DNA of 64,000 nucleotides from Pseudomonas serboccidentalis. GTDB taxonomy: Bacteria; Pseudomonadota; Gammaproteobacteria; Pseudomonadales; Pseudomonadaceae. The stretch covers positions 5,475,976 to 5,539,975 of the forward strand of contig NZ_CP101655.1 of the NCBI RefSeq assembly GCF_028830055.1, in the 5' to 3' direction. Each line of letters starts with the position of its first letter. Position 1 is the first letter of the stretch. Shown here in pieces: positions 1 to 64,000 of this stretch. A program made the position numbers and the translations under genes. The notes under the pieces are model-generated. The model did not search any database, was not told where the DNA came from, and was given only the letters and a program-made list of their open reading frames with translations.

Positions 1-137
1 CCCTGCAAGCGCAAGGTCAGCGACAGCTCGCGCGTACCGACCAGCCACAGCACCAGCCGCGTCGGTTCCAGCCGTCGCAGCAGCGGGCCGGCCAGGACGG
101 GAGGCAGCGGGTTCAGGTCAGCAGGTGTCGGGGACAT
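1..137 (-). CDS. N-terminal fragment of a probable PhoD-like phosphatase
   Basis: The first 45 residues of a gene running off the left edge, beginning at an ATG at 137 (MSPTPADLNPLPPVLAGP...). The segment LPPVLAGPLLRRLEPTRLVLW followed by a beta-rich stretch resembles the N-terminus of Pseudomonas alkaline phosphatase D/metallophosphatase-like proteins, which start without a signal peptide in this subfamily. Only this short piece is visible, with no metal-binding residues, so the family call is tentative. That it is coding is better supported: the frame is open to the edge and codon use is GC-rich. Confidence 0.4.
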   Translation of the reverse strand, partial: MSPTPADLNPLPPVLAGPLLRRLEPTRLVLWLVGTRELSLTLRLQ

Positions 138-209
138 TCGGGGGCAAAGCTCAAGGCGCACAGGCCGGCGATGATAGCGCAGCCGGCGCCTTGAACCCTT
201 AAACGAGGC

Positions 210-950
210 TTAAGAGTCGATCTTCTTCAGCTTCAGGTCGAGCAGTCGCCACGCGGCCTTGTCAGCATCTTTTGCGTCCACTTGTTGGACTGAGCAGTCG
301 AAACCGTAGCTGACATTGTCGCCCAACATGTTGAGAGCGCTGACGGTGCTGCTGACGGTATAGGTCTGATCCTTGAACCGTTGGCTGCTCGCGCTCTTGG
401 CACTGGCGATCGCTGTCGACGCCGAAAAGCGCATGGCACTCTTGATGAAGGGTTCGCACATCATGAACGCCATCATGGATTTGTCCGCGTTCGGATGAGA
501 GCCGGCCAATCGGCGCGAAACGGTAAAGTCGTTATGCACGTTGTCCTTGAAGTCCTTCTCCAGCAGTGAGGCGGGCAGACGCTTGCTGTAGTTCGGCAGA
601 AGTGCGGACTCGGGCGCAGAAGGCTCGTTCTGTGGTTCGCTGGCGACATAGGTCGCAAGGTTGTCGGACTCGGCAGGGGTGGATGCGATCACCGGTCTAG
701 GCTGCATTGACCGTTCTAACTCAGGCATGAGTGCCGCCGCAGCACTCTGTGTCTCGCTGCTTTGTGTTTGCGTCAGCGCCGATGGAAACAACGACAGCGT
801 GATTGACAGCACCACCATCGCCACAATAAAACCACCCGCCGCGCCAACGAGGTTGCCGTAGAAAATATTCCAGCTACCGCGGTTCTTCACCACCCAGCGC
901 CACATGAAACCCCAGGCCGCGACAAACGCCAGAAAACGCAGAAACTCCAT
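210..950 (-). CDS. Membrane-anchored hypothetical protein, paralogue of next gene
   Basis: A 246-residue protein of unknown function. The ATG at 950 has an AAAGGA ribosome site upstream. Residues 1-18 and about 33-55 are hydrophobic and flank an RGSWN motif; the second segment ends in SLFPS. The rest is a Ser/Ala/Gln-rich linker and a soluble C-terminal domain containing CEPF and CSVQQ cysteines, probably periplasmic. The first 57 residues align closely with the start of the neighbouring 120-residue protein (RG-WN---NL-GAA-GFIVAM...SLFPS), so the two are tandem paralogues sharing a membrane module with different tails. I recognise no catalytic domain. Confidence 0.75.
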   Translation of the reverse strand: MEFLRFLAFVAAWGFMWRWVVKNRGSWNIFYGNLVGAAGGFIVAMVVLSITLSLFPSALTQTQSSETQSAAAALMPELERSMQPRPVIASTPAESDNLATYVASEPQNEPSAPESALLPNYSKRLPASLLEKDFKDNVHNDFTVSRRLAGSHPNADKSMMAFMMCEPFIKSAMRFSASTAIASAKSASSQRFKDQTYTVSSTVSALNMLGDNVSYGFDCSVQQVDAKDADKAAWRLLDLKLKKIDS

Positions 951-1063
951 TCGATCCTTTCCTTAACTTCAAAACCTGAAATCAACGCACGCCCGAAGTG
1001 AACGCTGACGATGGGCGGCAAGATAACAAAACAGACGTTTAATGCCAGTGACGATAGCGGCGA

Positions 1064-1426
1064 TCAGTGAAAGTTGAGCGCAAAAAACATCAACGTCGTC
1101 ACACCGGCAGCCAATCCACAGATGCCGGCGAAAAGTTGACGGGCCAGCGGATTCTCTGGCTCAGGACGCCTGACCAGCCACATCCATACGCCCGCCAGTA
1201 CGCCGATCGTTGTGATCACTTGCAGCACGCTACTGGCCAAACCTGCTGGTGAAGGAGGCACAAACGACGGGAAAAGGCTTGAGCAGACCACCGAAAAGGT
1301 CATGGCTACGATGAAGCCGCAAGCAGCACCCGCCAGATTGGCGAGGATCAGGTTCCAGGCCCCCCGGCCCTGAACCACCCAAGCCCAAACCGCTGCCCAG
1401 ACGAAAAAGTACAACAACGCCATCAT
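1064..1426 (-). CDS. Small integral membrane protein, paralogue of the 246-residue neighbour
   Basis: A 120-residue protein with four likely membrane segments: residues 3-17, 27-52, 66-84 and 98-117. It shares the RGAWN--L-NLAGAACGFIVAM-FS...SLFPS module with the adjacent downstream gene, but ends in a second hydrophobic hairpin instead of a soluble domain. The start is one of two adjacent ATGs (1426 or 1423), preceded by GAGGT. It is 113 bases upstream of its paralogue on the same strand, so the two could be co-transcribed. Function unknown. Confidence 0.7.
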   Translation of the reverse strand: MMALLYFFVWAAVWAWVVQGRGAWNLILANLAGAACGFIVAMTFSVVCSSLFPSFVPPSPAGLASSVLQVITTIGVLAGVWMWLVRRPEPENPLARQLFAGICGLAAGVTTLMFFALNFH

Positions 1427-1551
1427 GGTGTTTTTTACCTCTGAAAATTGATCTCCATCGAGGCGCTGGCGACCTCTTCATTGGCAGTGGACGGCAAGAT
1501 ATCAAAATAGTAGCTTCGCGCCACTTTCTTGATTCCTGTAATGGACTACTC

Positions 1552-2301
1552 ATGTCAAAAGCCGCTTCTGCGCTGCGCCTGCTTTGTGCAATCACGCTCG
1601 CCACCGCCATTACCCCGGCACTCGCTGCCTGGAAAGAGCCGCCGGAGAGCAGTTGGCAGTATTACCTCGCCAGCTGTCAGCGAATGCAGCAAAAAATGGC
1701 CGACGTCCAGAGCGGTCGCGTATCTGGCGCCATTGAGGTGATAGGCGATCTGGAAAACAGCCTGCGAATTATCAATGAGCGCCGCTCGAACCTGACGCCC
1801 CAGTACTTGGGCTCGCAAGAGTTCGCACAATGCGAAAACGTCGCCGCCCAGGCGGAAGCGACGATAGCCCAAGGCAGAGCCGACTTCGCCGCCAAAATGA
1901 ACCAGTCCGCCGAGCAAGGCCGCATCGCCCACCAGAACTCGCCCGCCTATCAACGCGCGCGTTCACTCGGCTACAGCGATGTCGGCGACATCTCCTTCCT
2001 CAAACTGCACGAAGACATGGACGGCGAAGCACGCCTGAAAACCATGCTGATCACCGTCGATGAAGTCTGCGGCCAATACTTTCGCGCAACGCAGTATGTG
2101 AAACCGTATGTGATCTACACCGTTCGCCCGTCGGATGGCGGCTGTGGTGAAGAAAAACGCGTGGCAATCGTCGGTGGTCGGTCGGTGGAGAAGGGTGATT
2201 ACATCGATGAGCGGGGAGAGTTTCAGTATGTGGGCTGGAAGAAAATTGTCGGTGCGGATGGATTTGCAACGGATATTCGGGTGTTGAAGGCTCGGCGCTG
2301 A
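1552..2301 (+). CDS. Secreted hypothetical protein
   Basis: A 249-residue protein with a clear Sec signal peptide: a positive start (MSK), a hydrophobic core LRLLCAITLATAI and an ALA/AW cleavage site near residue 25. The mature part has a helical N-terminal half (COQ..KMADV..; repeated Gln/Ala-rich helices around residues 50-125) and a C-terminal half with four cysteines (VCGQY, GGCGEE, CENV, CQRM), suggesting disulfides in the periplasm. It is divergent from the two membrane paralogues. No family is recognised. Confidence 0.7.
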   Translation: MSKAASALRLLCAITLATAITPALAAWKEPPESSWQYYLASCQRMQQKMADVQSGRVSGAIEVIGDLENSLRIINERRSNLTPQYLGSQEFAQCENVAAQAEATIAQGRADFAAKMNQSAEQGRIAHQNSPAYQRARSLGYSDVGDISFLKLHEDMDGEARLKTMLITVDEVCGQYFRATQYVKPYVIYTVRPSDGGCGEEKRVAIVGGRSVEKGDYIDERGEFQYVGWKKIVGADGFATDIRVLKARR

Positions 2302-2320
2302 TAAAGAAGAAACACCATCA

Positions 2321-2337
2321 ATGGCTGACAGAGCCAT
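2321..2337 (+). terminator. Small hairpin after the secreted-protein gene
   Basis: ATGGCT (2321-2326) and AGCCAT (2332-2337) form a 6-bp stem with a 5-base loop, followed by GGCTTTATTAATT. The T tract is interrupted, so this is at best a weak intrinsic terminator. Confidence 0.3.
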
Positions 2338-2365
2338 GGCTTTATTAATTATGTGAGTTTTGTTT

Positions 2366-3079
2366 ATGCAAGTATCTGGCGGGTTTGAGTGGCGGGCGTC
2401 GTATCTCCGTGAGGGCTGGAAAGGAAGAGCATCCATAGCGTTTCTGGGTTTTGTCTTGTATTGGCTGATGCAAGTCGCAGGTGGATATGTTTTCCGAGAG
2501 AGTTCCGGTGAGTTCCTGGTCGTGGTGGGGGCTCATCTGGTTGCCTGCATTGTGATGGTATTGCTGTTTTGCTTGCTTCGAAGAATGCACCCGATCGGAA
2601 ACCGTTTCAAAGGTGAGGGTTTTTCGAGCAAGGCCTTATGGATGGGGCTTGCAAGTGTGGCGTTGCTGTATGTGGCCAGCTATGCGTTTTCAAAATGGAT
2701 AGGGCAACCTCCCGAGCCATTTATGCAGCAGTTCATGAGCGCGCTGCAGGCAGGATCGATCTATAACAGTGGGATATTGCTGTTTCTTATTCTTGTACTG
2801 GCGCCATTGGGTGAAGAATTGGCTTTCCGTCATTTCCTGATCAATCTGTTTGCCTTCAAGAAGACGTTTTGGCGATACGCCGCAATCCTGTTTTCAGCCC
2901 TGCTGTTTACAGCCATTCATTGGCAGTATTCGTTCAAAACTACCCTCGTTTCTCTGTTTGTTCTGGCGCTGATGTTGGCGATTGCCAGGCTCGCAACAGG
3001 GGGGCTGTTGTTGCCGATGATCATGCACGGCTTCGCCGGCCTGCTGGCGGTCGGACTTTATCCGTTTTTTTATTCCTGA
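2366..3079 (+). CDS. CPBP-family intramembrane metalloprotease
   Basis: A polytopic inner-membrane protein of the CPBP (CAAX protease / bacteriocin-processing) family. The diagnostic motifs are present: EELAFRH (the EExxxR motif), FTAIHW (second His motif) and MIMHGFAG (third His motif). At least six hydrophobic segments are visible. I chose the ATG at 2366 because a GTGAG sits eight bases upstream; a TTG at 2360 would be too close to it. The family includes Rce1-like proteases and immunity-type proteins; its substrate here cannot be told from context. Confidence 0.85.
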   Translation: MQVSGGFEWRASYLREGWKGRASIAFLGFVLYWLMQVAGGYVFRESSGEFLVVVGAHLVACIVMVLLFCLLRRMHPIGNRFKGEGFSSKALWMGLASVALLYVASYAFSKWIGQPPEPFMQQFMSALQAGSIYNSGILLFLILVLAPLGEELAFRHFLINLFAFKKTFWRYAAILFSALLFTAIHWQYSFKTTLVSLFVLALMLAIARLATGGLLLPMIMHGFAGLLAVGLYPFFYS

Positions 3080-3142
3080 TCTGCCACAGGCGCGGCGAGA
3101 GCTTTTGCTGACCGGAGGTCGCAGGCGCCCGTGTAGGAAGTA

Positions 3143-3174
3143 ATCGGGGAGGGAGTATCAACTTCCTCCCCGAT
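3143..3174 (+). terminator. Hairpin between convergent genes
   Basis: ATCGGGGAGG (3143-3152) pairs perfectly with CCTCCCCGAT (3165-3174) across a 12-base loop. It sits between the stops of the protease gene and the convergent hypothetical gene. There is no strong T tract on either side, so it may terminate weakly or act as an mRNA-stabilising end. Confidence 0.5.
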
Positions 3175-3178
3175 CAAA

Positions 3179-3508
3179 CTACTGAATATCCTTCAGGTAG
3201 TTCGTGAGCAGAACCACGGGTTGCTGCAGCTGTTCAACAGATTCAGCCTGACTGAACGCCATCGACAGTTTGTGCAGCTCGCGGCCCAAGGGTTTCTCGA
3301 TCCCACCCACCGCACTCATCGCCAATTCAAGGCACTCATTCAGCTTAAACTGAATGGTCTCGACATCCCCGCGCCGCACCAGCAATTCGAACACGTCTTT
3401 CTGATAGTCACCCATGACCATGTCATCCCGCAAAATCGGGCTCAGGCCTTCTTCCTCGTAAGCGAGCTTGAGGGAGAAAAGGGCGACTGTTTCCAGTGAC
3501 GTTTCCAT
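3179..3508 (-). CDS. Hypothetical protein, helical, 109 residues
   Basis: Starts at the ATG at 3508 (METSLETVALFS), which has AAAGGA at good spacing; a longer upstream reading would run into REP DNA and is rejected. The protein is acidic and predicted to be almost all helix, with no cysteines, signal or membrane segment. I recognise no family. It is the last chromosomal gene before the tRNA-integrated island, and a REP element lies just upstream. Confidence 0.65.
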   Translation of the reverse strand: METSLETVALFSLKLAYEEEGLSPILRDDMVMGDYQKDVFELLVRRGDVETIQFKLNECLELAMSAVGGIEKPLGRELHKLSMAFSQAESVEQLQQPVVLLTNYLKDIQ

Positions 3509-3550
3509 GCAATGAATCCTTTGAGATGTCCTGTCGGTGGAGCGGAGGAA

Positions 3551-3585
3551 GATCAAAAGATCGCAGCCTTCGGCAGCTCCTACAC
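3551..3585. repeat. REP element, GATC-type, single copy
   Basis: GATCAAAAGATCGCAGCCTTCGGCAGCTCCTAC is the common Pseudomonas REP sequence, here as a single unit just outside the left boundary of the island. Confidence 0.85.
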
Positions 3586-3607
3586 GGGAGGCACTTTCCG
3601 GCAGACG

Positions 3608-3636
3608 AAAAAAAGGCCTTGCTAAGCAAGACCTTT
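3608..3636 (-). terminator. Displaced tRNA terminator at left island boundary
   Basis: On the minus strand this reads AAAGGTCTTGCT / AGCAAGGCCTTTTTTT, a strong stem with a T tract. It lies directly outside the duplicated tRNA-Leu 3' end but follows no gene. The simplest reading is that it was the original terminator of tRNA-Leu, pushed 15 kb away when the island integrated. Confidence 0.6.
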
Positions 3637-3644
3637 CTTAATTT

Positions 3645-3663
3645 TGGTGCCGAGGGAGACTCG
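3645..3663 (-). repeat. Left attachment site (attL): copy of tRNA-Leu 3' end
   Basis: TGGTGCCGAGGGAGACTCG repeats the 3' end (T-arm, acceptor strand and CCA) of the tRNA-Leu at 19040-19124. A 14-base core, CCGAGGGAGACTCG, is identical at 3650-3663 and 19047-19060. Two bases of the acceptor strand are missing here, as expected for a non-functional leftover copy. Confidence 0.75.
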
Positions 3664-3707
3664 TGCGTTCTATATAATTCGTGGCTTGCGGACAAATTAT
3701 ACAGTGA

Positions 3708-3727
3708 GGGATACAGATAGGGATACA
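3708..3727 (+). repeat. Left-end GGGATACA repeats (candidate integrase arm sites)
   Basis: GGGATACA occurs at 3708-3715 and 3720-3727. The same octamer occurs in a cluster at 18906-18933 beside the integrase. Repeats shared by both ends of an integrative element, just inside att, are what arm-type integrase or excisionase sites look like. Confidence 0.5.
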
Positions 3728-3750
3728 AGCTGTTCCTTGCTATTCGTATC

Positions 3751-4638
3751 TCACGTCGGATCGATATTTAGTTTGAAAAGGACGTCATCGGTTGATGCCT
3801 GGTAACAGCTGACGTGAGCGAGCATCGAGTTTTCGCCGATCAGTTCAAGAAATTTTGCCCTAATGGCCTGGGGCATGCGAGCTCCTAGTATCACAGACTT
3901 GATGCAGGAGGAGGGGAACTCAAAAAGGTGGTAGGTTTTCTCGTGAACCGACAGGACCGTTGTAGCGTCATTCAAGTCCACCATCATTCGCCACTCTCGT
4001 TCGTAGGACCAATGCTCGCTCTTCGTGAGCATGGCTTTCATATCGGCATTATCGAAGATCAGTGATGGCCTGACATTTGAGTATTTAACAGGCCTGAGGT
4101 GCCTGAATTCATCTTTTGCAGATCGCCGCTGATTAAAAAAAACTGACTCTGGATCGAATTCGATCACAAAGCCCTCATGGGAGCACGCGTAGTGCGCCCA
4201 CATCAAAATGTCGTCGGGTTTCTCCGTCAGGCAAAGAATACCAACTCTGTTTTCCATTACTTGATTAAAGCGTGAGTGAAGGGCAGGAGTTAGCTCCTTC
4301 AGGATTTTGAGAAAGCCATTATCTTTCGAAAGCAATTGAGCTCGCGCCCGAGACTCAATTTGCCTTTTCGTCGCTTGATTCCTAAAGGGGGGAGGTAGCT
4401 CGGCGAGCGTCTCTTCGATCAGGGCGGGCAGCAGCTCATCGACCATAGCCCACATCGATTCGTCTGATTCATAAAGGCGTACAGGGGGCTTCAGCTCAAA
4501 CGGGTCATTAAGGTTGAGCGAAGAGGAGAAGCAAATTTTGCACGCCTCCAAGACATCGATCCGGTCGGAATGTAGATATTTGAACAGTCGCGGCGGTGTC
4601 GTCTGGGAAGAAGCGTCAGATTCACTCGGGCTTTGCAT
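3751..4638 (-). CDS. DUF2971 domain protein
   Basis: A 295-residue protein with the hallmarks of DUF2971. Near residue 17 it has LFKYL, then LEACKICFSSSLNLNDPFELK (the F.S...NDPFE motif), and in the middle GILCLTEKPDDILMWAHYACSHEGFVIEFD (the C.T......MW.HYA..H.G..I.F. block). The biochemical role of the family is unknown, but it turns up often on mobile elements. It is the cargo gene nearest attL. The start ATG overlaps the end of the upstream 76-residue gene by 17 bases, so the pair is probably translated together. Confidence 0.85.
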   Translation of the reverse strand: MQSPSESDASSQTTPPRLFKYLHSDRIDVLEACKICFSSSLNLNDPFELKPPVRLYESDESMWAMVDELLPALIEETLAELPPPFRNQATKRQIESRARAQLLSKDNGFLKILKELTPALHSRFNQVMENRVGILCLTEKPDDILMWAHYACSHEGFVIEFDPESVFFNQRRSAKDEFRHLRPVKYSNVRPSLIFDNADMKAMLTKSEHWSYEREWRMMVDLNDATTVLSVHEKTYHLFEFPSSCIKSVILGARMPQAIRAKFLELIGENSMLAHVSCYQASTDDVLFKLNIDPT

Positions 4639-4852
4639 CAGAGCCAGCCTCAGCAGAAAGTGAGATTAAGGCGAGAGTCAGAAACCCTTCATTCCTATCC
4701 AAAGCAGCCAGGGCGCCTCGAACGTTATCAGCCACGTCTATGGAGCCACGTTGTTCAACCCAGTTCGAAAGCTCTTCTACAGCAGCCCCTAACGCGATTT
4801 GGTTTTCGTTGATGCGTTTTAGTACCGAAACCAGTAGTGCTTTGTCTTCCAT
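4622..4852 (-). CDS. Small acidic protein paired with DUF2971 gene
   Basis: A 76-residue acidic, helical protein (MEDKALLVSVLKRINENQIALG...). Its last 17 bases overlap the start of the DUF2971 gene on the same strand. That overlap and its normal amino-acid make-up support a real gene. It has no recognised domain; a helper or an antitoxin-like partner of the DUF2971 protein is conceivable, but nothing in the sequence proves it. Confidence 0.6.
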   Translation of the reverse strand: MEDKALLVSVLKRINENQIALGAAVEELSNWVEQRGSIDVADNVRGALAALDRNEGFLTLALISLSAEAGSDAKPE

Positions 4853-5066
4853 GAATTGTTCCCATTTTTCAGCCTGCGGTCAGCGAACGTTCCAGTCAAT
4901 GAGCCTAGTCCAAGCATCGTATGCCGGCGGTTACCCAAATACCACTGGGGACCCTGAGAGTATTCTTCTTACACGGGGTCGGAAACCCGCGGGATCTTGT
5001 TAGCGGCACAACTTTAAGCTTATTGAATTTCAATCATTGAAATCGAAAGGGTTTCGTTTGAAAAAG

Positions 5067-5095
5067 GCCATCGTTACAGGGGCGGTAACGATGGC
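5067..5095 (-). terminator. Strong minus-strand terminator with no gene upstream
   Basis: GCCATCGTTAC (5067-5077) and GTAACGATGGC (5085-5095) form a perfect 11-bp stem with a 7-base loop. On the minus strand it is followed by CTTTTTC. No minus-strand gene is visible between here and 5970, so it either ends an RNA or is a relic. Confidence 0.6.
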
Positions 5096-5454
5096 TTGTT
5101 GTGTTGATGATTCCGCACGTCTTCGGTCGTCAACCGTGGCAACCTGTCAACCAATGCAAAAAAATCAACCGGCCTCAAGATCACGCGGGTTTTATGCCCC
5201 GGGTCGTTTAGAAATACCCAGACTCCCCCGGCTACCTCCCAGTACCTTGTGCAAGTGCACTGTTGAGCTGCGTGTTCATCTAGTTCACCAGTTCACTAAG
5301 CTGGGCACCTGTCCGCTGACACCGTCCCGCGGTTACCGACCCGTGTCTCAAACCTAGTCTCAGGGGCTCCGGCACAACATGGGGAAAACGCCTGATATCG
5401 CTGGCGGCGATTGATGCCTCCGGGGAGTGGGGATCCGAAACCGTGAATAGATTG

Positions 5455-5577
5455 GTGTTACTGAAGTTACGGGTGTAACGAAGCGGGGTAAGTGCCTGTA
5501 TTTATTGGATATGGACAAAGTAACATTCGCTTTGTGTGCGCGTTTTGATGAGTGTTACTAGTCCAATAGGTGTAACG
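5455..5577. repeat. Two GTGTTAC-N11-GTGTAACG sites
   Basis: GTGTTAC at 5455-5461 and GTGTAACG at 5473-5480 are separated by 11 bases; GTGTTAC at 5552-5558 and GTGTAACG at 5570-5577 are also separated by exactly 11 bases, with different spacer sequence. The same half-sites cluster at 17481-17603. This is the pattern of a sequence-specific DNA-binding protein, either an operator or replication iterons. Confidence 0.55.
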
Positions 5578-5970
5578 CTTGAAAGTTGAAAGGTAGAGGC
5601 TTGAAGGCAGCACTTACAAGGCAGAAAAGGGAGGGGCGGCCCTTTCTAATAATGTGGTCGAGAATGCCATACGTTCCGACACTCAGAGTGAATAGTGGAT
5701 TGACTTCCACAGAAAAGACCACGCTTGGCAGGGCTTCGGCAGGCCTTGGAAGGCGACGCGGCTAACCGCCCAGAGAACCACGATGAGCCGGCCACAAAGG
5801 GCGTGACCTGTGAGTACATCCGCTTAGCTAAAATAGCGCATTGACGTTTTGTGTGGCTTGGGGCAATTTGCCTTCATGTGAATCTCTGCCGGCCCTTCAC
5901 AAAAGGGCCAGGGTGGCTTCCGGCGTTATGATCATGGAGGCGAGGATAATGAAGGTTAAGGAGCAATAGA

Positions 5971-8900
5971 ATGGTTGAAATTAAAGTAATTACTTTGAAT
6001 GCAGTTCCTAACTCCTTAATTACTAGTATCGAAAGTCGGGACGTATCTCTTTGGGTTAGAGATATCGATAATAATAAGTTCTCAGCTGAGACGTTAGCAA
6101 AGTTTATTGGGCTGCCATGGCGCTCGGTGTTCATGGAGTCCTACTGCCCAGAGGTAATAAAGTTACTTGAGAGTTCGCTAAGCTTTGAAGCATCAGAGAC
6201 TCGAAAGCGCGGTTTTATACAGGTTGTTGATAGCGACCCCTCAGCTATAACTTTGCCTCATAGATGTTTGCCTCTCTACCTTTTATCTGGCAGATCTTCC
6301 CTCCAGACAAATGATTTCAAAAGTAAGCTTCGACGAATGTCGATGCTAAATGTATTACAAGAGTCTCAAGTCAGAAACGTTTTGGTAATAGGCGAGGGCG
6401 TGGATGCAGTTCCTGCTGCATTAGGCGAGCTTTGGGATTCGGGATTTAAATCTTATCTCACGGTATGTACAACTGTTCCAGGCGCTATTAACCTTTTGGA
6501 GCAGTGGGTTGATAAGCATGGCGATACCCATACAGCAAACTTTTTACATCGAAGTATAGATGAATTAAGTGTGGAGGTTGTTAGCAGGTATCACGAAACA
6601 TACCCAGATACTGCTACTATGGTAAGGATGAGGCAGAGAGACGGTGGTTTTCGAAATGTCGATCTATCCTCTGCTGATGACCCTCAGCGTCCAATCTCTG
6701 AAAATTATAGCATCATCCAATTAAAAGATTTATCGCCGCTGGTTCCAGAAGATTTACCTGAAGAGGAATTTATTGATTTTTTTAAAAACTCTGAGGATTC
6801 TTGGAAGCCCTACGCTGCAGGGGTGCCTTGGATTAGAGATAAAGCAGCTTCAAGGAAGTTGACAGGCTACATGAATCGCCTGGACGCAACAGGTGCTGAC
6901 GATAACTGTATTGCATATATCGCATCTGAGTCAGGCGCCGGCGGAACTACATTAGCTCGTGCTCTCGCATGGGAGCTAGCACGCGAGGGATACCCGGTAC
7001 TCATAGCTAAACACTTGCCATTTACTCCTGATGCGTTAAGTGTTTCAAATTTCCTTACTCGTGCGCACGAGTGCTTTGAGACTGGGGCGTCGGCGGTAGT
7101 GGATTCGGGGGAGGGGGAGGTTGTTACCACCAAGGGTAGCGCATCCAAGAGGTACGAAACTCCTTGGGTAATATTGTTTGATAGCTTGCATTGGCAAGGG
7201 CGCGACGCGGAGTTGCAAAGGTTTAATCAAGAATTAATTAAATCCGGCCGTCCAGCTTGTCTATTGGTTGTGACCGGCACTGTTCTTGGTCTTTCTTATT
7301 ATAGTTCCGTATTCAAGAAGCTTGCCGAGCTTAATCATGCGATCGATGAGGAGAGTACCCGTGATTTGGGGCGTCATCTCAATAAGTTTTTGAAAGTTTA
7401 TGGGAAAGTAAGAAATGAAGCTCAGTGGAATAACTTTTATAAGTCCCACTCAGTCGAATATATAGAGGGAGTAGCAGCTTTTTGGGTTGCGCTCTCATTT
7501 TGGATACAAGGGCAGTACGATCTGTCTGAATCTATACAGACTTGGATGTATCGTAATTTTAAAGAGTCAACCGACAGCGTCCTCATCCAGCGCGCAGTAG
7601 TTGAAATTGCGGCGCTGAGTTCGGAGCGTCTCCCTTTGCCTGAAGGTCTTCTGATTTCCGAGCCAGGCCAATGGCCTACCTCTCATTTATTAGAAGACCA
7701 GAGGGCGGCGCTGTCATCGCTTGGGTTAGTGAAGGTCGCCGCTAATGGCGAGCGATACTGGGCTCTTACTCACGATATTCTTGGGCGCTTTCTGCTAAAT
7801 GCAATATTTTACGATAATGCAATGAAAATTCTTTTAGGGCTGGATGCAGCACGGGATGCCGAGCATCTAAGGTTTTTGGTCCTAGAGCAGATATCACAAA
7901 AGTCTCAGCTTGGGGAGGTCCGTTACAGAACCATCGGTGAAGATTTTTCTAAGTCTATTTTTAAAATTGACCCAGCACATGGTCGCGCTAATTTTCTATT
8001 TTTTTGGCGAGAGGTACTTGATGCCTTAGATCGTATGCCGTCAGGTTTGCGTAATACTAGTAGGGTTTTTCGGCACCATACAGCTATTTCAAGGCGGCGG
8101 ATTGCAAAGATTGATGAGCGTAGTAATACCGTCAGTAGTCTTGAAAGGAAAGAGTTACTTCAGGCCGCGATTGTGGATATTCGGTATGCGCTTGAGTTTA
8201 TACAGTATGAGCCAGGCTCGGAGCCGGATATAAATTTATATAACTCTTTGGCTAATGCGTATTTAGACTTGGCTCGAATCCAGACAGCTCTGGAAGAGCC
8301 AAAGCCAGATATTATCGAAAATATGTTGTTGGCTAGTGTCGCCACGAAAAAGGCATACGATCAAAATCCGAGCAGTCCATTTGTAATTGAGACGTATGTT
8401 AAGCATTTATTGGAAGAAGCATCGCTAGCGCCAGTGGAAAGCGCTATTGGCCACTGCGTAGAAATATTAGGGGTGTTGTTCTCGGCGCTATCGTCAAATT
8501 CTCATACTAGGCGAAATGTACAGCTGCAAAGTCTAGCGGATGAAGCAATACGTAAGTTGTTCAGGCTAAGTCCTTTCGATTTGGCGGCAAAGGAGCCTGA
8601 GAATGCTATTGATATGCTCGTTAATGCATGGAAGATTTTGGCCCGTGACTTTCCTGATTTAGAGAGAATGGATTTCTCTATGGTCTCTAAGGAAACTAGA
8701 TCAGAAGCTATTGATCTTTTGTCTCACTCTTTGGGTGTTGGAAATATCCAGGTCCTTAGTCTACGTTATGAACTGATTTCTCTCAATGAGCCTTATGGTT
8801 ATAAAGGGCAGCTTGAGATATTGGAGCAAATAGTATCTTCGAATTACCGCGCTCCGCTTCAGCTAAGCTTGGAGTACGCAATTTTACTATTTCAGGTAGG

Positions 8901-9231
8901 TAGGGCAGTTGAAGGTGATCGAATTTTTAGGGACCTGAGGAGGACATGGAGGGATAGCGAATATTATGTTCAGGTTCCCACTCGGCTTAGATGGTTGCGG
9001 ATAGCTGATTCCGATCAACTTCAAGTGGTTCATGCCGAAACTGGATCGGACTATGAGAAGCGATCGCTTGCTAAAGTTCAAGAGTTTGTCAACGTCGCTG
9101 TACCTTTTAGGGTACAAGAATTTGGCCATCGTGAGCTTAAGCCGGGAATAAGGTTCTTTGCACACGTATCTTTTGGACATAATGGGCCATTTTTGCGTCC
9201 CGTCCTGTCATCAACTCAACGGGATGAATAG
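5971..9231 (+). CDS. SAMD9-like STAND NTPase (candidate anti-phage sensor)
   Basis: A 1086-residue cytoplasmic protein with AAGGAG ahead of its ATG. Residues 1-270 match nothing I know. At 277-301 comes SWKPYAAGVPWIRDK..., then a lysine-less P-loop ESGAGGTTLARALAWEL (320-336) and a Walker-B-like strand PWVILFDSLHWQ with D404. A helical NTPase lid with THDILGRFLL near residue 600, helical TPR-like repeats (about 700-1030), and a short C-terminal beta module (VPFRVQEFGHRELKPGIRFFAH...FGHNGP) follow. From memory, human SAMD9 has GSGGTTLAMHILWEL preceded by W..Y....P...RDKY, TPR helices and a similar C-terminal OB-like end; the shared order makes homology likely. The gene is AT-rich against its GC-rich surroundings. 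It overlaps the next gene by 8 bases. A role in phage sensing with abortive growth arrest is inference. Confidence 0.7.
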   Translation: MVEIKVITLNAVPNSLITSIESRDVSLWVRDIDNNKFSAETLAKFIGLPWRSVFMESYCPEVIKLLESSLSFEASETRKRGFIQVVDSDPSAITLPHRCLPLYLLSGRSSLQTNDFKSKLRRMSMLNVLQESQVRNVLVIGEGVDAVPAALGELWDSGFKSYLTVCTTVPGAINLLEQWVDKHGDTHTANFLHRSIDELSVEVVSRYHETYPDTATMVRMRQRDGGFRNVDLSSADDPQRPISENYSIIQLKDLSPLVPEDLPEEEFIDFFKNSEDSWKPYAAGVPWIRDKAASRKLTGYMNRLDATGADDNCIAYIASESGAGGTTLARALAWELAREGYPVLIAKHLPFTPDALSVSNFLTRAHECFETGASAVVDSGEGEVVTTKGSASKRYETPWVILFDSLHWQGRDAELQRFNQELIKSGRPACLLVVTGTVLGLSYYSSVFKKLAELNHAIDEESTRDLGRHLNKFLKVYGKVRNEAQWNNFYKSHSVEYIEGVAAFWVALSFWIQGQYDLSESIQTWMYRNFKESTDSVLIQRAVVEIAALSSERLPLPEGLLISEPGQWPTSHLLEDQRAALSSLGLVKVAANGERYWALTHDILGRFLLNAIFYDNAMKILLGLDAARDAEHLRFLVLEQISQKSQLGEVRYRTIGEDFSKSIFKIDPAHGRANFLFFWREVLDALDRMPSGLRNTSRVFRHHTAISRRRIAKIDERSNTVSSLERKELLQAAIVDIRYALEFIQYEPGSEPDINLYNSLANAYLDLARIQTALEEPKPDIIENMLLASVATKKAYDQNPSSPFVIETYVKHLLEEASLAPVESAIGHCVEILGVLFSALSSNSHTRRNVQLQSLADEAIRKLFRLSPFDLAAKEPENAIDMLVNAWKILARDFPDLERMDFSMVSKETRSEAIDLLSHSLGVGNIQVLSLRYELISLNEPYGYKGQLEILEQIVSSNYRAPLQLSLEYAILLFQVGRAVEGDRIFRDLRRTWRDSEYYVQVPTRLRWLRIADSDQLQVVHAETGSDYEKRSLAKVQEFVNVAVPFRVQEFGHRELKPGIRFFAHVSFGHNGPFLRPVLSSTQRDE

Positions 9232-9937
9232 CGTTATGACGGACCATATCGCGATGTACGCCGCATCTCTTGGTATGCAAATCAAGCCCCGTACTATTTT
9301 AGTAGAGGGCACATCTGATGTCGCACTCTTGGGTTTGGTTTCATCTCTCGAAAAAGAACTCTCTGGCAAAGAACTTTTTGGGGACTTTGCTATTGTTGCA
9401 GCAGGAGAGAGAGATCAAGGAGGGGTGAATGGTGTTGTGCGGGAACTAATTGCATTCCGAGGGATGGCAAGAACTTTTTTGCAACCCAACGGGAAACCTG
9501 TTTATAGATTTGTCGGGTTGTTTGATAACGATTGGGCTGGCAGAAGAGCCATCGCAACTGCTCGTGATCTGGATTCCAGTATTCTAGAATACAAAGATGT
9601 TTTTAGGTTGATGCCTGTTATGCCTGAACCAGGTAATTTGGACCCAGGAACAGTTGCAGCGGCTTTTGCTCGTAGTAATGAGCCATATAAGGGTTTGGAC
9701 TGGGAAATAGAAGATTTGGTTTCTGAGGAGTTGATAAGTGCTTTCGATGATGAGCATTACGGCGCTATTAAAAAACGCAATGTTCTAGCGGATAAAACGC
9801 ATCATGAATTTACCCGGGACGGTAAAGCGCAGCTTCATAGGTTTGTAAAACTACACGGGATGCGAGAGGATTTGATGAAAGTCGTTGAGCTAATTCATGC
9901 TTTGCGTTGCTATCTCAACCTACCCTCATTGCGATAG
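9224..9937 (+). CDS. OLD-type TOPRIM domain protein coupled to the SAMD9-like gene
   Basis: A 237-residue protein. I use the ATG at 9224, which overlaps the NTPase stop by 8 bases; an ATG at 9236 is a possible alternative. TOPRIM signatures are clear: TILVEGTSDVALL with E28 and, later, FVGLFDNDWAGRRA with D101 and D103, matching the E and DxD metal-binding residues of OLD-family and topoisomerase-primase folds. No ABC-type ATPase is attached, unlike OLD nucleases. Coupling to the NTPase suggests that this is the effector or a processing nuclease of a two-gene system. Base composition is AT-rich like its partner. It ends before a bidirectional terminator. Confidence 0.75.
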   Translation: MNSVMTDHIAMYAASLGMQIKPRTILVEGTSDVALLGLVSSLEKELSGKELFGDFAIVAAGERDQGGVNGVVRELIAFRGMARTFLQPNGKPVYRFVGLFDNDWAGRRAIATARDLDSSILEYKDVFRLMPVMPEPGNLDPGTVAAAFARSNEPYKGLDWEIEDLVSEELISAFDDEHYGAIKKRNVLADKTHHEFTRDGKAQLHRFVKLHGMREDLMKVVELIHALRCYLNLPSLR

Positions 9938-10050
9938 CATCTATAGCGAAGAAGGTCTAACGGTATACTTTCCTGAAATACTCAGAAAGTCGAAGGCAGA
10001 CCATAGGATTACTGTGAGATGTTAAACACTCTCACTGTTTGCGCATAAAC

Positions 10051-10076
10051 AAAAAGGGCTCTCTTGAGCCCTTTTT
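10051..10076. terminator. Bidirectional terminator between cargo and MvaT-like gene
   Basis: AAAAAGGGCTC (10051-10061) and GAGCCCTTTTT (10066-10076) form an 11-bp stem with a TCTT loop, with A/T tracts suitable for termination on both strands. Confidence 0.9.
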
Positions 10077-10090
10077 CAGATGAAGCGATC

Positions 10091-10456
10091 TTACTTGTTC
10101 AGCCAGCTCTCGACTACATCGGAACCGTGCTGGTTTTTCCACTCCTTCAGCGTCTTGTGATTGCCGCCTTTGGTTTCAACCACTTCACCTGTGTGCGGGT
10201 TCTTGTAGATCTTCAGTTCACGAGGTTTACGCTTGCCTGGTGCCGCCGCCGGCGTTGAAGCGCGCTTCGTGCTCTGTGGATCCAGCAGGTTGATGATGTG
10301 CTTGAGGCTGAAACCGTACTGATTCAGCAGCTCTCGCAGCTTGGTCTCGAACTCGATCTCTTTTTTCAGCGCACCGTCGCTCTTCATCGACTCCAGTGCC
10401 TGGAGCTGTTCAGCGAGGTGTTTTTCCAGCTGACGGTATTCGGCAAGTTTGGACAT
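10091..10456 (-). CDS. MvaT/MvaU-family xenogeneic silencer (H-NS-like)
   Basis: A 121-residue protein with the full architecture of Pseudomonas MvaT. An N-terminal coiled coil (EYRQLEKHLAEQLQALESM) serves oligomerisation. Then come KLRELLNQYGFSLKHIINLLDP, a basic proline-rich linker, and a C-terminal AT-rich-DNA-binding domain KIYKNPHTGEVVETKGGNHKTLKEW, nearly the family consensus. It is not the housekeeping copy: it lies inside the island beside AT-rich cargo, like the plasmid paralogue Pmr. It probably binds and silences the AT-rich NTPase/TOPRIM region or mingles with the host MvaT/MvaU pool. Confidence 0.9.
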   Translation of the reverse strand: MSKLAEYRQLEKHLAEQLQALESMKSDGALKKEIEFETKLRELLNQYGFSLKHIINLLDPQSTKRASTPAAAPGKRKPRELKIYKNPHTGEVVETKGGNHKTLKEWKNQHGSDVVESWLNK

Positions 10457-10516
10457 GGTTTTTTCCTATGTTTGTTTAATGACAGTTTGAATTTTGTGCG
10501 GCTCAAAAGTTCAGCC

Positions 10517-10708
10517 CTATTCTGGCAGCTTCAGATACTCCTTAATGCTAATAATCTCTGCCTTGATCAATTTTACCGTGAGAATCTCGACTTTCGTTTT
10601 TATGCGAGGTTTGTCCACGAACTCCAGCATTTCCGATAAGGAGACTATTCTTGCTTTCAGTAGGTCTTTCCAGTTGGGGGTGTTTCTAAGGTCAAATTGA
10701 ATGATCAT
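10517..10708 (-). CDS. Small Lys/Ile-rich hypothetical protein
   Basis: A 63-residue frame with ATG at 10708 and a weak AGG ribosome site. Composition (many Ile, Leu, Lys; KIEILTVKLIKAEIISIKEYL-like helices) is protein-like and AT-rich, similar to the other cargo. It sits between the coiled-coil gene and the MvaT-like gene on the same strand. No family recognised, and it could be spurious. Confidence 0.45.
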   Translation of the reverse strand: MIIQFDLRNTPNWKDLLKARIVSLSEMLEFVDKPRIKTKVEILTVKLIKAEIISIKEYLKLPE

Positions 10709-10768
10709 TTTTTAGCCTGTTGAGGTTGAACAGCCTACCTGCGCAGGCTGTTTCGGTGGCTCAATGCC

Positions 10769-11734
10769 CTACAGCGAAAGGATGTCTTGCACGCTGTACT
10801 TGCCGGCTCGATCCGACAGCTCGCGCCAGGTCCAGCTATGGAAGTCTTCGCCTTCTTGTGGAAGTACCAGCTTCATCAGGCTGAGGTGTTCCCCTCCCAA
10901 CATGCCTTGTACATTCCACAGCTTGCCGCCCAACTCCATCAGCGCTTGCGCTTGTTCGTTCCATTGTTCCTCCAGCACTGTGCGGGCCAGGAACATCGCT
11001 GTTTTTTGGATCGAGCCGTATTCCCTTTGCGCCTCGGCAATGTGCTGGTCGACGATGGCCAGCTCTTGTTCCAGTGCAGTGATGATCAGGTGTTGGCGCC
11101 GATTGTGTTCGGTCGCCGTCGCGAGGTTTTTCGCAGCCTTCTGCGCATCGGCATTGGCGTTCTTTTCGCCTTCGGTATCGCCCCAGGCCACGGCCTGCGC
11201 ATAGGCGGTGGCGGCGTCGGTTTCGGCTTGCCGGGCCTTGGCCATGTCCTCTTCCGCTTGCTGCTGAATCTGCGCCAAGCGGGTGCTGAGGCTGTCGCGT
11301 TTTTCGTTGAGTTCTTGTTCGTCGGCTTTCCAGTTCGCCATCGACTCGGTGTAACCCGCCATCAGGGTTTCATGATTGAGCAGTTTCTCGCGGCGAGTGA
11401 TCTTCGCATCCAGCAGCCAGGCACGGTGCTTACTGGCGTCGTAAGGAACTTTCAGGCTGCTGTGCTCCTTGCGGATTTCGGTCAGCCGTTCCTCCTCGAT
11501 GACTTCGTCGCCTTCCAATAGCGCCTCCAGCGGCGCCATCTTGGTGTGGTGCTGTTCAGCGTCGCTCAGGTGTTTATCGCGTTGGGCGGTCAGATGGTTG
11601 ATCTCGTCGATCAACCGTTGTTTCTTGTCACAATGACCGGTCGCTGCAGCGTTGTCCGAAACCGGCCGTGCCAGCCCGGTGGTCTCGCGGCCGAGCAGTT
11701 CGTGTTGTTCGGTAGAAGCGTGGAATTCTTTCAT
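10769..11734 (-). CDS. Coiled-coil hypothetical protein of the primase operon
   Basis: A 321-residue soluble protein dominated by charged helices: Glu/Gln/Lys/Ala-rich heptads from about residue 35 to 250 (ELNEKRDSLSTRLAQIQQQAEEDMAKARQAE and similar). The C-terminal 60 residues are less helical (SWTWRELSDRAGKYSVQDIL). It is 92 bases downstream of the primase-helicase gene on the same strand. No enzymatic motif is visible; a structural or replication-accessory role in the island is only a guess. Confidence 0.75.
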   Translation of the reverse strand: MKEFHASTEQHELLGRETTGLARPVSDNAAATGHCDKKQRLIDEINHLTAQRDKHLSDAEQHHTKMAPLEALLEGDEVIEEERLTEIRKEHSSLKVPYDASKHRAWLLDAKITRREKLLNHETLMAGYTESMANWKADEQELNEKRDSLSTRLAQIQQQAEEDMAKARQAETDAATAYAQAVAWGDTEGEKNANADAQKAAKNLATATEHNRRQHLIITALEQELAIVDQHIAEAQREYGSIQKTAMFLARTVLEEQWNEQAQALMELGGKLWNVQGMLGGEHLSLMKLVLPQEGEDFHSWTWRELSDRAGKYSVQDILSL

Positions 11735-11826
11735 CTGTCTTGTTCCTTCAAAAATGGGTTTGGGTTGAATGAGCGGCTGGCGAGGCCGGGAATAAGCCGG
11801 CGCTACCTCGATCAGCGGACGTGCTT

Positions 11827-14745
11827 TCAGGCAGCCCGAGCCTCGCTCTCATCCGTTCCCGGAATCCTCTTCACGATGTAGCAGCGCTGGGGCCCAAGTC
11901 CGGGCAATCGGACCAGACTCGATGCCTTGCCATCGCTGGCCGGCTCCAGCACGCCGCGCTGCAACAACTCCTTGTTCACGGCGTTGATGTTCATGCCCCG
12001 GAAGATTTCGGAGCGCCATGCCTCCGGCAGCACGTAATAGGTGTTGGTGGTGTGCATGGTGTCGCCCATACCGTGCTCCAGCGTCTTGCGAAAACCGAGG
12101 CGGTCGATGGTGCGCGGACCGTGTTCATCGATCTTCGCCGCTGCCGATTCCCAGCGAGTGAAGCGACTTTCGCCGAAGCGTTCGATGACCTGGCGCAGCC
12201 GCGCCAAAATCGCATCGCCCTCGAAGTTTCCGGCGCCACCGCGCTCGTGGAGCCAAGCGTTCAAGCACACGCGAGCGGCGGTGGTGGCCGTGCCATCCGG
12301 CCAGCCGGTGATGCCCATCGCGGTGGCCAACTCGCCAGCGGCTGCTGCAAGGCCGAAGCGGGCGGCAGCGCGGTGCGCCTGTCCGCTGGCGGATGCAGGG
12401 AGCGACTGCGCAATAAAGCCTTCCAGCGTGCGGCGCAGGATTGCCGCCCAGCCGTGGCGCTTGCCGGGTTCGCATAGCGCGGACAGGAACGCGGTAAGCG
12501 GGGTGCCGTAGTAGTTCGCTACGCGAGCCTTGAGTGCGTCGGACAGAGTGGCGGCGTCTTCGAAACCGTTGAGTGTGTCGAACATGCCAAGGCCTCTGCT
12601 GGCATCCGCCGGAACGGCGAGCATGCGTACCTCCATGCCGGCTTTCAGCTCCTTGTTGGCCTCGGCCATGTGCTGGGCTAAGGTCTTTTCACCGGTGGAG
12701 AGAAACAGCAGGCGCCATTCCTGCACCTGTCGGCCCGCTTGGCCTCGATCATTGGCGCGGGCCTTGCCGGTGCCGTTGCCGAGCATGTACACGGTCTCGC
12801 CGATGATGCGGGCATCACACATGCCGATTTCATCGAGCACCAGAAGCCCGTCGGAATGCGCGGCAGCGATCGACTCAAGCGCGTTGTCGGTCGAGCGCCA
12901 CGAGCGCACCAGGCGCGGCCCTCCGTAAACCGAGGCGGCAACCTGCAGGTGCGTGGTCTTGCCGCCGGAGCTGTCGCCGTACAGGTGAAAGCCGCCCGAT
13001 TCGTGGCCGAGCATGTGCAACAGGGGGCCGGCGAAGGCCACGCCGACGACAAACGCCAAACGATGGTTGCCGATACACAGCGCACCGATTTGCTGTTGCC
13101 ATTGTTCCAACGTGCCCGCTTCGCTGATCGGCGGAAGCTGCGCGCCGGCCTCGTAGAAGTGCAGGTGTTCCGCGTGCATGCCGACCTGTTGCTCGGGCAA
13201 CAGAAAGGCGTTGTCATGCCAACCCAAACGAGTGACCAGACGCGCACGTTGAGCACTGTCGAAGCCGCCCAGGTAACTCTGCAAATCGTTGCGTGCGTTG
13301 CGCCCCGAACGACTGCCGGCTAGACGCAACCCCATGTCCACCAATGGGCCGAGTACGTCCTTACCGAAGTCGCCGGTCATGGTGCGCGCCGGGATGTTCC
13401 AGCGTTTCTTGGTGCCGTCGGGGTCGTCGAACTCGACCAGCAAGCCCCAGTTGTGGCCCTTCTCGTCACGGGTACGCGCAAGGATCGCCAGCGGCGAACA
13501 TACCGGGCGTGCTTCACCGTCGTCGCCGGCATAAAACACACCTTCGGGCGTCAGGCGAAAGCCTCCCGGCATCAGATCGTTTTTCGATTTTGCCGGACGC
13601 TTGGTTGCTGCTTTGGGTTTCGGTTCCGGCTCTGGTTCCGGCTTGGGTCCCACCTGGGCAATTACCGGTTTTTCTTCGATCACTCCGAACAGCTCGCCGC
13701 TGCTTTGCAGTTCGGCGAAGTGGCCCGCGCTCCAGCCTTTGGCGAGCGCATCGGCGGCATCGTCGCCGTCATCCCATTGACCACCTTTGGCGAACGCGGC
13801 GTGGTCGTTCTTCAACGTTGGCTTGCGTTTAAACACCTCCAGCGCGATGACCCGGACCGAGGCGGCGCCGATTTCCCGCAGCCTCTCGGCGACGATGTCC
13901 ATGCAGGCTTTACCGCTATCATCGTTGTCCGGCCACAACACCACGTCGCGTCCCTTGAGCGGCGTCAGGTCGGCTTTGTGCCAGGAGTTGGAGCCGTTCG
14001 GCCAGCAGGTGGCCACGTAGTCCTGCAGCAACTCAGCGGCGGCATCTGCCGCTTTCTCGCCTTCGCACAGAACCACCGGTGCGTCGGCGCGCTGGGCCAG
14101 TTCATCAAGGCGCAGCAGCGGACGCGGATCCGGCAGCCCCTGCCAGCGCCATTGTTTGGTTTGGCTATCGGCGCGCTGACACCACGTCAGGGGCGCAAAG
14201 ACCTTCTTCGGCTTGCCGTCTTCATCGGGGCCGAGGTCGAAGCGATACAGCGCCATGAGCGGCTGACCCTGCGCGTCACGATAGATCCAGACCTTGGACG
14301 GCACACCATGATCACGATGCTTGGCCGGACACTTGTTCATGGCCTCGGCCGGGATCGGCTGGATGGCGTTCCACGTCGGTGCCTTCGACTTACTTGGGGC
14401 GGCCTTAACCTTGGCGGCGCCGGGCGCAACGTTCAGCCAATCTGCCAGTTTGTGGCAGGCTTCCACGTCGGTGCCGCCGTCCAGATAGCGCACCAGATCG
14501 ATCAGGTCGCCGCCTTTGTCGCCGGTGGCAAAGTCTGCCCAGGTACCCTTGTTCAAATTGACCTTGAGCGAACCGGCGCGCTTGTCGCTGCGGGTTGGAT
14601 TGGGGGCGGTGTATTCCTTGCCGCCGTCCACGCGCTTGCCATTGGGCAGCCAGTGCGACAAGACACGATCAATGTCTTTCAGCGCGGCGGCTTTCACGTC
14701 GGCAAAGCTTGGGCGTTTCGCGGTGCTGTTCGGGCGCTGGCTCAT
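11827..14745 (-). CDS. P4-like replication protein: TOPRIM primase with DUF927 helicase domain
   Basis: A 972-residue replication protein. The N-terminal 90 residues resemble a CHC2-type primase lead (NLNKGTWADFATGDKGGDLIDL). A TOPRIM domain follows near 215-300: VVLCEGEKAADAAAE and DVVLWPDNDDSGKACM. A linker rich in Pro/Glu/Lys leads to DUF927 from about residue 390 (GGFRLTPEGVFYAGDDG). Its SF3-like ATPase core has Walker A GDSSGGKTTHLQ and Walker B GLLVLDEIGMCD. This is the standard island replication enzyme, the functional counterpart of P4 alpha. The start ATG overlaps the preceding gene by 4 bases, so it is translated as part of that operon. Confidence 0.9.
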   Translation of the reverse strand: MSQRPNSTAKRPSFADVKAAALKDIDRVLSHWLPNGKRVDGGKEYTAPNPTRSDKRAGSLKVNLNKGTWADFATGDKGGDLIDLVRYLDGGTDVEACHKLADWLNVAPGAAKVKAAPSKSKAPTWNAIQPIPAEAMNKCPAKHRDHGVPSKVWIYRDAQGQPLMALYRFDLGPDEDGKPKKVFAPLTWCQRADSQTKQWRWQGLPDPRPLLRLDELAQRADAPVVLCEGEKAADAAAELLQDYVATCWPNGSNSWHKADLTPLKGRDVVLWPDNDDSGKACMDIVAERLREIGAASVRVIALEVFKRKPTLKNDHAAFAKGGQWDDGDDAADALAKGWSAGHFAELQSSGELFGVIEEKPVIAQVGPKPEPEPEPKPKAATKRPAKSKNDLMPGGFRLTPEGVFYAGDDGEARPVCSPLAILARTRDEKGHNWGLLVEFDDPDGTKKRWNIPARTMTGDFGKDVLGPLVDMGLRLAGSRSGRNARNDLQSYLGGFDSAQRARLVTRLGWHDNAFLLPEQQVGMHAEHLHFYEAGAQLPPISEAGTLEQWQQQIGALCIGNHRLAFVVGVAFAGPLLHMLGHESGGFHLYGDSSGGKTTHLQVAASVYGGPRLVRSWRSTDNALESIAAAHSDGLLVLDEIGMCDARIIGETVYMLGNGTGKARANDRGQAGRQVQEWRLLFLSTGEKTLAQHMAEANKELKAGMEVRMLAVPADASRGLGMFDTLNGFEDAATLSDALKARVANYYGTPLTAFLSALCEPGKRHGWAAILRRTLEGFIAQSLPASASGQAHRAAARFGLAAAAGELATAMGITGWPDGTATTAARVCLNAWLHERGGAGNFEGDAILARLRQVIERFGESRFTRWESAAAKIDEHGPRTIDRLGFRKTLEHGMGDTMHTTNTYYVLPEAWRSEIFRGMNINAVNKELLQRGVLEPASDGKASSLVRLPGLGPQRCYIVKRIPGTDESEARAA

Positions 14746-15014
14746 GTCTCAGCCCTCGGCAGAAACAACGCGTCGTTAATGTCATCAATCAGCGCTTTGG
14801 CCATCTCGCCCAGGTACAGAGCAGGCCAACTGAAACGCTCGCCGTTGTCACTCATGGCAGCGTCGAAATTGAGTTGATTCGCGTGATGCTGAAGCAACGA
14901 CACCATCTCCAGTGCGTCTTCGACTGGCACACCGGCATTGACGCGAAACAGCTTCAGGTCAGAGGCATTGACGCGGGAAAAGGTGGCGTGACCTAGCGTG
15001 GTGGAGGTGGTCAT
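14742..15014 (-). CDS. DUF3077 family protein
   Basis: A 90-residue protein containing LFRVNAGVPVEDALEMVSLL, the central motif of DUF3077, common in Pseudomonas genomes and islands. Function unknown. It starts at an ATG that overlaps the upstream 94-residue gene by 4 bases and ends overlapping the primase start by 4 bases: a tightly coupled chain. Confidence 0.8.
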   Translation of the reverse strand: MTTSTTLGHATFSRVNASDLKLFRVNAGVPVEDALEMVSLLQHHANQLNFDAAMSDNGERFSWPALYLGEMAKALIDDINDALFLPRAET

Positions 15015-15295
15015 AGCGCACCGCCTTTCTGCACCGCAGGCGTTGACGTGGTGTCGCCGTGCATGGCCAGCGTTTTGATCAGGCCGAGGGTGCCGCGAAC
15101 GTCCCAGAGGACGGCAGCAATGACGTGATTGGCAAGGCGCGAGGATTCGTTTTCGAAGTGATCCTCAAGCAACGTCAGCACCGAGTCAGCGCGGTCGATA
15201 GCGCAGGTGATGGCGTCGATAGGAATGCCGGCCTCTGCGGTCGGATTCACGCAAAGCAGGTTTTCGGGCAGGGCAAAACTCAGTGAGTTGTTCAT
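15011..15295 (-). CDS. Small hypothetical protein of the primase operon
   Basis: A 94-residue protein beginning MNNSLSFALPENLLCVNP at 15295. That start overlaps the preceding gene's stop by 4 bases, which decides it over upstream in-frame starts. It is helical and acidic (ADSVLTLLEDHFENESSRLANHVIAAVLWDVRGTLGLI), reminiscent of small Pseudomonas proteins of the DUF6124 / DUF3077 neighbourhood. No function known. Confidence 0.7.
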   Translation of the reverse strand: MNNSLSFALPENLLCVNPTAEAGIPIDAITCAIDRADSVLTLLEDHFENESSRLANHVIAAVLWDVRGTLGLIKTLAMHGDTTSTPAVQKGGAL

Positions 15296-15453
15296 TGGGC
15301 ACCGCCTGCGGTTTCGAGCGCGCGGGCTTTGGCCATGTGAGCGTTGTAGCGGGAGAGGCGTGTAGCGAGGCTGGAGTTGGCGTGTAAAGCGGCGAGAGCC
15401 ATTGCACGATGTGCAGCGGCGCGAATTTTGGACGGATTGAGGGCGTGTTGCAT
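15292..15453 (-). CDS. Short basic protein leading the primase operon
   Basis: A 53-residue frame from ATG 15453 (MQHALNPSKIRAAAHRAMALAALHANSS). An AAGGAG nine bases upstream fixes this start rather than 15486. The protein is Ala/Arg-rich and helical, with no recognised domain. It overlaps the next gene by 4 bases (ATGA), continuing the coupled operon. Confidence 0.6.
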   Translation of the reverse strand: MQHALNPSKIRAAAHRAMALAALHANSSLATRLSRYNAHMAKARALETAGGAQ

Positions 15454-15829
15454 TTGTGAAGGCTCCTTGTACTGAGGAACCGCCACCGTCTGCCGCCAAG
15501 CAGATTAGGGTGACGGATTGCGCAGGATTGGCGGACCGGCGTACAAGGAGACCGGCGCACCCGAGGGTGCTCCTACGCAACCCGCCATAACACGGGAATG
15601 CGGGCACAAAAAAAGCGCCTGCAATCGTAATGGGGGCGCTGTTGCGCCTTGTACTGTATGGGCCGCCAAGCCCAATCGCTGAATTTGCAGCGACGCCCAG
15701 AGAGTAACGTCCGTTTTTCCAAAGTGCAACTGCGCTGATGGCTTGCGGTTTTTTCAGGTGCGGCATAAATTGTTCGAGCATGTAGATTGACCTCAACGCC
15801 TCCGGATCGCTTCCGGAGGCGTTTTCGTT
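15454..15829 (-). promoter_or_regulatory. Leader of the primase operon, with hairpins and an Ash-like frame
   Basis: 376 bases of leader upstream of the operon. It contains short GC hairpins (for example GGGGGCGC...GCGCC around 15635-15650) and a perfect inverted repeat AACGCCTCCGGA / TCCGGAGGCGTT at 15795-15823. On the minus strand a 74-codon frame (15505-15729) carries AGCVGAPSGAPVSLYAG, resembling the G.PxG.PVS..AG signature of Ash-family frames found at the same place in P4-like elements. In phage P4 the leader of the alpha operon makes the CI immunity RNA; whether this leader does so is inference. Confidence 0.4.
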
Positions 15830-16135
15830 TCAGGCATGGGCTTCCCAGCGCAGGGAGAGAAGGGGCAGGAATCCTCCGCTGAGCATGGAGCGGGCATCTT
15901 CGTAGGCGTCGACCTGCTGGCCTTCGTCGACGACTACGGCACCCGTCTTTTCGCAGTGGAGGGAGAGGGCGCACCAGGTGCCGTCGGCCCAACTGAGCAC
16001 GCTGACAACGCGACCTTGCCTGTCATGCTGGCTGCGGTAGCGTTCAAGACGCTGCATGACGCGAGACGAGAAACCGATCCGACGCAACACGGAAAAGGGA
16101 TGCATCAAAGCGTTGTTTGCAGTCTTGTGGCTCAT
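15830..16135 (-). CDS. Hypothetical protein co-translated with AlpA-like regulator
   Basis: A 101-residue protein starting MSHKTANNALMHPF at 16135, overlapping the alpA-like stop by 4 bases. It has a basic N-terminal half (RIGFSSRVMQRLERYRSQHDRQGRVVSVL) and the segment SWADGTWCALSLHCEKTG. No family recognised. It lies between the regulator and the primase operon leader, a usual place for small replication or copy-control proteins in such islands. Confidence 0.65.
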   Translation of the reverse strand: MSHKTANNALMHPFSVLRRIGFSSRVMQRLERYRSQHDRQGRVVSVLSWADGTWCALSLHCEKTGAVVVDEGQQVDAYEDARSMLSGGFLPLLSLRWEAHA

Positions 16136-16413
16136 GCAGCCACCTGATCGCGTGCCTCGATGCGGCTGCGCGCCCACGCTTGAACTTCAGAAAGGACCCA
16201 GGCGACAGGGGCGCCGCGTGCGTTGCTGTTGCTCAGTTTGACGGGCTGCGGAAAGCCGCAGTCGGTGCGCTGCATCAGTTTGTAGATGGTCGAACGCTTC
16301 ATCCCCACGATGCCTTCCACCTCCCGCATGCGGATCAAAGTTGAAGTGGCATCAAAAAGTGAGGTGGCGTTGGCGGGAGTCTTGCGGGGAAAATCGGTGA
16401 CAGAGGTGTTCAT
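16132..16413 (-). CDS. AlpA-family transcriptional regulator
   Basis: A 93-residue protein of the AlpA / MerR-like helix-turn-helix family. LIRMREVEGIVGMKRSTIYKLMQRTDCGFPQPVKL is the classical AlpA motif, and WVLSEVQAWARSRIEARD the usual ending. Members in P4-like islands control integrase/excision and replication genes. It is preceded by about 100 non-coding bases that must carry its promoter, and it overlaps the next gene by 4 bases. Confidence 0.9.
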   Translation of the reverse strand: MNTSVTDFPRKTPANATSLFDATSTLIRMREVEGIVGMKRSTIYKLMQRTDCGFPQPVKLSNSNARGAPVAWVLSEVQAWARSRIEARDQVAA

Positions 16414-16513
16414 AGGTATTGCTCTCGATTGATTTGGACAACGAGAGCAATGGTCTAGAGATTGGTCGGTGGTGAGCAGTTCACTTCCATTTGAAATGAC
16501 ATTGAAATATCGG

Positions 16514-17353
16514 TCACACCACCAAATTGCGCTTCAGGATTCCCTCCACGCTTTTGCGGGTTAGCGCTTTTTCGGTTTCCAGTGTCACCCACTCAGCGCG
16601 CTGCTTTAGTGGTTTGGACACCTCCCGTTCCAGCCAGGCGTGAACCGCCGTGGTCACGTTACGCCGTGACATTCCGCTAGCCACGTAGTGTCGACCTTGC
16701 CTAATGATTGCTGTATCTCGTGCGCCGATTTCTTCGTTACGCTCCATTCCGCTGATGATGCCTCCCTTAGTGCGGATAGCGTTCTCGATTGCCCTGTAAG
16801 CGATTGGGGTCAGCTCGTCACTGATCAAGCAGGGTAGGGATGTTATGGGCTCCAAAAACAGCACGTACTGGTCCAGTGCCTCAATACGTTCGTTAGGATC
16901 GACCTGCCTTTCCACAACCTGACAATAAAGGTCCCACGGCCAATCCGTCGGAGGCTCGGCAACATGCGACCAAGCCTCTTGTTCGGTGGAGCGCATCCAG
17001 TCCGCTAAGGCGCTCAGCGCTTTTACTGCGCAGGCCATGATGTAGGCTGCGTATGCCTCGCGTTCCGATGCTGAATGGCACTTGCTGTATTGGCGAACCC
17101 AATGCGCGAGACGGTTTTTTTTGTCGGTTGAGGCGTACTGAAAAATAGCCTCCTCATGCATCGTTGTCTGGATGCACATGCTGCTCATGTCGCTGCTGAT
17201 GTTGCCGGCGTGGATGCGAATGCAGCACTGATTGATCAGCTCGCACGCGTCAGTGATCTGTTCATTGCAGAGCACGTAGAGTGGCTGCTCTGAGAGATAT
17301 TGGATCAGTCCAGCGGTTAGCGCCGAGTGCAAAATCGGGTGGGTATCAATCAT
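16514..17353 (-). CDS. Hypothetical protein in integrase operon
   Basis: A 279-residue soluble, mostly helical protein with many cysteines in its first half (LCNEQ, ACEL, QCCIRI, MCIQ, KCHS, ACAV). The C-terminal part contains ARDTAIIRQGRHYVASGMSRRNVTTAVHAWLE, which looks like a helix-turn-helix-like DNA-binding or structural segment. Its start overlaps the small upstream gene by 4 bases, placing it in an operon after the integrase. I recognise no family. Confidence 0.7.
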   Translation of the reverse strand: MIDTHPILHSALTAGLIQYLSEQPLYVLCNEQITDACELINQCCIRIHAGNISSDMSSMCIQTTMHEEAIFQYASTDKKNRLAHWVRQYSKCHSASEREAYAAYIMACAVKALSALADWMRSTEQEAWSHVAEPPTDWPWDLYCQVVERQVDPNERIEALDQYVLFLEPITSLPCLISDELTPIAYRAIENAIRTKGGIISGMERNEEIGARDTAIIRQGRHYVASGMSRRNVTTAVHAWLEREVSKPLKQRAEWVTLETEKALTRKSVEGILKRNLVV

Positions 17354-17637
17354 GCGAATGGCTCTCGACGTGCAACCCGCTTTCCCTCGCCCTGCGAGTT
17401 TGAAGCGTAGCCAGCGGGCTTTGCGCTATGGCCAAGTGTGAGGGAGTGTCGGCCCGCAGCAGGCAAGGGGCCTATCGTAGCGTTACACAATCGGCGTGCG
17501 TTACATCGAGTGTACGGAATAGCGTGCTGGAGTGTAACGGGGTTCAAAGCCAATGAATCCGGGGGATTGGCCGGCACCGTTACACGAGTAACACTCGTAA
17601 CATGGATTCTGGAGGCGGTATGGATAGGTGCATTCAT
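17350..17637 (-). CDS. Small basic protein between integrase and 279-residue gene
   Basis: A 95-residue frame (MNAPIHTASRIHVTSVTRVTVP...) with 4-base overlaps at both ends: with the integrase stop upstream and with the next start downstream. That arrangement argues it is translated. The composition (Val-Thr repeats, many Arg/Ala) comes partly from GTTAC repeats lying in the DNA, so it could instead be a frame kept open over a cis-acting region. Confidence 0.5.
   Translation of the reverse strand: MNAPIHTASRIHVTSVTRVTVPANPPDSLALNPVTLQHAIPYTRCNARRLCNATIGPLPAAGRHSLTLGHSAKPAGYASNSQGEGKRVARREPFA
17481..17603. repeat. Cluster of GTTAC/GTGTAACG half-sites
   Basis: CGTTACAC at 17481-17488 and 17578-17585, CGTTACA at 17499-17505, GTGTAACG at 17532-17539, GTAACAC at 17588-17594 and CGTAACA near 17597-17603. 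These are the same half-sites as at 5455-5577. In the circular form of the island the two clusters would lie about 3.4 kb apart across att, similar in plan to the ori/crr pair of P4. Confidence 0.5.
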
Positions 17638-18875
17638 ACCGCTTCTCCAAATTGTTCCTTGGTCACCTGGTCGTTTGCCAACGCATCAAGGTGATCTGCA
17701 TACCACTGCATCATCTTCACCCTGTACTCTAGGTATTGAGCCTTGTTGTATACCCCGGATATTCCCTCTTCTTTGTGAGCAAGCTGCGCTTCGACATGCT
17801 CTTTCGGCCAGCCGTGTTCCCTGAGCAAAGTGCTGGCGGTGTGGCGAGTCCCATGCCCAACCAAGCGGCCTTTGTAACCAACCGTCGCGAAGACTTTATT
17901 GATTGTGTTTTCACTAATCGTTGGATTCTTCGCGCCCACTCCGGGGAAAAGCCAGCGGCTGCGACCAGTAAGGCAGTGAAGTTCTTTGAGAGCGGAAAGC
18001 GCTTGCTTAGGGAGTGGGCATACAAAGTCCCTGCGCATCTTCATCTTGGCGGCAGGCGTCGTCCATAACGCTTTATCAAGGTCGAACTCTTTCCATTCAG
18101 CTAACCGAACCATGCCCGGTCTAGATGCGGTCCAGATACAGAGCCATGCTGCAGTCCGGGCCGTCAGCCTGCTGGGAGTGTTTTTGAGTGCTTGGAGGAA
18201 CTCTGCCAACTCAGGCTCAAGTAAATGAGGATGTTGCTGAGTCTTCGGAGCTTGAGCTGCAATATCTCGTAGCCGACTGCCCGGATCGTTTTCCGTGAGG
18301 CCCAAACCGATGGCTCGCCCGAATATCTGATTGATCCAAGTGCGACACTTTTCCGCCACGTTGTGTGCGTCCCGGGCTTCGATGGATGCTTGGAGCTCCG
18401 CGCAGTCGGTACGGGTGACTTCGTCTAGAGGCTTATCTCCCAGTGCCGGAAGTATGTCTTTGTCGAGGTAGGTGCGGATTTTGTTGAGAGTGGAGGGTGC
18501 GAGACCCTTTTCCTCTTTTGCCTTCAGCCAGGCATCAGCGGCAGCTCGAAAGGTTCGGGTCTTGGCCGCATCGATAGCAGCTTTCGCGGATCGCTTTTGT
18601 TCAAGAGGATCGGCACCGCTACTCACTACTTTGCGTAGATCGGCAGCTTTGTCCCTTGCCAACGCGCCACTAACTTCCGGGTAACCCCCGAGCCCCATCC
18701 AAGCCCAATTGCCCGCCGGACGTTTGTAGCGGAGCTGCCAGGATTTACCACCATCAGGTTTAACCCTGAAGTAGAGGCCGTTTCCGTCCAGCTCCCTGTA
18801 TTCCTTTGATTCCGGCTCCAATCCCGCAAGTGTCGTGTCAGCGAGAGGGCGGCGCTTGATGTCTGCGCGCTTCAT
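17634..18875 (-). CDS. int: P4-type tyrosine recombinase (island integrase)
   Basis: A 413-residue integrase starting MKRADIKRRPLADTTLAGL at 18875; the longer frame upstream runs through the GGGATACA repeats and is unlikely to be translated. The N-terminal DUF4102 arm-binding domain has the typical DGNGLYFRVKPDGGKSWQLRYKRP. The catalytic domain shows TASRPGMVRLAEW (first Arg), HGTRHTASTLL (H-x-x-R) and the terminal tyrosine in GVYNKAQYLEYR. It is the gene next to the tRNA-Leu att site, reads away from it, and would catalyse integration into the tRNA 3' end. Confidence 0.93.
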   Translation of the reverse strand: MKRADIKRRPLADTTLAGLEPESKEYRELDGNGLYFRVKPDGGKSWQLRYKRPAGNWAWMGLGGYPEVSGALARDKAADLRKVVSSGADPLEQKRSAKAAIDAAKTRTFRAAADAWLKAKEEKGLAPSTLNKIRTYLDKDILPALGDKPLDEVTRTDCAELQASIEARDAHNVAEKCRTWINQIFGRAIGLGLTENDPGSRLRDIAAQAPKTQQHPHLLEPELAEFLQALKNTPSRLTARTAAWLCIWTASRPGMVRLAEWKEFDLDKALWTTPAAKMKMRRDFVCPLPKQALSALKELHCLTGRSRWLFPGVGAKNPTISENTINKVFATVGYKGRLVGHGTRHTASTLLREHGWPKEHVEAQLAHKEEGISGVYNKAQYLEYRVKMMQWYADHLDALANDQVTKEQFGEAV

Positions 18876-18878
18876 CCT

Positions 18879-18933
18879 TGTATCCCAAAGTTCGGTATTT
18901 TTCTCAGGATACAAGCAGGGATACAGGGATACA
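18879..18933. repeat. Right-end GGGATACA repeats (candidate integrase arm sites)
   Basis: GGGATACA at 18918-18925 and 18926-18933, AGGATACA at 18906-18913, and an inverted copy TGTATCCC at 18879-18886. They lie between the integrase start and the tRNA, matching those at 3708-3727. Confidence 0.5.
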
Positions 18934-18969
18934 ACGGATAAGGGGAGACAGGGGTAGACAGACAGGCAC

Positions 18970-18995
18970 AAAAAAACCGGCCAAGTGGCCGGTTT
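18970..18995 (-). terminator. Terminator now serving tRNA-Leu
   Basis: AAACCGGCCA/TGGCCGGTTT stem (18974-18995) with a run of T on the minus strand (18970-18976). It belongs to the island side of the att site, so the island supplies the tRNA with a new terminator. Confidence 0.85.
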
Positions 18996-19039
18996 CTTTG
19001 GGTCTGAGAGGTTGGTAGAGACTCTCAGATACTGCTATG

Positions 19040-19124
19040 TGGTGCCCCGAGGGAGACTCGAACTCCCACTCCTTTCGAAAACGGATTTTGAATCCGCCGC
19101 GTCTACCAATTCCGCCATCAGGGC
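19040..19124 (-). tRNA. tRNA-Leu(CAA), island integration site
   Basis: An 85-base tRNA. The acceptor stem GCCCTGA (5' end at 19124) pairs with TCGGGGC; the D-arm is GCGGAATTGGTAGACGC, the anticodon loop TTCAAAA (anticodon CAA), there is a short variable arm, the T-arm GGGAGTTCGAGTCTCCC, and encoded CCA. The anticodon reads UUG leucine codons. The 3' portion is shared with the left att copy, so the tRNA's 3' end is now contributed by the island. Confidence 0.95.
19047..19060 (-). repeat. Right attachment site (attR) core
   Basis: CCGAGGGAGACTCG, identical to 3650-3663, inside the T-arm and acceptor strand of tRNA-Leu. Confidence 0.75.
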
Positions 19125-19137
19125 TCAATGGCGGCGA

Positions 19138-19166
19138 AGTATAGAGAGGTGATTACCGTTGGTCAA
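19138..19166 (-). promoter_or_regulatory. tRNA-Leu sigma-70 promoter
   Basis: On the minus strand TTGACC (19166-19161) and TATACT (19143-19138) are separated by 17 bases, 14 bases upstream of the tRNA 5' end. Confidence 0.8.
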
Positions 19167-19232
19167 TCACGTTTCATGGTCAATTTTTGATAATTCCGCT
19201 AGACTTTCCGGCCCTGCTAGACGAACCCCATC

Positions 19233-21427
<2,195 letters not shown>

Positions 21428-21470
21428 GTTTTCTGACCCCAAGATTCAACATTTGCAACTGGAGTGCTAA

Positions 21471-21809
21471 ATGAGCTTTTTTATCTCTAATGCCATGGCT
21501 GACGCAGCTGCACCGGCTGCTGCTGGCCCAATGGGCGGCGGCTTCGAGTGGATTTTCCTGGTCGGCTTCCTGGTCATCTTCTATCTGATGATCTGGCGTC
21601 CACAGGCCAAGCGCGCCAAAGAGCAGAAGAACCTGCTGAGCAGCCTTGCCAAGGGCGACGAAGTGGTCACCACCGGCGGCATCGCCGGCAAGATCACCAA
21701 AGTGGCCGATGACTTCGTGGTTCTGGAAGTTTCCGACACCGTGGAAATGAAGTTCCAGAAGGGCGCCATCGCCGCCACGCTGCCAAAAGGCACGCTGAAA
21801 GCGATCTAA
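21471..21809 (+). CDS. yajC: Preprotein translocase subunit YajC
   Basis: A 112-residue single-span membrane protein of the SecDF-YajC complex. There is one transmembrane segment at about residues 28-42 (WIFLVGFLVIFYLMIWRPQ), followed by the cytosolic KGDEVVTTGGIAGKITKV fold typical of YajC. It is upstream of secD; a GGGGCGC/GCGCCCC hairpin without T tract lies between them (about 21834-21853). Confidence 0.96.
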   Translation: MSFFISNAMADAAAPAAAGPMGGGFEWIFLVGFLVIFYLMIWRPQAKRAKEQKNLLSSLAKGDEVVTTGGIAGKITKVADDFVVLEVSDTVEMKFQKGAIAATLPKGTLKAI

Positions 21810-21873
21810 GGTTCCAACTTCTACTCAATCGACGGGGCGCGCAAGGCGCCCCGCGTTCATAACGGGCGGCGTG

Positions 21874-23742
21874 ATGCTGAACAAATATCCTCTGTGGAAA
21901 TACATTCTGATCCTGGCGGTGCTGGCGATCGGTCTGATTTATTCCGCTCCCAATCTATACCCCGATGACCCGGCCATTCAGATCAGCGGCGCCAGCACGG
22001 CTCTGCAGGTCAATCAGGCCGATCTGGATCGCGTCAGCACTGCGCTGCGTGAGTCCGGCATCAACGTCAAGGCTTCGAGCCTGGCGGCCAACGGCAAGGG
22101 CGGCCTGATCCGTCTGACCAAGGCTGAAGACCAGCTGCCGGCCAAGGACGTTGTGCGCAAGGCATTGGGTGATGACTATGTCGTCGCATTGAACCTGGCA
22201 CAAACCACCCCGCAATGGCTGCGCAACCTGGGTGCGCACCCGATGAAGCTGGGTCTGGACTTGTCCGGTGGTGTGCACTTCCTGCTGGAAGTGGACATGG
22301 ATAAAGCCCTCGACGCACGCCTGAAAGTCTACGAAGGCGACGTCAAGAGCCTGCTGCGCAAAGAGAAGCTGCGCTATCGCAGCCTGCCGCAGCTCAATGG
22401 TGCCATTCAACTGGGCTTTGCCGATGCAGACTCCCGTGAGCAGGCCCGTGCGCTGATCCGCAAGAACTTCAACGATTTCGACATTGTTCCGGCCGACCTC
22501 AACGGTCAACCGGTGCTGCGTCTGGCGATGACCCCGGCCAAGCTGGCGGAAATCCGTGAATACTCCATCAAGCAGAACTTGACCACGGTACGTAACCGCG
22601 TCAACGAGCTGGGTGTTGCCGAACCGATCGTTCAGCGTCAGGGCGCCAACCGCATCGTGGTTGAGCTGCCGGGCGTGCAAGACACTGCCGAAGCCAAGCG
22701 TATCCTCGGCAAGACGGCCAACCTTGAGTTCCGTCTGGCTGCAGAGCCGGGTGCTTCGAAAGCCACTTCCGAAACCTTCGAGTTCCGTGAAGGCAAGCGT
22801 CCTCCTGCACAGATCGAGCGTGGCCTGATCATCACCGGTGACCAGGTGACTGACGCCAAGGCCGGTTTCGGCGAGCACGGCACCCCGGAAGTGAACATCC
22901 GTCTGGATGGCCACGGTGGCGAGCTGATGAGCCGCGCGACCCGTTCGAACGTGGGTCGCAGCATGGCCGTGATCTTCATCGAACAGCGTCCGGTGACCAC
23001 TTACACCAAGCAGGTTGTGGACGGCGTCGAGAAAGACGTACCGGTACAGACTTTCAAGGAAGAGAAGAAGATCATCAGTCTGGCGACCATTCAGTCGCCG
23101 CTGGGTGCGCAGTTCCGTATCACCGGCCTGAACGGCCAGGGCGAGTCGTCCGAGCTGGCGCTGCTGTTGCGTGCCGGTGGTCTGGCGGCGCCGATGTACT
23201 TCGCTGAAGAGCGCACAATCGGTCCGAGCCTGGGTGCTGACAACATCACCAAGGGTATCGATGCATCGCTGTGGGGCATGCTGTTCGTCTCGCTGTTCAT
23301 CATCGCCATCTACCGCTTCTTCGGTGTGATCGCCACCGTCGCACTGGCTGTGAACATGGTGCTGCTGCTGGCCCTGATGTCGCTGCTGGGTGCAACGCTG
23401 ACCCTGCCGGGTATCGCCGGTATCGTGTTGACCATGGGTATGGCGGTCGACGCCAACGTGCTGATCTTCTCGCGGATTCGTGAAGAGATCGCCGCCGGCA
23501 TGACCGTACAGCGTGCAATCAACGAAGGCTTCGGCCGGGCATTCACCGCGATTCTCGACGCCAACCTGACCACTCTGCTGGTCGGCGGCATCCTCTTCGC
23601 CATGGGCACCGGCCCGGTGAAGGGTTTCGCAGTGACCATGTCCCTCGGGATCTTTACCTCGATGTTCACGGCCATCATGGTGACCCGCGCGATGGTCAAC
23701 CTGATCTTCGGCGGTCGTGACTTCAAGAAGTTGTGGATTTAA
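21874..23742 (+). CDS. secD: Protein translocase subunit SecD
   Basis: A 622-residue RND-like translocase subunit that uses the proton gradient to pull proteins through SecYEG. An N-terminal membrane anchor (LNKYPLWKYILILAVLAIGLIYSAPNLYPDD) is followed by the large periplasmic P1 domain and LGLDLSGGVHFLLEVD. The C-terminal membrane bundle carries GMAVDANVLIFSRIREE. A GTG lies one codon upstream (21871); I use the ATG at 21874 by comparison with the family start MLNKYPLW. Confidence 0.97.
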   Translation: MLNKYPLWKYILILAVLAIGLIYSAPNLYPDDPAIQISGASTALQVNQADLDRVSTALRESGINVKASSLAANGKGGLIRLTKAEDQLPAKDVVRKALGDDYVVALNLAQTTPQWLRNLGAHPMKLGLDLSGGVHFLLEVDMDKALDARLKVYEGDVKSLLRKEKLRYRSLPQLNGAIQLGFADADSREQARALIRKNFNDFDIVPADLNGQPVLRLAMTPAKLAEIREYSIKQNLTTVRNRVNELGVAEPIVQRQGANRIVVELPGVQDTAEAKRILGKTANLEFRLAAEPGASKATSETFEFREGKRPPAQIERGLIITGDQVTDAKAGFGEHGTPEVNIRLDGHGGELMSRATRSNVGRSMAVIFIEQRPVTTYTKQVVDGVEKDVPVQTFKEEKKIISLATIQSPLGAQFRITGLNGQGESSELALLLRAGGLAAPMYFAEERTIGPSLGADNITKGIDASLWGMLFVSLFIIAIYRFFGVIATVALAVNMVLLLALMSLLGATLTLPGIAGIVLTMGMAVDANVLIFSRIREEIAAGMTVQRAINEGFGRAFTAILDANLTTLLVGGILFAMGTGPVKGFAVTMSLGIFTSMFTAIMVTRAMVNLIFGGRDFKKLWI

Positions 23743-23751
23743 GGGGCTGCC

Positions 23752-24666
23752 ATGTTACGTACAATCAACTTCATGGGCGTTCGCAACTTCGCGTTCGGCG
23801 TCACAGTGTTTCTCACGTTGCTGGCTATTTTCAGCGTCGTCCACAAGGGCATGAACTGGGGTCTGGACTTCACCGGCGGTACGCTCATCGAGCTGACCTA
23901 CGAGCGTCCGGCCGATGTCACCAAAGTGCGTGAGCAACTGGTGACTTCCGGTTACCACGAGGCCATCGTGCAGAACTTCGGTGCGACCACCGACCTGTTG
24001 GTGCGCATGCCGGGTGAAGACCCGCAGTTGGGCCATCAAGTGGCGGACGCCCTGCAGAAAGTCGGCGGCGACAACCCGGCGACGGTCAAGCGCGTCGAGT
24101 TCGTCGGCCCGCAGGTCGGGGAAGAGCTGCGCGACCAGGGCGGCCTCGGCATGCTCCTGGCGCTCGGCGGTATCCTGATCTACCTGGCTTTCCGCTTTCA
24201 GTGGAAATTCGCAGTCGGCGCCATCGTTTCGCTGATTCACGACGTGATCGTGACCGTCGGTATCCTGTCGTTCTTCCAGATCACCTTCGACCTGACGGTA
24301 CTGGCGGCAGTGCTGGCGATCATCGGTTACTCGCTGAACGACACCATTGTGGTATTCGACCGGGTTCGTGAGAACTTCCGTGTGCTGCGCAAGGCTTCGC
24401 TGATCGAGAACATCAACATCTCGACCACTCAGACCCTGCTGCGGACCATGGCGACGTCGATCTCTACCTTGCTGGCGATCGCGGCGCTGCTGTTCTTCGG
24501 TGGCGACAACCTGTTCGGCTTCTCGATCGCCCTGTTCATCGGTGTTCTGGCGGGTACCTACTCGTCGATCTACATCGCGAACGTGGTGCTGATCTGGCTG
24601 AACCTGAGCACTGAGGATCTGATTCCTCCGGCTAACACCGAGAAGGAAGTCGACGACCGTCCATAA
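23752..24666 (+). CDS. secF: Protein translocase subunit SecF
   Basis: A 304-residue partner of SecD with six membrane spans. It has GMNWGLDFTGGTLIELTYE in the periplasmic loop and the family motif GYSLNDTIVVFDRVREN. It begins 9 bases after secD in the same operon and ends before a strong terminator. Confidence 0.97.
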   Translation: MLRTINFMGVRNFAFGVTVFLTLLAIFSVVHKGMNWGLDFTGGTLIELTYERPADVTKVREQLVTSGYHEAIVQNFGATTDLLVRMPGEDPQLGHQVADALQKVGGDNPATVKRVEFVGPQVGEELRDQGGLGMLLALGGILIYLAFRFQWKFAVGAIVSLIHDVIVTVGILSFFQITFDLTVLAAVLAIIGYSLNDTIVVFDRVRENFRVLRKASLIENINISTTQTLLRTMATSISTLLAIAALLFFGGDNLFGFSIALFIGVLAGTYSSIYIANVVLIWLNLSTEDLIPPANTEKEVDDRP

Positions 24667-24697
24667 CGGCCATCGCTTCTCCGGCTGTCAGCCCGAA

Positions 24698-24728
24698 AAA
24701 GGCGCGAGTTGAACTCGCGCCTTTTTTT
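24698..24728 (+). terminator. secDF terminator
   Basis: AAAGGCGCGAGTT/AACTCGCGCC stem followed by seven T residues. Confidence 0.9.
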
Positions 24729-24787
24729 ATGCTCCAAGGCTGGGAGAAGCGCGGGCGCGTCCCGTATGTGATGGTCAGGAGGTTCAT

Positions 24788-25336
24788 GTGAACAAGTCGT
24801 TGCTGGTTGGTGCGGTATTGGGTGCTGTCGGTGTGACTGCCGGGGGCGCTGTTGCCACCTACAGCCTGGTTAAAAGCGGCCCTGAGTATGCGCAAGTACT
24901 GGCCGTTGAACCGGTCAAAACACAGATCAAGACTCCACGTGAAGTGTGCAAGGACGTGACAGTGACTCGTCAGGCACCGGTAAAAGATCAACATCAGATT
25001 GCCGGTACGGTGGTGGGTGCACTGGCAGGCGGTTTGTTGGGTAATCAGATTGGCGGCGGCACCGGCAAGAAGATTGCCACGGTAGCCGGTGCAGTCGGTG
25101 GCGGTTATGCCGGTAACAAGGTGCAGGAGGGCATGCAAGAGCGTGACACTTACACCACTACCCAAACCCGCTGCAACACGGTCAATGACATCAGTGACAA
25201 GGTCGTAGGTTACGACGTGCGTTATTCGCTGGATGGCAAGGAAGGAAAAGTGCGGATGGATCGCGATCCGGGCAACCAGATTCCGGTCGACAAGGAAGGC
25301 AAGTTGATTCTGTCGCAGAACGAGCCGGGTCAGTGA
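24788..25336 (+). CDS. Glycine-zipper 2TM domain protein
   Basis: A 182-residue envelope protein. The GTG start at 24788 is preceded by AGGAGG at ideal spacing; the ATG two bases before is followed at once by a stop in its own frame. It has an N-terminal hydrophobic segment (LLVGAVLGAVGVTAGGAVATY), then a glycine-zipper 2TM region (IAGTVVGALAGGLLGNQIGGGTGKKIATVAGAVGGGYAGNKV) of the Rick_17kDa / SlyB-like type, and a basic tail. Such proteins sit in the cell envelope and are often stress-induced; its specific role is unknown. Confidence 0.88.
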   Translation: MNKSLLVGAVLGAVGVTAGGAVATYSLVKSGPEYAQVLAVEPVKTQIKTPREVCKDVTVTRQAPVKDQHQIAGTVVGALAGGLLGNQIGGGTGKKIATVAGAVGGGYAGNKVQEGMQERDTYTTTQTRCNTVNDISDKVVGYDVRYSLDGKEGKVRMDRDPGNQIPVDKEGKLILSQNEPGQ

Positions 25337-25360
25337 TCGGCTAAGTGGACTCAAAAAGAA

Positions 25361-25383
25361 GCACCCTGCGGGGTGCTTTTTTT
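25361..25383 (+). terminator. Terminator after glycine-zipper gene
   Basis: GCACCC tgcg GGGTGC followed by seven T residues. Confidence 0.9.
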
Positions 25384-25412
25384 GTGCCCCCATTTAAGTC
25401 GCACAACAAATC

Positions 25413-25508
25413 CTCTGTAGGAGTGAGCCTGCTCGCGATAGCGTTTTTCCATTCAAAACAAGTGGCGACTGATACACCGCTATCGCGAGCAGGCTCACTC
25501 CTACAGAG
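25413..25508. repeat. Inverted REP pair (GAGTGAGCCTGCTCGC type)
   Basis: Two long copies in inverse orientation (CTCTGTAGGAGTGAGCCTGC... and its complement) flank about 40 bases, between convergent genes. Confidence 0.9.
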
Positions 25509-25543
25509 GGCCGGAGGTGTGCCGGGTGACGAATTCCAGGTAT

Positions 25544-25566
25544 AAAAAAAGCACCCCGCAGGGTGC
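25544..25566 (-). terminator. suhB terminator
   Basis: GCACCC cgca GGGTGC stem (25551-25566), with seven T residues on the minus strand. Confidence 0.88.
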
Positions 25567-25587
25567 TTTTTGCGTTTCGCGAAAAGC

Positions 25588-26406
25588 TTAGCGCTTCAGC
25601 GAAGCCGGCAGGTGCGGCTGGATGGCCGTCAGTACTGCCTTGAAGCATTTGGTGTTGCCGGCAACGATGTGGCCTTTTTCAAGGAAGTCGTGACCGCCGG
25701 TGAAGTCGCTCACCAGACCACCAGCTTCCTGGATCAGCAGGGCGCCGGCAGCCATGTCCCACTCGGACAGGCCCGATTCCCAGAACGCGTCGAAACGACC
25801 GGCAGCCACGTAGGCCAGGTCCAGGCTGGCGGAACCGGCGCGGCGGATGCCGGCAGTCTGGCCAACCAGGGCGCGGAACATGCCCAGGTAGTTGTCGAGG
25901 TTGTCCATCTGGTCGTCACGGAACGGGAAGCCAGTACCCAGCAGAGCGCCGTCGAGGCTGGTGCGACCGCTGACGCGCAGACGACGACCGTTCAGTTGAG
26001 CACCGCGACCACGGCTGGCGGTGAATTCTTCCTGGCGAACCGGGTCCAGAACCACTGCGTGTTCCAGGCGGCCACGGTATTTGCAGGCAATGCTGACAGC
26101 AAAGTGAGGGATGCCGCGCAGGAAGTTGGTGGTGCCGTCCAGTGGGTCGATGATCCACAGGTACTCTTCGCCTTCGATGCCGTTACCGACGTGCATGCCG
26201 GTCTCTTCACCCTGGATCGAGTGATTCGGGTAAGCCTTGCGCAGGGCATCGATGATTTTCTGTTCGGCGGCGCGATCCACCTCGGATACATAATCCTTGG
26301 CGTCTTTTTCGTCGACCTTGATGGTATCCAGGCGCTCGATGGAGCGGAAGATCAGTTCACTGGCGCTGCGGGCGGCGCGCAGCGCGATATTCAGCATGGG
26401 CTGCAT
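25588..26406 (-). CDS. suhB: Inositol-1-monophosphatase SuhB
   Basis: A 272-residue magnesium-dependent phosphatase of the IMPase family. Metal-site motifs: IQGEETG (Glu), WIIDPLDGTTNF and the late WDMAAGALLIQEAGG. In enterics SuhB also acts in ribosomal RNA antitermination and in Pseudomonas influences virulence regulation. It is divergent from trmJ across about 145 bases, the standard arrangement. Confidence 0.96.
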   Translation of the reverse strand: MQPMLNIALRAARSASELIFRSIERLDTIKVDEKDAKDYVSEVDRAAEQKIIDALRKAYPNHSIQGEETGMHVGNGIEGEEYLWIIDPLDGTTNFLRGIPHFAVSIACKYRGRLEHAVVLDPVRQEEFTASRGRGAQLNGRRLRVSGRTSLDGALLGTGFPFRDDQMDNLDNYLGMFRALVGQTAGIRRAGSASLDLAYVAAGRFDAFWESGLSEWDMAAGALLIQEAGGLVSDFTGGHDFLEKGHIVAGNTKCFKAVLTAIQPHLPASLKR

Positions 26407-26551
26407 GGATGTGTCACCTAAGGTTGTTAAAGAAAGCCGCGCATTCTATCAGAACTTTTCTTCAGGTGAAGGTCGCTGTTCGCATTCATAGCTTAACGGT
26501 AGGCTGTTCTGTAAGATTTGCACCCCTTTCCTGTGTCCGAGAGCGCCTCCC

Positions 26552-27322
26552 TTGCTGCAGAACATTCGTGTCGTCCTGGTCAATACCAGCCACCCCGGCA
26601 ACATCGGCGGGGCCGCGCGCGCCATGAAAAACATGGGTCTGTCGCGGCTGGTGCTGGTCGAACCGCGGTTGTTCCCGCATCACGAAGCCGATGCGCGTGC
26701 TTCCGGTGCCGGGGATATCCTTGAAAACGCTCAAGTCGTCGCCACCTTGGAAGACGCGCTGGTGGGCTGCAATCTGGTGCTGGGTACCAGCGCCCGTGAC
26801 CGCCGCATTCCCTGGCCGCTGCTCGATCCGCGCGAATGCGGGAGCAAGGTGGTCGAGGAAGCCGGGCAGGGCGCGGAAATCGCTTTGGTGTTCGGTCGTG
26901 AAGACTCCGGCCTGACCAATGAAGAGCTGCAGCGATGTCACTTTCACGTGCACATCCCCTCCGATCCTGAGTTCAGCTCGCTGAACCTCGGGGCGGCGGT
27001 GCAGGTGTTGAGCTATGAAGTGCGTATGGCCTGGCTGGCCGCTCAGGGGCAGCCGACCAAGATCGAGAAAGAAGAAGTGGCTTCGGTGAAAAGCGCCGAG
27101 CTCGCGACCATGGATGAGCTGGAGCGCTTTTATGAGCATCTGGAGCAGACGCTGGTGGCCATCGAGTTTCTCGATCCGGAAAAACCACGACACTTGATGG
27201 CGCGCCTGCGCCGGTTGTACGGACGCAGCTCGGTCAGCCGGGCGGAAATGAATATTTTGCGTGGCATCCTCACGGAAACCCAAAAAGCGGCCCGTGGTGA
27301 GCTTCTTAAGCGGAAGGACTAA
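26552..27322 (+). CDS. trmJ: tRNA (cytidine/uridine-2'-O-)-methyltransferase TrmJ
   Basis: A 256-residue SPOUT methyltransferase that 2'-O-methylates position 32 of tRNAs. Family motifs: IRVVLVNTSHPGNIGGAARAMKNMGL at the start, LVFGREDSGLTNEEL and SLNLGAAVQVLSYE (the trefoil-knot SAM pocket). Translation must begin at a TTG (26552): the conserved N-terminus starts there and no ATG or GTG is available. It is directly followed by cysE with no gap. Confidence 0.95.
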   Translation: MLQNIRVVLVNTSHPGNIGGAARAMKNMGLSRLVLVEPRLFPHHEADARASGAGDILENAQVVATLEDALVGCNLVLGTSARDRRIPWPLLDPRECGSKVVEEAGQGAEIALVFGREDSGLTNEELQRCHFHVHIPSDPEFSSLNLGAAVQVLSYEVRMAWLAAQGQPTKIEKEEVASVKSAELATMDELERFYEHLEQTLVAIEFLDPEKPRHLMARLRRLYGRSSVSRAEMNILRGILTETQKAARGELLKRKD

Positions 27323-28102
27323 ATGATGTTTGAGCGTTTGCGTGAAGATATCCAGAGCGTATTCCATCGAGACCCGGCGGCGCGTAACGCTTTTGAAGTC
27401 CTGACCTGCTACCCCGGCATGCATGCAATCTGGATTCATCGATTGGCCGGTATGCTGTGGCGCAACGAGCTGAAGTGGCTGGCGCGACTGGTGTCGAACT
27501 TCGGTCGCTGGTTGACCGGCATCGAGATTCATCCGGGCGCCAAGGTCGGTCGGCGCTTCTTCATCGATCACGGCATGGGCATCGTCATCGGTGAAACTGC
27601 CGAGATTGGCGATGACGTGACCATTTACCAGGGCGTGACCCTCGGTGGCACCAGTTGGAATAAAGGCAAACGTCATCCGACGCTGGGCGACGGCGTGGTC
27701 GTGGGGGCGGGCGCCAAGGTGCTTGGCCCGTTCACGGTGGGCGCCGGTGCCAAAGTCGGTTCCAATGCCGTGGTGACCAAAGAAGTACCGCCGGGCGCCA
27801 CTGTTGTCGGTATTCCCGGGCGGATCATCGTCAAATCCGACGAAGAGCAGGACGCCAAGCGCAAAGCGATGGCCGAGAAGATCGGTTTCGATGCCTATGG
27901 TGTCAGCGAAGACATGCCGGACCCGGTGGCGCGCGCCATTGGTCAGTTGCTCGATCACCTGCAAGCGGTGGACGGGCGGCTGGAGGGGATGTGCGGCGCC
28001 CTGAAGGATCTGGGCAGTAATTACTGTGCCAAAGATCTGCCTGAGCTGCGCGAAGAAGACTTCGCCTGCGTCAAAGGCAAAGACGAATCCAAAGCTGGCT
28101 GA
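27323..28102 (+). CDS. cysE: Serine O-acetyltransferase
   Basis: A 259-residue CysE, making O-acetylserine for cysteine synthesis. A helical N-terminal domain is followed by left-handed beta-helix hexapeptide repeats with [44 protein letters not shown], which includes the catalytic His and the acetyl-CoA site. The C-terminal tail is long, as in other Pseudomonas orthologues. It starts at the first of two ATGs, directly after the trmJ stop. Cysteine supply suits its position just before the isc operon. Confidence 0.96.
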
Positions 28103-28109
28103 TGCGTCT

Positions 28110-28192
28110 CTGTAGGCGCTGCCGAAGGCTGCGATCTTTTGATTTTGCTCTTCTATAAGATCAAAAGATCGCAGCCTGCGGCAGCTACTACA
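28110..28192. repeat. Inverted REP pair (CTGCCGAAGGCTGCGATC type)
   Basis: TGTAGGCGCTGCCGAAGGCTG...GATC and its inverse copy, about 20 bases apart. Confidence 0.88.
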
Positions 28193-28290
28193 CAGGCAGG
28201 CGGCAACCAGCGTGCCATTAGGCCGCAGACCCTGCTATCATTCGCGCGCTCTTTTGCGGGTAAACCCGACTAAAGCACTAGGTCTTATAG

Positions 28291-28319
28291 TTGACTTAAA
28301 TGCTCGGGAATTGCATACT
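28291..28319 (+). promoter_or_regulatory. isc operon promoter
   Basis: TTGACT (28291-28296), 17-base spacer, CATACT (28314-28319), 32 bases before the iscR ATG. The AT-rich spacer region resembles IscR-repressed promoters, so [2Fe-2S]-IscR autorepression is expected, though I cannot place an exact operator. Confidence 0.65.
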
Positions 28320-28350
28320 TCGCCCATTCCGAACTCCGTGGTAATTGTCC

Positions 28351-28842
28351 ATGCGACTGACTACAAAAGGCCGATACGCCGTGACCGCCATGCTTGATCT
28401 GGCGTTGCACGCGCAGCACGGGCCGGTGTCCCTGGCCGATATCTCCGAGCGCCAAGGCATCTCCCTGTCCTATCTCGAACAGCTTTTCGCCAAGCTGCGC
28501 CGCAGTAACCTGGTTTCCAGTGTTCGCGGTCCAGGTGGTGGTTACCAGCTGTCGCGCGACATGCAGGGTATCCAGGTGGCTCAGGTGATCGATGCGGTCA
28601 ACGAATCGGTCGATGCCACCAAGTGCCAGGGCCAGGGCGATTGCCATTCCGGCGACACCTGCCTGACCCATCACCTGTGGTGCGACCTGAGCCTGCAGAT
28701 TCACGAATTTCTCAGCGGTATCAGCTTGGCCGACCTCGTAACTCGCCGTGAGGTGCAGGAAGTGGCCCAGCGTCAGGATCAGCGTCGTTGCAATGGCAAG
28801 GCGCCGCGCCTGGACAAGATTGAAGCGTCCGCCGTCGAATGA
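28351..28842 (+). CDS. iscR: Fe-S cluster regulator IscR
   Basis: A 163-residue Rrf2-family repressor. It begins [20 protein letters not shown], with a winged helix including [14 protein letters not shown] and the GPGGGYQL wing. The [2Fe-2S] ligands [13 protein letters not shown] (three Cys, C-x5-C-x5-C) are followed by His. It senses cluster status and represses the operon it heads. I use the ATG at 28351; a TTG two codons earlier is less likely. Confidence 0.96.
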
Positions 28843-28892
28843 CAGCCAAAGAGCTAGCGGCACGCCAGCCAGCCTGATTTAGGAGATAGTCC

Positions 28893-30107
28893 ATGAAATT
28901 GCCGATTTACCTTGATTACTCTGCGACCACCCCGGTCGATCCGCGCGTTGCGCAAAAAATGAGTGAATGCCTGCTGGTCGACGGAAACTTCGGTAACCCG
29001 GCGTCCCGTTCCCACGTGTTCGGCTGGAAAGCTGAAGAGTCCGTCGAAAACGCCCGTCGTCAGGTGGCCGATCTGGTCAATGCCGACCCGCGTGAAATCG
29101 TCTGGACGTCCGGCGCCACCGAATCCGACAACCTGGCTATCAAGGGTGCGGCACATTTCTATGGCTCCAAGGGCAAGCACCTGATCACCAGCAAGATCGA
29201 ACACAAGGCCGTCCTCGACACCATGCGCCAACTGGAGCGTGAAGGTTTCGAAGTGACCTACCTTGAGCCGACTGAAGACGGTCTGATCACCCCTGCGATG
29301 ATCGAAGCGGCGCTGCGTGAAGACACCATCCTGGTGTCGGTCATGCACGTGAACAACGAAATCGGCACCATCAACGACATCGCTGCCATCGGCGAACTGA
29401 CCCGCTCCAAGGGCGTCCTGCTGCATGTTGACGCGGCTCAGTCCACCGGCAAGGTCGAGATCGACCTGCAGAAGCTGAAAGTCGACATGATGTCGTTCTC
29501 TGCCCACAAAACCTACGGCCCTAAAGGCATTGGCGCGCTGTACGTCAGCCGCAAGCCACGTGTACGCATCGAAGCGACCATGCACGGTGGCGGTCACGAG
29601 CGTGGCATGCGTTCCGGCACCCTGGCGACTCACCAGATCGTCGGCATGGGCGAGGCGTTCCGTGTAGCCAAGGAAGACATGGCTGCCGAAAACGTGCGCA
29701 TCAAAGCCCTGAGCGACCGTTTCTTCAAGCAGGTCGAGCACCTGGAAGAGCTGTACGTCAACGGCAGCCTGACTGCCCGCGTTCCGCACAACCTGAACCT
29801 GAGCTTCAACTATGTTGAAGGCGAGTCGCTGATCATGGCCCTCAAGGATCTGGCGGTATCGTCCGGTTCGGCCTGCACCTCGGCATCCCTTGAGCCTTCG
29901 TACGTGCTGCGCGCCCTGGGCCGCAACGACGAACTGGCACACAGCTCGATCCGTTTCACCTTCGGCCGTTTCACCACCGAAGAAGAAATCGACTATGCCG
30001 CGCAGAAAGTCTGCGAGGCCGTTACCAAGCTGCGCGCTCTGTCGCCGCTGTGGGACATGTACAAAGACGGTGTCGACATTTCGAAAATCGAGTGGGCGGC
30101 ACACTGA
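28893..30107 (+). CDS. iscS: Cysteine desulfurase IscS
   Basis: A 404-residue PLP enzyme that takes sulfur from cysteine for Fe-S clusters and tRNA thiolation. PLP lysine in [17 protein letters not shown]; persulfide cysteine in the mobile loop [21 protein letters not shown]. It has the family's normal length and sits second in the isc operon. Confidence 0.98.
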
Positions 30108-30190
30108 TTTCAAGTCGCCGCGAACCGGCCCTGCGACCCAAGGTTGCAGGGCTTAAAGAGCGACTCTCTGATGAGTGAGGATTAAGCACC

Positions 30191-30577
30191 ATGGCTTACA
30201 GCGAAAAGGTCATCGACCACTACGAAAACCCGCGCAACGTCGGCAAGATGAACGCGGAAGACCCGGATGTCGGCACCGGCATGGTCGGCGCTCCGGCGTG
30301 CGGCGACGTGATGCGTCTGCAGATCAAGGTCAACGACCAGGGCGTTATCGAAGACGCCAAGTTCAAAACCTATGGCTGCGGTTCGGCAATCGCTTCCAGC
30401 TCCCTCGCCACCGAGTGGATGAAGGGCAAGACCCTGGACGAGGCCGAGACCATCAAGAACACTCAGCTGGCCGAAGAACTGGCCCTGCCGCCAGTGAAAA
30501 TCCACTGCTCGGTACTCGCTGAAGACGCCATCAAGGCGGCCGTTCGCGACTACAAGCAGAAGAAAGGCTTGATCTAA
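30191..30577 (+). CDS. iscU: Fe-S scaffold protein IscU
   Basis: A 128-residue scaffold on which clusters are assembled. The three ligand cysteines are in [23 protein letters not shown] and [12 protein letters not shown], and the LPPVKIHC motif is the HscA recognition site. Full length, directly after iscS. Confidence 0.98.
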
Positions 30578-30605
30578 GCATTGCGCGACGAGTAAGGAGT
30601 CAACG

Positions 30606-30929
30606 ATGGCTATCAGCATGACAGAAGCGGCTGCTCGACACGTGCGACGCTCCCTCGACGGGCGCGGCAAAGGTGAAGGGATTCGTCTGGGTGTTCGCAC
30701 CACAGGCTGTTCCGGCCTTGCCTACGTGCTGGAGTTTGTCGACGAGGTGGTTGCAGAGGATCAGGTGTTCGAAAGTCACGGCGAGAAAGTGATCATCGAC
30801 CCGAAAAGCCTGGCCTACCTGGACGGCACCGAACTCGATTTCGTCAAGGAAGGGTTGAACGAAGGCTTCAAGTTCAACAATCCCAACGTACGCGGTGAAT
30901 GTGGCTGCGGCGAAAGCTTCAACATCTGA
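30606..30929 (+). CDS. iscA: A-type Fe-S carrier IscA
   Basis: A 107-residue carrier with the invariant cysteines in TTGCSGLAY and the C-terminal ECGCGESF. It delivers clusters or iron to target proteins. AAGGAG precedes the ATG. Confidence 0.98.
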
Positions 30930-30937
30930 GGCTTGTC

Positions 30938-31459
30938 GTGGGTATTCCTTGTCATTTCGCTTTATTCGAGCTGCAACCGAGCTTCCGTCTGGATCTCGAG
31001 CAGTTGGCCACGCGCTACCGTGAGTTGGCGCGCGGTGTTCATCCTGACCGCTTTGCCGACGCTTCCGAGCGTGAGCAGCGGGCGGCACTCGAGCAGTCTG
31101 CACGGCTCAATGATGCCTACCAGACGCTCAAGAGCCCGGCCCAGCGTGCGCGCTACCTGCTGACCATCAGCGGGCATGAAGTGCCGATGGAAGTCACGGT
31201 CCATGATCCCGAGTTTCTTCTGCAGCAGATGCAATGGCGCGAAGAGCTCGAAGACCTCCAGGACAGCGCCGATCTCGACGGTGTTGCGGTGTTCAAGCGT
31301 CGCTTGAAAGTCGCTCAGGAACAATTGAACGAAAGCTTCGCAGCCTGTTGGGATGATGCGGCGCAACGCGAACAGGCCGAACGCCTGATGCGGCGCATGC
31401 AGTTCCTCGACAAGCTCACCTACGAAGTGCGCCAGTTAGAAGAGCGCCTCGACGATTAA
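30938..31459 (+). CDS. hscB: Co-chaperone HscB
   Basis: A 173-residue J-domain co-chaperone that brings IscU to HscA. The J-domain has [11 protein letters not shown]...[16 protein letters not shown] with the HPD motif. The C-terminal helices bind IscU. The start is a GTG at 30938 ([12 protein letters not shown]), 8 bases after iscA; the conserved N-terminus excludes starts further upstream inside iscA. Confidence 0.95.
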
Positions 31460-31510
31460 CCCAGTGCCGCTCCGGTCGCACGCCTGATATACAGATAAGT
31501 CCTGATCACG

Positions 31511-33376
31511 ATGGCCCTACTGCAGATCGCCGAACCCGGCCAAAGTCCTCAACCGCACCAGCGTCGTCTGGCTGTGGGGATCGACTTGGGCACTACCAAT
31601 TCGCTGGTCGCTGCGTTGCGCAGTGGTCTTTCCGAGCCACTGGCCGACGCTGACGGGCAGGTCATTCTGCCGTCCGCCGTGCGTTATCACGCCGATCGCG
31701 TCGAGGTTGGCGAGTCGGCCAAGCTGGCCGCGTCTTCCGATCCCTTGAACACTGTGCTGTCGGTCAAGCGCCTGATGGGGCGTGGTCTGTCCGACGTCAA
31801 GCAATTGGGCGATCAACTGCCGTACCGCTTTGTCGGCGGCGAATCGCACATGCCGTTCATCGACACCGTGCAAGGGCCGAAAAGCCCGGTCGAAGTCTCC
31901 GCCGATATCCTCAAGGTGCTGCGTCAGCGTGCTGAAGCCACCTTGGGCGGTGAATTGGTTGGCGCGGTGATCACCGTGCCGGCGTATTTCGACGATGCTC
32001 AGCGCCAGGCCACCAAAGACGCGGCAAAACTCGCCGGTCTGAACGTGCTGCGTCTGCTCAACGAGCCGACCGCTGCCGCCGTGGCTTATGGTCTGGATCA
32101 ACATGCCGAAGGCCTGGTGGCCATTTATGACCTGGGCGGCGGTACCTTCGATATTTCGATTCTGCGTCTGACTGGCGGTGTTTTCGAGGTGCTGGCCACT
32201 GGTGGCGATAGCGCACTGGGCGGCGACGACTTCGATCACGCGATTGCCGGCTGGATCATCGAGAGCGCCGATCTGTCCGCCGACCTCGATCCGGGCGCAC
32301 AACGCAATCTGCTGCAAACCGCGTGCGCGGCCAAAGAAGCCCTGTCCGATGCGGCCAGCGTTGAAGTCGCCTACGGTGACTGGAAAGCGCAGTTGACCCG
32401 CGAAGCCTTCGATGCGCTGATCGAGCCGATGGTTGCGCGCAGCCTGAAAGCCTGCCGCCGTGCCGTGCGTGATTCCGGTATCGAGTTGGAAGACGTGCAC
32501 GCCGTGGTCATGGTCGGTGGTTCGACCCGTGTGCCGCGTGTTCGCGAAGCCGTTGCCGAAGCCTTTGGTCGTCAGCCTTTGACTGAAATCGACCCGGATC
32601 AAGTGGTGGCCATCGGGGCCGCGATCCAGGCGGATACGCTGGCTGGCAACAAGCGCGATGGCGGCGAACTGCTGCTGCTCGACGTGATTCCGCTGTCCCT
32701 GGGGCTGGAAACCATGGGCGGGCTGATGGAAAAGGTGATTCCGCGCAACACCACCATCCCGGTTGCCCGCGCTCAGGACTTCACCACGTATAAAGACGGC
32801 CAGTCGGCCATGGCGATCCACGTGTTGCAGGGCGAGCGCGAGCTGATCAGCGACTGCCGCTCTCTGGCGCGCTTCGAGCTGCGCGGCATCCCGGCAATGG
32901 TGGCTGGCGCGGCGAAGATTCGCGTGACCTTCCAGGTCGATGCCGACGGTCTGCTCAGCGTGTCTGCCCGTGAACTGGGGTCGGGCGTTGAAGCGAGCAT
33001 TCAGGTCAAGCCGTCCTACGGCCTGACCGACGGCGAAATCGCCAAAATGCTGAAAGATTCGTTCCAGCACGCCAACGACGACAAGGTCGCCCGTGTTCTG
33101 CGTGAACAGCAAGTCGATGCCCAGCGCCTGATCGAAGCGGTGCAGGGCGCTCTGGAGGCCGATGGCGAGCGCTTGCTCGATGCCGAAGAGCGCATGGTCA
33201 TCGACCTGCAAGTGCAGGAACTCACCGAACTGATGAAAGGTACCGATGGTTACGCCATCGAGCAGCAGACCAAGCGTCTGTCGCAAGTGACCGATGCTTT
33301 TGCTGCCCGCCGCATGGACCTGACGGTGAAAGCCGCTCTGTCGGGGCGCAACCTGAATGAAATCGAGGATATCTGA
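31511..33376 (+). CDS. hscA: Hsp70-family chaperone HscA
   Basis: A 621-residue specialised DnaK-like ATPase for releasing clusters from IscU. ATPase motifs: [36 protein letters not shown]. The substrate domain has [30 protein letters not shown]. Its stop overlaps the ferredoxin ATG by one base. Confidence 0.98.
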
Positions 33377-33717
33377 TGCCGCAGGTCATTTTTCTGCCCC
33401 ACGAGAAGTTCTGCCCTGAAGGCATGGTTGTAGAGGCTGAGCCGGGCATTTCGATTCTCGAACTGGCTCATGAGCACCATATCGAGATGGAAAGTGCCTG
33501 TGGTGGCGTTTGCGCCTGCACCACGTGCCACTGCATCATCCGCGAGGGTTTCGACTCGCTGGAAGAGGCTGACGAGCTGGAAGAAGACTTCCTCGATCGT
33601 GCCTGGGGCCTGGAAGCGCAATCGCGCCTGGCCTGTCAGGCTATCGTCGGTGAGGAAGACATCACCGTCGAGATTCCGAAATATTCGCTTAACCATGCGG
33701 CCGAAGCGCCGCACTGA
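33376..33717 (+). CDS. fdx: [2Fe-2S] ferredoxin of the isc operon
   Basis: A 113-residue adrenodoxin-type ferredoxin that donates electrons for cluster assembly. Ligands: C-x5-C-x2-C in SACGGVCACTTCHC, with the fourth Cys in RLACQAI. The ATG overlaps the hscA stop. Confidence 0.97.
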   Translation: MPQVIFLPHEKFCPEGMVVEAEPGISILELAHEHHIEMESACGGVCACTTCHCIIREGFDSLEEADELEEDFLDRAWGLEAQSRLACQAIVGEEDITVEIPKYSLNHAAEAPH

Positions 33718-33731
33718 CTGGTAAGACTGTC

Positions 33732-33932
33732 ATGAGCTACGGTTGGAATGATGTTCAACGCATTGCAGAAGAATTGGCCGAAGCCAAGCCGGATGTAGAT
33801 CCGCTTTCTGTCAATTTCGTCGACCTGCAGCGATGGATCATGGAACTGCCTGACTTCGACAACACCTCCGGCCGTGTCGGCGAGAAGGTGTTGGAAGCGG
33901 TTCAGGCGCTCTGGATCGAAGAAGTCGACTGA
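33732..33932 (+). CDS. iscX: IscX, frataxin-like regulator of IscS
   Basis: A 66-residue acidic protein (YGWNDVQRIAEELAEAKPDVDP...DFDNTSGRVGEKVLEAVQALWIEE) that binds IscS and iron. It is the last gene of the isc operon. Confidence 0.96.
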   Translation: MSYGWNDVQRIAEELAEAKPDVDPLSVNFVDLQRWIMELPDFDNTSGRVGEKVLEAVQALWIEEVD

Positions 33933-33961
33933 TCGTCCTCGCAGGTTAGGCAATACCCAAG

Positions 33962-33992
33962 AACCCGCGTATAATTCGCGGGTTTAATTTTT
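33962..33992 (+). terminator. isc operon terminator, with ndk -10 in its loop
   Basis: AACCCGCG (33962-33969) and CGCGGGTT (33977-33984) form an 8-bp stem, followed by TAATTTTT. The loop reads TATAATT, a perfect -10 box 45 bases before ndk, so the element may both end isc and start ndk transcription. Confidence 0.7.
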
Positions 33993-34020
33993 CGCAAATT
34001 ACTGTTTCTGGAGTTACACC

Positions 34021-34446
34021 ATGGCTGTTCAACGTACTTTCTCCATCATCAAGCCTGACGCCGTTGCTAAAGGCGCTGCCGGCGAAATCGTTACCCGTTT
34101 CGAAAAGGCTGGTCTGAAAGTTGTTGCTTCGAAAATGAAGCAGCTGTCCAAAGCCGAAGCTGAAGGCTTCTACGCTGAGCACAAAGAGCGTGGTTTCTTC
34201 GGTGACCTGGTTGCTTTCATGATCTCCGGTCCAGTGGTTGTTCAGGTTCTGGAAGGCGAAAACGCTATCGCTCGCAACCGTGAGCTGATGGGCGCTACCA
34301 ACCCTAAAGAAGCTGCTGCCGGCACCATCCGTGCTGACTTCGCTGAGTCGATCGACGCCAACGCCGTTCACGGTTCGGACTCCGAAGCCGCTGCTGCTCG
34401 CGAAATCTCGTACTTCTTCGCAGCTACTGAAGTAACCACTCGCTAA
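34021..34446 (+). CDS. ndk: Nucleoside diphosphate kinase
   Basis: A 141-residue kinase that balances nucleoside triphosphate pools. The active-site His is in NAVHGSDS. Strong GGAG ribosome site; T-rich codon choices typical of a highly expressed gene. Confidence 0.98.
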
Positions 34447-34474
34447 GCATTGGCTTAAGAGTGAAGGTGAATCC

Positions 34475-35623
34475 ATGACTACATCGACTGTTAAAACCAA
34501 CCTGCTGGGGCTGACCCAGCCGGAAATGGAAAAATTCTTCGACTCAATCGGGGAGAAGCGTTTCCGTGCCGGTCAGGTAATGAAATGGATTCACCACTTT
34601 GGCGTCGATGATTTCGACGCCATGACGAACGTCAGCAAGGCCTTGCGCGACAAGCTCAAGGCTATTGCCGAGGTTCGTGGTCCCGAAGTGGTCAGCGAGG
34701 ACATTTCCAGCGACGGCACCCGTAAGTGGGTGGTGCGCGTGGCGTCCGGCAGCTGTGTCGAGACCGTGTACATTCCCCAGGGCAAACGCGGCACGCTGTG
34801 CGTTTCGTCCCAGGCAGGCTGTGCCCTGGACTGCAGTTTCTGCTCCACCGGCAAGCAAGGCTTCAACAGCAACCTCACCGCCGCCGAAGTCATCGGGCAG
34901 GTGTGGATTGCCAACAAATCTTTCGGCAGCGTCCCGGCCACTATCGACCGCGCCATCACCAACGTGGTGATGATGGGCATGGGCGAGCCGTTGCTGAACT
35001 TCGACAACGTCGTGGCCGCCATGCATCTGATGATGGATGACCTGGGCTACGGGATCTCCAAGCGCCGCGTGACCCTGTCCACGTCGGGTGTGGTGCCGAT
35101 GATCGATGAGCTGGCCAAGCACATTGATGTCTCCCTGGCGTTGTCCCTGCACGCACCGAATGACGCATTGCGTAACCAATTGGTGCCGATCAACAAGAAA
35201 TATCCGCTTAAGATGCTGCTCGAGTCGTGCCAGCGCTACATGTCCGCCCTTGGCGAGAAACGTGTGCTGACCATCGAGTACACCTTGCTCAAGGACGTCA
35301 ACGACAAGCTTGAGCACGCGGTGGAAATGATCGAACTGCTGAAAGACATTCCGTGCAAGATCAACCTGATTCCGTTCAACCCGTTCCCGCACTCCGGGTA
35401 CGAGCGGCCGAGCAACAACGCCATTCGTCGGTTCCAGGATCAGTTGCATCAAGCCGGTTTCAACGTCACTGTTCGCACCACCCGTGGTGAAGACATCGAC
35501 GCCGCGTGTGGTCAATTGGTAGGGCAGGTGCTGGATCGCACCCGTCGCAGCGAACGTTACATCGCCGTGCGCGAGTTGAGCGCCGACAGCGATCTGGCAC
35601 AGAACGCCGCGAACACTAACTAA
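34475..35623 (+). CDS. rlmN: Dual-specificity RNA methyltransferase RlmN
   Basis: A 382-residue radical SAM enzyme that methylates C2 of A2503 in 23S rRNA and A37 in some tRNAs. The radical SAM cluster ligands are [11 protein letters not shown] (C-x3-C-x2-C); the methyl-carrier Cys is in [14 protein letters not shown]. Downstream of ndk as in other pseudomonads. Confidence 0.98.
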
Positions 35624-35635
35624 GAGAGGATCTCT

Positions 35636-36394
35636 ATGTCCCTGCGCTTTGCGCTGCTGTTGCTGATGGCCAGCCTGTGTGCTGGTTGTGTCCTGTCGGG
35701 TGACTACAACCCGATGAAGACCAGCAAGGGCCGCGATGAAGCGCGGGCTGCCTACGTGCAGTTGGGACTGGGATACCTGCAGCAAGGGATGACCGAGCGG
35801 GCCAAGGTGCCGCTGAAAAAGGCCCTGGAACTGGACGGTTCCGATCCTGATGCCAACGCCGCCCTCGGGTTGGTGTTCCAGGCCGAAATGGAACCGAAGC
35901 TGGCCGACGAACACTTTCGCAAAGCCTTGTCCTCCCGCCCCACCGATGCCCGTATCCTCAACAATTACGGCAGTTTTCTCTACGAAGAACAGCGTTACAA
36001 GGAAGCCTACGAGCGTTTTGAACAGGCAGCCGCCGATACCCTGTATCCTGAGCGTTCGCGGGTGTTCGAGAACCTCGGCATGACCGCGGCAAAGCTCGGG
36101 CAGCGGGAGCTGGCGCAGCAGCAACTGGAAAAAGCCCTGCGGCTGAACCGTCAACAACCGCGTGCCTTGCTGGAAATGGCTGAGTTGTCCTTCGAAGACA
36201 GGCATTATGTGCCCGCGCGTGACTATTACGACCGTTTCAGCCTGCTAACCGAGCAAAATGCACGTAGTCTATTGCTCGGCGTTCGGCTGGCAAAAGTGTT
36301 TGAAGATCGCGACAAGGCCGCCAGTTACGGCCTGCAATTAAAACGACTCTATCCCGGTACGCCGGAATATCAGCAATACCTGTCGGAGCAATGA
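35636..36394 (+). CDS. pilF: Type IV pilus pilotin PilF
   Basis: A 252-residue outer-membrane lipoprotein needed to assemble the PilQ secretin. Lipobox LCAGC near residue 18, then about six TPR repeats (AAYVQLGLGYLQQGMTERAKVPLKKALELDGSD and similar). Its stop overlaps the rodZ start by 4 bases. Confidence 0.96.
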   Translation: MSLRFALLLLMASLCAGCVLSGDYNPMKTSKGRDEARAAYVQLGLGYLQQGMTERAKVPLKKALELDGSDPDANAALGLVFQAEMEPKLADEHFRKALSSRPTDARILNNYGSFLYEEQRYKEAYERFEQAAADTLYPERSRVFENLGMTAAKLGQRELAQQQLEKALRLNRQQPRALLEMAELSFEDRHYVPARDYYDRFSLLTEQNARSLLLGVRLAKVFEDRDKAASYGLQLKRLYPGTPEYQQYLSEQ

Positions 36395-37428
36395 TGAAAG
36401 CGGCGCATCCCGAAGTTGTAGCAGCGACTCGCGTTAATCCCGGTGAGACTTTGCGCCAGGCCCGCGAAAGCAATGGCTGGTCGCTGGCCGAAGTGGCCCT
36501 CAAGCTCAACCTCACTGTGACTTCCCTGAGCAATCTTGAGGCTGGCGCTTTCGACAAGCTGCCGGGGCATACCTTCGCTCGCGGTTACATTCGCGCCTAT
36601 GCCAAATTGCTCGGCATGGACCAGACCGTTCTGGTCCAGCAATTCGACCAGTCCACCGGCACCGACTCCCAGGGCAGCAATGTGCATGCGCTGGGTCGTA
36701 TCGAAGAGCCTGTGCGGGTTTCCCACACCATTTTGCGAATCGTCAGCCTGCTGTTGCTGATCGCAGTCATCGGCGGCGGTTTCGTCTGGTGGCAGGATCA
36801 GACCTCGCTGCGCACCAAGGACTTGACCAGTCTGGCCCCGGAGCACGTTGAAGTCGAAGGCGCCGACGGCACCACGCAGATTCACCCGATCGACGAGCCG
36901 GAAGACCAGGCCGTTGCCGAAGGTCAGGCGGAGGGTGCAACCGCTCTGGCCCTGCCACAGTCGGAAACCACCGCTGAATCGACCGGTGCCGAGCCAGCCG
37001 CTCCGGCCGCAGCTCCAGCAGCACCGGTCGTAGCGCCAGTCGCACCGGCTCACACTCCGGCCCCGGTTGTCGCCACTCCGGCTGCACCGGCACCGAACGT
37101 TCCGGCCACCCCGGCGCCGACCGTTACCGCGCCAATCGTCCCGGCGACGCCTGCGCCAACCGCAGAAGCGGCGACTCCAGCTGCCGGTGACGGTCAGGTG
37201 CAACTGCAGTTCACCGCCGATTGCTGGGCGCAGGTCACCGATGGTCGCGGCAAGGTGCTGTTCAGTGGTCTGAAACACAAAGGCGACAGCGTCTCGGTTT
37301 CCGGCAAGCCGCCACTGGCGGTACGCCTGGGTGTGGCTCGCGCCGCACAGGTCAGCTACAACGGCCAACCGGTCGATATCGCTCCGTTCACCAGTGGCGA
37401 GACTGCTCGCCTGAAGTTGGGTCAATAA
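36391..37428 (+). CDS. rodZ: Cytoskeleton protein RodZ
   Basis: A 345-residue bitopic protein linking MreB to the elongasome. An N-terminal HTH (GETLRQARESNGWSLAEVALKLNLT) precedes one membrane span near 115-132 (ILRIVSLLLLIAVIGGGFVWW). A long periplasmic Pro/Ala linker of PAPAAP-type repeats (about 190-265) leads to a DUF4115 C-terminal domain (VQLQFTADCWAQVTDGRGKVLF). The linker is likely to vary in length between strains. Confidence 0.94.
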   Translation: MMKAAHPEVVAATRVNPGETLRQARESNGWSLAEVALKLNLTVTSLSNLEAGAFDKLPGHTFARGYIRAYAKLLGMDQTVLVQQFDQSTGTDSQGSNVHALGRIEEPVRVSHTILRIVSLLLLIAVIGGGFVWWQDQTSLRTKDLTSLAPEHVEVEGADGTTQIHPIDEPEDQAVAEGQAEGATALALPQSETTAESTGAEPAAPAAAPAAPVVAPVAPAHTPAPVVATPAAPAPNVPATPAPTVTAPIVPATPAPTAEAATPAAGDGQVQLQFTADCWAQVTDGRGKVLFSGLKHKGDSVSVSGKPPLAVRLGVARAAQVSYNGQPVDIAPFTSGETARLKLGQ

Positions 37429-37431
37429 GTC

Positions 37432-38541
37432 ATGCACGGCGAATCTCCAATCAAACGTCGCGTTTCGCGCAAGATCTGGGTCGGTAACGTGCCTGTTGGC
37501 GGCGATGCGCCTATCGCTGTGCAGAGCATGACCAACAGCGACACCAATGATGTCGCTGCCACCGTCGCCCAGATCAATCGTCTGGAAGCTGCCGGCGTCG
37601 ACATCGTCCGCGTTTCGGTACCGGACATGGACGCCGCCGAGGCGTTCGGCAAGATCAAGCAACTGGTCAAGGTGCCGCTGGTTGCCGACATCCACTTCGA
37701 CTACAAGATCGCCTTGCGCGTCGCCGAACTGGGTGTGGACTGCTTGCGCATCAACCCGGGCAACATCGGTCGTGAAGACCGTGTGCGCGCCGTGGTCGAT
37801 GCTGCCCGTGACCGTGGGATCCCGATCCGTATCGGCGTCAACGCCGGTTCCCTGGAAAAAGACCTGCAGAAGAAGTACGGCGAGCCGACGCCGGCCGCGC
37901 TGGTCGAGTCCGCGCTGCGTCATGTCGAGCACCTCGAACGCCTGAATTTCCAGGACTTCAAGGTCAGCGTGAAAGCTTCCGACGTGTTCATGGCCGTAGA
38001 AGCCTACCGTTTGCTGGCCAAGGAAATCGTCCAGCCGCTGCACCTGGGCATCACCGAAGCCGGTGGATTGCGTTCGGGCACAGTGAAATCCGCCGTGGGC
38101 CTAGGTATGCTGCTCGCCGAGGGGATTGGCGATACTATCCGCATCTCGCTGGCGGCCGACCCGGTCGAGGAAGTGAAGGTCGGTTACGACATTCTCAAGT
38201 CTTTGCATCTGCGTTCCCGTGGCATCAACTTCATCGCCTGCCCGAGCTGCTCGCGGCAGAACTTCGATGTGGTCAAGACCATGAACGAGCTGGAAGGGCG
38301 CCTTGAAGACCTGCTGGTGCCGCTGGATGTCGCGGTGATCGGTTGCGTGGTCAACGGCCCCGGCGAAGCCAAGGAAGCCCATATCGGCTTGACCGGCGGC
38401 ACGCCAAACCTGATTTACATCGACGGCAAGCCGTCGCAGAAACTGACGAATGACAATCTGGTGGACGAGCTGGAAAAGCTGATCCGCGAGAAAGCGGCCG
38501 AGAAGGTCGAAGCTGACGCAGCGGTTATCGCACGCGGCTGA
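37432..38541 (+). CDS. ispG: 4-hydroxy-3-methylbut-2-en-1-yl diphosphate synthase
   Basis: A 369-residue [4Fe-4S] enzyme of the MEP isoprenoid pathway. Start region [33 protein letters not shown]; cluster ligands in [10 protein letters not shown] and [10 protein letters not shown]. It begins 3 bases after rodZ. Confidence 0.98.
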
Positions 38542-38577
38542 CCTGACTGAAGCGCCGAACGAATTTAAGGATTTAAA

Positions 38578-39867
38578 GTGAGCAAGTCTCTGCAAGCCAT
38601 TCGTGGCATGAACGACATCCTGCCCGAACAGACCCCGCTGTGGCGTTATTTCGAGGGCACTGTCGCGCGTCTGCTGGATAACTACGGTTACAAGCAGATC
38701 CGCATGCCGATCGTCGAATTCACCGAGCTGTTCAAGCGCTCGATCGGTGAAGTGACCGACATCGTCGAAAAAGAGATGTACACCTTCGAAGACCGCAACG
38801 GCGACTCCCTGACCCTGCGTCCGGAAGGCACCGCGGCGTGCGTGCGTGCGGTGCTCGAGCACGGCATCACCGGTGGTGGTCAGGTGCAGAAGCTCTGGTA
38901 CATCGGTCCGATGTTCCGTCACGAGCGTCCGCAGAAAGGCCGTTATCGCCAGTTCCACCAGATCGGTCTGGAGGTGTTCAACCTCGACGGTCCGGACATC
39001 GACGCCGAGCTGATCATCATGACCTGGCGCCTGTGGGGCGAGCTGGGCATTCGTGATGCGGTCAAGCTCGAACTCAACAGCCTGGGCACCAGCGAGTCCC
39101 GTGGTCGCTATCGTGAAGCGCTGGTCGAGTACCTCTCGGCGCACCACGACAAGCTCGACGAAGACAGTCAGCGTCGTCTGAAAACCAACCCGTTGCGCGT
39201 GCTCGACACCAAAAATGCCGACACTCAGGCGGTGCTGGTCGATGCGCCGAAAATGGCTGACTACCTGGACGACGAGTCCCGTGCCCACTTCGAAGGCCTG
39301 AAGGCCCGTCTGGATGCCGTCGGCATTCCCTACGTGCTCAACCCGAAACTGGTGCGCGGCCTCGATTACTACAGCAAAACCGTATTCGAATGGGTCACCG
39401 ACAAGCTCGGCGCCCAGGGCACTGTCTGCGCGGGCGGTCGTTACGACGGTCTGGTCGAGCAGATGGGCGGCAAGCCGACCACCGGCGTTGGTTTCGCCAT
39501 GGGCATCGAGCGTCTGGTATTGATGCTCGAAACCCTGGAGCAGATCCCGGAAGAAATCTCCCGTCAGGTCGACGTCTACCTCTGCGCCTTTGGCGAGCAG
39601 GCCGAACTGGCCGGTCTGGCACTGGCCGAGCGGGTGCGTGACCAGCTTCCAAACCTGCGTCTGCAAGTCAATGCCGGCGCCGGCAGCTTCAAAAGCCAGT
39701 TCAAGAAAGCCGACAAGAGCGGTGCGTTGTACGCACTGATCCTGGGTGACGACGAAATGGCCCAGCAAGTGGTAGGTTTCAAACCCCTGCGTGGCCAGGG
39801 CGAACAACAAAGCATTGCCTGGGATGCGCTTGCCGCTCACCTGGCCACCTGCGTCGTGCAGGGTTGA
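38578..39867 (+). CDS. hisS: Histidyl-tRNA synthetase
   Basis: A 429-residue class II synthetase: [16 protein letters not shown] at the start, motif 2 [20 protein letters not shown], the HisA motif [15 protein letters not shown] and motif 3 [13 protein letters not shown]. Complete and typical. Confidence 0.98.
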
Positions 39868-39908
39868 AGCTGTCTAAACAGCCGATTTAGCGATTAAGGA
39901 GTATTGGG

Positions 39909-40550
39909 GTGTCGAGTACCGAAGACGAACAGTTGGCGGATTTGAAGGACTGGTGGACACGCAACGGCAAACCTCTGGTCACCGGCGGCCTGTTGGCGCT
40001 GGTCATCGTGTTCGGCTGGCAGGCTTTTCACAAGTATCAGAGCAACCAGTCGCAAGGCGCCTCGGTGCTCTATCAGCAACTGCTGGAAACCACGCTGACC
40101 CCGGACGGCAAGCCTGACGCTGCACGCGTTGCGGATCTGGCCGGCAAGCTCAACAGCGAATTCGGCGGCACGGCGTACGCACAGTACGGCAGCCTGTTCG
40201 TGGCAAAAGTAGCGGTCGACAGCGGCAAGCTGGACGACGCGGCGACCGAACTCAAAGCCATCGTTGCCAAACCGGCCAACCCGGCGTTGGGCGAAATCGC
40301 CCGTCAGCGTCTGGCTCAGGTGCTGGGTGCGCAGAACAAGGCCGATGACGCCCTGAAGCTGCTCGACGGCGATGCCGACAAGGCGTTCCTGGCCACTCGT
40401 GAAGAACTCAAGGGCGACCTGCTGGTACAGCTGGGTCGTACTGACGAAGCGAACGCGGCGTATCAAAAAGCCAAGGCGGCACTGTCGGATGAAGCGGCAG
40501 TCGGTGGCCTTCAAATCAAGCTCGACGACCTGGCCAAAGGGGATGCGTGA
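39909..40550 (+). CDS. yfgM: YfgM-like ancillary SecYEG protein
   Basis: A 213-residue single-span membrane protein with a periplasmic TPR-like domain. It has a cytosolic EDEQLADLKDWWTRNGKPL, a membrane segment GGLLALVIVFGWQAF (about residues 24-38), then helical repeats. In E. coli YfgM works with PpiD at the translocon and sits beside hisS and bamB, as here. Confidence 0.94.
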   Translation: MSSTEDEQLADLKDWWTRNGKPLVTGGLLALVIVFGWQAFHKYQSNQSQGASVLYQQLLETTLTPDGKPDAARVADLAGKLNSEFGGTAYAQYGSLFVAKVAVDSGKLDDAATELKAIVAKPANPALGEIARQRLAQVLGAQNKADDALKLLDGDADKAFLATREELKGDLLVQLGRTDEANAAYQKAKAALSDEAAVGGLQIKLDDLAKGDA

Positions 40551-41694
40551 CGTGATCCGTTGGAAGCATGCAGCATTGCTGGCTCTGGCCATTCTGGCCG
40601 CGGGTTGCAGCAGCAACAGCAAAAAAGAACTGCCACCGGCCGAGTTGACCGACTTCAAAGAAGAAGTGGTTCTGCAAAAGCAGTGGAGCCGTTCGATCGG
40701 TGACGGTCAGGGCGAAACCTACAACATGCTGGTGCCGGCGATCGATGGTGACACCATCTACGCGGCCGATGTGACCGGCGTGCTGATGGCCATGGATCGC
40801 AGCAATGGCGACGTGAAGTGGAAAAAGGATCTTGAACTGCCTGTCTCCGGCGCCGTTGGCGTGGGTTATGGTCTGGTCACGATCGGTACCCTCAAGGGTG
40901 AAATCGTTGCCCTCGACGCCATCAACGGTGAAGAGAAGTGGCGCGCCCGGGTATCCAGCGAAGTCCTCGCGCCGCCGGCCAACAACGGCGACGTGGTGGT
41001 GGTACAGACTCAGGACGATCGCCTGATCGGCCTGGACGCGGCCACCGGCAACCGTCGCTGGACCTACGACAGCACCCCTGCGGTACTGACCCTACGCGGC
41101 ACCAGCGCGCCAGTCGTGACCAACCGCCTCGCGGTGGCAGGCCTGTCGACCGGTAAAGTGGTTGCCCTGGACATTTCCAACGGCGTGCCGGTCTGGGAAC
41201 AACGGGTCGCGATCCCGCAGGGTCGTTCGGAACTGGAGCGCGTGGTCGACATCGACGGCGGCCTGCTGCTGTCCGGCGAAACCCTGTACGTCGCCAGCTA
41301 TCAGGGCCGCGTCGCGGCACTCGATTTGCAAAGCGGCCGTCAACTCTGGCAGCGCGATGCGTCGAGCTATGCCGGTGTCGCCCAAGGTTTTGGCAGCGTC
41401 TATGTGAGCCTGTCCTCGGGCACCGTTGAAGGCGTCGACGAGCGTTCCACCACCGCGCTGTGGAGCAACGATTCGTTGGCCCGCCGTCAACTGTCGGCGC
41501 CGGAAGTGTTCTCCAGCTATGTAGCCGTTGGTGACATGGAAGGTTACCTGCACCTGTTGAGCCAGGTGGACGGTCGTTTCGTGGGTCGTGAGCGTATCGA
41601 CAGTGACGGCCTGCGTGCCCGTCCGCTGGTGGTGGGCAACACGATCTATGTGTATGGCAACAGCGGCAAACTGGAAGCCCTGACCATCAAGTAA
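40543..41694 (+). CDS. bamB: Outer-membrane protein assembly factor BamB
   Basis: An eight-bladed beta-propeller lipoprotein of the BAM complex. A signal peptide and lipobox LAAGCSS precede PQQ-like repeats (AIDGDTIYAADVTGVLMAMDRSNGDVKW...; ALDAINGEEKWRARV...). I use the ATG at 40543, which overlaps yfgM by 8 bases; a GTG at 40552 has better spacing to AAAGGGGA and would remove only three residues. Confidence 0.95.
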   Translation: MRDVIRWKHAALLALAILAAGCSSNSKKELPPAELTDFKEEVVLQKQWSRSIGDGQGETYNMLVPAIDGDTIYAADVTGVLMAMDRSNGDVKWKKDLELPVSGAVGVGYGLVTIGTLKGEIVALDAINGEEKWRARVSSEVLAPPANNGDVVVVQTQDDRLIGLDAATGNRRWTYDSTPAVLTLRGTSAPVVTNRLAVAGLSTGKVVALDISNGVPVWEQRVAIPQGRSELERVVDIDGGLLLSGETLYVASYQGRVAALDLQSGRQLWQRDASSYAGVAQGFGSVYVSLSSGTVEGVDERSTTALWSNDSLARRQLSAPEVFSSYVAVGDMEGYLHLLSQVDGRFVGRERIDSDGLRARPLVVGNTIYVYGNSGKLEALTIK

Positions 41695-41774
41695 CAACTA
41701 TGCTTGGGGTTTAACCCCCAAGCGGCCCCGGATTCATGGGGCTTGCAGCGCTTACAGGCGTTGCCCCGAGCACC

Positions 41775-41799
41775 AGCCGCTGCCTCGCAGCGGCTTTTG
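41775..41799 (+). terminator. Terminator between bamB and der
   Basis: AGCCGCTGC/GCAGCGGCT stem with CTC loop, then TTTTGTATTTT. Upstream, GCTTGGGG/CCCCAAGC (41702-41723) forms a second hairpin without T tract. Confidence 0.75.
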
Positions 41800-41830
41800 T
41801 ATTTTCTGAAATAACGAAGTGGAGAGCCGC

Positions 41831-43303
41831 ATGGTTCCCGTAATCGCCCTGGTGGGCCGACCTAACGTCGGCAAATCCACCTTGTTCAACCGCCTGACCA
41901 GGACACGTGACGCCATCGTCGGCGACTTGTCCGGTCTGACCCGTGATCGCCAGTACGGTGAGGCCAAGTGGCAAGGGCGTTCCTACATTCTGATCGACAC
42001 CGGCGGTATCTCCGGTGACGAACACGGTATGGACGAAAAAATGGCCGAGCAGTCGCTGCTGGCCATTGAAGAAGCGGATGTTGTGTTGTTCCTGGTAGAT
42101 GCCAAGGCCGGTTTCACCGCCGCCGACCAGATGATCGCCGAACACCTGCGCAAGCGTAACAAGCGTTCCCACGTGGTCGCCAACAAGGTCGACAACATCG
42201 ACCCGGAAATGGCCCGCGCCGAATTCGCCCCGCTGGGCATGGGCCACGCGATCCCGATCGCCGGTGCTCACGGCCGTGGTATCACTCAACTGCTGGAAGC
42301 GGCACTGAGCGATTTCCCACGTGACGAAGACGAGCCGCAGGAAGGCGAAGAGGAAGAGATCGTCGCCGAAGGCGAGGAAGCCAAGCGCATTCCTGGCCCG
42401 AGCGAAAAAGACGGGATCAAGATCGCCATCATCGGCCGTCCGAACGTCGGCAAGTCGACCCTGGTCAACCGCATGCTCGGTGAAGACCGGGTAATCGTCT
42501 ACGATCAGCCAGGCACCACCCGCGACAGTATTTACATCCCGTTCGAGCGTAACGACGAGAAGTACACGCTGATCGACACCGCCGGTGTGCGCAAGCGCGG
42601 CAAGATCCACGAAGAAGTCGAAAAGTTCTCCGTGGTCAAAACCCTGCAGGCGATCAAAGACGCCAACGTGGTGATCTTCGTGATGGACGCCCGCGAAGGT
42701 GTGGTCGATCACGACCTCAACCTGCTGGGCTTCGCGATCGAATCCGGTCGTGCGCTGGTCATCGCGATCAACAAATGGGACGGCATGACGCCAAGCGAGC
42801 GCGACTTCGTGAAAGTCGAGCTGCAGCGTCGCCTGTTCTTCGTTGATTACGCCGACATCCACTTCATCTCGGCGCTGCACGGTACTGGCGTGGGCAACCT
42901 CTACGCGTCGGTGCAGAACTCGTTCAAATCTGCGGTCACCCGCTGGCCGACCAGCCGTCTGACCCAGATTCTCGAAGACGCGGTCAGCGAACACCAGCCG
43001 CCGATGGTCAACAGCCGCCGGATCAAGCTGCGTTACGCTCACCTGGGTGGTGCGAACCCGCCGATCATCGTGATCCACGGTAACCAGATCGAGAAAGTGC
43101 CGAAGTCGTATGTGCGCTATCTGGAAAACACCTATCGCCGCGTTCTGAAGCTGGTCGGTACGCCGATCCGCATCGAGTTCAAGGGCGGCGAGAACCCGTA
43201 CGAAGGCAACAAGAACACGCTGACCGACCGCCAGGTCAACAAGAAGCGTCGCTTGATGTCGCACAACAAGAAAGCCAGCAAGAAGCGCCGCGACAAGAAG
43301 TGA
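41831..43303 (+). CDS. der: GTPase Der
   Basis: A 490-residue ribosome-assembly GTPase with two tandem G domains, each with GRPNVGKST, and a C-terminal KH-like domain ending in a basic KKRRDKK-type tail. The ATG at 41831 has GGAG at proper spacing; a GTG at 41819 is less likely. Confidence 0.97.
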
Positions 43304-43348
43304 TCAAGTGGGTTGTTCCCACAATGGCGTGGGAATACTCAACACTTC

Positions 43349-43432
43349 TGTAGGAGCTGGCGAAGCCTGCGATCTTTTGACTTTGCGTTGAAAACAAGAT
43401 CAAAAGATCGCAGCCTGCGGCGGCTCCTACAA
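43349..43432. repeat. Inverted REP pair
   Basis: TGTAGGAGCTGGCGAAGCCTGCGATC and its inverse copy flank a 25-base centre. Confidence 0.88.
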
Positions 43433-43446
43433 GGTTCGGCGACAAG

Positions 43447-43475
43447 AAGGGTGCTCAGTTGAGCGCCCTTTTTTT
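43447..43475 (+). terminator. der terminator
   Basis: AAGGGTGCTC/GAGCGCCCTT stem followed by a T run. Confidence 0.85.
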
Positions 43476-43549
43476 ATGGGCGCCGGATGGGCTATCCTCG
43501 GGCTCTCCCGCGCCGCCGTCAGAGCCGGGTGTAGAGCAGGGAACCCCCG

Positions 43550-44698
43550 ATGATCACCAGTAAGCTGCCGAATGTCGGCATCACTATTTTCACGCAGATG
43601 TCTCAGCTCGCGGCGCAGACCGGAGCCATCAACCTGTCTCAGGGTTTTCCTGATTTCGACGGCCCGCAGTCCCTGCGTGATGCGGTCGGTCGGCATATCG
43701 CCAGCGGCCATAACCAATATTCGCCGATGACGGGCCTGCCGGCCCTGCGCGAGCAGATCGCGGCGAAAATCGCTCGCAGTTATGGGGTGAAGGTTGATGC
43801 CGACAGCGAAGTGACGGTGACGCCGGGCGCGACCCAGGCGATCTTCTGTGCGATTCAGGCGGTTATCCACAGCGGCGACGAAGTGATCGTGTTCGACCCG
43901 TGCTATGACAGCTACGAACCGGCGACGGAGTTGGCGGGCGGTCGTTGCGTGCATGTGCAACTGAGCCCGGACGATTTCTCCATCGACTTCGACAAACTCG
44001 CCGCGGCCCTGAGTCCGCGCACGAAAATGATCGTCATCAACAGCCCGCACAACCCGAGCGGTGCACTGATCAGTCGCGCGGAGCTGGATCAACTGGCGCA
44101 GTTGATTCGTGGTCGCGACATCTACCTGATCAGCGATGAGGTGTATGAACACCTGGTATTCGACGGCGTGCCGCATGTCAGCGTGCTGGCCCATGAAGAA
44201 CTGTATCAGCGCGCCTTCGTGGTCAGCTCGTTCGGCAAGACCTACCACGTCACAGGCTGGAAGACTGGCTATGTGGTCGCTCCGCCAGCGCTGACCGCCG
44301 AGCTGCGCAAGGTGCACCAGTACGTCAGTTTCTGCGGTGTCACGCCGCTGCAATACGCCTTGGCCGATTACATGGCCGAGCATCCGGAGCACGTTGAAGA
44401 GCTGCCGGGTTTCTATCAGGCCAAGCGCGACCTGTTCTGCGATCTGCTGGCACCGTCGCGATTCACCTTCACCCGCGTGACCGGCACCTACTTCCAGTTG
44501 GTCGATTACTCGCAGATTCGTCCTGACTTGAACGACGTCGACATGGCGATGTGGATGACCCGCGAGCACGGCGTGGCGAGCATCCCGGTGTCGGTGTTCT
44601 ACCAGAATCCCCCCGAAGGCCAGCGCCTGGTGCGCCTGTGCTTTGCCAAACGCGAGGAGACGCTGCGCGAGGCAGCGGCAAAACTATGCGTGATCTGA
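43550..44698 (+). CDS. PLP-dependent (methionine/glutamine-type) aminotransferase
   Basis: A 382-residue class I aminotransferase, close to the YbdL / glutamine-transaminase K type. PLP lysine in SSFGKTYHVTGWKTGYV; other family residues in NSPHNPSGA and RLCFAKREETL. It overlaps by 13 bases the omega-amidase gene. The pair fits the route in which an alpha-keto acid such as the methionine-salvage keto acid is aminated with glutamine and the resulting ketoglutaramate is cleared. Confidence 0.9.
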   Translation: MITSKLPNVGITIFTQMSQLAAQTGAINLSQGFPDFDGPQSLRDAVGRHIASGHNQYSPMTGLPALREQIAAKIARSYGVKVDADSEVTVTPGATQAIFCAIQAVIHSGDEVIVFDPCYDSYEPATELAGGRCVHVQLSPDDFSIDFDKLAAALSPRTKMIVINSPHNPSGALISRAELDQLAQLIRGRDIYLISDEVYEHLVFDGVPHVSVLAHEELYQRAFVVSSFGKTYHVTGWKTGYVVAPPALTAELRKVHQYVSFCGVTPLQYALADYMAEHPEHVEELPGFYQAKRDLFCDLLAPSRFTFTRVTGTYFQLVDYSQIRPDLNDVDMAMWMTREHGVASIPVSVFYQNPPEGQRLVRLCFAKREETLREAAAKLCVI

Positions 44699-45477
44699 GT
44701 GCTTTGCCCGACCTCAATCTGGCGCTGATCCAGACCAGCCTGGTTTGGCACGACCGTCAGGCCAACCTTGAACACTTCGACGCGCTGCTGGAGCAGGCCC
44801 GAGGGGCTGACCTGATTATTCTGCCGGAGATGTTCACCACCGGTTTCTCCATGGAGTCCGAGACCCTCGCTGAAGCCGAGAACGGCCCGACCCGCAAGTG
44901 GATGAAGGCGCAAGCCGCGAAGCTCAACGCGGTGATCACCGGCAGCGTGATCATTCAGGCCGCCGACGGCAGCCATCGCAACCGCCTGCTGTGGGCGCGC
45001 CCGGACGGTGAAGTCTGGCATTACGACAAGCGCCACCTGTTCCGCATGGCCGGCGAGCACAACCACTACACTCCCGGCGAGCGTCAGGTGCAGTTCGAAC
45101 TCAAGGGCTGGCGTGTTCGCCCGTTGATTTGTTACGACCTGCGCTTCCCGGTGTGGAGTCGCGACGCCCAGGACACCGATCTGCTGCTGTACACCGCCAA
45201 CTGGCCGGGCGCACGGCGTCTGCACTGGAACCGTTTGTTGCCGGCGCGGGCTATTGAAAACCTGTGCTATGTGGCGGCAGTGAATCGCGTCGGCACTGAC
45301 GGCAAGGGGTTTGCCTATACCGGTGACAGTCAGGTGCTGGATTTCCAGGGCGAAACGTTGCTGGCGGCGGGGGAGGCGGACGGGGTGTTCAAAGCGGTGC
45401 TGGAAGCGGCGCCACTGGCGGCTTATCGCGAGCGCTTTCCGGCGAATCTGGATGCCGACACCTTCGAGTTCACCTGA
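44686..45477 (+). CDS. Omega-amidase (YafV/Nit2-type nitrilase superfamily)
   Basis: A 263-residue C-N hydrolase. Catalytic triad: Glu in ILPEMFTTGFS, Lys in HYDKRHLFRMAG, Cys in LICYDLRFPVW. The ATG at 44686 lies inside the end of the aminotransferase gene and begins the conserved N-terminus. Likely converts alpha-ketoglutaramate to 2-oxoglutarate plus ammonia. Confidence 0.92.
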   Translation: MRDLSALPDLNLALIQTSLVWHDRQANLEHFDALLEQARGADLIILPEMFTTGFSMESETLAEAENGPTRKWMKAQAAKLNAVITGSVIIQAADGSHRNRLLWARPDGEVWHYDKRHLFRMAGEHNHYTPGERQVQFELKGWRVRPLICYDLRFPVWSRDAQDTDLLLYTANWPGARRLHWNRLLPARAIENLCYVAAVNRVGTDGKGFAYTGDSQVLDFQGETLLAAGEADGVFKAVLEAAPLAAYRERFPANLDADTFEFT

Positions 45478-45483
45478 AAAGTA

Positions 45484-45566
45484 AAAGATCGCAGCCTTCG
45501 GCAGCTCCTACAACGGGACGGCGTACATCCTGTAGGCGCTGCCGAAGGCTGCGATCTTTTGATCTT
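45484..45566. repeat. REP pair, outward-facing
   Basis: AAAGATCGCAGCCTTCGGCAGCTCCTAC and TGTAGGCGCTGCCGAAGGCTGCGATC, the reverse of the usual head-to-head layout, between convergent genes. Confidence 0.85.
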
Positions 45567-45572
45567 CAACAA

Positions 45573-45605
45573 AAAGGCCCCGGCGTTCGCACCCCGGGGC
45601 CTTTT
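45573..45605 (-). terminator. leuA terminator
   Basis: GGCCCCGG/CCGGGGCC stem with an A tract at its left, giving T on the minus strand. Confidence 0.85.
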
Positions 45606-45621
45606 GCATGTCAGCGAAGGC

Positions 45622-47301
45622 TTAAGCGGCTTTCGCTTCCGGCTGGCTCAACGAACGGTTCAGTGCACTGAACAGCGCCTTGAAGCTGGCGGTGGTGATG
45701 TTTTCATCGATGCCCACGCCGTGCACTGCACGCTCACCGTTTACTCGCAGCTCAATGTACGCGGCGGCCTTGGCGTTGGTGCCCGCGCCGATGGCGTGTT
45801 CGTTGTAGTCCATGATTTCCACCGGGATCGGCAGGCCGGCCACCAGGGCTTCCAGCGCACCGTTGCCCTTGCCACGCCAGTGCAGGTTGGTTTCGCCCTG
45901 ACCCTTGCTCGCCACTTCCACTTCGACGGCGCTGTTGCCGTTTTCTTCCTGCAGGCGATGGCTGACCAGCGCGTAAGGAGTGTTGGCTTGCAGGTATTCG
46001 CTGATCAACAACGAATGGATCTGCTTGGCAGTCATTTCCAGGCCGAGACGATCGGTTTCACGCTGCACGACCTGGCTGAACTCGATCTGCATGCGACGTG
46101 GCAGGCTGATGCCGTATTCCTGTTCCAGCAAGTAAGCGATACCGCCCTTGCCCGACTGGCTGTTGACGCGGATCACCGCCTCGTAGCTGCGGCCGATGTC
46201 GGCCGGGTCGATCGGCAGGTACGGCACTTCCCACAGGGTGTCCGGTTTCTGCTGGGCGAAGCCCTTGCGGATCGCGTCCTGGTGCGAGCCGGAGAATGCG
46301 GTGTGGACCAGGTCGCCGACGTACGGGTGACGCGGGTGTACCTGGATCTGGTTGCACTCTTCGACGACTTTGCGCACGCCGTCGATGTCGGAGAAATCCA
46401 GCTCAGGGTCGACGCCCTGGGTGTACATGTTCAACGCCACGGTGACCAGGTCGACGTTACCGGTCCGCTCGCCGTTGCCGAACAGGCAGCCTTCGACGCG
46501 ATCCGCGCCGGCCATCAGGCCCAGCTCAGTGGCGGCGACGCCGGTGCCACGGTCGTTGTGGGTGTGCAGGCTGATGATCACGCTGTCACGACGGTTGATG
46601 TTGCGACCGAACCATTCGATCTGGTCGGCGTAGATGTTCGGGGTCGCGCATTCGACGGTGGCCGGCAGGTTGAGGATCATCTTGTGCTCAGGCGTCGGGT
46701 TCCAGACCTCGATCACCGCGTCACAGACTTCCTTGGCGAACTCCAGCTCGGTGGCGCTGAAGGTTTCCGGCGAGTATTCGAAGGTCCACTCGGTGTCCGG
46801 CTGCATCGCCGCGTATTTGACGAACAGCTTGGCGGCGTTGACCGCGATGGCCTTGATGCCGTCCTTGTCCTGGTTGAAGACGATGCGACGGAAAGACGGC
46901 GAGGTGGCGTTGTACAGGTGAACGATGGCTTTCTTCGCCCCGCGCAGGGATTCGAAGGTGCGCTCGATCAAGTCTTCACGGCCCTGGGTCAGCACCTGAA
47001 TGGTGGTGTCGTCCGGGATGTGGCCTTCTTCGATGAGGGTACGCACGAAGTCGAAGTCGGTTTGCGACGCGGCCGGGAACGAGGCTTCGATTTCCTTCAC
47101 GCCCACCTGAACGAGGGTTTTCCAGAAGCGCAGCTTCTTCACCGCGTCCATCGGCTCGATCAGCGACTGGTTGCCGTCACGCAGGTCGGAGCTGCACCAG
47201 ATCGGCGCGGCGTCGATGGTTTTCGACGGCCAGGTGCGATCCGGCAAGTTGATGACGGGAAACGCACGGTATTTCGAAGACGGGTCTTTGAGCATGCTCA
47301 T
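45622..47301 (-). CDS. leuA: 2-isopropylmalate synthase (long type)
   Basis: A 559-residue enzyme committing 2-ketoisovalerate to leucine synthesis. Catalytic motif [18 protein letters not shown]; metal His in [16 protein letters not shown] and [16 protein letters not shown]. The C-terminal domain carries the leucine-feedback site. The ATG at 47301 (MSMLKD) has AAGGAA at ideal distance. A leader peptide lies 90 bases upstream (see below). Confidence 0.97.
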
Positions 47302-47390
47302 CGGGAAATTCCTTATTGTCTGGGCCGAAAAGAGGCGGCCTGCCGGTGGAACGAATGTTCGGGGAAACGCGTGGGACGAGGCGCAGCGAT

Positions 47391-47468
47391 TCAGCCCGGC
47401 AGTCGTGCGCTGACGAGGCACAGACTGCGGTGCTGGCGAAGCTGAATAAGGGTGTGAGAGGTTTTCAT
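47391..47468 (-). CDS. Putative leu leader peptide
   Basis: A 25-residue frame ending 89 bases before leuA, with sequence beginning [14 protein letters not shown] and ending [11 protein letters not shown]. It has five Leu among 25 residues. A GCAGTCTGTGC/GCACGACTGC stem-loop covers the codons for the second half, the kind of layout seen in translation-coupled attenuation. I see no clear T-tract terminator between it and leuA, so the exact mechanism is open. Confidence 0.6.
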
Positions 47469-47765
47469 GTCTTCAACCCTAACCGCGAGGGGAGAGGATG
47501 GCAAGCAGTCGAAAAAAATTGAGAGGAATACTCGAAAAGCCGGATTTTGCGCGATTTTATTGTGGGATATACCGGTAATCTTCTGGATGCTTGCGCGAGG
47601 TTTGATTGGGGCGCAATCGGGGTTGATGGGGTTTCAGGGGGATTGCGGTGGCAGTGAGTCAGTCATCGCCAGCAGGCTGGCTCCCACAGTGGACCGTGTT
47701 CACAACACAAATCCAATGTAGGAGTGAGCCTGCTCGCGATTAGGCCAGAAGCCTCACTGGATAAA
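47469..47765. other. leuA upstream region with a REP pair
   Basis: 297 bases without a gene. It holds a CATCGCCAGCAGGCTGGCTCCCACAG unit (about 47666-47691) and a TGTAGGAGTGAGCCTGCTCGCGATT unit (47717-47741). Further left the DNA is AT-rich and should carry the leuA promoter on the minus strand. Confidence 0.6.
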
Positions 47766-48590
47766 TCAGGGCTGGAACGCACCAATGAAAATCGCCGGAT
47801 CCACCCGCGCATCATTCAGGCTGATATTCCAGTGCATGTGCGGCCCGGTCGCCCGGCCGGTCGAACCGACCTTGCCGACCACCGCCCCACGGGCCAGTTG
47901 ATCGCCAACCTTCACATCGATTTTCGACATGTGGCAGAACATGCTGATAAAGCCCTGCCCGTGATCGACAAACACCGTGTTGCCATTGAAGAAATAGTTG
48001 CCGGTCAGAATCACTTTACCCGCCGCCGGGGTCTTGATCGGCGTGCCGGCCGGTACTGCAAAGTCGAGGCCGGCGTGAGGATTGCGCTCCTCACCGTTGA
48101 AGAAGCGGCGTACACCGAACTTGCTCGACAGAGGGCCGTTGACCGGTTTGTCCAGCAGCAGGTTGCTCGGGGTGTTTGGGCTGAAGCTGCGGTAGGCCTT
48201 GATCTGTTCGGCCAGTTCACCCTCGATGCGCTTGAGGTTGGCCGGGTTCGGGTTGACCTGCTGGGTGTTCTTCAGGGTGATGTGCTGTTCCGGGTATTTC
48301 TTGTTACCGACAGTGAATGGCAGATTACGTCCGCCACTGCTGATCTGCTGGCTGCCGGGTTTGACCGTCAGCGGCACGCCGACAATCGCCAGCCAGTTGT
48401 TCTGTTCCTTGACCACCAGCACCGGTTTGCCCTGATAAGTGGCTTTCGGCGCCTGTGCGGCGCTGCCCAGATCAACCACCGCCACGCCGCCCGGCACCGG
48501 TTTGTTCAGCAGGCGGGTGATGTAGCTGTCGGCGTGGGCGTTGAAGGTGGTCAGGCACAGCAACAATAACGGAGCAAAAAAACGCGGCAT
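47766..48590 (-). CDS. M23-family (LytM-type) peptidase
   Basis: A 274-residue exported protein. Signal peptide ends near AHA/D (residue 20). After an Ig-like N-terminal domain, the zinc peptidase part has NPHAGLDFAVPAGTPI (H and D ligands) and TGRATGPHMHWNI (H-x-H). Active-site residues are intact, so it is a likely peptidoglycan endopeptidase. Three bases from xseA on the same strand. Confidence 0.93.
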   Translation of the reverse strand: MPRFFAPLLLLCLTTFNAHADSYITRLLNKPVPGGVAVVDLGSAAQAPKATYQGKPVLVVKEQNNWLAIVGVPLTVKPGSQQISSGGRNLPFTVGNKKYPEQHITLKNTQQVNPNPANLKRIEGELAEQIKAYRSFSPNTPSNLLLDKPVNGPLSSKFGVRRFFNGEERNPHAGLDFAVPAGTPIKTPAAGKVILTGNYFFNGNTVFVDHGQGFISMFCHMSKIDVKVGDQLARGAVVGKVGSTGRATGPHMHWNISLNDARVDPAIFIGAFQP

Positions 48591-48593
48591 GGA

Positions 48594-49973
48594 TCAGTCC
48601 AGTAAAGAAAGGGTGACGGGCGTCAGGTGATTGTCCTCGACGCGCACTTGCAGTTCGCCTTCGCCGAGTCTGGCTTTCAGGCGCTGGCCGGTGTGGGTCT
48701 GCGCGGCGTTACGGATCGCATGGCCGCGCTCATCCAGCAGAATGCTGTAGCCACGGCCGAGGGTCGCCAGCGGGCTGACCACATGCAGCGTCTGCATCTG
48801 GCTGTGCAGTTGCAGGCGACGGCTCTTCAGGCCTTCGCGCATGGCGCGGGGCAGGCGTTCGGCGAGGCTGTCGAGGCGCTGGCGCAACATCGCCAGTTGG
48901 CGTCCCGGGTGTTGCCCGGCAAGGCGGGTTTCCAGGCGGATCAGACGTTCACGGCGGGTAGTGAGCTGACGCTCGAAGGCGCGGCGCATACGCATGTCCA
49001 GGTCATCCAGACGCTGAGCCTGCTGACGCAGACGCTCGCCCGGGTGACGCAAACGGCGGGAGATGCCTTCCAGGCGCAGACGATCGCGCATCAGCCGGTC
49101 ACGCATGCGCATCACCAAGCGGCGATGCAGGCTTTCGACGCGGCGCACCAGGTCGCTGGAATCCGGGGCCAGCAATTCGGCGGCAGCGGAGGGCGTTGGT
49201 GCGCGGACGTCGGCGACAAAGTCGCTGATCGACACATCGGTTTCATGCCCGACGGCGCTGACGATCGGCGTGACGCAGGCATCCACCGCGCGGGCCACGG
49301 CTTCTTCGTTGAAGCACCAGAGGTCTTCCAGCGAGCCGCCGCCCCGGGCGAGGATCAGCGCGTCGAAACCACGGGCATCCGCCAGTTTCAGCGCGCGGAC
49401 GATCTGCGCCGTGGCCTCGCGGCCCTGCACGGCAGTCGGGATCAGCGTCAGTTGCACTTGCGGCGCCCGGCGGCGGAACACGCTGATGATGTCGCGAATC
49501 ACCGCGCCGGTCGGCGAACTGATGATGCCGATGCGCTGCGGATGCGCCGGCAGCGGCACTTTGCGTTCGGCGCTGAACAGGCCTTCGGCGCTGAGTTTTT
49601 CCTTCAGTGCATCAAACGCCAGGCGTAGCGCGCCATCGCCGGCCGGCTCCACGGTATCGAGAATCAGCTGATAGTCGCCGCGCCCTTCGAACAGCGAGAC
49701 CTTGCCGCGCACTTTCACGGCCAGCCCGTCCTTCAACGCCTGACGCACCCGCGCCGCATTGTTGCGAAACAGCGCACAACGTACCTGCGCACCGCTGTCC
49801 TTGAGGGTGAAATACACGTGGCCGGACGCAGGGCGAGCGAGGTTGGAGATTTCGCCTTCGACCCAGATGTTGCTGAACACGTCTTCGAGCAACACCCGCG
49901 CACGGCCGTTGAGCTGGCTGACGGTCAGGACTTCACGGTCAAGGCCGAGCCTTGAAAAGGGATCTTTAATCAT
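48594..49973 (-). CDS. xseA: Exodeoxyribonuclease VII large subunit
   Basis: A 459-residue nuclease subunit degrading single-stranded DNA from both ends. OB-fold VWVEGEISNLARPASGHVYFTLKD at the N-terminus; catalytic part with GIISSPTGAVIRDI and ILARGGGSLEDLWCFNEE...VGHETDVSISDFVAD; long C-terminal coiled coil. Confidence 0.97.
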   Translation of the reverse strand: MIKDPFSRLGLDREVLTVSQLNGRARVLLEDVFSNIWVEGEISNLARPASGHVYFTLKDSGAQVRCALFRNNAARVRQALKDGLAVKVRGKVSLFEGRGDYQLILDTVEPAGDGALRLAFDALKEKLSAEGLFSAERKVPLPAHPQRIGIISSPTGAVIRDIISVFRRRAPQVQLTLIPTAVQGREATAQIVRALKLADARGFDALILARGGGSLEDLWCFNEEAVARAVDACVTPIVSAVGHETDVSISDFVADVRAPTPSAAAELLAPDSSDLVRRVESLHRRLVMRMRDRLMRDRLRLEGISRRLRHPGERLRQQAQRLDDLDMRMRRAFERQLTTRRERLIRLETRLAGQHPGRQLAMLRQRLDSLAERLPRAMREGLKSRRLQLHSQMQTLHVVSPLATLGRGYSILLDERGHAIRNAAQTHTGQRLKARLGEGELQVRVEDNHLTPVTLSLLD

Positions 49974-50016
49974 GGGGCGCAGTTTAAAGCTAATTTCCGA
50001 CTCAATACACGAGTCC

Positions 50017-50103
50017 CTGTAGGAGCTGCCGAAGGCTGCGATCTTTTGATCTGGATTCTCAAAAGCAAGAGCACAAGATCGCGGCCTTCGGCAGCTCCTA
50101 CAT
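50017..50103. repeat. Inverted REP pair; supplies the stop codon of the LysR gene
   Basis: CTGTAGGAGCTGCCGAAGGCTGCGATC and its inverse. The right unit overlaps the last codons of the LysR gene: its TAG comes from the REP GTAGGAG. Confidence 0.85.
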
Positions 50104-50991
50104 GGGATCGTGGCGAGTGAAGGTATTGATGAAGAGTTGAACCAGTGGCGTGGGGTTTTGCCGGTAGGCGAGGGCGACCGTGCTCTGACAATCGGGATCG
50201 CTCAGCGGCAGAAATCGTACGCCGCTCGGGCTGATGTCCTGCATCGATTCGGGTAGCAGGGCGATGCCGAACCCCGCCTGAATCAATTGCAGTTGAGTGG
50301 TCTTGCGCGACATCACCCGCGCCGCTTTGGGGAAGAAGCCCTGGCGCATGCACAGGTCGGCACACAGATAACTGAGCCCGCCACGCTGCGGATGCGGGAT
50401 CGAAATGAAGGGTTCGTCTCTCAGCTGCGCCAGTTCCACAGAGGATGAATCGGCCAGGCGATGATCGTTCGGCACCGCCAGCAGCAGGCGTTCGGTGAAC
50501 AAAGGCACAACCTGAATACCTTCACGCTGACGCAACACCGGCAGGCGCAACAGGCCAATGTCGAGGCGTCCTTCAGCCAGTTCCTCAAGCTGCGCCTCGG
50601 AGGACAGCTTGCCGATGTCCAGCGACACGCCACTCTGCTGCTCCAGATAAGTGCCGATCCGGTGTAATAAATGTCCGCTGATCGACACAGTGCTGGAATG
50701 ACTCAGGCGCAACGTGCCCCGTTGGCCGTTACCGACTTCGGTCGCCATCGCGCTGGCCTTGCTCAGTTCATTGAGCAGGTTTCTGGCCCGCGGCAAAAAC
50801 GCCTCGCCCGCCGCCGTGAGCCGGGGCTGGCGCGCGGTGCGTTCGAACAGCGGTGTTTGCAGGCGGGTTTCCATGTCCTTGATCTGCCGGCTCAGCGCCG
50901 ATTGCGCGATGAACAGGCGTTCAGCGGCGGCACTGAAACTGCCGCACTCGGCGATTTCCACGAAGTAACGCAGTTGACGGATCGACAGCAC
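50098..50991 (-). CDS. LysR-family transcriptional regulator
   Basis: A 297-residue regulator. GTG start at 50991 (MLSIRQLRYFVEIAECGSFSAAAERLFIAQSALSRQIKDME) has AAAAGG at suitable distance and matches the family N-terminus; upstream ATG would add an atypical extension. The effector domain follows (IGKLSSEAQLEELAEGRLDIGLLRLPV). It is divergent from the TauE/SafE permease gene, which it probably controls. Confidence 0.92.
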   Translation of the reverse strand: MLSIRQLRYFVEIAECGSFSAAAERLFIAQSALSRQIKDMETRLQTPLFERTARQPRLTAAGEAFLPRARNLLNELSKASAMATEVGNGQRGTLRLSHSSTVSISGHLLHRIGTYLEQQSGVSLDIGKLSSEAQLEELAEGRLDIGLLRLPVLRQREGIQVVPLFTERLLLAVPNDHRLADSSSVELAQLRDEPFISIPHPQRGGLSYLCADLCMRQGFFPKAARVMSRKTTQLQLIQAGFGIALLPESMQDISPSGVRFLPLSDPDCQSTVALAYRQNPTPLVQLFINTFTRHDPM

Positions 50992-51091
50992 AAGGTATGC
51001 CTTTTCGAGATGAGTAATGGCCTTTGAACATATTAGTCGCAACGCTTGGCGCTGGCTAAAGTCATCTCAGGCTTATTAAGGAAGCGGATCG

Positions 51092-51865
51092 ATGAGTGTG
51101 CTGGGGTTGTTGAGCGAGTGGTCGTGGGGCGCGGGCGGCTGGGCGGTGATCGGCTTGGGGATCACGCTGGCCTATATCGTTTTCGGAATTGCCGGATTCG
51201 GTACGGCGCTGGTCGCGGGGCCGATTCTGATTCTGTTCATGCCGCTGTCGAAAATCGTGCCGTTGCTGGTGCTGCTGGATTTCGTCGCGGCGTTCGGCAA
51301 TCTGCTGCCTTCGCGCCGGGACGTGGCCAAGCTCGAGTTGTTGTGGTTGCTGCCGTGCATGGCGGTGGGGTGCACGTTGGGGGTGATTTTCCTGCTTAAC
51401 CTCAAATCTGATTTGCTTCTGTTGTTGATGGGGCTGTTCATCAGCGCCTATGCGATTTACAGCCTGTGGGTGAAAACCCGGCCGACGCAGTTGTCTGCCG
51501 GGTGGGCGTTGCCGATGGGCACGGTGGGCGGGCTGTTTGGTGCGCTGTTCGGCAGTGGCGGCTTCTTGTATGCGATCTATCTCAACAGCCGTCTGCCCAA
51601 AGACGCGGCCCGGGCCACGCAAAGTGCGCTGATCAGTTGCAGCACGGTGGTGCGTTTGAGTCTGTTCGCCCTTGCCGGGGTGTATGCCGAGCTTCCCTTG
51701 TTGATGCTGGCGCTGTGTCTGTTGCCGGCCATGGCGCTGGGGCTGTGGACTGGGCGGCGGTTGACCATGCGCTTGTCGCGCGAGGCGTTTGTACGGTTGG
51801 TGACCTGGCTGGTGCTGGCGAGCGGGATTGCGTTGATCGGGCGCTACATTATTAGTATGGCGTGA
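51092..51865 (+). CDS. TauE/SafE-family permease
   Basis: A 257-residue inner-membrane protein with about eight hydrophobic segments; repeated GFG/GxGG motifs (VFGIAGFGTALVAGPILILFMP and GGLFGALFGSGGFLYAIYL) mark the TauE/SafE family of sulfonate or anion exporters. AGGAAG lies ahead of the ATG. Divergent from the LysR gene. Confidence 0.9.
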   Translation: MSVLGLLSEWSWGAGGWAVIGLGITLAYIVFGIAGFGTALVAGPILILFMPLSKIVPLLVLLDFVAAFGNLLPSRRDVAKLELLWLLPCMAVGCTLGVIFLLNLKSDLLLLLMGLFISAYAIYSLWVKTRPTQLSAGWALPMGTVGGLFGALFGSGGFLYAIYLNSRLPKDAARATQSALISCSTVVRLSLFALAGVYAELPLLMLALCLLPAMALGLWTGRRLTMRLSREAFVRLVTWLVLASGIALIGRYIISMA

Positions 51866-51913
51866 GCACTTGACCGGATTCTGTCAGGGATTAAGCTGCC
51901 GGCCGCCATTTCT

Positions 51914-52003
51914 TGTAGGAGTGAGCCTGCTCGCGATAGCAGACGATCAGTCAACATTGATGTGTCTGACACACCGCTATCGCGAGCAGGCTCGCTCCTA
52001 CAG
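51914..52003. repeat. Inverted REP pair (GAGTGAGCCTGCTCGC type)
   Basis: TTGTAGGAGTGAGCCTGCTCGCGATAGC and its inverse copy. Confidence 0.88.
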
Positions 52004-52037
52004 GGTCTATCCCGGAATTTGCAGCAGGCTTGCACCC

Positions 52038-52586
52038 ATGAATTCGCAAAGCATCATCGTCCCGAAAATCTCCACCCTGCCGGTCCACGAACCCCGGGCG
52101 CGGGCGATCGTGCGCTGGCTGGTGCGCAAGAACATCATCGAAGAACAGCTGACCACCTGCGGTCGCACCGGCAACCGCATGGCCCACGCCATTGCCGACG
52201 GCGCGCGTGCGGTGGTGCTGCACCCCGAGGCGCTGCCCTTCGGTGAACCGATCAACGGCCTGGAGATCATCGTCAAGCGCTGCATCTATACCCCGGCCAA
52301 GGGCTTTCTCGAAGAAGCCGGTTGCGCCGAGTGCCGCCGCGAAGTCGGCGAGGCGCTGTTCGAAAGCCTGGAAGACTGGATGCCCGGGCGTACCGACAAC
52401 TTCACCTGCCCTGAATGCGGGCATGAAGACGACATCAACGGTTTTCTGTACTTGCAGGAATGCGCGTTTTCCAACCTGGGATTTATCTTCAACAACTGGC
52501 TGGAAGCCGGGTTCAAGCAGAGCTTTATCGACGAATTCGCCGATTGGCTGGATCAACCTGTCAGCTGGGTAAAAGTCGAACTCTGA
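52038..52586 (+). CDS. Hypothetical zinc-ribbon-like protein
   Basis: A 182-residue soluble protein. Two Cys pairs, GCAECRREVG (about residues 95-98) and TCPECGHEDD (about 121-124), make a likely zinc ribbon, followed by an acidic C-terminal half with FNNWLEAGFKQSFIDEFADWLDQP. Orthologues occur across Pseudomonas, some labelled without real evidence as sugar ABC transporter ATPases; no ATPase motif is present. Confidence 0.75.
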   Translation: MNSQSIIVPKISTLPVHEPRARAIVRWLVRKNIIEEQLTTCGRTGNRMAHAIADGARAVVLHPEALPFGEPINGLEIIVKRCIYTPAKGFLEEAGCAECRREVGEALFESLEDWMPGRTDNFTCPECGHEDDINGFLYLQECAFSNLGFIFNNWLEAGFKQSFIDEFADWLDQPVSWVKVEL

Positions 52587-52590
52587 CCCC

Positions 52591-52675
52591 TGTAGGAGCT
52601 GCCGAAGGCTGCGATCTTTTGATCTTGTTTGTGTCAATCAAAGCCAAAAGATTGCAGCCTTCGGCAGCTCCTACA
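52591..52675. repeat. Inverted REP pair
   Basis: TGTAGGAGCTGCCGAAGGCTG...GATC and its inverse copy. Confidence 0.88.
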
Positions 52676-52715
52676 AAAAGCAGGGTTTTCCGTACATCAG
52701 TAACATCGATAATAG

Positions 52716-54263
<1,548 letters not shown>

Positions 54264-54363
54264 GGCTTCAAGCAAATCATCAAGCAACCGGGGCTGTTTT
54301 ATTCAGCCCCGAGTTGTTTCTGAATCACGACTGTTTCTGAATTACTTAAGACGAGACTGAATC

Positions 54364-55941
54364 ATGGCCCTCGACATTCACGCTCACCGCATCCTGATCC
54401 TCGACTTCGGTTCGCAATACACCCAACTGATCGCCCGCCGCGTGCGCGAGATCGGTGTGTACTGCGAACTGCACCCGTTCGACATGGATGAAGATGCGAT
54501 CCGCGAATTCGCTCCTAAAGGCGTCATCCTCGCCGGCGGCCCCGAGTCCGTGCACGAAGCCAACAGCCCGCGCTGCCCGCAAGCCGTGTTTGACCTGGGC
54601 GTGCCGGTCTTCGGTATCTGCTACGGCATGCAGACCATGGCCGAGCAACTGGGCGGCAAGGTTGAAGGTTCCGAACTGCGTGAGTTCGGCTACGCCCGCG
54701 TTGACGTGGTCGGCAAGAGCCGCCTGCTCGACGGCATCGAAGACCACATCGACGCCGATGGCCTGTTCGGTCTCGACGTGTGGATGAGCCACGGTGACAA
54801 GGTCACCAAGATGCCGGAAGACTTCCACATCCTGGCCAGCACCCCAAGCTGCCCGATCGCCGGCATGTTCAACGACGATCGCGCTTACTACGGCGTGCAG
54901 TTCCACCCGGAAGTGACTCACACCAAGCAGGGCGGTCGCATCCTGTCGCGCTTCGTGCTGGACATCTGCGGTTGTGAAGCCCTGTGGACTCCGTCGAAGA
55001 TCGCTGAAGACGCCATCGCCAACATCCGCGCACAAGTCGGTACCGACAACGTGCTGCTGGGCCTGTCCGGCGGCGTTGACTCCTCGGTGGTTGCGGCGCT
55101 GTTGCACAAGGCCATCGGTGATCAACTGACCTGCGTATTCGTCGACAACGGCCTGCTGCGCCTGCACGAAGGCGAGCAAGTGATGGCCATGTTCGCCGAG
55201 AACATGGGCGTGAAGGTGATCCGCGCCAACGCTGAAGACCAGTTCCTCAACAACCTGGCCGGCGAAGCCGACCCGGAGAAGAAGCGCAAGATCATCGGCC
55301 GTACCTTCATCGACGTGTTCGATGCCGAGTCCTGCAAGCTGGACAACATCAAATACCTGGCACAGGGCACCATCTACCCGGACGTGATCGAGTCGGCTGG
55401 CGCGAAAAGCGGCAAGGCGCACGTGATCAAGTCGCACCACAACGTGGGCGGCCTGCCGGAAGAGATGAACCTGAAACTGGTCGAGCCACTGCGCGAACTG
55501 TTCAAGGATGAAGTCCGTCGCTTGGGTCTGGAACTGGGCCTGCCGTACGACATGGTCTACCGTCACCCGTTCCCGGGCCCGGGCCTGGGCGTGCGCATCC
55601 TCGGCGAAGTGAAGAAGGAATACGCCGACCTGCTGCGTCGTGCCGACCACATCTTCATCGAAGAGCTGCGCAAGGCCGACTGGTACCACAAAGTCAGCCA
55701 GGCGTTCGTGGTGTTCCAGCCAGTGAAATCGGTTGGCGTGGTCGGCGATGGCCGTCGTTACGCCTGGGTCGTGGCGCTGCGTGCCGTGGAAACCATCGAC
55801 TTCATGACCGCGCGTTGGGCACACCTGCCTTACGAACTGCTGGAAACCGTTTCCGGCCGCATCATCAATGAAATCGAAGGCATCTCCCGCGTCACTTACG
55901 ACGTGTCGAGCAAGCCGCCGGCGACTATTGAGTGGGAATGA
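54364..55941 (+). CDS. guaA: GMP synthase
   Basis: A 525-residue enzyme aminating XMP to GMP. Class I glutaminase domain with [16 protein letters not shown] and the FHPEVTHT triad His; PP-loop [17 protein letters not shown]-terminal dimer domain ending [10 protein letters not shown]. Followed by a strong terminator. Confidence 0.98.
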
Positions 55942-56007
55942 TCCCGCGCCGCGCCCTCTAGATTGCAACGTTAGATCCGGAGAGGCGCAAGAGGGATTAT
56001 AGAAAAT

Positions 56008-56040
56008 GCCAGTCAGTTAAGCTGACTGGCATTTTTGTTT
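56008..56040 (+). terminator. guaBA terminator
   Basis: GCCAGTCAG/CTGACTGGC stem followed by ATTTTTGTTTTT. Confidence 0.92.
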
Positions 56041-56099
56041 TTGGGCGGAAAGTACCGAGGCAGAGTTGTCGTTCTCAATGAACGCAAAGGCAGGCGATA

Positions 56100-58172
56100 T
56101 TAGAGGAACTGCGACCGAATCAAATCTGTATCGAACGGCGTTATCCCTTGATCAGGTGCAAACACCGCTTGTGCCTGCTGCGGCGACGCTACTCGTTCGC
56201 CTCGTGCTCGTGCATGCAAATCGAACAATGTCTCCAGATCAGGCCGTGGTGTATGTATCAAAGCCCGCAGCATCAAGGATATTCCGCTGAGGTTGTTCCC
56301 GACATTGTTCCACCGGGGAGCTGAGGTCAGTCCCAGGTCGGCCCAGATCACGCGTTGCTCCTGCAAGTCCATCACGAATGGCAGACAGATCTGTGTGTCG
56401 GATGCGATATCGATACGATCGAACACGGTTCGCGGCTCGAATATTTCACCTGATGCCGTATCCGTGCGGGCCATCCAGCCAGCGAAGCACTCTGGAAGAT
56501 CGCAGTACGGCTGTTGGGTGTACGAGTTGATGGACGTGACGACATAACGGACTCCCTTCTCGACGAGGACGTCAAGGTCGAGGTCGATGAACTCCGACGC
56601 CCCTTCGGGTGCGTCGACGATGTCGCCGCTGTGGCAGCCGCCGTAATCTCTCAGGTTGTAGTACGCAACCGTTTCTCTGAACACGAAGTTGGCATCGAAA
56701 AATGCGGCGGACAAATCGATGTCCGTGCGTGAACGGCCGTTTTTCCACCACAAAAAAAGGCGAATGAAACGGGTGTCAGGCATCGGCAATCGGCTGCCCC
56801 GCACCAGTGTACGTAGTGACTTCGCTGAAGCGCGTTGTGCCAGCGGTACCCTGTATTCGCGTAATTCTGGATCAATGTAACAGCGACCCAATGGCGGTAG
56901 TGTCGCAAAACGCGTTACTAGAGCGTCCTCGCAGATTCGGGCTGCACGAGCCAGCACCTCGGGCGCGAGAGGCTCTCGGTGATCCTCGATGCCATAGACT
57001 TTTGCGAATGAACCTTTCGGTGCGAACGCCCGAAGGGGTAGGGGGCGCGGCGCACGCGACTGGGCCAGCAACTGCAGCAGGACAGGTGAGGACACTTGTG
57101 CCGCAACAGCCTCGAACGCATCGAGAACCGGTTCTGGTTGCGTCGCGCGCCGCAGGGTCGCGTCCAGCCGTCGTGCGAACTCACCGGGACGACTCTGTAG
57201 CACGGGGACAAGCTCGGCAATATCACTCTGGGCGAACAATGTTTCGACTCGTGAACCAAATGAGTCAGGCGCTTCGTTGCGACGCGCCGCCGTGATGGCG
57301 GCCAGCGCTCTTGGGTACTTATCGGCGTAGTCGCCCGGATGAAGTACTTCAGCCAGGCGTTTCCATCGCTCGGCTTGCCGCATCACGTCTTCTGTAGCGT
57401 TGAGTGTTCGATCGAGCAGACTCAACAGCAGGCGCCGCATCGAGCGCTTCATCGCTTTGAAGCGTGTCGTAGCGGTCGCCAGTGACACATCCCCTCCGTT
57501 CAACGCGACCGCGAGTCGTAATACGTCAGTTGCCGTCTCGACATTTCGCTCCAGGAATACGTCTACCCGTGTATCGCCAGCTACATGCAGGATCAGTGCA
57601 CCGCCAACCTGTGCCCGGATCTCCCGGAACGGGATGACCTCAGGCAGCAGACGGAACACATCACTTTTGTACTCGCGGATAAACCAGATGACATCGAAAA
57701 CTTCTTCTTCGGAGAGCGAGGTGTGTGATGAAACCAGCGGCTCGAGCAGTGACTCGAACTCAGGAATGCTTCCCGGCTCGATAGTCCAGGGTATGACGTT
57801 GCCTTCAAGCAGTGGAGGTCGAGATTCTTCAGTCGCTGGTAAACGTCGAAGCGTGAGGTAATGCATGACGGCGTTAAGGTACAGCTCGGCTTCCGAGGCT
57901 GTCAGAACCTGCTCTGGAAAGTCAGGATAAAACGGTCTGTGCTGCACATGAGCGCCACTCCTGCGCCGGAGAACTCCGACAATGTCACGCAACCAGTACT
58001 TGAGTTCTGTCGCCGACAACAGGCCGATTTGTTCAATCAGAGGCTCTGACAGTACGCACCGGAACGCCGCGATTTCCCGGACAGCCGAGGCGACCTGAGC
58101 GCGCGTGGCGCCGCCAGTGCCCATCGGGACGTGAACTTTGCTACGGCGACGCAGGAACATCTCCTGATTCAT
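56100..58172 (-). CDS. Large protein with C-terminal TerD-like domain
   Basis: 690 residues from the ATG at 58172 (MNQEMFLRRRSKVHVPMG), which has GGGAG upstream; an ATG at 58319 would add an unconvincing hydrophobic lead. The first 450 residues are mainly helical and match no family I know. The last 200 or so look like a TerD calcium-binding domain: RTDIDLSAAFFDANF, AYYNLRDYGGCHSGDIVDAPEGASEFIDLDLD, YVVTSINSYTQQPY...ECFAGWM and VIWADLGL follow its order. TerD-domain proteins act in envelope or phage-related stress. It is a lone gene here, without other ter genes, in the accessory block after guaA. Confidence 0.7.
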   Translation of the reverse strand: MNQEMFLRRRSKVHVPMGTGGATRAQVASAVREIAAFRCVLSEPLIEQIGLLSATELKYWLRDIVGVLRRRSGAHVQHRPFYPDFPEQVLTASEAELYLNAVMHYLTLRRLPATEESRPPLLEGNVIPWTIEPGSIPEFESLLEPLVSSHTSLSEEEVFDVIWFIREYKSDVFRLLPEVIPFREIRAQVGGALILHVAGDTRVDVFLERNVETATDVLRLAVALNGGDVSLATATTRFKAMKRSMRRLLLSLLDRTLNATEDVMRQAERWKRLAEVLHPGDYADKYPRALAAITAARRNEAPDSFGSRVETLFAQSDIAELVPVLQSRPGEFARRLDATLRRATQPEPVLDAFEAVAAQVSSPVLLQLLAQSRAPRPLPLRAFAPKGSFAKVYGIEDHREPLAPEVLARAARICEDALVTRFATLPPLGRCYIDPELREYRVPLAQRASAKSLRTLVRGSRLPMPDTRFIRLFLWWKNGRSRTDIDLSAAFFDANFVFRETVAYYNLRDYGGCHSGDIVDAPEGASEFIDLDLDVLVEKGVRYVVTSINSYTQQPYCDLPECFAGWMARTDTASGEIFEPRTVFDRIDIASDTQICLPFVMDLQEQRVIWADLGLTSAPRWNNVGNNLSGISLMLRALIHTPRPDLETLFDLHARARGERVASPQQAQAVFAPDQGITPFDTDLIRSQFL

Positions 58173-58586
58173 CCTTGATTTTCTCCCAGAGTCGCCGTCG
58201 TGAGCGAGCTGCAGCATCATGTCTACAGCCAATATGAAAACGCCTGCTAGGAGCAGGCGCGGAGTGGAGAGCGGAACCCCTAGTTCATAGGGTTTAGAAG
58301 GAAGGTGTTCCATAGCCACGCCAGCATTCTACGGAAAGTTCTCCCCGGTTGTCAGGTTGCTTCGCACTCTAACGGTAACAAGCTGCTTCACTAGAGGAAT
58401 GGGGACTGATGAGAGACAAACCGCTCCTCCATCGTCCTGACGAGTAGCAGTGTTTTTGGCCAAGTGTGTTTTTCAAAAGCGGTGAAGTGTCTGATCCTTA
58501 TCGAGGCTTGATTTTCTAAAGCCTTCGTTAATAAAAAACCTCCAGATCAAGAGATGAGGAGGTTTTTAAAGAGAATATTTGACGAA
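58173..58586. other. Spacer between the TerD-type gene and the AlkB operon
   Basis: 414 bases with no gene I can support. It carries the terminator at 58534-58567, and the remainder, rather AT-rich, should hold the TerD-type gene's promoter on the minus strand. Confidence 0.6.
58534..58567 (-). terminator. Terminator of the methyltransferase-helicase-AlkB operon
   Basis: AAAAACCTCC (58534-58543) and GGAGGTTTTT (58558-58567), 10-bp stem with a 14-base loop, ending in T on the minus strand. Confidence 0.8.
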
Positions 58587-60764
58587 TTAGTTAATGTTGG
58601 TTGGTGGCTCTCTATTAACTTTTCTGAACGTTAAAGAAATTCGACGCCCTCGTACACTGTCCTGCTCGTTTTTGCGTTGTGGTATTTCATGTGACCACTC
58701 ATATCGGGCTGGTCCATCCATTGAGACTGCACTTCGTTGAGCAAGGCGAGTCTCAAATTTATCATTGCCTGATCTGAAAATCATTTGCCATGTTTCGCAT
58801 AGACTGATGGTCACAATAGGACCGCGGAAGCAGTCGGGGCAATCAATGTGCTTACTAATTCCCTGGTTTCCTACGTACTCATTAACGATCACTTGATCGG
58901 GTAATTCCTTCACCATGCCGAGGTCGAATAAGCGCTGCCCCAAAGTTTGCGCCCACGTTGGTAAAGGCCCTAGATACGAGGCAGAGTCAACCTTGCGAAG
59001 CTTGTAATTGTATTTCCAACCATAGTGCTGGACTCTACGTTTCAAGTCAGATAACCAATCACCCAGCTCGACCCACTCCAGCAAGCGAATCTCTTCTTCT
59101 TTGGTTATGAAATCACGCATAACCTTGAGACCTTTCGGTGCGAGTGGCTCGGTCACTATCTCCGGGGCAACCATTTCGCGTGGCGGGAGAGGAAGTTTTT
59201 GCGCGATACTTCCAGTTGCCAACCATTTTTTGAAAATGCCTGAGTCAAATCGATCGACTTGTTCGGCACCCTCAGCCAGATCGAAATAGAGATCGCCCGT
59301 TACATTGAGTTGACGGGCGCTTTGATCAATTTCAATGTGCCCAGGGCCCGATAGTTGAATAGTACTATTTTGGATTCGCAAAGTAGGGCGAATGGCGCTG
59401 GGGAAGAGACTTCGGGCAATCTCGATAGCTTTTTCCAGAACAGCAGGGTTTTCGAAGCTTGCGTTAAACCAGGTTCCACGCTTGCCTAACGGACGTTCAG
59501 CCCAGGTTATATCGCAGTTCAAAAGTTCGATTTGACCTTGAGCATTTTTCCAACTCAGTGCACCGAGCGGATTCCCAGGCCATTGAGGAGCAGGAGCCTT
59601 TTGGGTAGATCTCAGTTGCCACGTGATCAAGGCTAGAAGTCGACTTGATTCAGTAAGTCCTCTGAAACGCAGCTCAAGATTTCGATAACCTGTGACCAGC
59701 CCGCTCAGTATGGCACCCGACCACCAGATAGCAGGGGGTAAGGCGGGCATATCGTTTTTCCAGGTGATGAACTGGTCAGGTTTTGGGCGCAACAGAATCA
59801 GCTGTAGCACCAAGCCTACCGGGTCATAGTCGCCTCTTTCTTTTTGCACGATCTGTTTGTCTTCCAGAATCGCGCTCGTTTGCAGAAGCAGTTCGTCCAG
59901 CTCGCCAGGTTCAATGGCTGCGCATCGGGCTTTGTCGCATATGGTTTCGAGCAGTTCCGAAGGGCGCCATGCCTCTCGTACATTGACTTCGGAAAATGTC
60001 TCAACCATGGCGCGCCACAAGGCGATTGCCGGTGTCGTAACTGTTGGCTCAGAAGGCTGATGCCATGGCAAATAAGCGAGCCATGGTGCATCAAGGGCAC
60101 CAAGAAGTTCAGAGGGCTGTTGATCTGACAATGAGCTGCAGAGAACATCCAGCCACGGCTCTATGGTGGGGATAGCCCACACCGCCATCGTTGCGGCACC
60201 TCGTAATGCATTCCATCGATCTGGCGGGAATATAGGTGTGCTTGGTGATTTCTTGGGAGGATTAAAAGCCTGAGTGACTTCGTCCACAACGAAAATCGGC
60301 TGTTTTGGCAACGCAAGGTTCGAGAAGCTATGCACCATAGCAATCAAGCGCTCTCTGTCTGATTCAGACTTCACGCAAAATTGACTGACTGCGAACAAAG
60401 GCAGTGCGCTGGGCCAACAGATTTTCTTGTCTATCTTCAGATCGAATGAACCGTTGGCCCACGATCTATTGCGGTATCTCAGCACCTTTATCTGGGGAAG
60501 CCGATCTGGATCGAACCACGCGGTAACGGCGATTCGGTCCTCTGGGAGCTTGAGCTCCAATGGTTGATTTACACCCAGATACAGGGCTTTTTCGTTTGCA
60601 GGCATGCACCATTCGTCGGCCAGAAAACTCAGCCAGGCCCGGTGGTCGAGCGAGAGAGCGAATCCTTTTCTGGGAGGCTGACTTTCAACAGGGCAAGCGT
60701 CGTCCTGCTCGCTTTCAAGGAACAATGGCATCGTTGTCATTGGCGCCTGCGGCTTCGCAATCAT
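58587..60764 (-). CDS. AlkB-type 2OG-Fe(II) dioxygenase fused to a novel N-terminal region
   Basis: A 725-residue protein. The C-terminal 180 residues are an AlkB fold: GLKVMRDFITKEEEIRLLEWV, VNEYVGNQGISKHIDC with iron ligands H639 and D641, YEWSHEIP with H692, and RRISLTFRKV with the 2-oxoglutarate-binding arginines R708 and R714, spaced as in AlkB (R-x5-R). This makes it a probable nucleic-acid dealkylase or hydroxylase. Residues 1-540 match nothing I know, although Trp-rich and WLDVL/WLAYLPW segments suggest a folded recognition domain. The start overlaps the helicase stop by 4 bases; it is last in the operon. Confidence 0.85.
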   Translation of the reverse strand: MIAKPQAPMTTMPLFLESEQDDACPVESQPPRKGFALSLDHRAWLSFLADEWCMPANEKALYLGVNQPLELKLPEDRIAVTAWFDPDRLPQIKVLRYRNRSWANGSFDLKIDKKICWPSALPLFAVSQFCVKSESDRERLIAMVHSFSNLALPKQPIFVVDEVTQAFNPPKKSPSTPIFPPDRWNALRGAATMAVWAIPTIEPWLDVLCSSLSDQQPSELLGALDAPWLAYLPWHQPSEPTVTTPAIALWRAMVETFSEVNVREAWRPSELLETICDKARCAAIEPGELDELLLQTSAILEDKQIVQKERGDYDPVGLVLQLILLRPKPDQFITWKNDMPALPPAIWWSGAILSGLVTGYRNLELRFRGLTESSRLLALITWQLRSTQKAPAPQWPGNPLGALSWKNAQGQIELLNCDITWAERPLGKRGTWFNASFENPAVLEKAIEIARSLFPSAIRPTLRIQNSTIQLSGPGHIEIDQSARQLNVTGDLYFDLAEGAEQVDRFDSGIFKKWLATGSIAQKLPLPPREMVAPEIVTEPLAPKGLKVMRDFITKEEEIRLLEWVELGDWLSDLKRRVQHYGWKYNYKLRKVDSASYLGPLPTWAQTLGQRLFDLGMVKELPDQVIVNEYVGNQGISKHIDCPDCFRGPIVTISLCETWQMIFRSGNDKFETRLAQRSAVSMDGPARYEWSHEIPQRKNEQDSVRGRRISLTFRKVNREPPTNIN

Positions 60765-61855
60765 CTGTTCAGAAGGTTCGGAGCGGGTAATCGGGATAGT
60801 TGCTGCTGAGTCAAAGGAGGCAGGCCGTTGAAAATGGTGAGGTGATCCCGTGCTCGTGCACAGAGCATGTACAGGCGTCTTTGCTCATCGGTGGTTCTTT
60901 CCGGAGTTGAGCGAAAGAGATCTTGCAAGTAGACGGTGTCGAATTCAAGGCCAATCACTGCGAGGCTTGTCAGAACAGTGATTCCGGGCGTCATCAACTT
61001 GATTTGATGCTCGCTGCCTTTGGGCGATTCGTGGGTATATACATCGATCCTTGTATCGGGGGGCAAGGAGGCTCGCAGTTGCGATTGCAGTTCTTGCGCG
61101 TCCCTGACTTTATGTACGATCACACCGATTATGCCACCTCGGTTGCGGTAGCCATTGGCGATCAGATTTACCGCATCTGCCCAATTGGAAATGGGTTCGA
61201 GGCGCGGCACTGAACCACCTCGCCCGCGACGGATAATGCCAGGTGGCAATGTATTGGCGCGATGATGGAAATGCTCAGCGACCCAGGCGATTTCTTCGGT
61301 GTTGCGATGGTTCTCCTTCAGTCGGACCGGCTCAGGCATGGGTGCATTGCGAATATCTTGAATAGAGGCTCGCTGATTGTCCGTAGTCTGATCTTCGTCG
61401 GCAAAAACAGTGACGTTCTTTGCGCCATAACGCACGGCCCATGCATAGAAATCAGCAGGCAGATTTTGGCCTTCGTCAATGATCAGGTGGTCAAGTGTCG
61501 GCTCGACCTTCGCAGCTTCGTATTGCGCCATCACCGCCGGCCAGTCGTACTGAAATCGTTTGACCGGTTGGGGGGCGCGGAAATTGAATCGAGTGAAGAA
61601 GTCTCTGGTAAAAAACGTATTCATTGTGCTGGTAGTCGATCCGCTACCTAGCTGGGCAGCAAGCGCGGCGAGCATCCTGTTTTTGGTAATCAACACCGCA
61701 CCGCGTTTCAAAGTTCTCAAATATTGAGTGCGGTGAACGGCCATCGTGGTTTTTCCCGAACCCGGAGGCCCCAGGACGAACAGGTTTTTATCCGGCGGCG
61801 CATCGTAAATCTGCATCTGTTCGTCGATCAAATCATCTAACAGCGGGAGTTTCAT
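60761..61855 (-). CDS. Compact UvrD/Rep-like SF1 helicase-family ATPase
   Basis: A 364-residue ATPase: Walker A LGPPGSGKTTM (K35), motif II HLIIDEGQNLP, motif III VTVFADEDQTT, motif IV LKENHRNTEEI, and late motifs LTSLAVIGLEFDTVYL and RRLYMLCARARDHLTIF. It is about half the length of UvrD, lacking room for the large 1B/2B insertions, so it may be a DNA or RNA translocase or a signalling ATPase rather than a processive helicase. Twenty bases after the methyltransferase gene and 4-base overlap with the AlkB gene. Confidence 0.88.
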   Translation of the reverse strand: MKLPLLDDLIDEQMQIYDAPPDKNLFVLGPPGSGKTTMAVHRTQYLRTLKRGAVLITKNRMLAALAAQLGSGSTTSTMNTFFTRDFFTRFNFRAPQPVKRFQYDWPAVMAQYEAAKVEPTLDHLIIDEGQNLPADFYAWAVRYGAKNVTVFADEDQTTDNQRASIQDIRNAPMPEPVRLKENHRNTEEIAWVAEHFHHRANTLPPGIIRRGRGGSVPRLEPISNWADAVNLIANGYRNRGGIIGVIVHKVRDAQELQSQLRASLPPDTRIDVYTHESPKGSEHQIKLMTPGITVLTSLAVIGLEFDTVYLQDLFRSTPERTTDEQRRLYMLCARARDHLTIFNGLPPLTQQQLSRLPAPNLLNR

Positions 61856-61875
61856 GAATGTTTATCTCTGCATGT

Positions 61876-62679
61876 TTAGCGTGTCGCACTCTTGAAAAAG
61901 AGGGCGTAATGAAGATCTTTAGGGTTACGCGTGAGCTCAAACAGCTCGACTTTCTCGCGAAAGGACTGAAAACCTCCAGCGATCAGAGAGTCATTGAAGG
62001 CAGGGAATTTTTCCCGGGCTTTTGGGCTTGAGCTGTTGGTATAGAGCACCGCGCATGGACCAGGACCTATGCGCTTGTGAGCGGCAAGGATGTCAGCAAC
62101 CAATTCCTCCGGATCCAGAGTTGGGCTGGCAAGCAGGTACGATGCAACGAAAATAGTGAGTTCACCTCGCACGGCTCCGAAGTCGATATTCGACAGATTG
62201 TCGGTGAACTGAAGGTGCGTTTGAGGGTGCAGGGCGCCTTGGGCCTTTGTGGCCTCCGCCATCTGGTGTCCCAGGGCGAGCATGGATTCATACCGATCCA
62301 CGCCGTAATAACGGAACATCTTTTCTTGTCCCAGCACCGAAGCCAGGGACAGGCCCGCAGTAAATGGGCCGCAGCCGAGATCGACTACCGTCGGGCGGTT
62401 GCTTAAAACCGAGGTTTTGAAGAGCTGATCGAAAGCGCATCTGAGTTCATCCAGATGTCGACTTTGGTTGTACTTTGCATACAGAAGAGCTTTGTCCGGG
62501 CCTGCGAGTTTTTTCTGAGGGGCATCGAAGTCAGCTTGTCCACCTTTAATGACTTCATAAAAAACCGTGTCTCGCGGCCATCCCAAATACGTATTGGCTG
62601 TGGTTCGACAGTCGGCGTTAATTGGGTCGTTGACCACTTGGTCGATTACCCTGTCGAGCCATCCCGGGTATGCAGGCAT
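61876..62679 (-). CDS. SAM-dependent methyltransferase, first gene of operon
   Basis: A 267-residue class I methyltransferase. Start at ATG 62679 (MPAYPGWLDRVIDQVVND), with AAGGA in front; a longer frame to 62754 has no ribosome site. Motif I is VVDLGCGPFTAGLSL (residues 98-112); an acidic residue after YYGVDRYESML fits the ribose-binding position. No DNA-methylase DPPY/NPPF motif is visible, so the substrate may be RNA, protein or a small molecule. It heads the three-gene operon. Confidence 0.8.
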   Translation of the reverse strand: MPAYPGWLDRVIDQVVNDPINADCRTTANTYLGWPRDTVFYEVIKGGQADFDAPQKKLAGPDKALLYAKYNQSRHLDELRCAFDQLFKTSVLSNRPTVVDLGCGPFTAGLSLASVLGQEKMFRYYGVDRYESMLALGHQMAEATKAQGALHPQTHLQFTDNLSNIDFGAVRGELTIFVASYLLASPTLDPEELVADILAAHKRIGPGPCAVLYTNSSSPKAREKFPAFNDSLIAGGFQSFREKVELFELTRNPKDLHYALFFKSATR

Positions 62680-62907
62680 GCACAGTCCTTGTGTTTTTAT
62701 TTGGATCCAATGAAGGGTTGTGGTCAAAGTGCCACTATTTTGTCCATACTTCAACCCCCTCTATCGGAGCATTGCCAGTTCGCTCCGCAAGTGATTTTTC
62801 ACCCGGTGCGGCCCCGGGTCACCCTTACTGTTTCGCAATTGCAGGTGTATCGTATTTGCCTTTTGCGGGCCGCTGGCCCGACGCAGATACGTGAGGTAGT
62901 TGAGTTC

Positions 62908-64000
62908 ATGTCCTTTACCCGTCGCCAAATCCTCGGTGGCCTGGCCGGTCTTGTTGTCGTTGGTGTCGGAGCGGGAGGCGCGTCGCGTTACTGGCTGGGC
63001 AAGGTCGCCGAGGCCGAGGCCGGTCACGACTACGAACTGATCGCCGCGCCGCTGGACGTCGAGCTGGTGCCGGGGCACAAGACCGAGGCCTGGGCGTTCG
63101 GCCCGTCGGCGCCGGGCACCGAGTTGCGCGTGCGTCAGGGCGAATGGCTGCGCGTGCGCTTCATCAACCACTTGCCGGTGGCGACCACCATTCACTGGCA
63201 CGGCATCCGCCTGCCGCTGGAAATGGACGGCGTGCCGTACGTCTCGCAACTGCCGGTATTGCCCGGTGAGTACTTTGATTACAAATTCCGCGTGCCGGAC
63301 GCCGGTAGCTACTGGTATCACCCGCACGTCAGCAGCAGCGAAGAACTGGGGCGTGGGCTAGTCGGGCCGTTGATCGTTGAAGAGCGTGAACCGACCGGTT
63401 TCAAGTATGAAAAGACCCTGAGCCTGAAAAACTGGCACATCGACGAGCAAGGTAATTTCGTCGAATTCAGCATCCCCCGTGAAGCGGCCCGTGGCGGCAC
63501 GGCCGGGCGGCTGTCGACCATCAACGGCGTGCCGTTGCCGGTGATCGAGTTGCCGGCCGGGCAGATCACCCGCGTGCGTCTGCTTAACCTCGACAACACC
63601 CTGACGTACCGCATCAACATTCCTGGCGTCGAAGCGCAGATCTATGCGCTGGACGGCAACCCGGTCGAGCCGCGGCCGCTGGGCAAGGAATACTGGCTGG
63701 GGCCGGGCATGCGCATTTGTCTGGCGATCAAGGCGCCGCCGGCCGGTGAAGAACTGTCGCTGCGTAACGGCCCGGTGCGCCTGGGCACCCTGCGCTCAGT
63801 GGTCAACAACGATGCGCCGACCGAGTGGCCGAAAGCCTTGCCCGCCAACCCGGTGGCCGAGCCGGATCTGGCGAATGCCGAGAAACTCAACTTCAATTTC
63901 GAATGGGTCGGTTCGGTGTCGGTCAACGTCGACAACGGCAAGCCGCCGAGCCTGTGGCAGATCAACGGCAAGGCCTGGGACATCACCGACAAGACTTGCG
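62908..64000 (+). CDS. Tat-exported multicopper oxidase (partial)
   Basis: The first 364 residues of a gene that continues past the right edge. MSFTRRQILGG is a twin-arginine signal followed by a hydrophobic GLAGLVVVGVGAGGA. Copper motifs HWHGIRLP and YWYHPHVSSSEELGRGLVGPLIVEE are present (T2/T3 ligands H-x-H twice); the C-terminal T1 site lies beyond the window. In P. aeruginosa the orthologue follows guaA directly, so the 6.7 kb between them here is an insertion. SD-like GAGG lies just upstream. Confidence 0.93.
   Translation, partial: MSFTRRQILGGLAGLVVVGVGAGGASRYWLGKVAEAEAGHDYELIAAPLDVELVPGHKTEAWAFGPSAPGTELRVRQGEWLRVRFINHLPVATTIHWHGIRLPLEMDGVPYVSQLPVLPGEYFDYKFRVPDAGSYWYHPHVSSSEELGRGLVGPLIVEEREPTGFKYEKTLSLKNWHIDEQGNFVEFSIPREAARGGTAGRLSTINGVPLPVIELPAGQITRVRLLNLDNTLTYRINIPGVEAQIYALDGNPVEPRPLGKEYWLGPGMRICLAIKAPPAGEELSLRNGPVRLGTLRSVVNNDAPTEWPKALPANPVAEPDLANAEKLNFNFEWVGSVSVNVDNGKPPSLWQINGKAWDITDKTC

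What the first reader, a model, noticed from the sequence alone, without database searches (positions are those of the whole stretch)
5971..9937. Bacterial SAMD9-like NTPase coupled to a TOPRIM protein in an island cargo slot
Seen: a 1086-residue protein has, in order, an unassigned N-terminal domain, a W..Y..G.P....DK motif, a lysine-less P-loop GAGGTTLAR..AWEL, a Walker-B-like strand, helical repeats and a C-terminal FG..GP beta module; an 8-base overlap couples it to a TOPRIM protein with E28 and D101/D103. Established: human SAMD9/SAMD9L are STAND-like NTPases with this domain order and a GSGGTTLAMHILWEL P-loop (from memory), and act as antiviral growth arrestors. Inference: this is a two-gene anti-phage system in which the TOPRIM protein is a nuclease effector. 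I know of no named system with this exact pair.
Basis: partly seen in the sequence, partly recalled or inferred. Interest (0 to 1): 0.92.

Follow-up and report, generated by a model that had tools for sequence, protein, structure and literature searches.

The report
SAMD9-like sensor paired with TOPRIM nuclease
A mobile phage-satellite-like island in a Pseudomonas genome carries a bacterial look-alike of the human antiviral protein SAMD9 that lacks SAMD9's own built-in cutting domain and sits next to a separate nuclease-like gene, which suggests a two-gene phage defence that could be tested in ordinary laboratory bacteria.

Summary
Window 5971-9231(+) encodes a 1086-aa protein with Pfam iSirtuin and nSTAND_NTPase7 (2e-147); a TOPRIM gene follows at 9224 or 9236-9937. 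Human SAMD9 is the best PDB fold match of the NTPase model (Foldseek 2.8e-18), spanning SAMD9 from about residue 389 to its end, so the bacterial protein starts just after SAMD9's fused tRNase (156-385). None of the 196 family members held has a P-loop lysine. The TOPRIM model is OLD/retron-Eco2/Gabija-like with invariant acidic residues. The TOPRIM gene lies downstream in 19 of 20 NTPase loci (the 20th is cut); neither gene occurred alone in two genome samples; the pair co-diverges (r 0.945). The pair is cargo of a P4-like satellite; 18 sister islands lack it, and some carry PARIS-like, restriction or other predicted defence genes there. Best reading: a two-gene abortive anti-phage system, SAMD9-type STAND sensor plus TOPRIM nuclease in trans. 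Substrate (RNA/tRNA or DNA) and defence itself are untested. Sequence-only similarity to SAMD9 is weak. Bacterial SAMD9 homologues and SIR2-STAND defence proteins were known; I found no paper on this pair in an open-licence library. New variant of a known kind.

The parts
5971..9231 (+). SAMD9-like STAND protein, 1086 aa: iSirtuin (res 12-195), nSTAND_NTPase7 with lysine-less P-loop (res 302-712), TPR-like helical repeats (about 720-1000), C-terminal OB-like beta module (about 1020-1077)
   Evidence: Pfam PF24403 9.4e-49 and PF24404 2.2e-147; structure model mean pLDDT 81, pTM 0.49; top Foldseek PDB match human SAMD9
9224..9937 (+). OLD-type TOPRIM protein, 237 aa from ATG 9224 (233 aa from ATG 9236, the start seen in the closest homologues); predicted nuclease effector
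3645..3663 (+). att-like repeat of the tRNA-Leu 3' end: far end of the island
   Evidence: TGGTGCCGAGGGAGACTCG, one match at up to 3 mismatches, 0 in 100 shuffles; resembles 19040-19060 but for a 2-base gap
3751..4638 (-). DUF2971 gene (PADLOC candidate PDC-S31) next to the att repeat; a separate cargo gene
   Evidence: PF11185 2e-9; PDC-S31 7.7e-42; 99.7% identical copy beside other cargo in sister island L080
10091..10456 (-). MvaT-type xenogeneic silencer, inner border of the cargo slot in some sister islands
   Evidence: PF22055 3.3e-24; copies in 7 of 18 sister stretches: L080-L082, L087, L090, L091, L093
11827..14745 (-). DUF927 primase/helicase of the island backbone
   Evidence: PF06048 7.8e-81; phrog_1139 DNA primase; matches in 102 of 298 same-genus genomes (own included) at E <= 0.001, closest other full-length copies at 95% identity
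15506..15592 (-). C4 antisense RNA (P4-type immunity RNA), with its a1/b1 target at 15655-15707
   Evidence: Rfam RF01695 82.8 bits and RF03163 56 bits, both over the gathering score
17634..18971 (-). tyrosine integrase of the island
   Evidence: PF00589, PF13356, PF22022
19040..19124 (-). tRNA-Leu(CAA), integration site
   Evidence: ARAGORN, Rfam tRNA

Best explanation
A two-gene anti-phage abortive system carried as cargo of a P4-like satellite. The large protein is a STAND-type sensor built like the core of SAMD9: a sirtuin fold that looks catalytically dead, a nucleotide-binding STAND module without the P-loop lysine (so probably binding rather than hydrolysing NTP), TPR-like repeats and an OB-like end. 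It probably holds the TOPRIM protein inactive, or recruits it. When the TPR/OB end senses a phage product it changes shape or oligomerises and lets the TOPRIM nuclease cut. The result is shut-off or death of the infected cell before phage release. SAMD9 carries its tRNA-cutting effector fused at the N-terminus; here that part is absent and a separate TOPRIM gene takes its place, much as AriB serves AriA in PARIS. Shown by computation: the architecture, the lysine-less P-loop, the conserved TOPRIM acidic residues, the pairing and co-divergence, and the mobile variable-slot setting. Inferred: sensing, physical interaction, nuclease activity, substrate, and phage defence itself. I favour RNA, possibly tRNA, as substrate (about 0.45) over DNA (about 0.3).
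For: Domains PF24403+PF24404. Human SAMD9 entries are the first two Foldseek PDB matches, E 2.8e-18 and 2.0e-16; in VIA-align, 9zjz spans model 8-1081 and SAMD9 389-1589 with 841 residues aligned. The SAMD9 nucleic-acid-binding tRNase domain is residues 156-385 (PMC13245274 passages). The N-terminal domain matches the sirtuin of defence protein DSR2 at 3.2-4.0 A over 180-190 residues in many rows, yet has no His or Asn conserved at 90% in residues 1-240 in either of two alignments. No GKT/GKS P-loop in 196 of 196 NTPase-length proteins, own included. TOPRIM fold OLD/Eco2/GajA-like, acidic residues invariant in 28 of 28, of the kind that bind metals A and B in OLD (PMC7049728 passages). Partner downstream in 19 of 20 loci, the 20th cut; same single plasmid record for both genes; the same two genomes hold both in each of two samples, 298 and 398 genomes. 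Mantel r 0.945, 0 of 10000 permutations. Neither gene in 18 of 18 sister-island stretches. Of 20 slot proteins scanned from 7 of these islands, 9 hit PADLOC, in 5 islands: PARIS-like AriA+AriB, PDC-M31A/B, PDC-S46, type II restriction and methylase proteins, and one weak dGTPase.
Confidence: 0.7

Rival explanations
1. Same two-gene defence, but the TOPRIM protein is a DNA nuclease of the Gabija/OLD kind that degrades or nicks phage or host DNA.
Confidence: 0.3
2. A toxin-antitoxin-like addiction module that keeps the satellite in its host; the NTPase restrains a toxic TOPRIM and phage defence is incidental.
For: Tight two-gene arrangement and co-occurrence; TOPRIM fragments of retron Eco2 are toxic alone.
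Against: The 1086-aa multi-domain STAND protein is far larger than ordinary antitoxins (general knowledge); the slot in some sister islands holds defence-type genes; the TPR/OB end suggests signal sensing.
Confidence: 0.1
3. A satellite function aimed at its helper phage (interference or hijacking) rather than general host defence.
For: The island looks P4-like by C4 RNA, primase and tRNA integration.
Against: Homologous pairs occur beside conjugation genes, an integrase or methylases, and on a large plasmid; the pair is absent from all 18 sister-island stretches examined, so it is not a core satellite function.
Confidence: 0.07
4. The likeness to SAMD9 is only that of any SIR2-STAND-repeat protein (for example an Avs5 relative).
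Against: SAMD9 scores better by Foldseek (2.8e-18) and its alignment reaches the C-terminal module; the Gly-for-Lys P-loop is the described SAMD9 mark (PMC5445408), while PaAvs5-1 has GKT; Pfam places this NTPase in nSTAND7, Avs5 in nSTAND3.
Confidence: 0.2

Closest known systems
Human SAMD9/SAMD9L (Mekhedov et al. 2017, PMC5445408, parts 1-2 of 4 of the text read; review PMC13245274, passages seen)
   Same: Order Sir2-like, STAND P-loop with Gly in place of Lys, TPR, OB-like end; best Foldseek PDB match, spanning SAMD9 from residue 389 to 1589.
   Different: No SAM and no AlbA_2/tRNase domain; effector apparently encoded separately as a TOPRIM protein; about 11% identity over the structural alignment.
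PARIS (AriA/AriB)
   Same: NTP-binding sensor plus separate TOPRIM effector; PARIS-like genes occupy the same slot in a sister island (L081).
   Different: AriA is an OLD-type ABC ATPase, not a STAND protein; the comparison with the AriB-like protein of L081 is not significant.
Avs5 (SIR2-STAND)
   Same: SIR2 fold plus STAND plus helical repeats; second-best fold family.
   Different: PaAvs5 needs its Sir2 catalytic activity and has a lysine P-loop; no TOPRIM is mentioned in the paper (0 occurrences). Here the sirtuin fold looks inactive and an effector gene is added.
OLD / Gabija GajA / retron Eco2 TOPRIM domains
   Same: TOPRIM fold and metal-binding acidic residues.
   Different: There the TOPRIM is fused to an ABC ATPase or a reverse transcriptase; here it is a free-standing 233-237 aa protein beside a STAND protein.

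Membership tests
SAMD9 family | variant Sir2-like domain before the NTPase | tested here: met
   PF24403 9.4e-49; sirtuin-fold matches and SAMD9 alignments starting at model 7-8 / SAMD9 389-390
SAMD9 family | P-loop with Gly for Lys (GGT/S) | tested here: met
   Of 196: 185 GAGGTT, 3 GSGGTT, 3 GAGGST, 1 GAGGTV, and 4 GAGATT (Ala for Lys); no GKT/GKS
SAMD9 family | TPR array after the NTPase | tested here: met
   Helical repeats aligned to SAMD9 and to several TPR proteins
SAMD9 family | C-terminal OB-fold | tested here: inconclusive
   Five strands at 1020-1077 and alignment reaching SAMD9 1589; not modelled alone
SAMD9 family | N-terminal AlbA_2/tRNase domain | tested here: not met
   Protein starts at the iSirtuin; median 22 (largest 116) residues before the RDxxLW motif in the 146 of 196 members that match it. 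The 2017 paper says AlbA_2 is missing in many bacterial members, so this does not exclude membership
SAMD9 family | significant sequence similarity to SAMD9 | tested here: inconclusive
   Top hit at E 0.03, but E 0.35 and behind other P-loop proteins with a broader profile
SAMD9 family | placement in a tree with animal SAMD9 | not tested
   No full SAMD9 sequence at hand
OLD-type TOPRIM nuclease | TOPRIM fold with metal-binding E and DxD | tested here: met
OLD-type TOPRIM nuclease | linked OLD ABC ATPase | tested here: not met
   The partner is a STAND protein
PARIS | AriA ABC ATPase plus AriB | tested here: not met
   No PADLOC hit for either protein of the pair; partner is nSTAND7
Avs5 | active Sir2 plus nSTAND3 with GKT P-loop | tested here: not met
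   PF24404 and PF24403 instead; no P-loop lysine; no conserved His/Asn in residues 1-240
P4-like satellite (the island) | C4 immunity RNA, primase, integrase at a tRNA | tested here: met
P4-like satellite (the island) | capsid-sizing and helper-exploitation genes | not tested
   Not searched

The most novel reading that the evidence does not exclude
A bacterial SAMD9-core sensor that works through a separately encoded TOPRIM RNase (tRNase): the same sensor chassis as human SAMD9 reaching the same end, translation shut-off by tRNA cleavage, with an effector in trans and of an unrelated fold. It would be the first STAND defence with a TOPRIM effector that I know of, and a candidate living relative of the sensor from which animal SAMD9 was built.
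Probability: 0.3. Interest if true: 0.85.

Novelty: new variant of a known kind. Interest (0 to 1): 0.7.

Why it matters
If true, it gives a small, genetically tractable bacterial system for asking how a SAMD9-type core senses infection and switches on an effector without a P-loop lysine. It would also show that the SAMD9 chassis can swap effectors between a fused tRNase in animals and a separate TOPRIM protein in bacteria. It adds a conserved pair that PADLOC-DB 2.0.0 (2023) does not recognise.

Tried and rejected
Chance or artefact: rejected by hundreds of homologues and invariant motif residues.

Avs5 membership: rejected on the P-loop, sirtuin residues and Pfam family.

PARIS membership: rejected (one search adds no support).

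The viral-contig scan gave 2 loci. tblastn of the NTPase against phage records found nothing. PDB sequence search with the single NTPase or TOPRIM gave no significant match, and the TOPRIM profile gave chance-level rows, mostly G proteins. NCBIfam and PHROGs have no informative family for the pair. Foldseek found no PDB match at 0.001 or better for the TOPRIM model, best OLD at 2.9e-3. Distant blastn of 4600-10600 against plasmids listed only matches over the MvaT stretch in the 20 rows shown of 247. The promoter scan found fewer sites than shuffles. No tRNA was found in seven sister stretches. Paper searches for nSTAND7, inactive sirtuin + STAND, nSTAND + TOPRIM + sirtuin, nSTAND + TOPRIM + conflict systems, and SAMD9 + TOPRIM returned 0 papers. 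The searches returned papers; nothing on this pair was seen in their listings or in the passages I looked at. PMC7159879 holds none of the terms sirtuin, SAMD9, nSTAND or TOPRIM in its main text. The library lacks most subscription papers and holds no bioRxiv preprints as such.

Dropped before counts. In the co-divergence test I used 14 loci: the window, 12 of the 20 loci, and L059. Left out were L009 (the window again), L010 (apparently the same genome as L055), L039 (TOPRIM cut by the locus end), L044 (cut), L052 and L057 (start missing), and L054 and L056 (broken genes). L049 and L053 are nearly identical, so independent pairs are fewer than 14. The 20 loci include the window itself (L009), the likely duplicate L010/L055, the near-duplicate L049/L053, and possibly L052/L057 (equal TOPRIM score). 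PF24404 also gave sub-cut-off matches: 47 of 298 and 5 of 398 genomes at E <= 0.001 in all, but only 2 and 2 over the family cut-off; the rest are weak partial matches of about 19-25 bits. In some searches I scanned 20 cargo proteins from 7 of the 18 sister islands, those with the att repeat: 9 hit PADLOC at 1e-5 and 11 did not. The other 11 islands' cargo was not scanned for families. In some searches I scanned 20 hand-picked proteins from 11 loci: 14 had Pfam hits and 6 had none; one of the 6 is a TOPRIM gene itself (L048:11249-11956). Three of the 14 are housekeeping-like (photolyase, M24 peptidase, periplasmic binding protein), and L048, L050 and L054 gave no clear mobile or defence neighbour.
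Full report
Check of the observation. The ORF at 5971-9231(+) is 1086 codons and shows the listed motifs; between P286 and DK there are three residues, not four. The second gene ends at 9937. Pfam finds iSirtuin PF24403 at residues 12-195 (9.4e-49) and nSTAND_NTPase7 PF24404 at 302-712 (2.2e-147) in the large protein; the window's TOPRIM protein has no Pfam hit. Neither has a PADLOC hit.

Host. I take it as Pseudomonas because G073, of the same genus, has a copy that matches Pseudomonas sp. MF4836 (L055) in ORF length and profile score; this is an inference.

The family. A search of 5.8 billion proteins returned 247 proteins at E <= 1e-5, own included, of which 120 were listed; all 120 listed carry both Pfam domains. 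A search from a distant branch gave 78, of which 77 carry both; the 78th is 757 aa from a 2,897-base contig. Lengths in the 196 NTPase-length proteins held (own included) are 757-1186, median 1086, and in the 146 that match the N-terminal RDxxLW motif at most 116 residues precede it, median 22. So no held member shows room for a large fused N-terminal effector, with 50 not placed by that motif. None of the 196 has a GKT/GKS P-loop: 185 GAGGTT, 4 GAGATT, 3 GSGGTT, 3 GAGGST and 1 GAGGTV. In residues 1-240 no His or Asn is conserved at 90% or more in either of two partly overlapping alignments (32 and 17 rows), which agrees with Pfam's label of an inactive sirtuin.

Pairing. Of 20 loci, 19 have the TOPRIM gene directly downstream; in the 20th (L044) the contig ends inside the NTPase. 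Some of these 20 are duplicates (see Tried and rejected). In L054 the NTPase ORF is interrupted and the TOPRIM split, and in L056 the NTPase is broken over several frames. Searched independently, each gene hits the same single plasmid record among 72,556, side by side in Burkholderia stagnalis. In 298 same-genus genomes the two genes occur in the same two genomes (G000, G073), and in 398 same-phylum genomes in the same two (G000, G478), neither alone (for PF24404 counting matches over the family cut-off; the two samples share some genomes). The pair is thus rare per species. Pairwise distances of NTPase and TOPRIM over 14 loci correlate at r 0.945, 0 of 10000 permutations reaching it, which shows joint inheritance. 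Among the listed protein clusters, 31 exact contig lengths are shared between 119 NTPase and 120 TOPRIM clusters, an indirect sign of linkage.

Setting. The pair lies in an island between an att repeat at 3645-3663 and tRNA-Leu at 19040-19124, about 15.4 kb, with a tyrosine integrase, a DUF927 primase, an excisionase/regulator gene (16132-16413) and an MvaT silencer. Rfam finds a C4 antisense RNA and its a1/b1 target, so the backbone is P4-like. The backbone is common in the genus: the primase protein matches in 102 of 298 genomes (own included) at E <= 0.001, with full-length copies up to 95% identity, and C4 RNA lies beside the primase in all three of three primase loci scanned (L069, L070, L076). 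I fetched the cargo side of 18 sister islands; 7 of 18 show the same att repeat and none has the NTPase or the TOPRIM gene. Of 20 cargo proteins scanned from those 7 islands, 9 hit PADLOC, in 5 islands: an AriA+AriB PARIS-like pair (L081), PDC-M31A/B (L080), PDC-S46 (L091), type II restriction proteins (L092), and a type II methylase plus a weak dGTPase (L085); 11 of 20 had no hit, including all those of L083 and L087. In L080 the neighbouring DUF2971 gene is 99.7% identical to the window's, yet the cargo between it and MvaT is different. P4-like satellites are known to carry such defence hotspots, and PARIS was described there (PMC9122126, passages). Elsewhere the pair lies near conjugation genes (L042, L049, L055, L056), an integrase and an HsdM-like methylase (L051), a VapE-type primase (L058), a cytosine methylase (L045), HipA (L049) or a SIR2_2 protein (L047), while L048, L050 and L054 gave no clear sign; on the Burkholderia plasmid an IS3 transposase follows it.

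Mechanism. The most economical reading is a bipartite STAND defence: SAMD9-type sensor in one gene, TOPRIM nuclease effector in the next. The parallel with PARIS (ATPase sensor releasing a TOPRIM nuclease) is functional, not one of membership. The parallel with SAMD9 is architectural. Whether the end point is tRNA cleavage, as in SAMD9 and PARIS, cannot be told from sequence.

Novelty. Bacterial SAMD9 homologues were reported in 2017, Pfam already holds both domains, and the likeness of Avs5 to SAMD9 has been noted. I found no paper on this NTPase-TOPRIM pair in the open-licence library (searches; for those with many papers I saw the listings and some passages only); most subscription papers and preprints are not covered. 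I therefore rate it a new variant of a known kind.

Noticed in passing
window 15506-15592(-), 15655-15707(-): C4 antisense RNA with its a1/b1 target in a Pseudomonas island; the same RNA occurs in sister-island loci L069, L070 and L076.
   Followed up: partly
window 3697-3727 and 18907-18925: Repeats of the form GGATACAnnnAGGGATACA near both island ends, possible integrase arm sites.
   Followed up: no
window 3751-4638(-): DUF2971 gene (PADLOC candidate PDC-S31) beside the att repeat; a 99.7% identical copy sits beside different cargo in L080.
   Followed up: partly
L081 4062-7159: PARIS-like AriA+AriB with a further 289-aa gene of no PADLOC hit, in the same slot of a sister island.
   Followed up: no
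L091 2445-5033(-); L087 2928-4076(-), 5410-6159(-), 6331-7569(-): Cargo ORFs in sister-island slots without any PADLOC hit at 1e-5, possible unknown defence genes.
   Followed up: no
L054 8001-14529: Gluconacetobacter diazotrophicus copy with the NTPase ORF interrupted and the TOPRIM split: it looks like a decayed copy.
   Followed up: no
L047 730-4659(-): 1309-aa SIR2_2 protein divergently next to the pair in Gluconacetobacter johannae.
   Followed up: no
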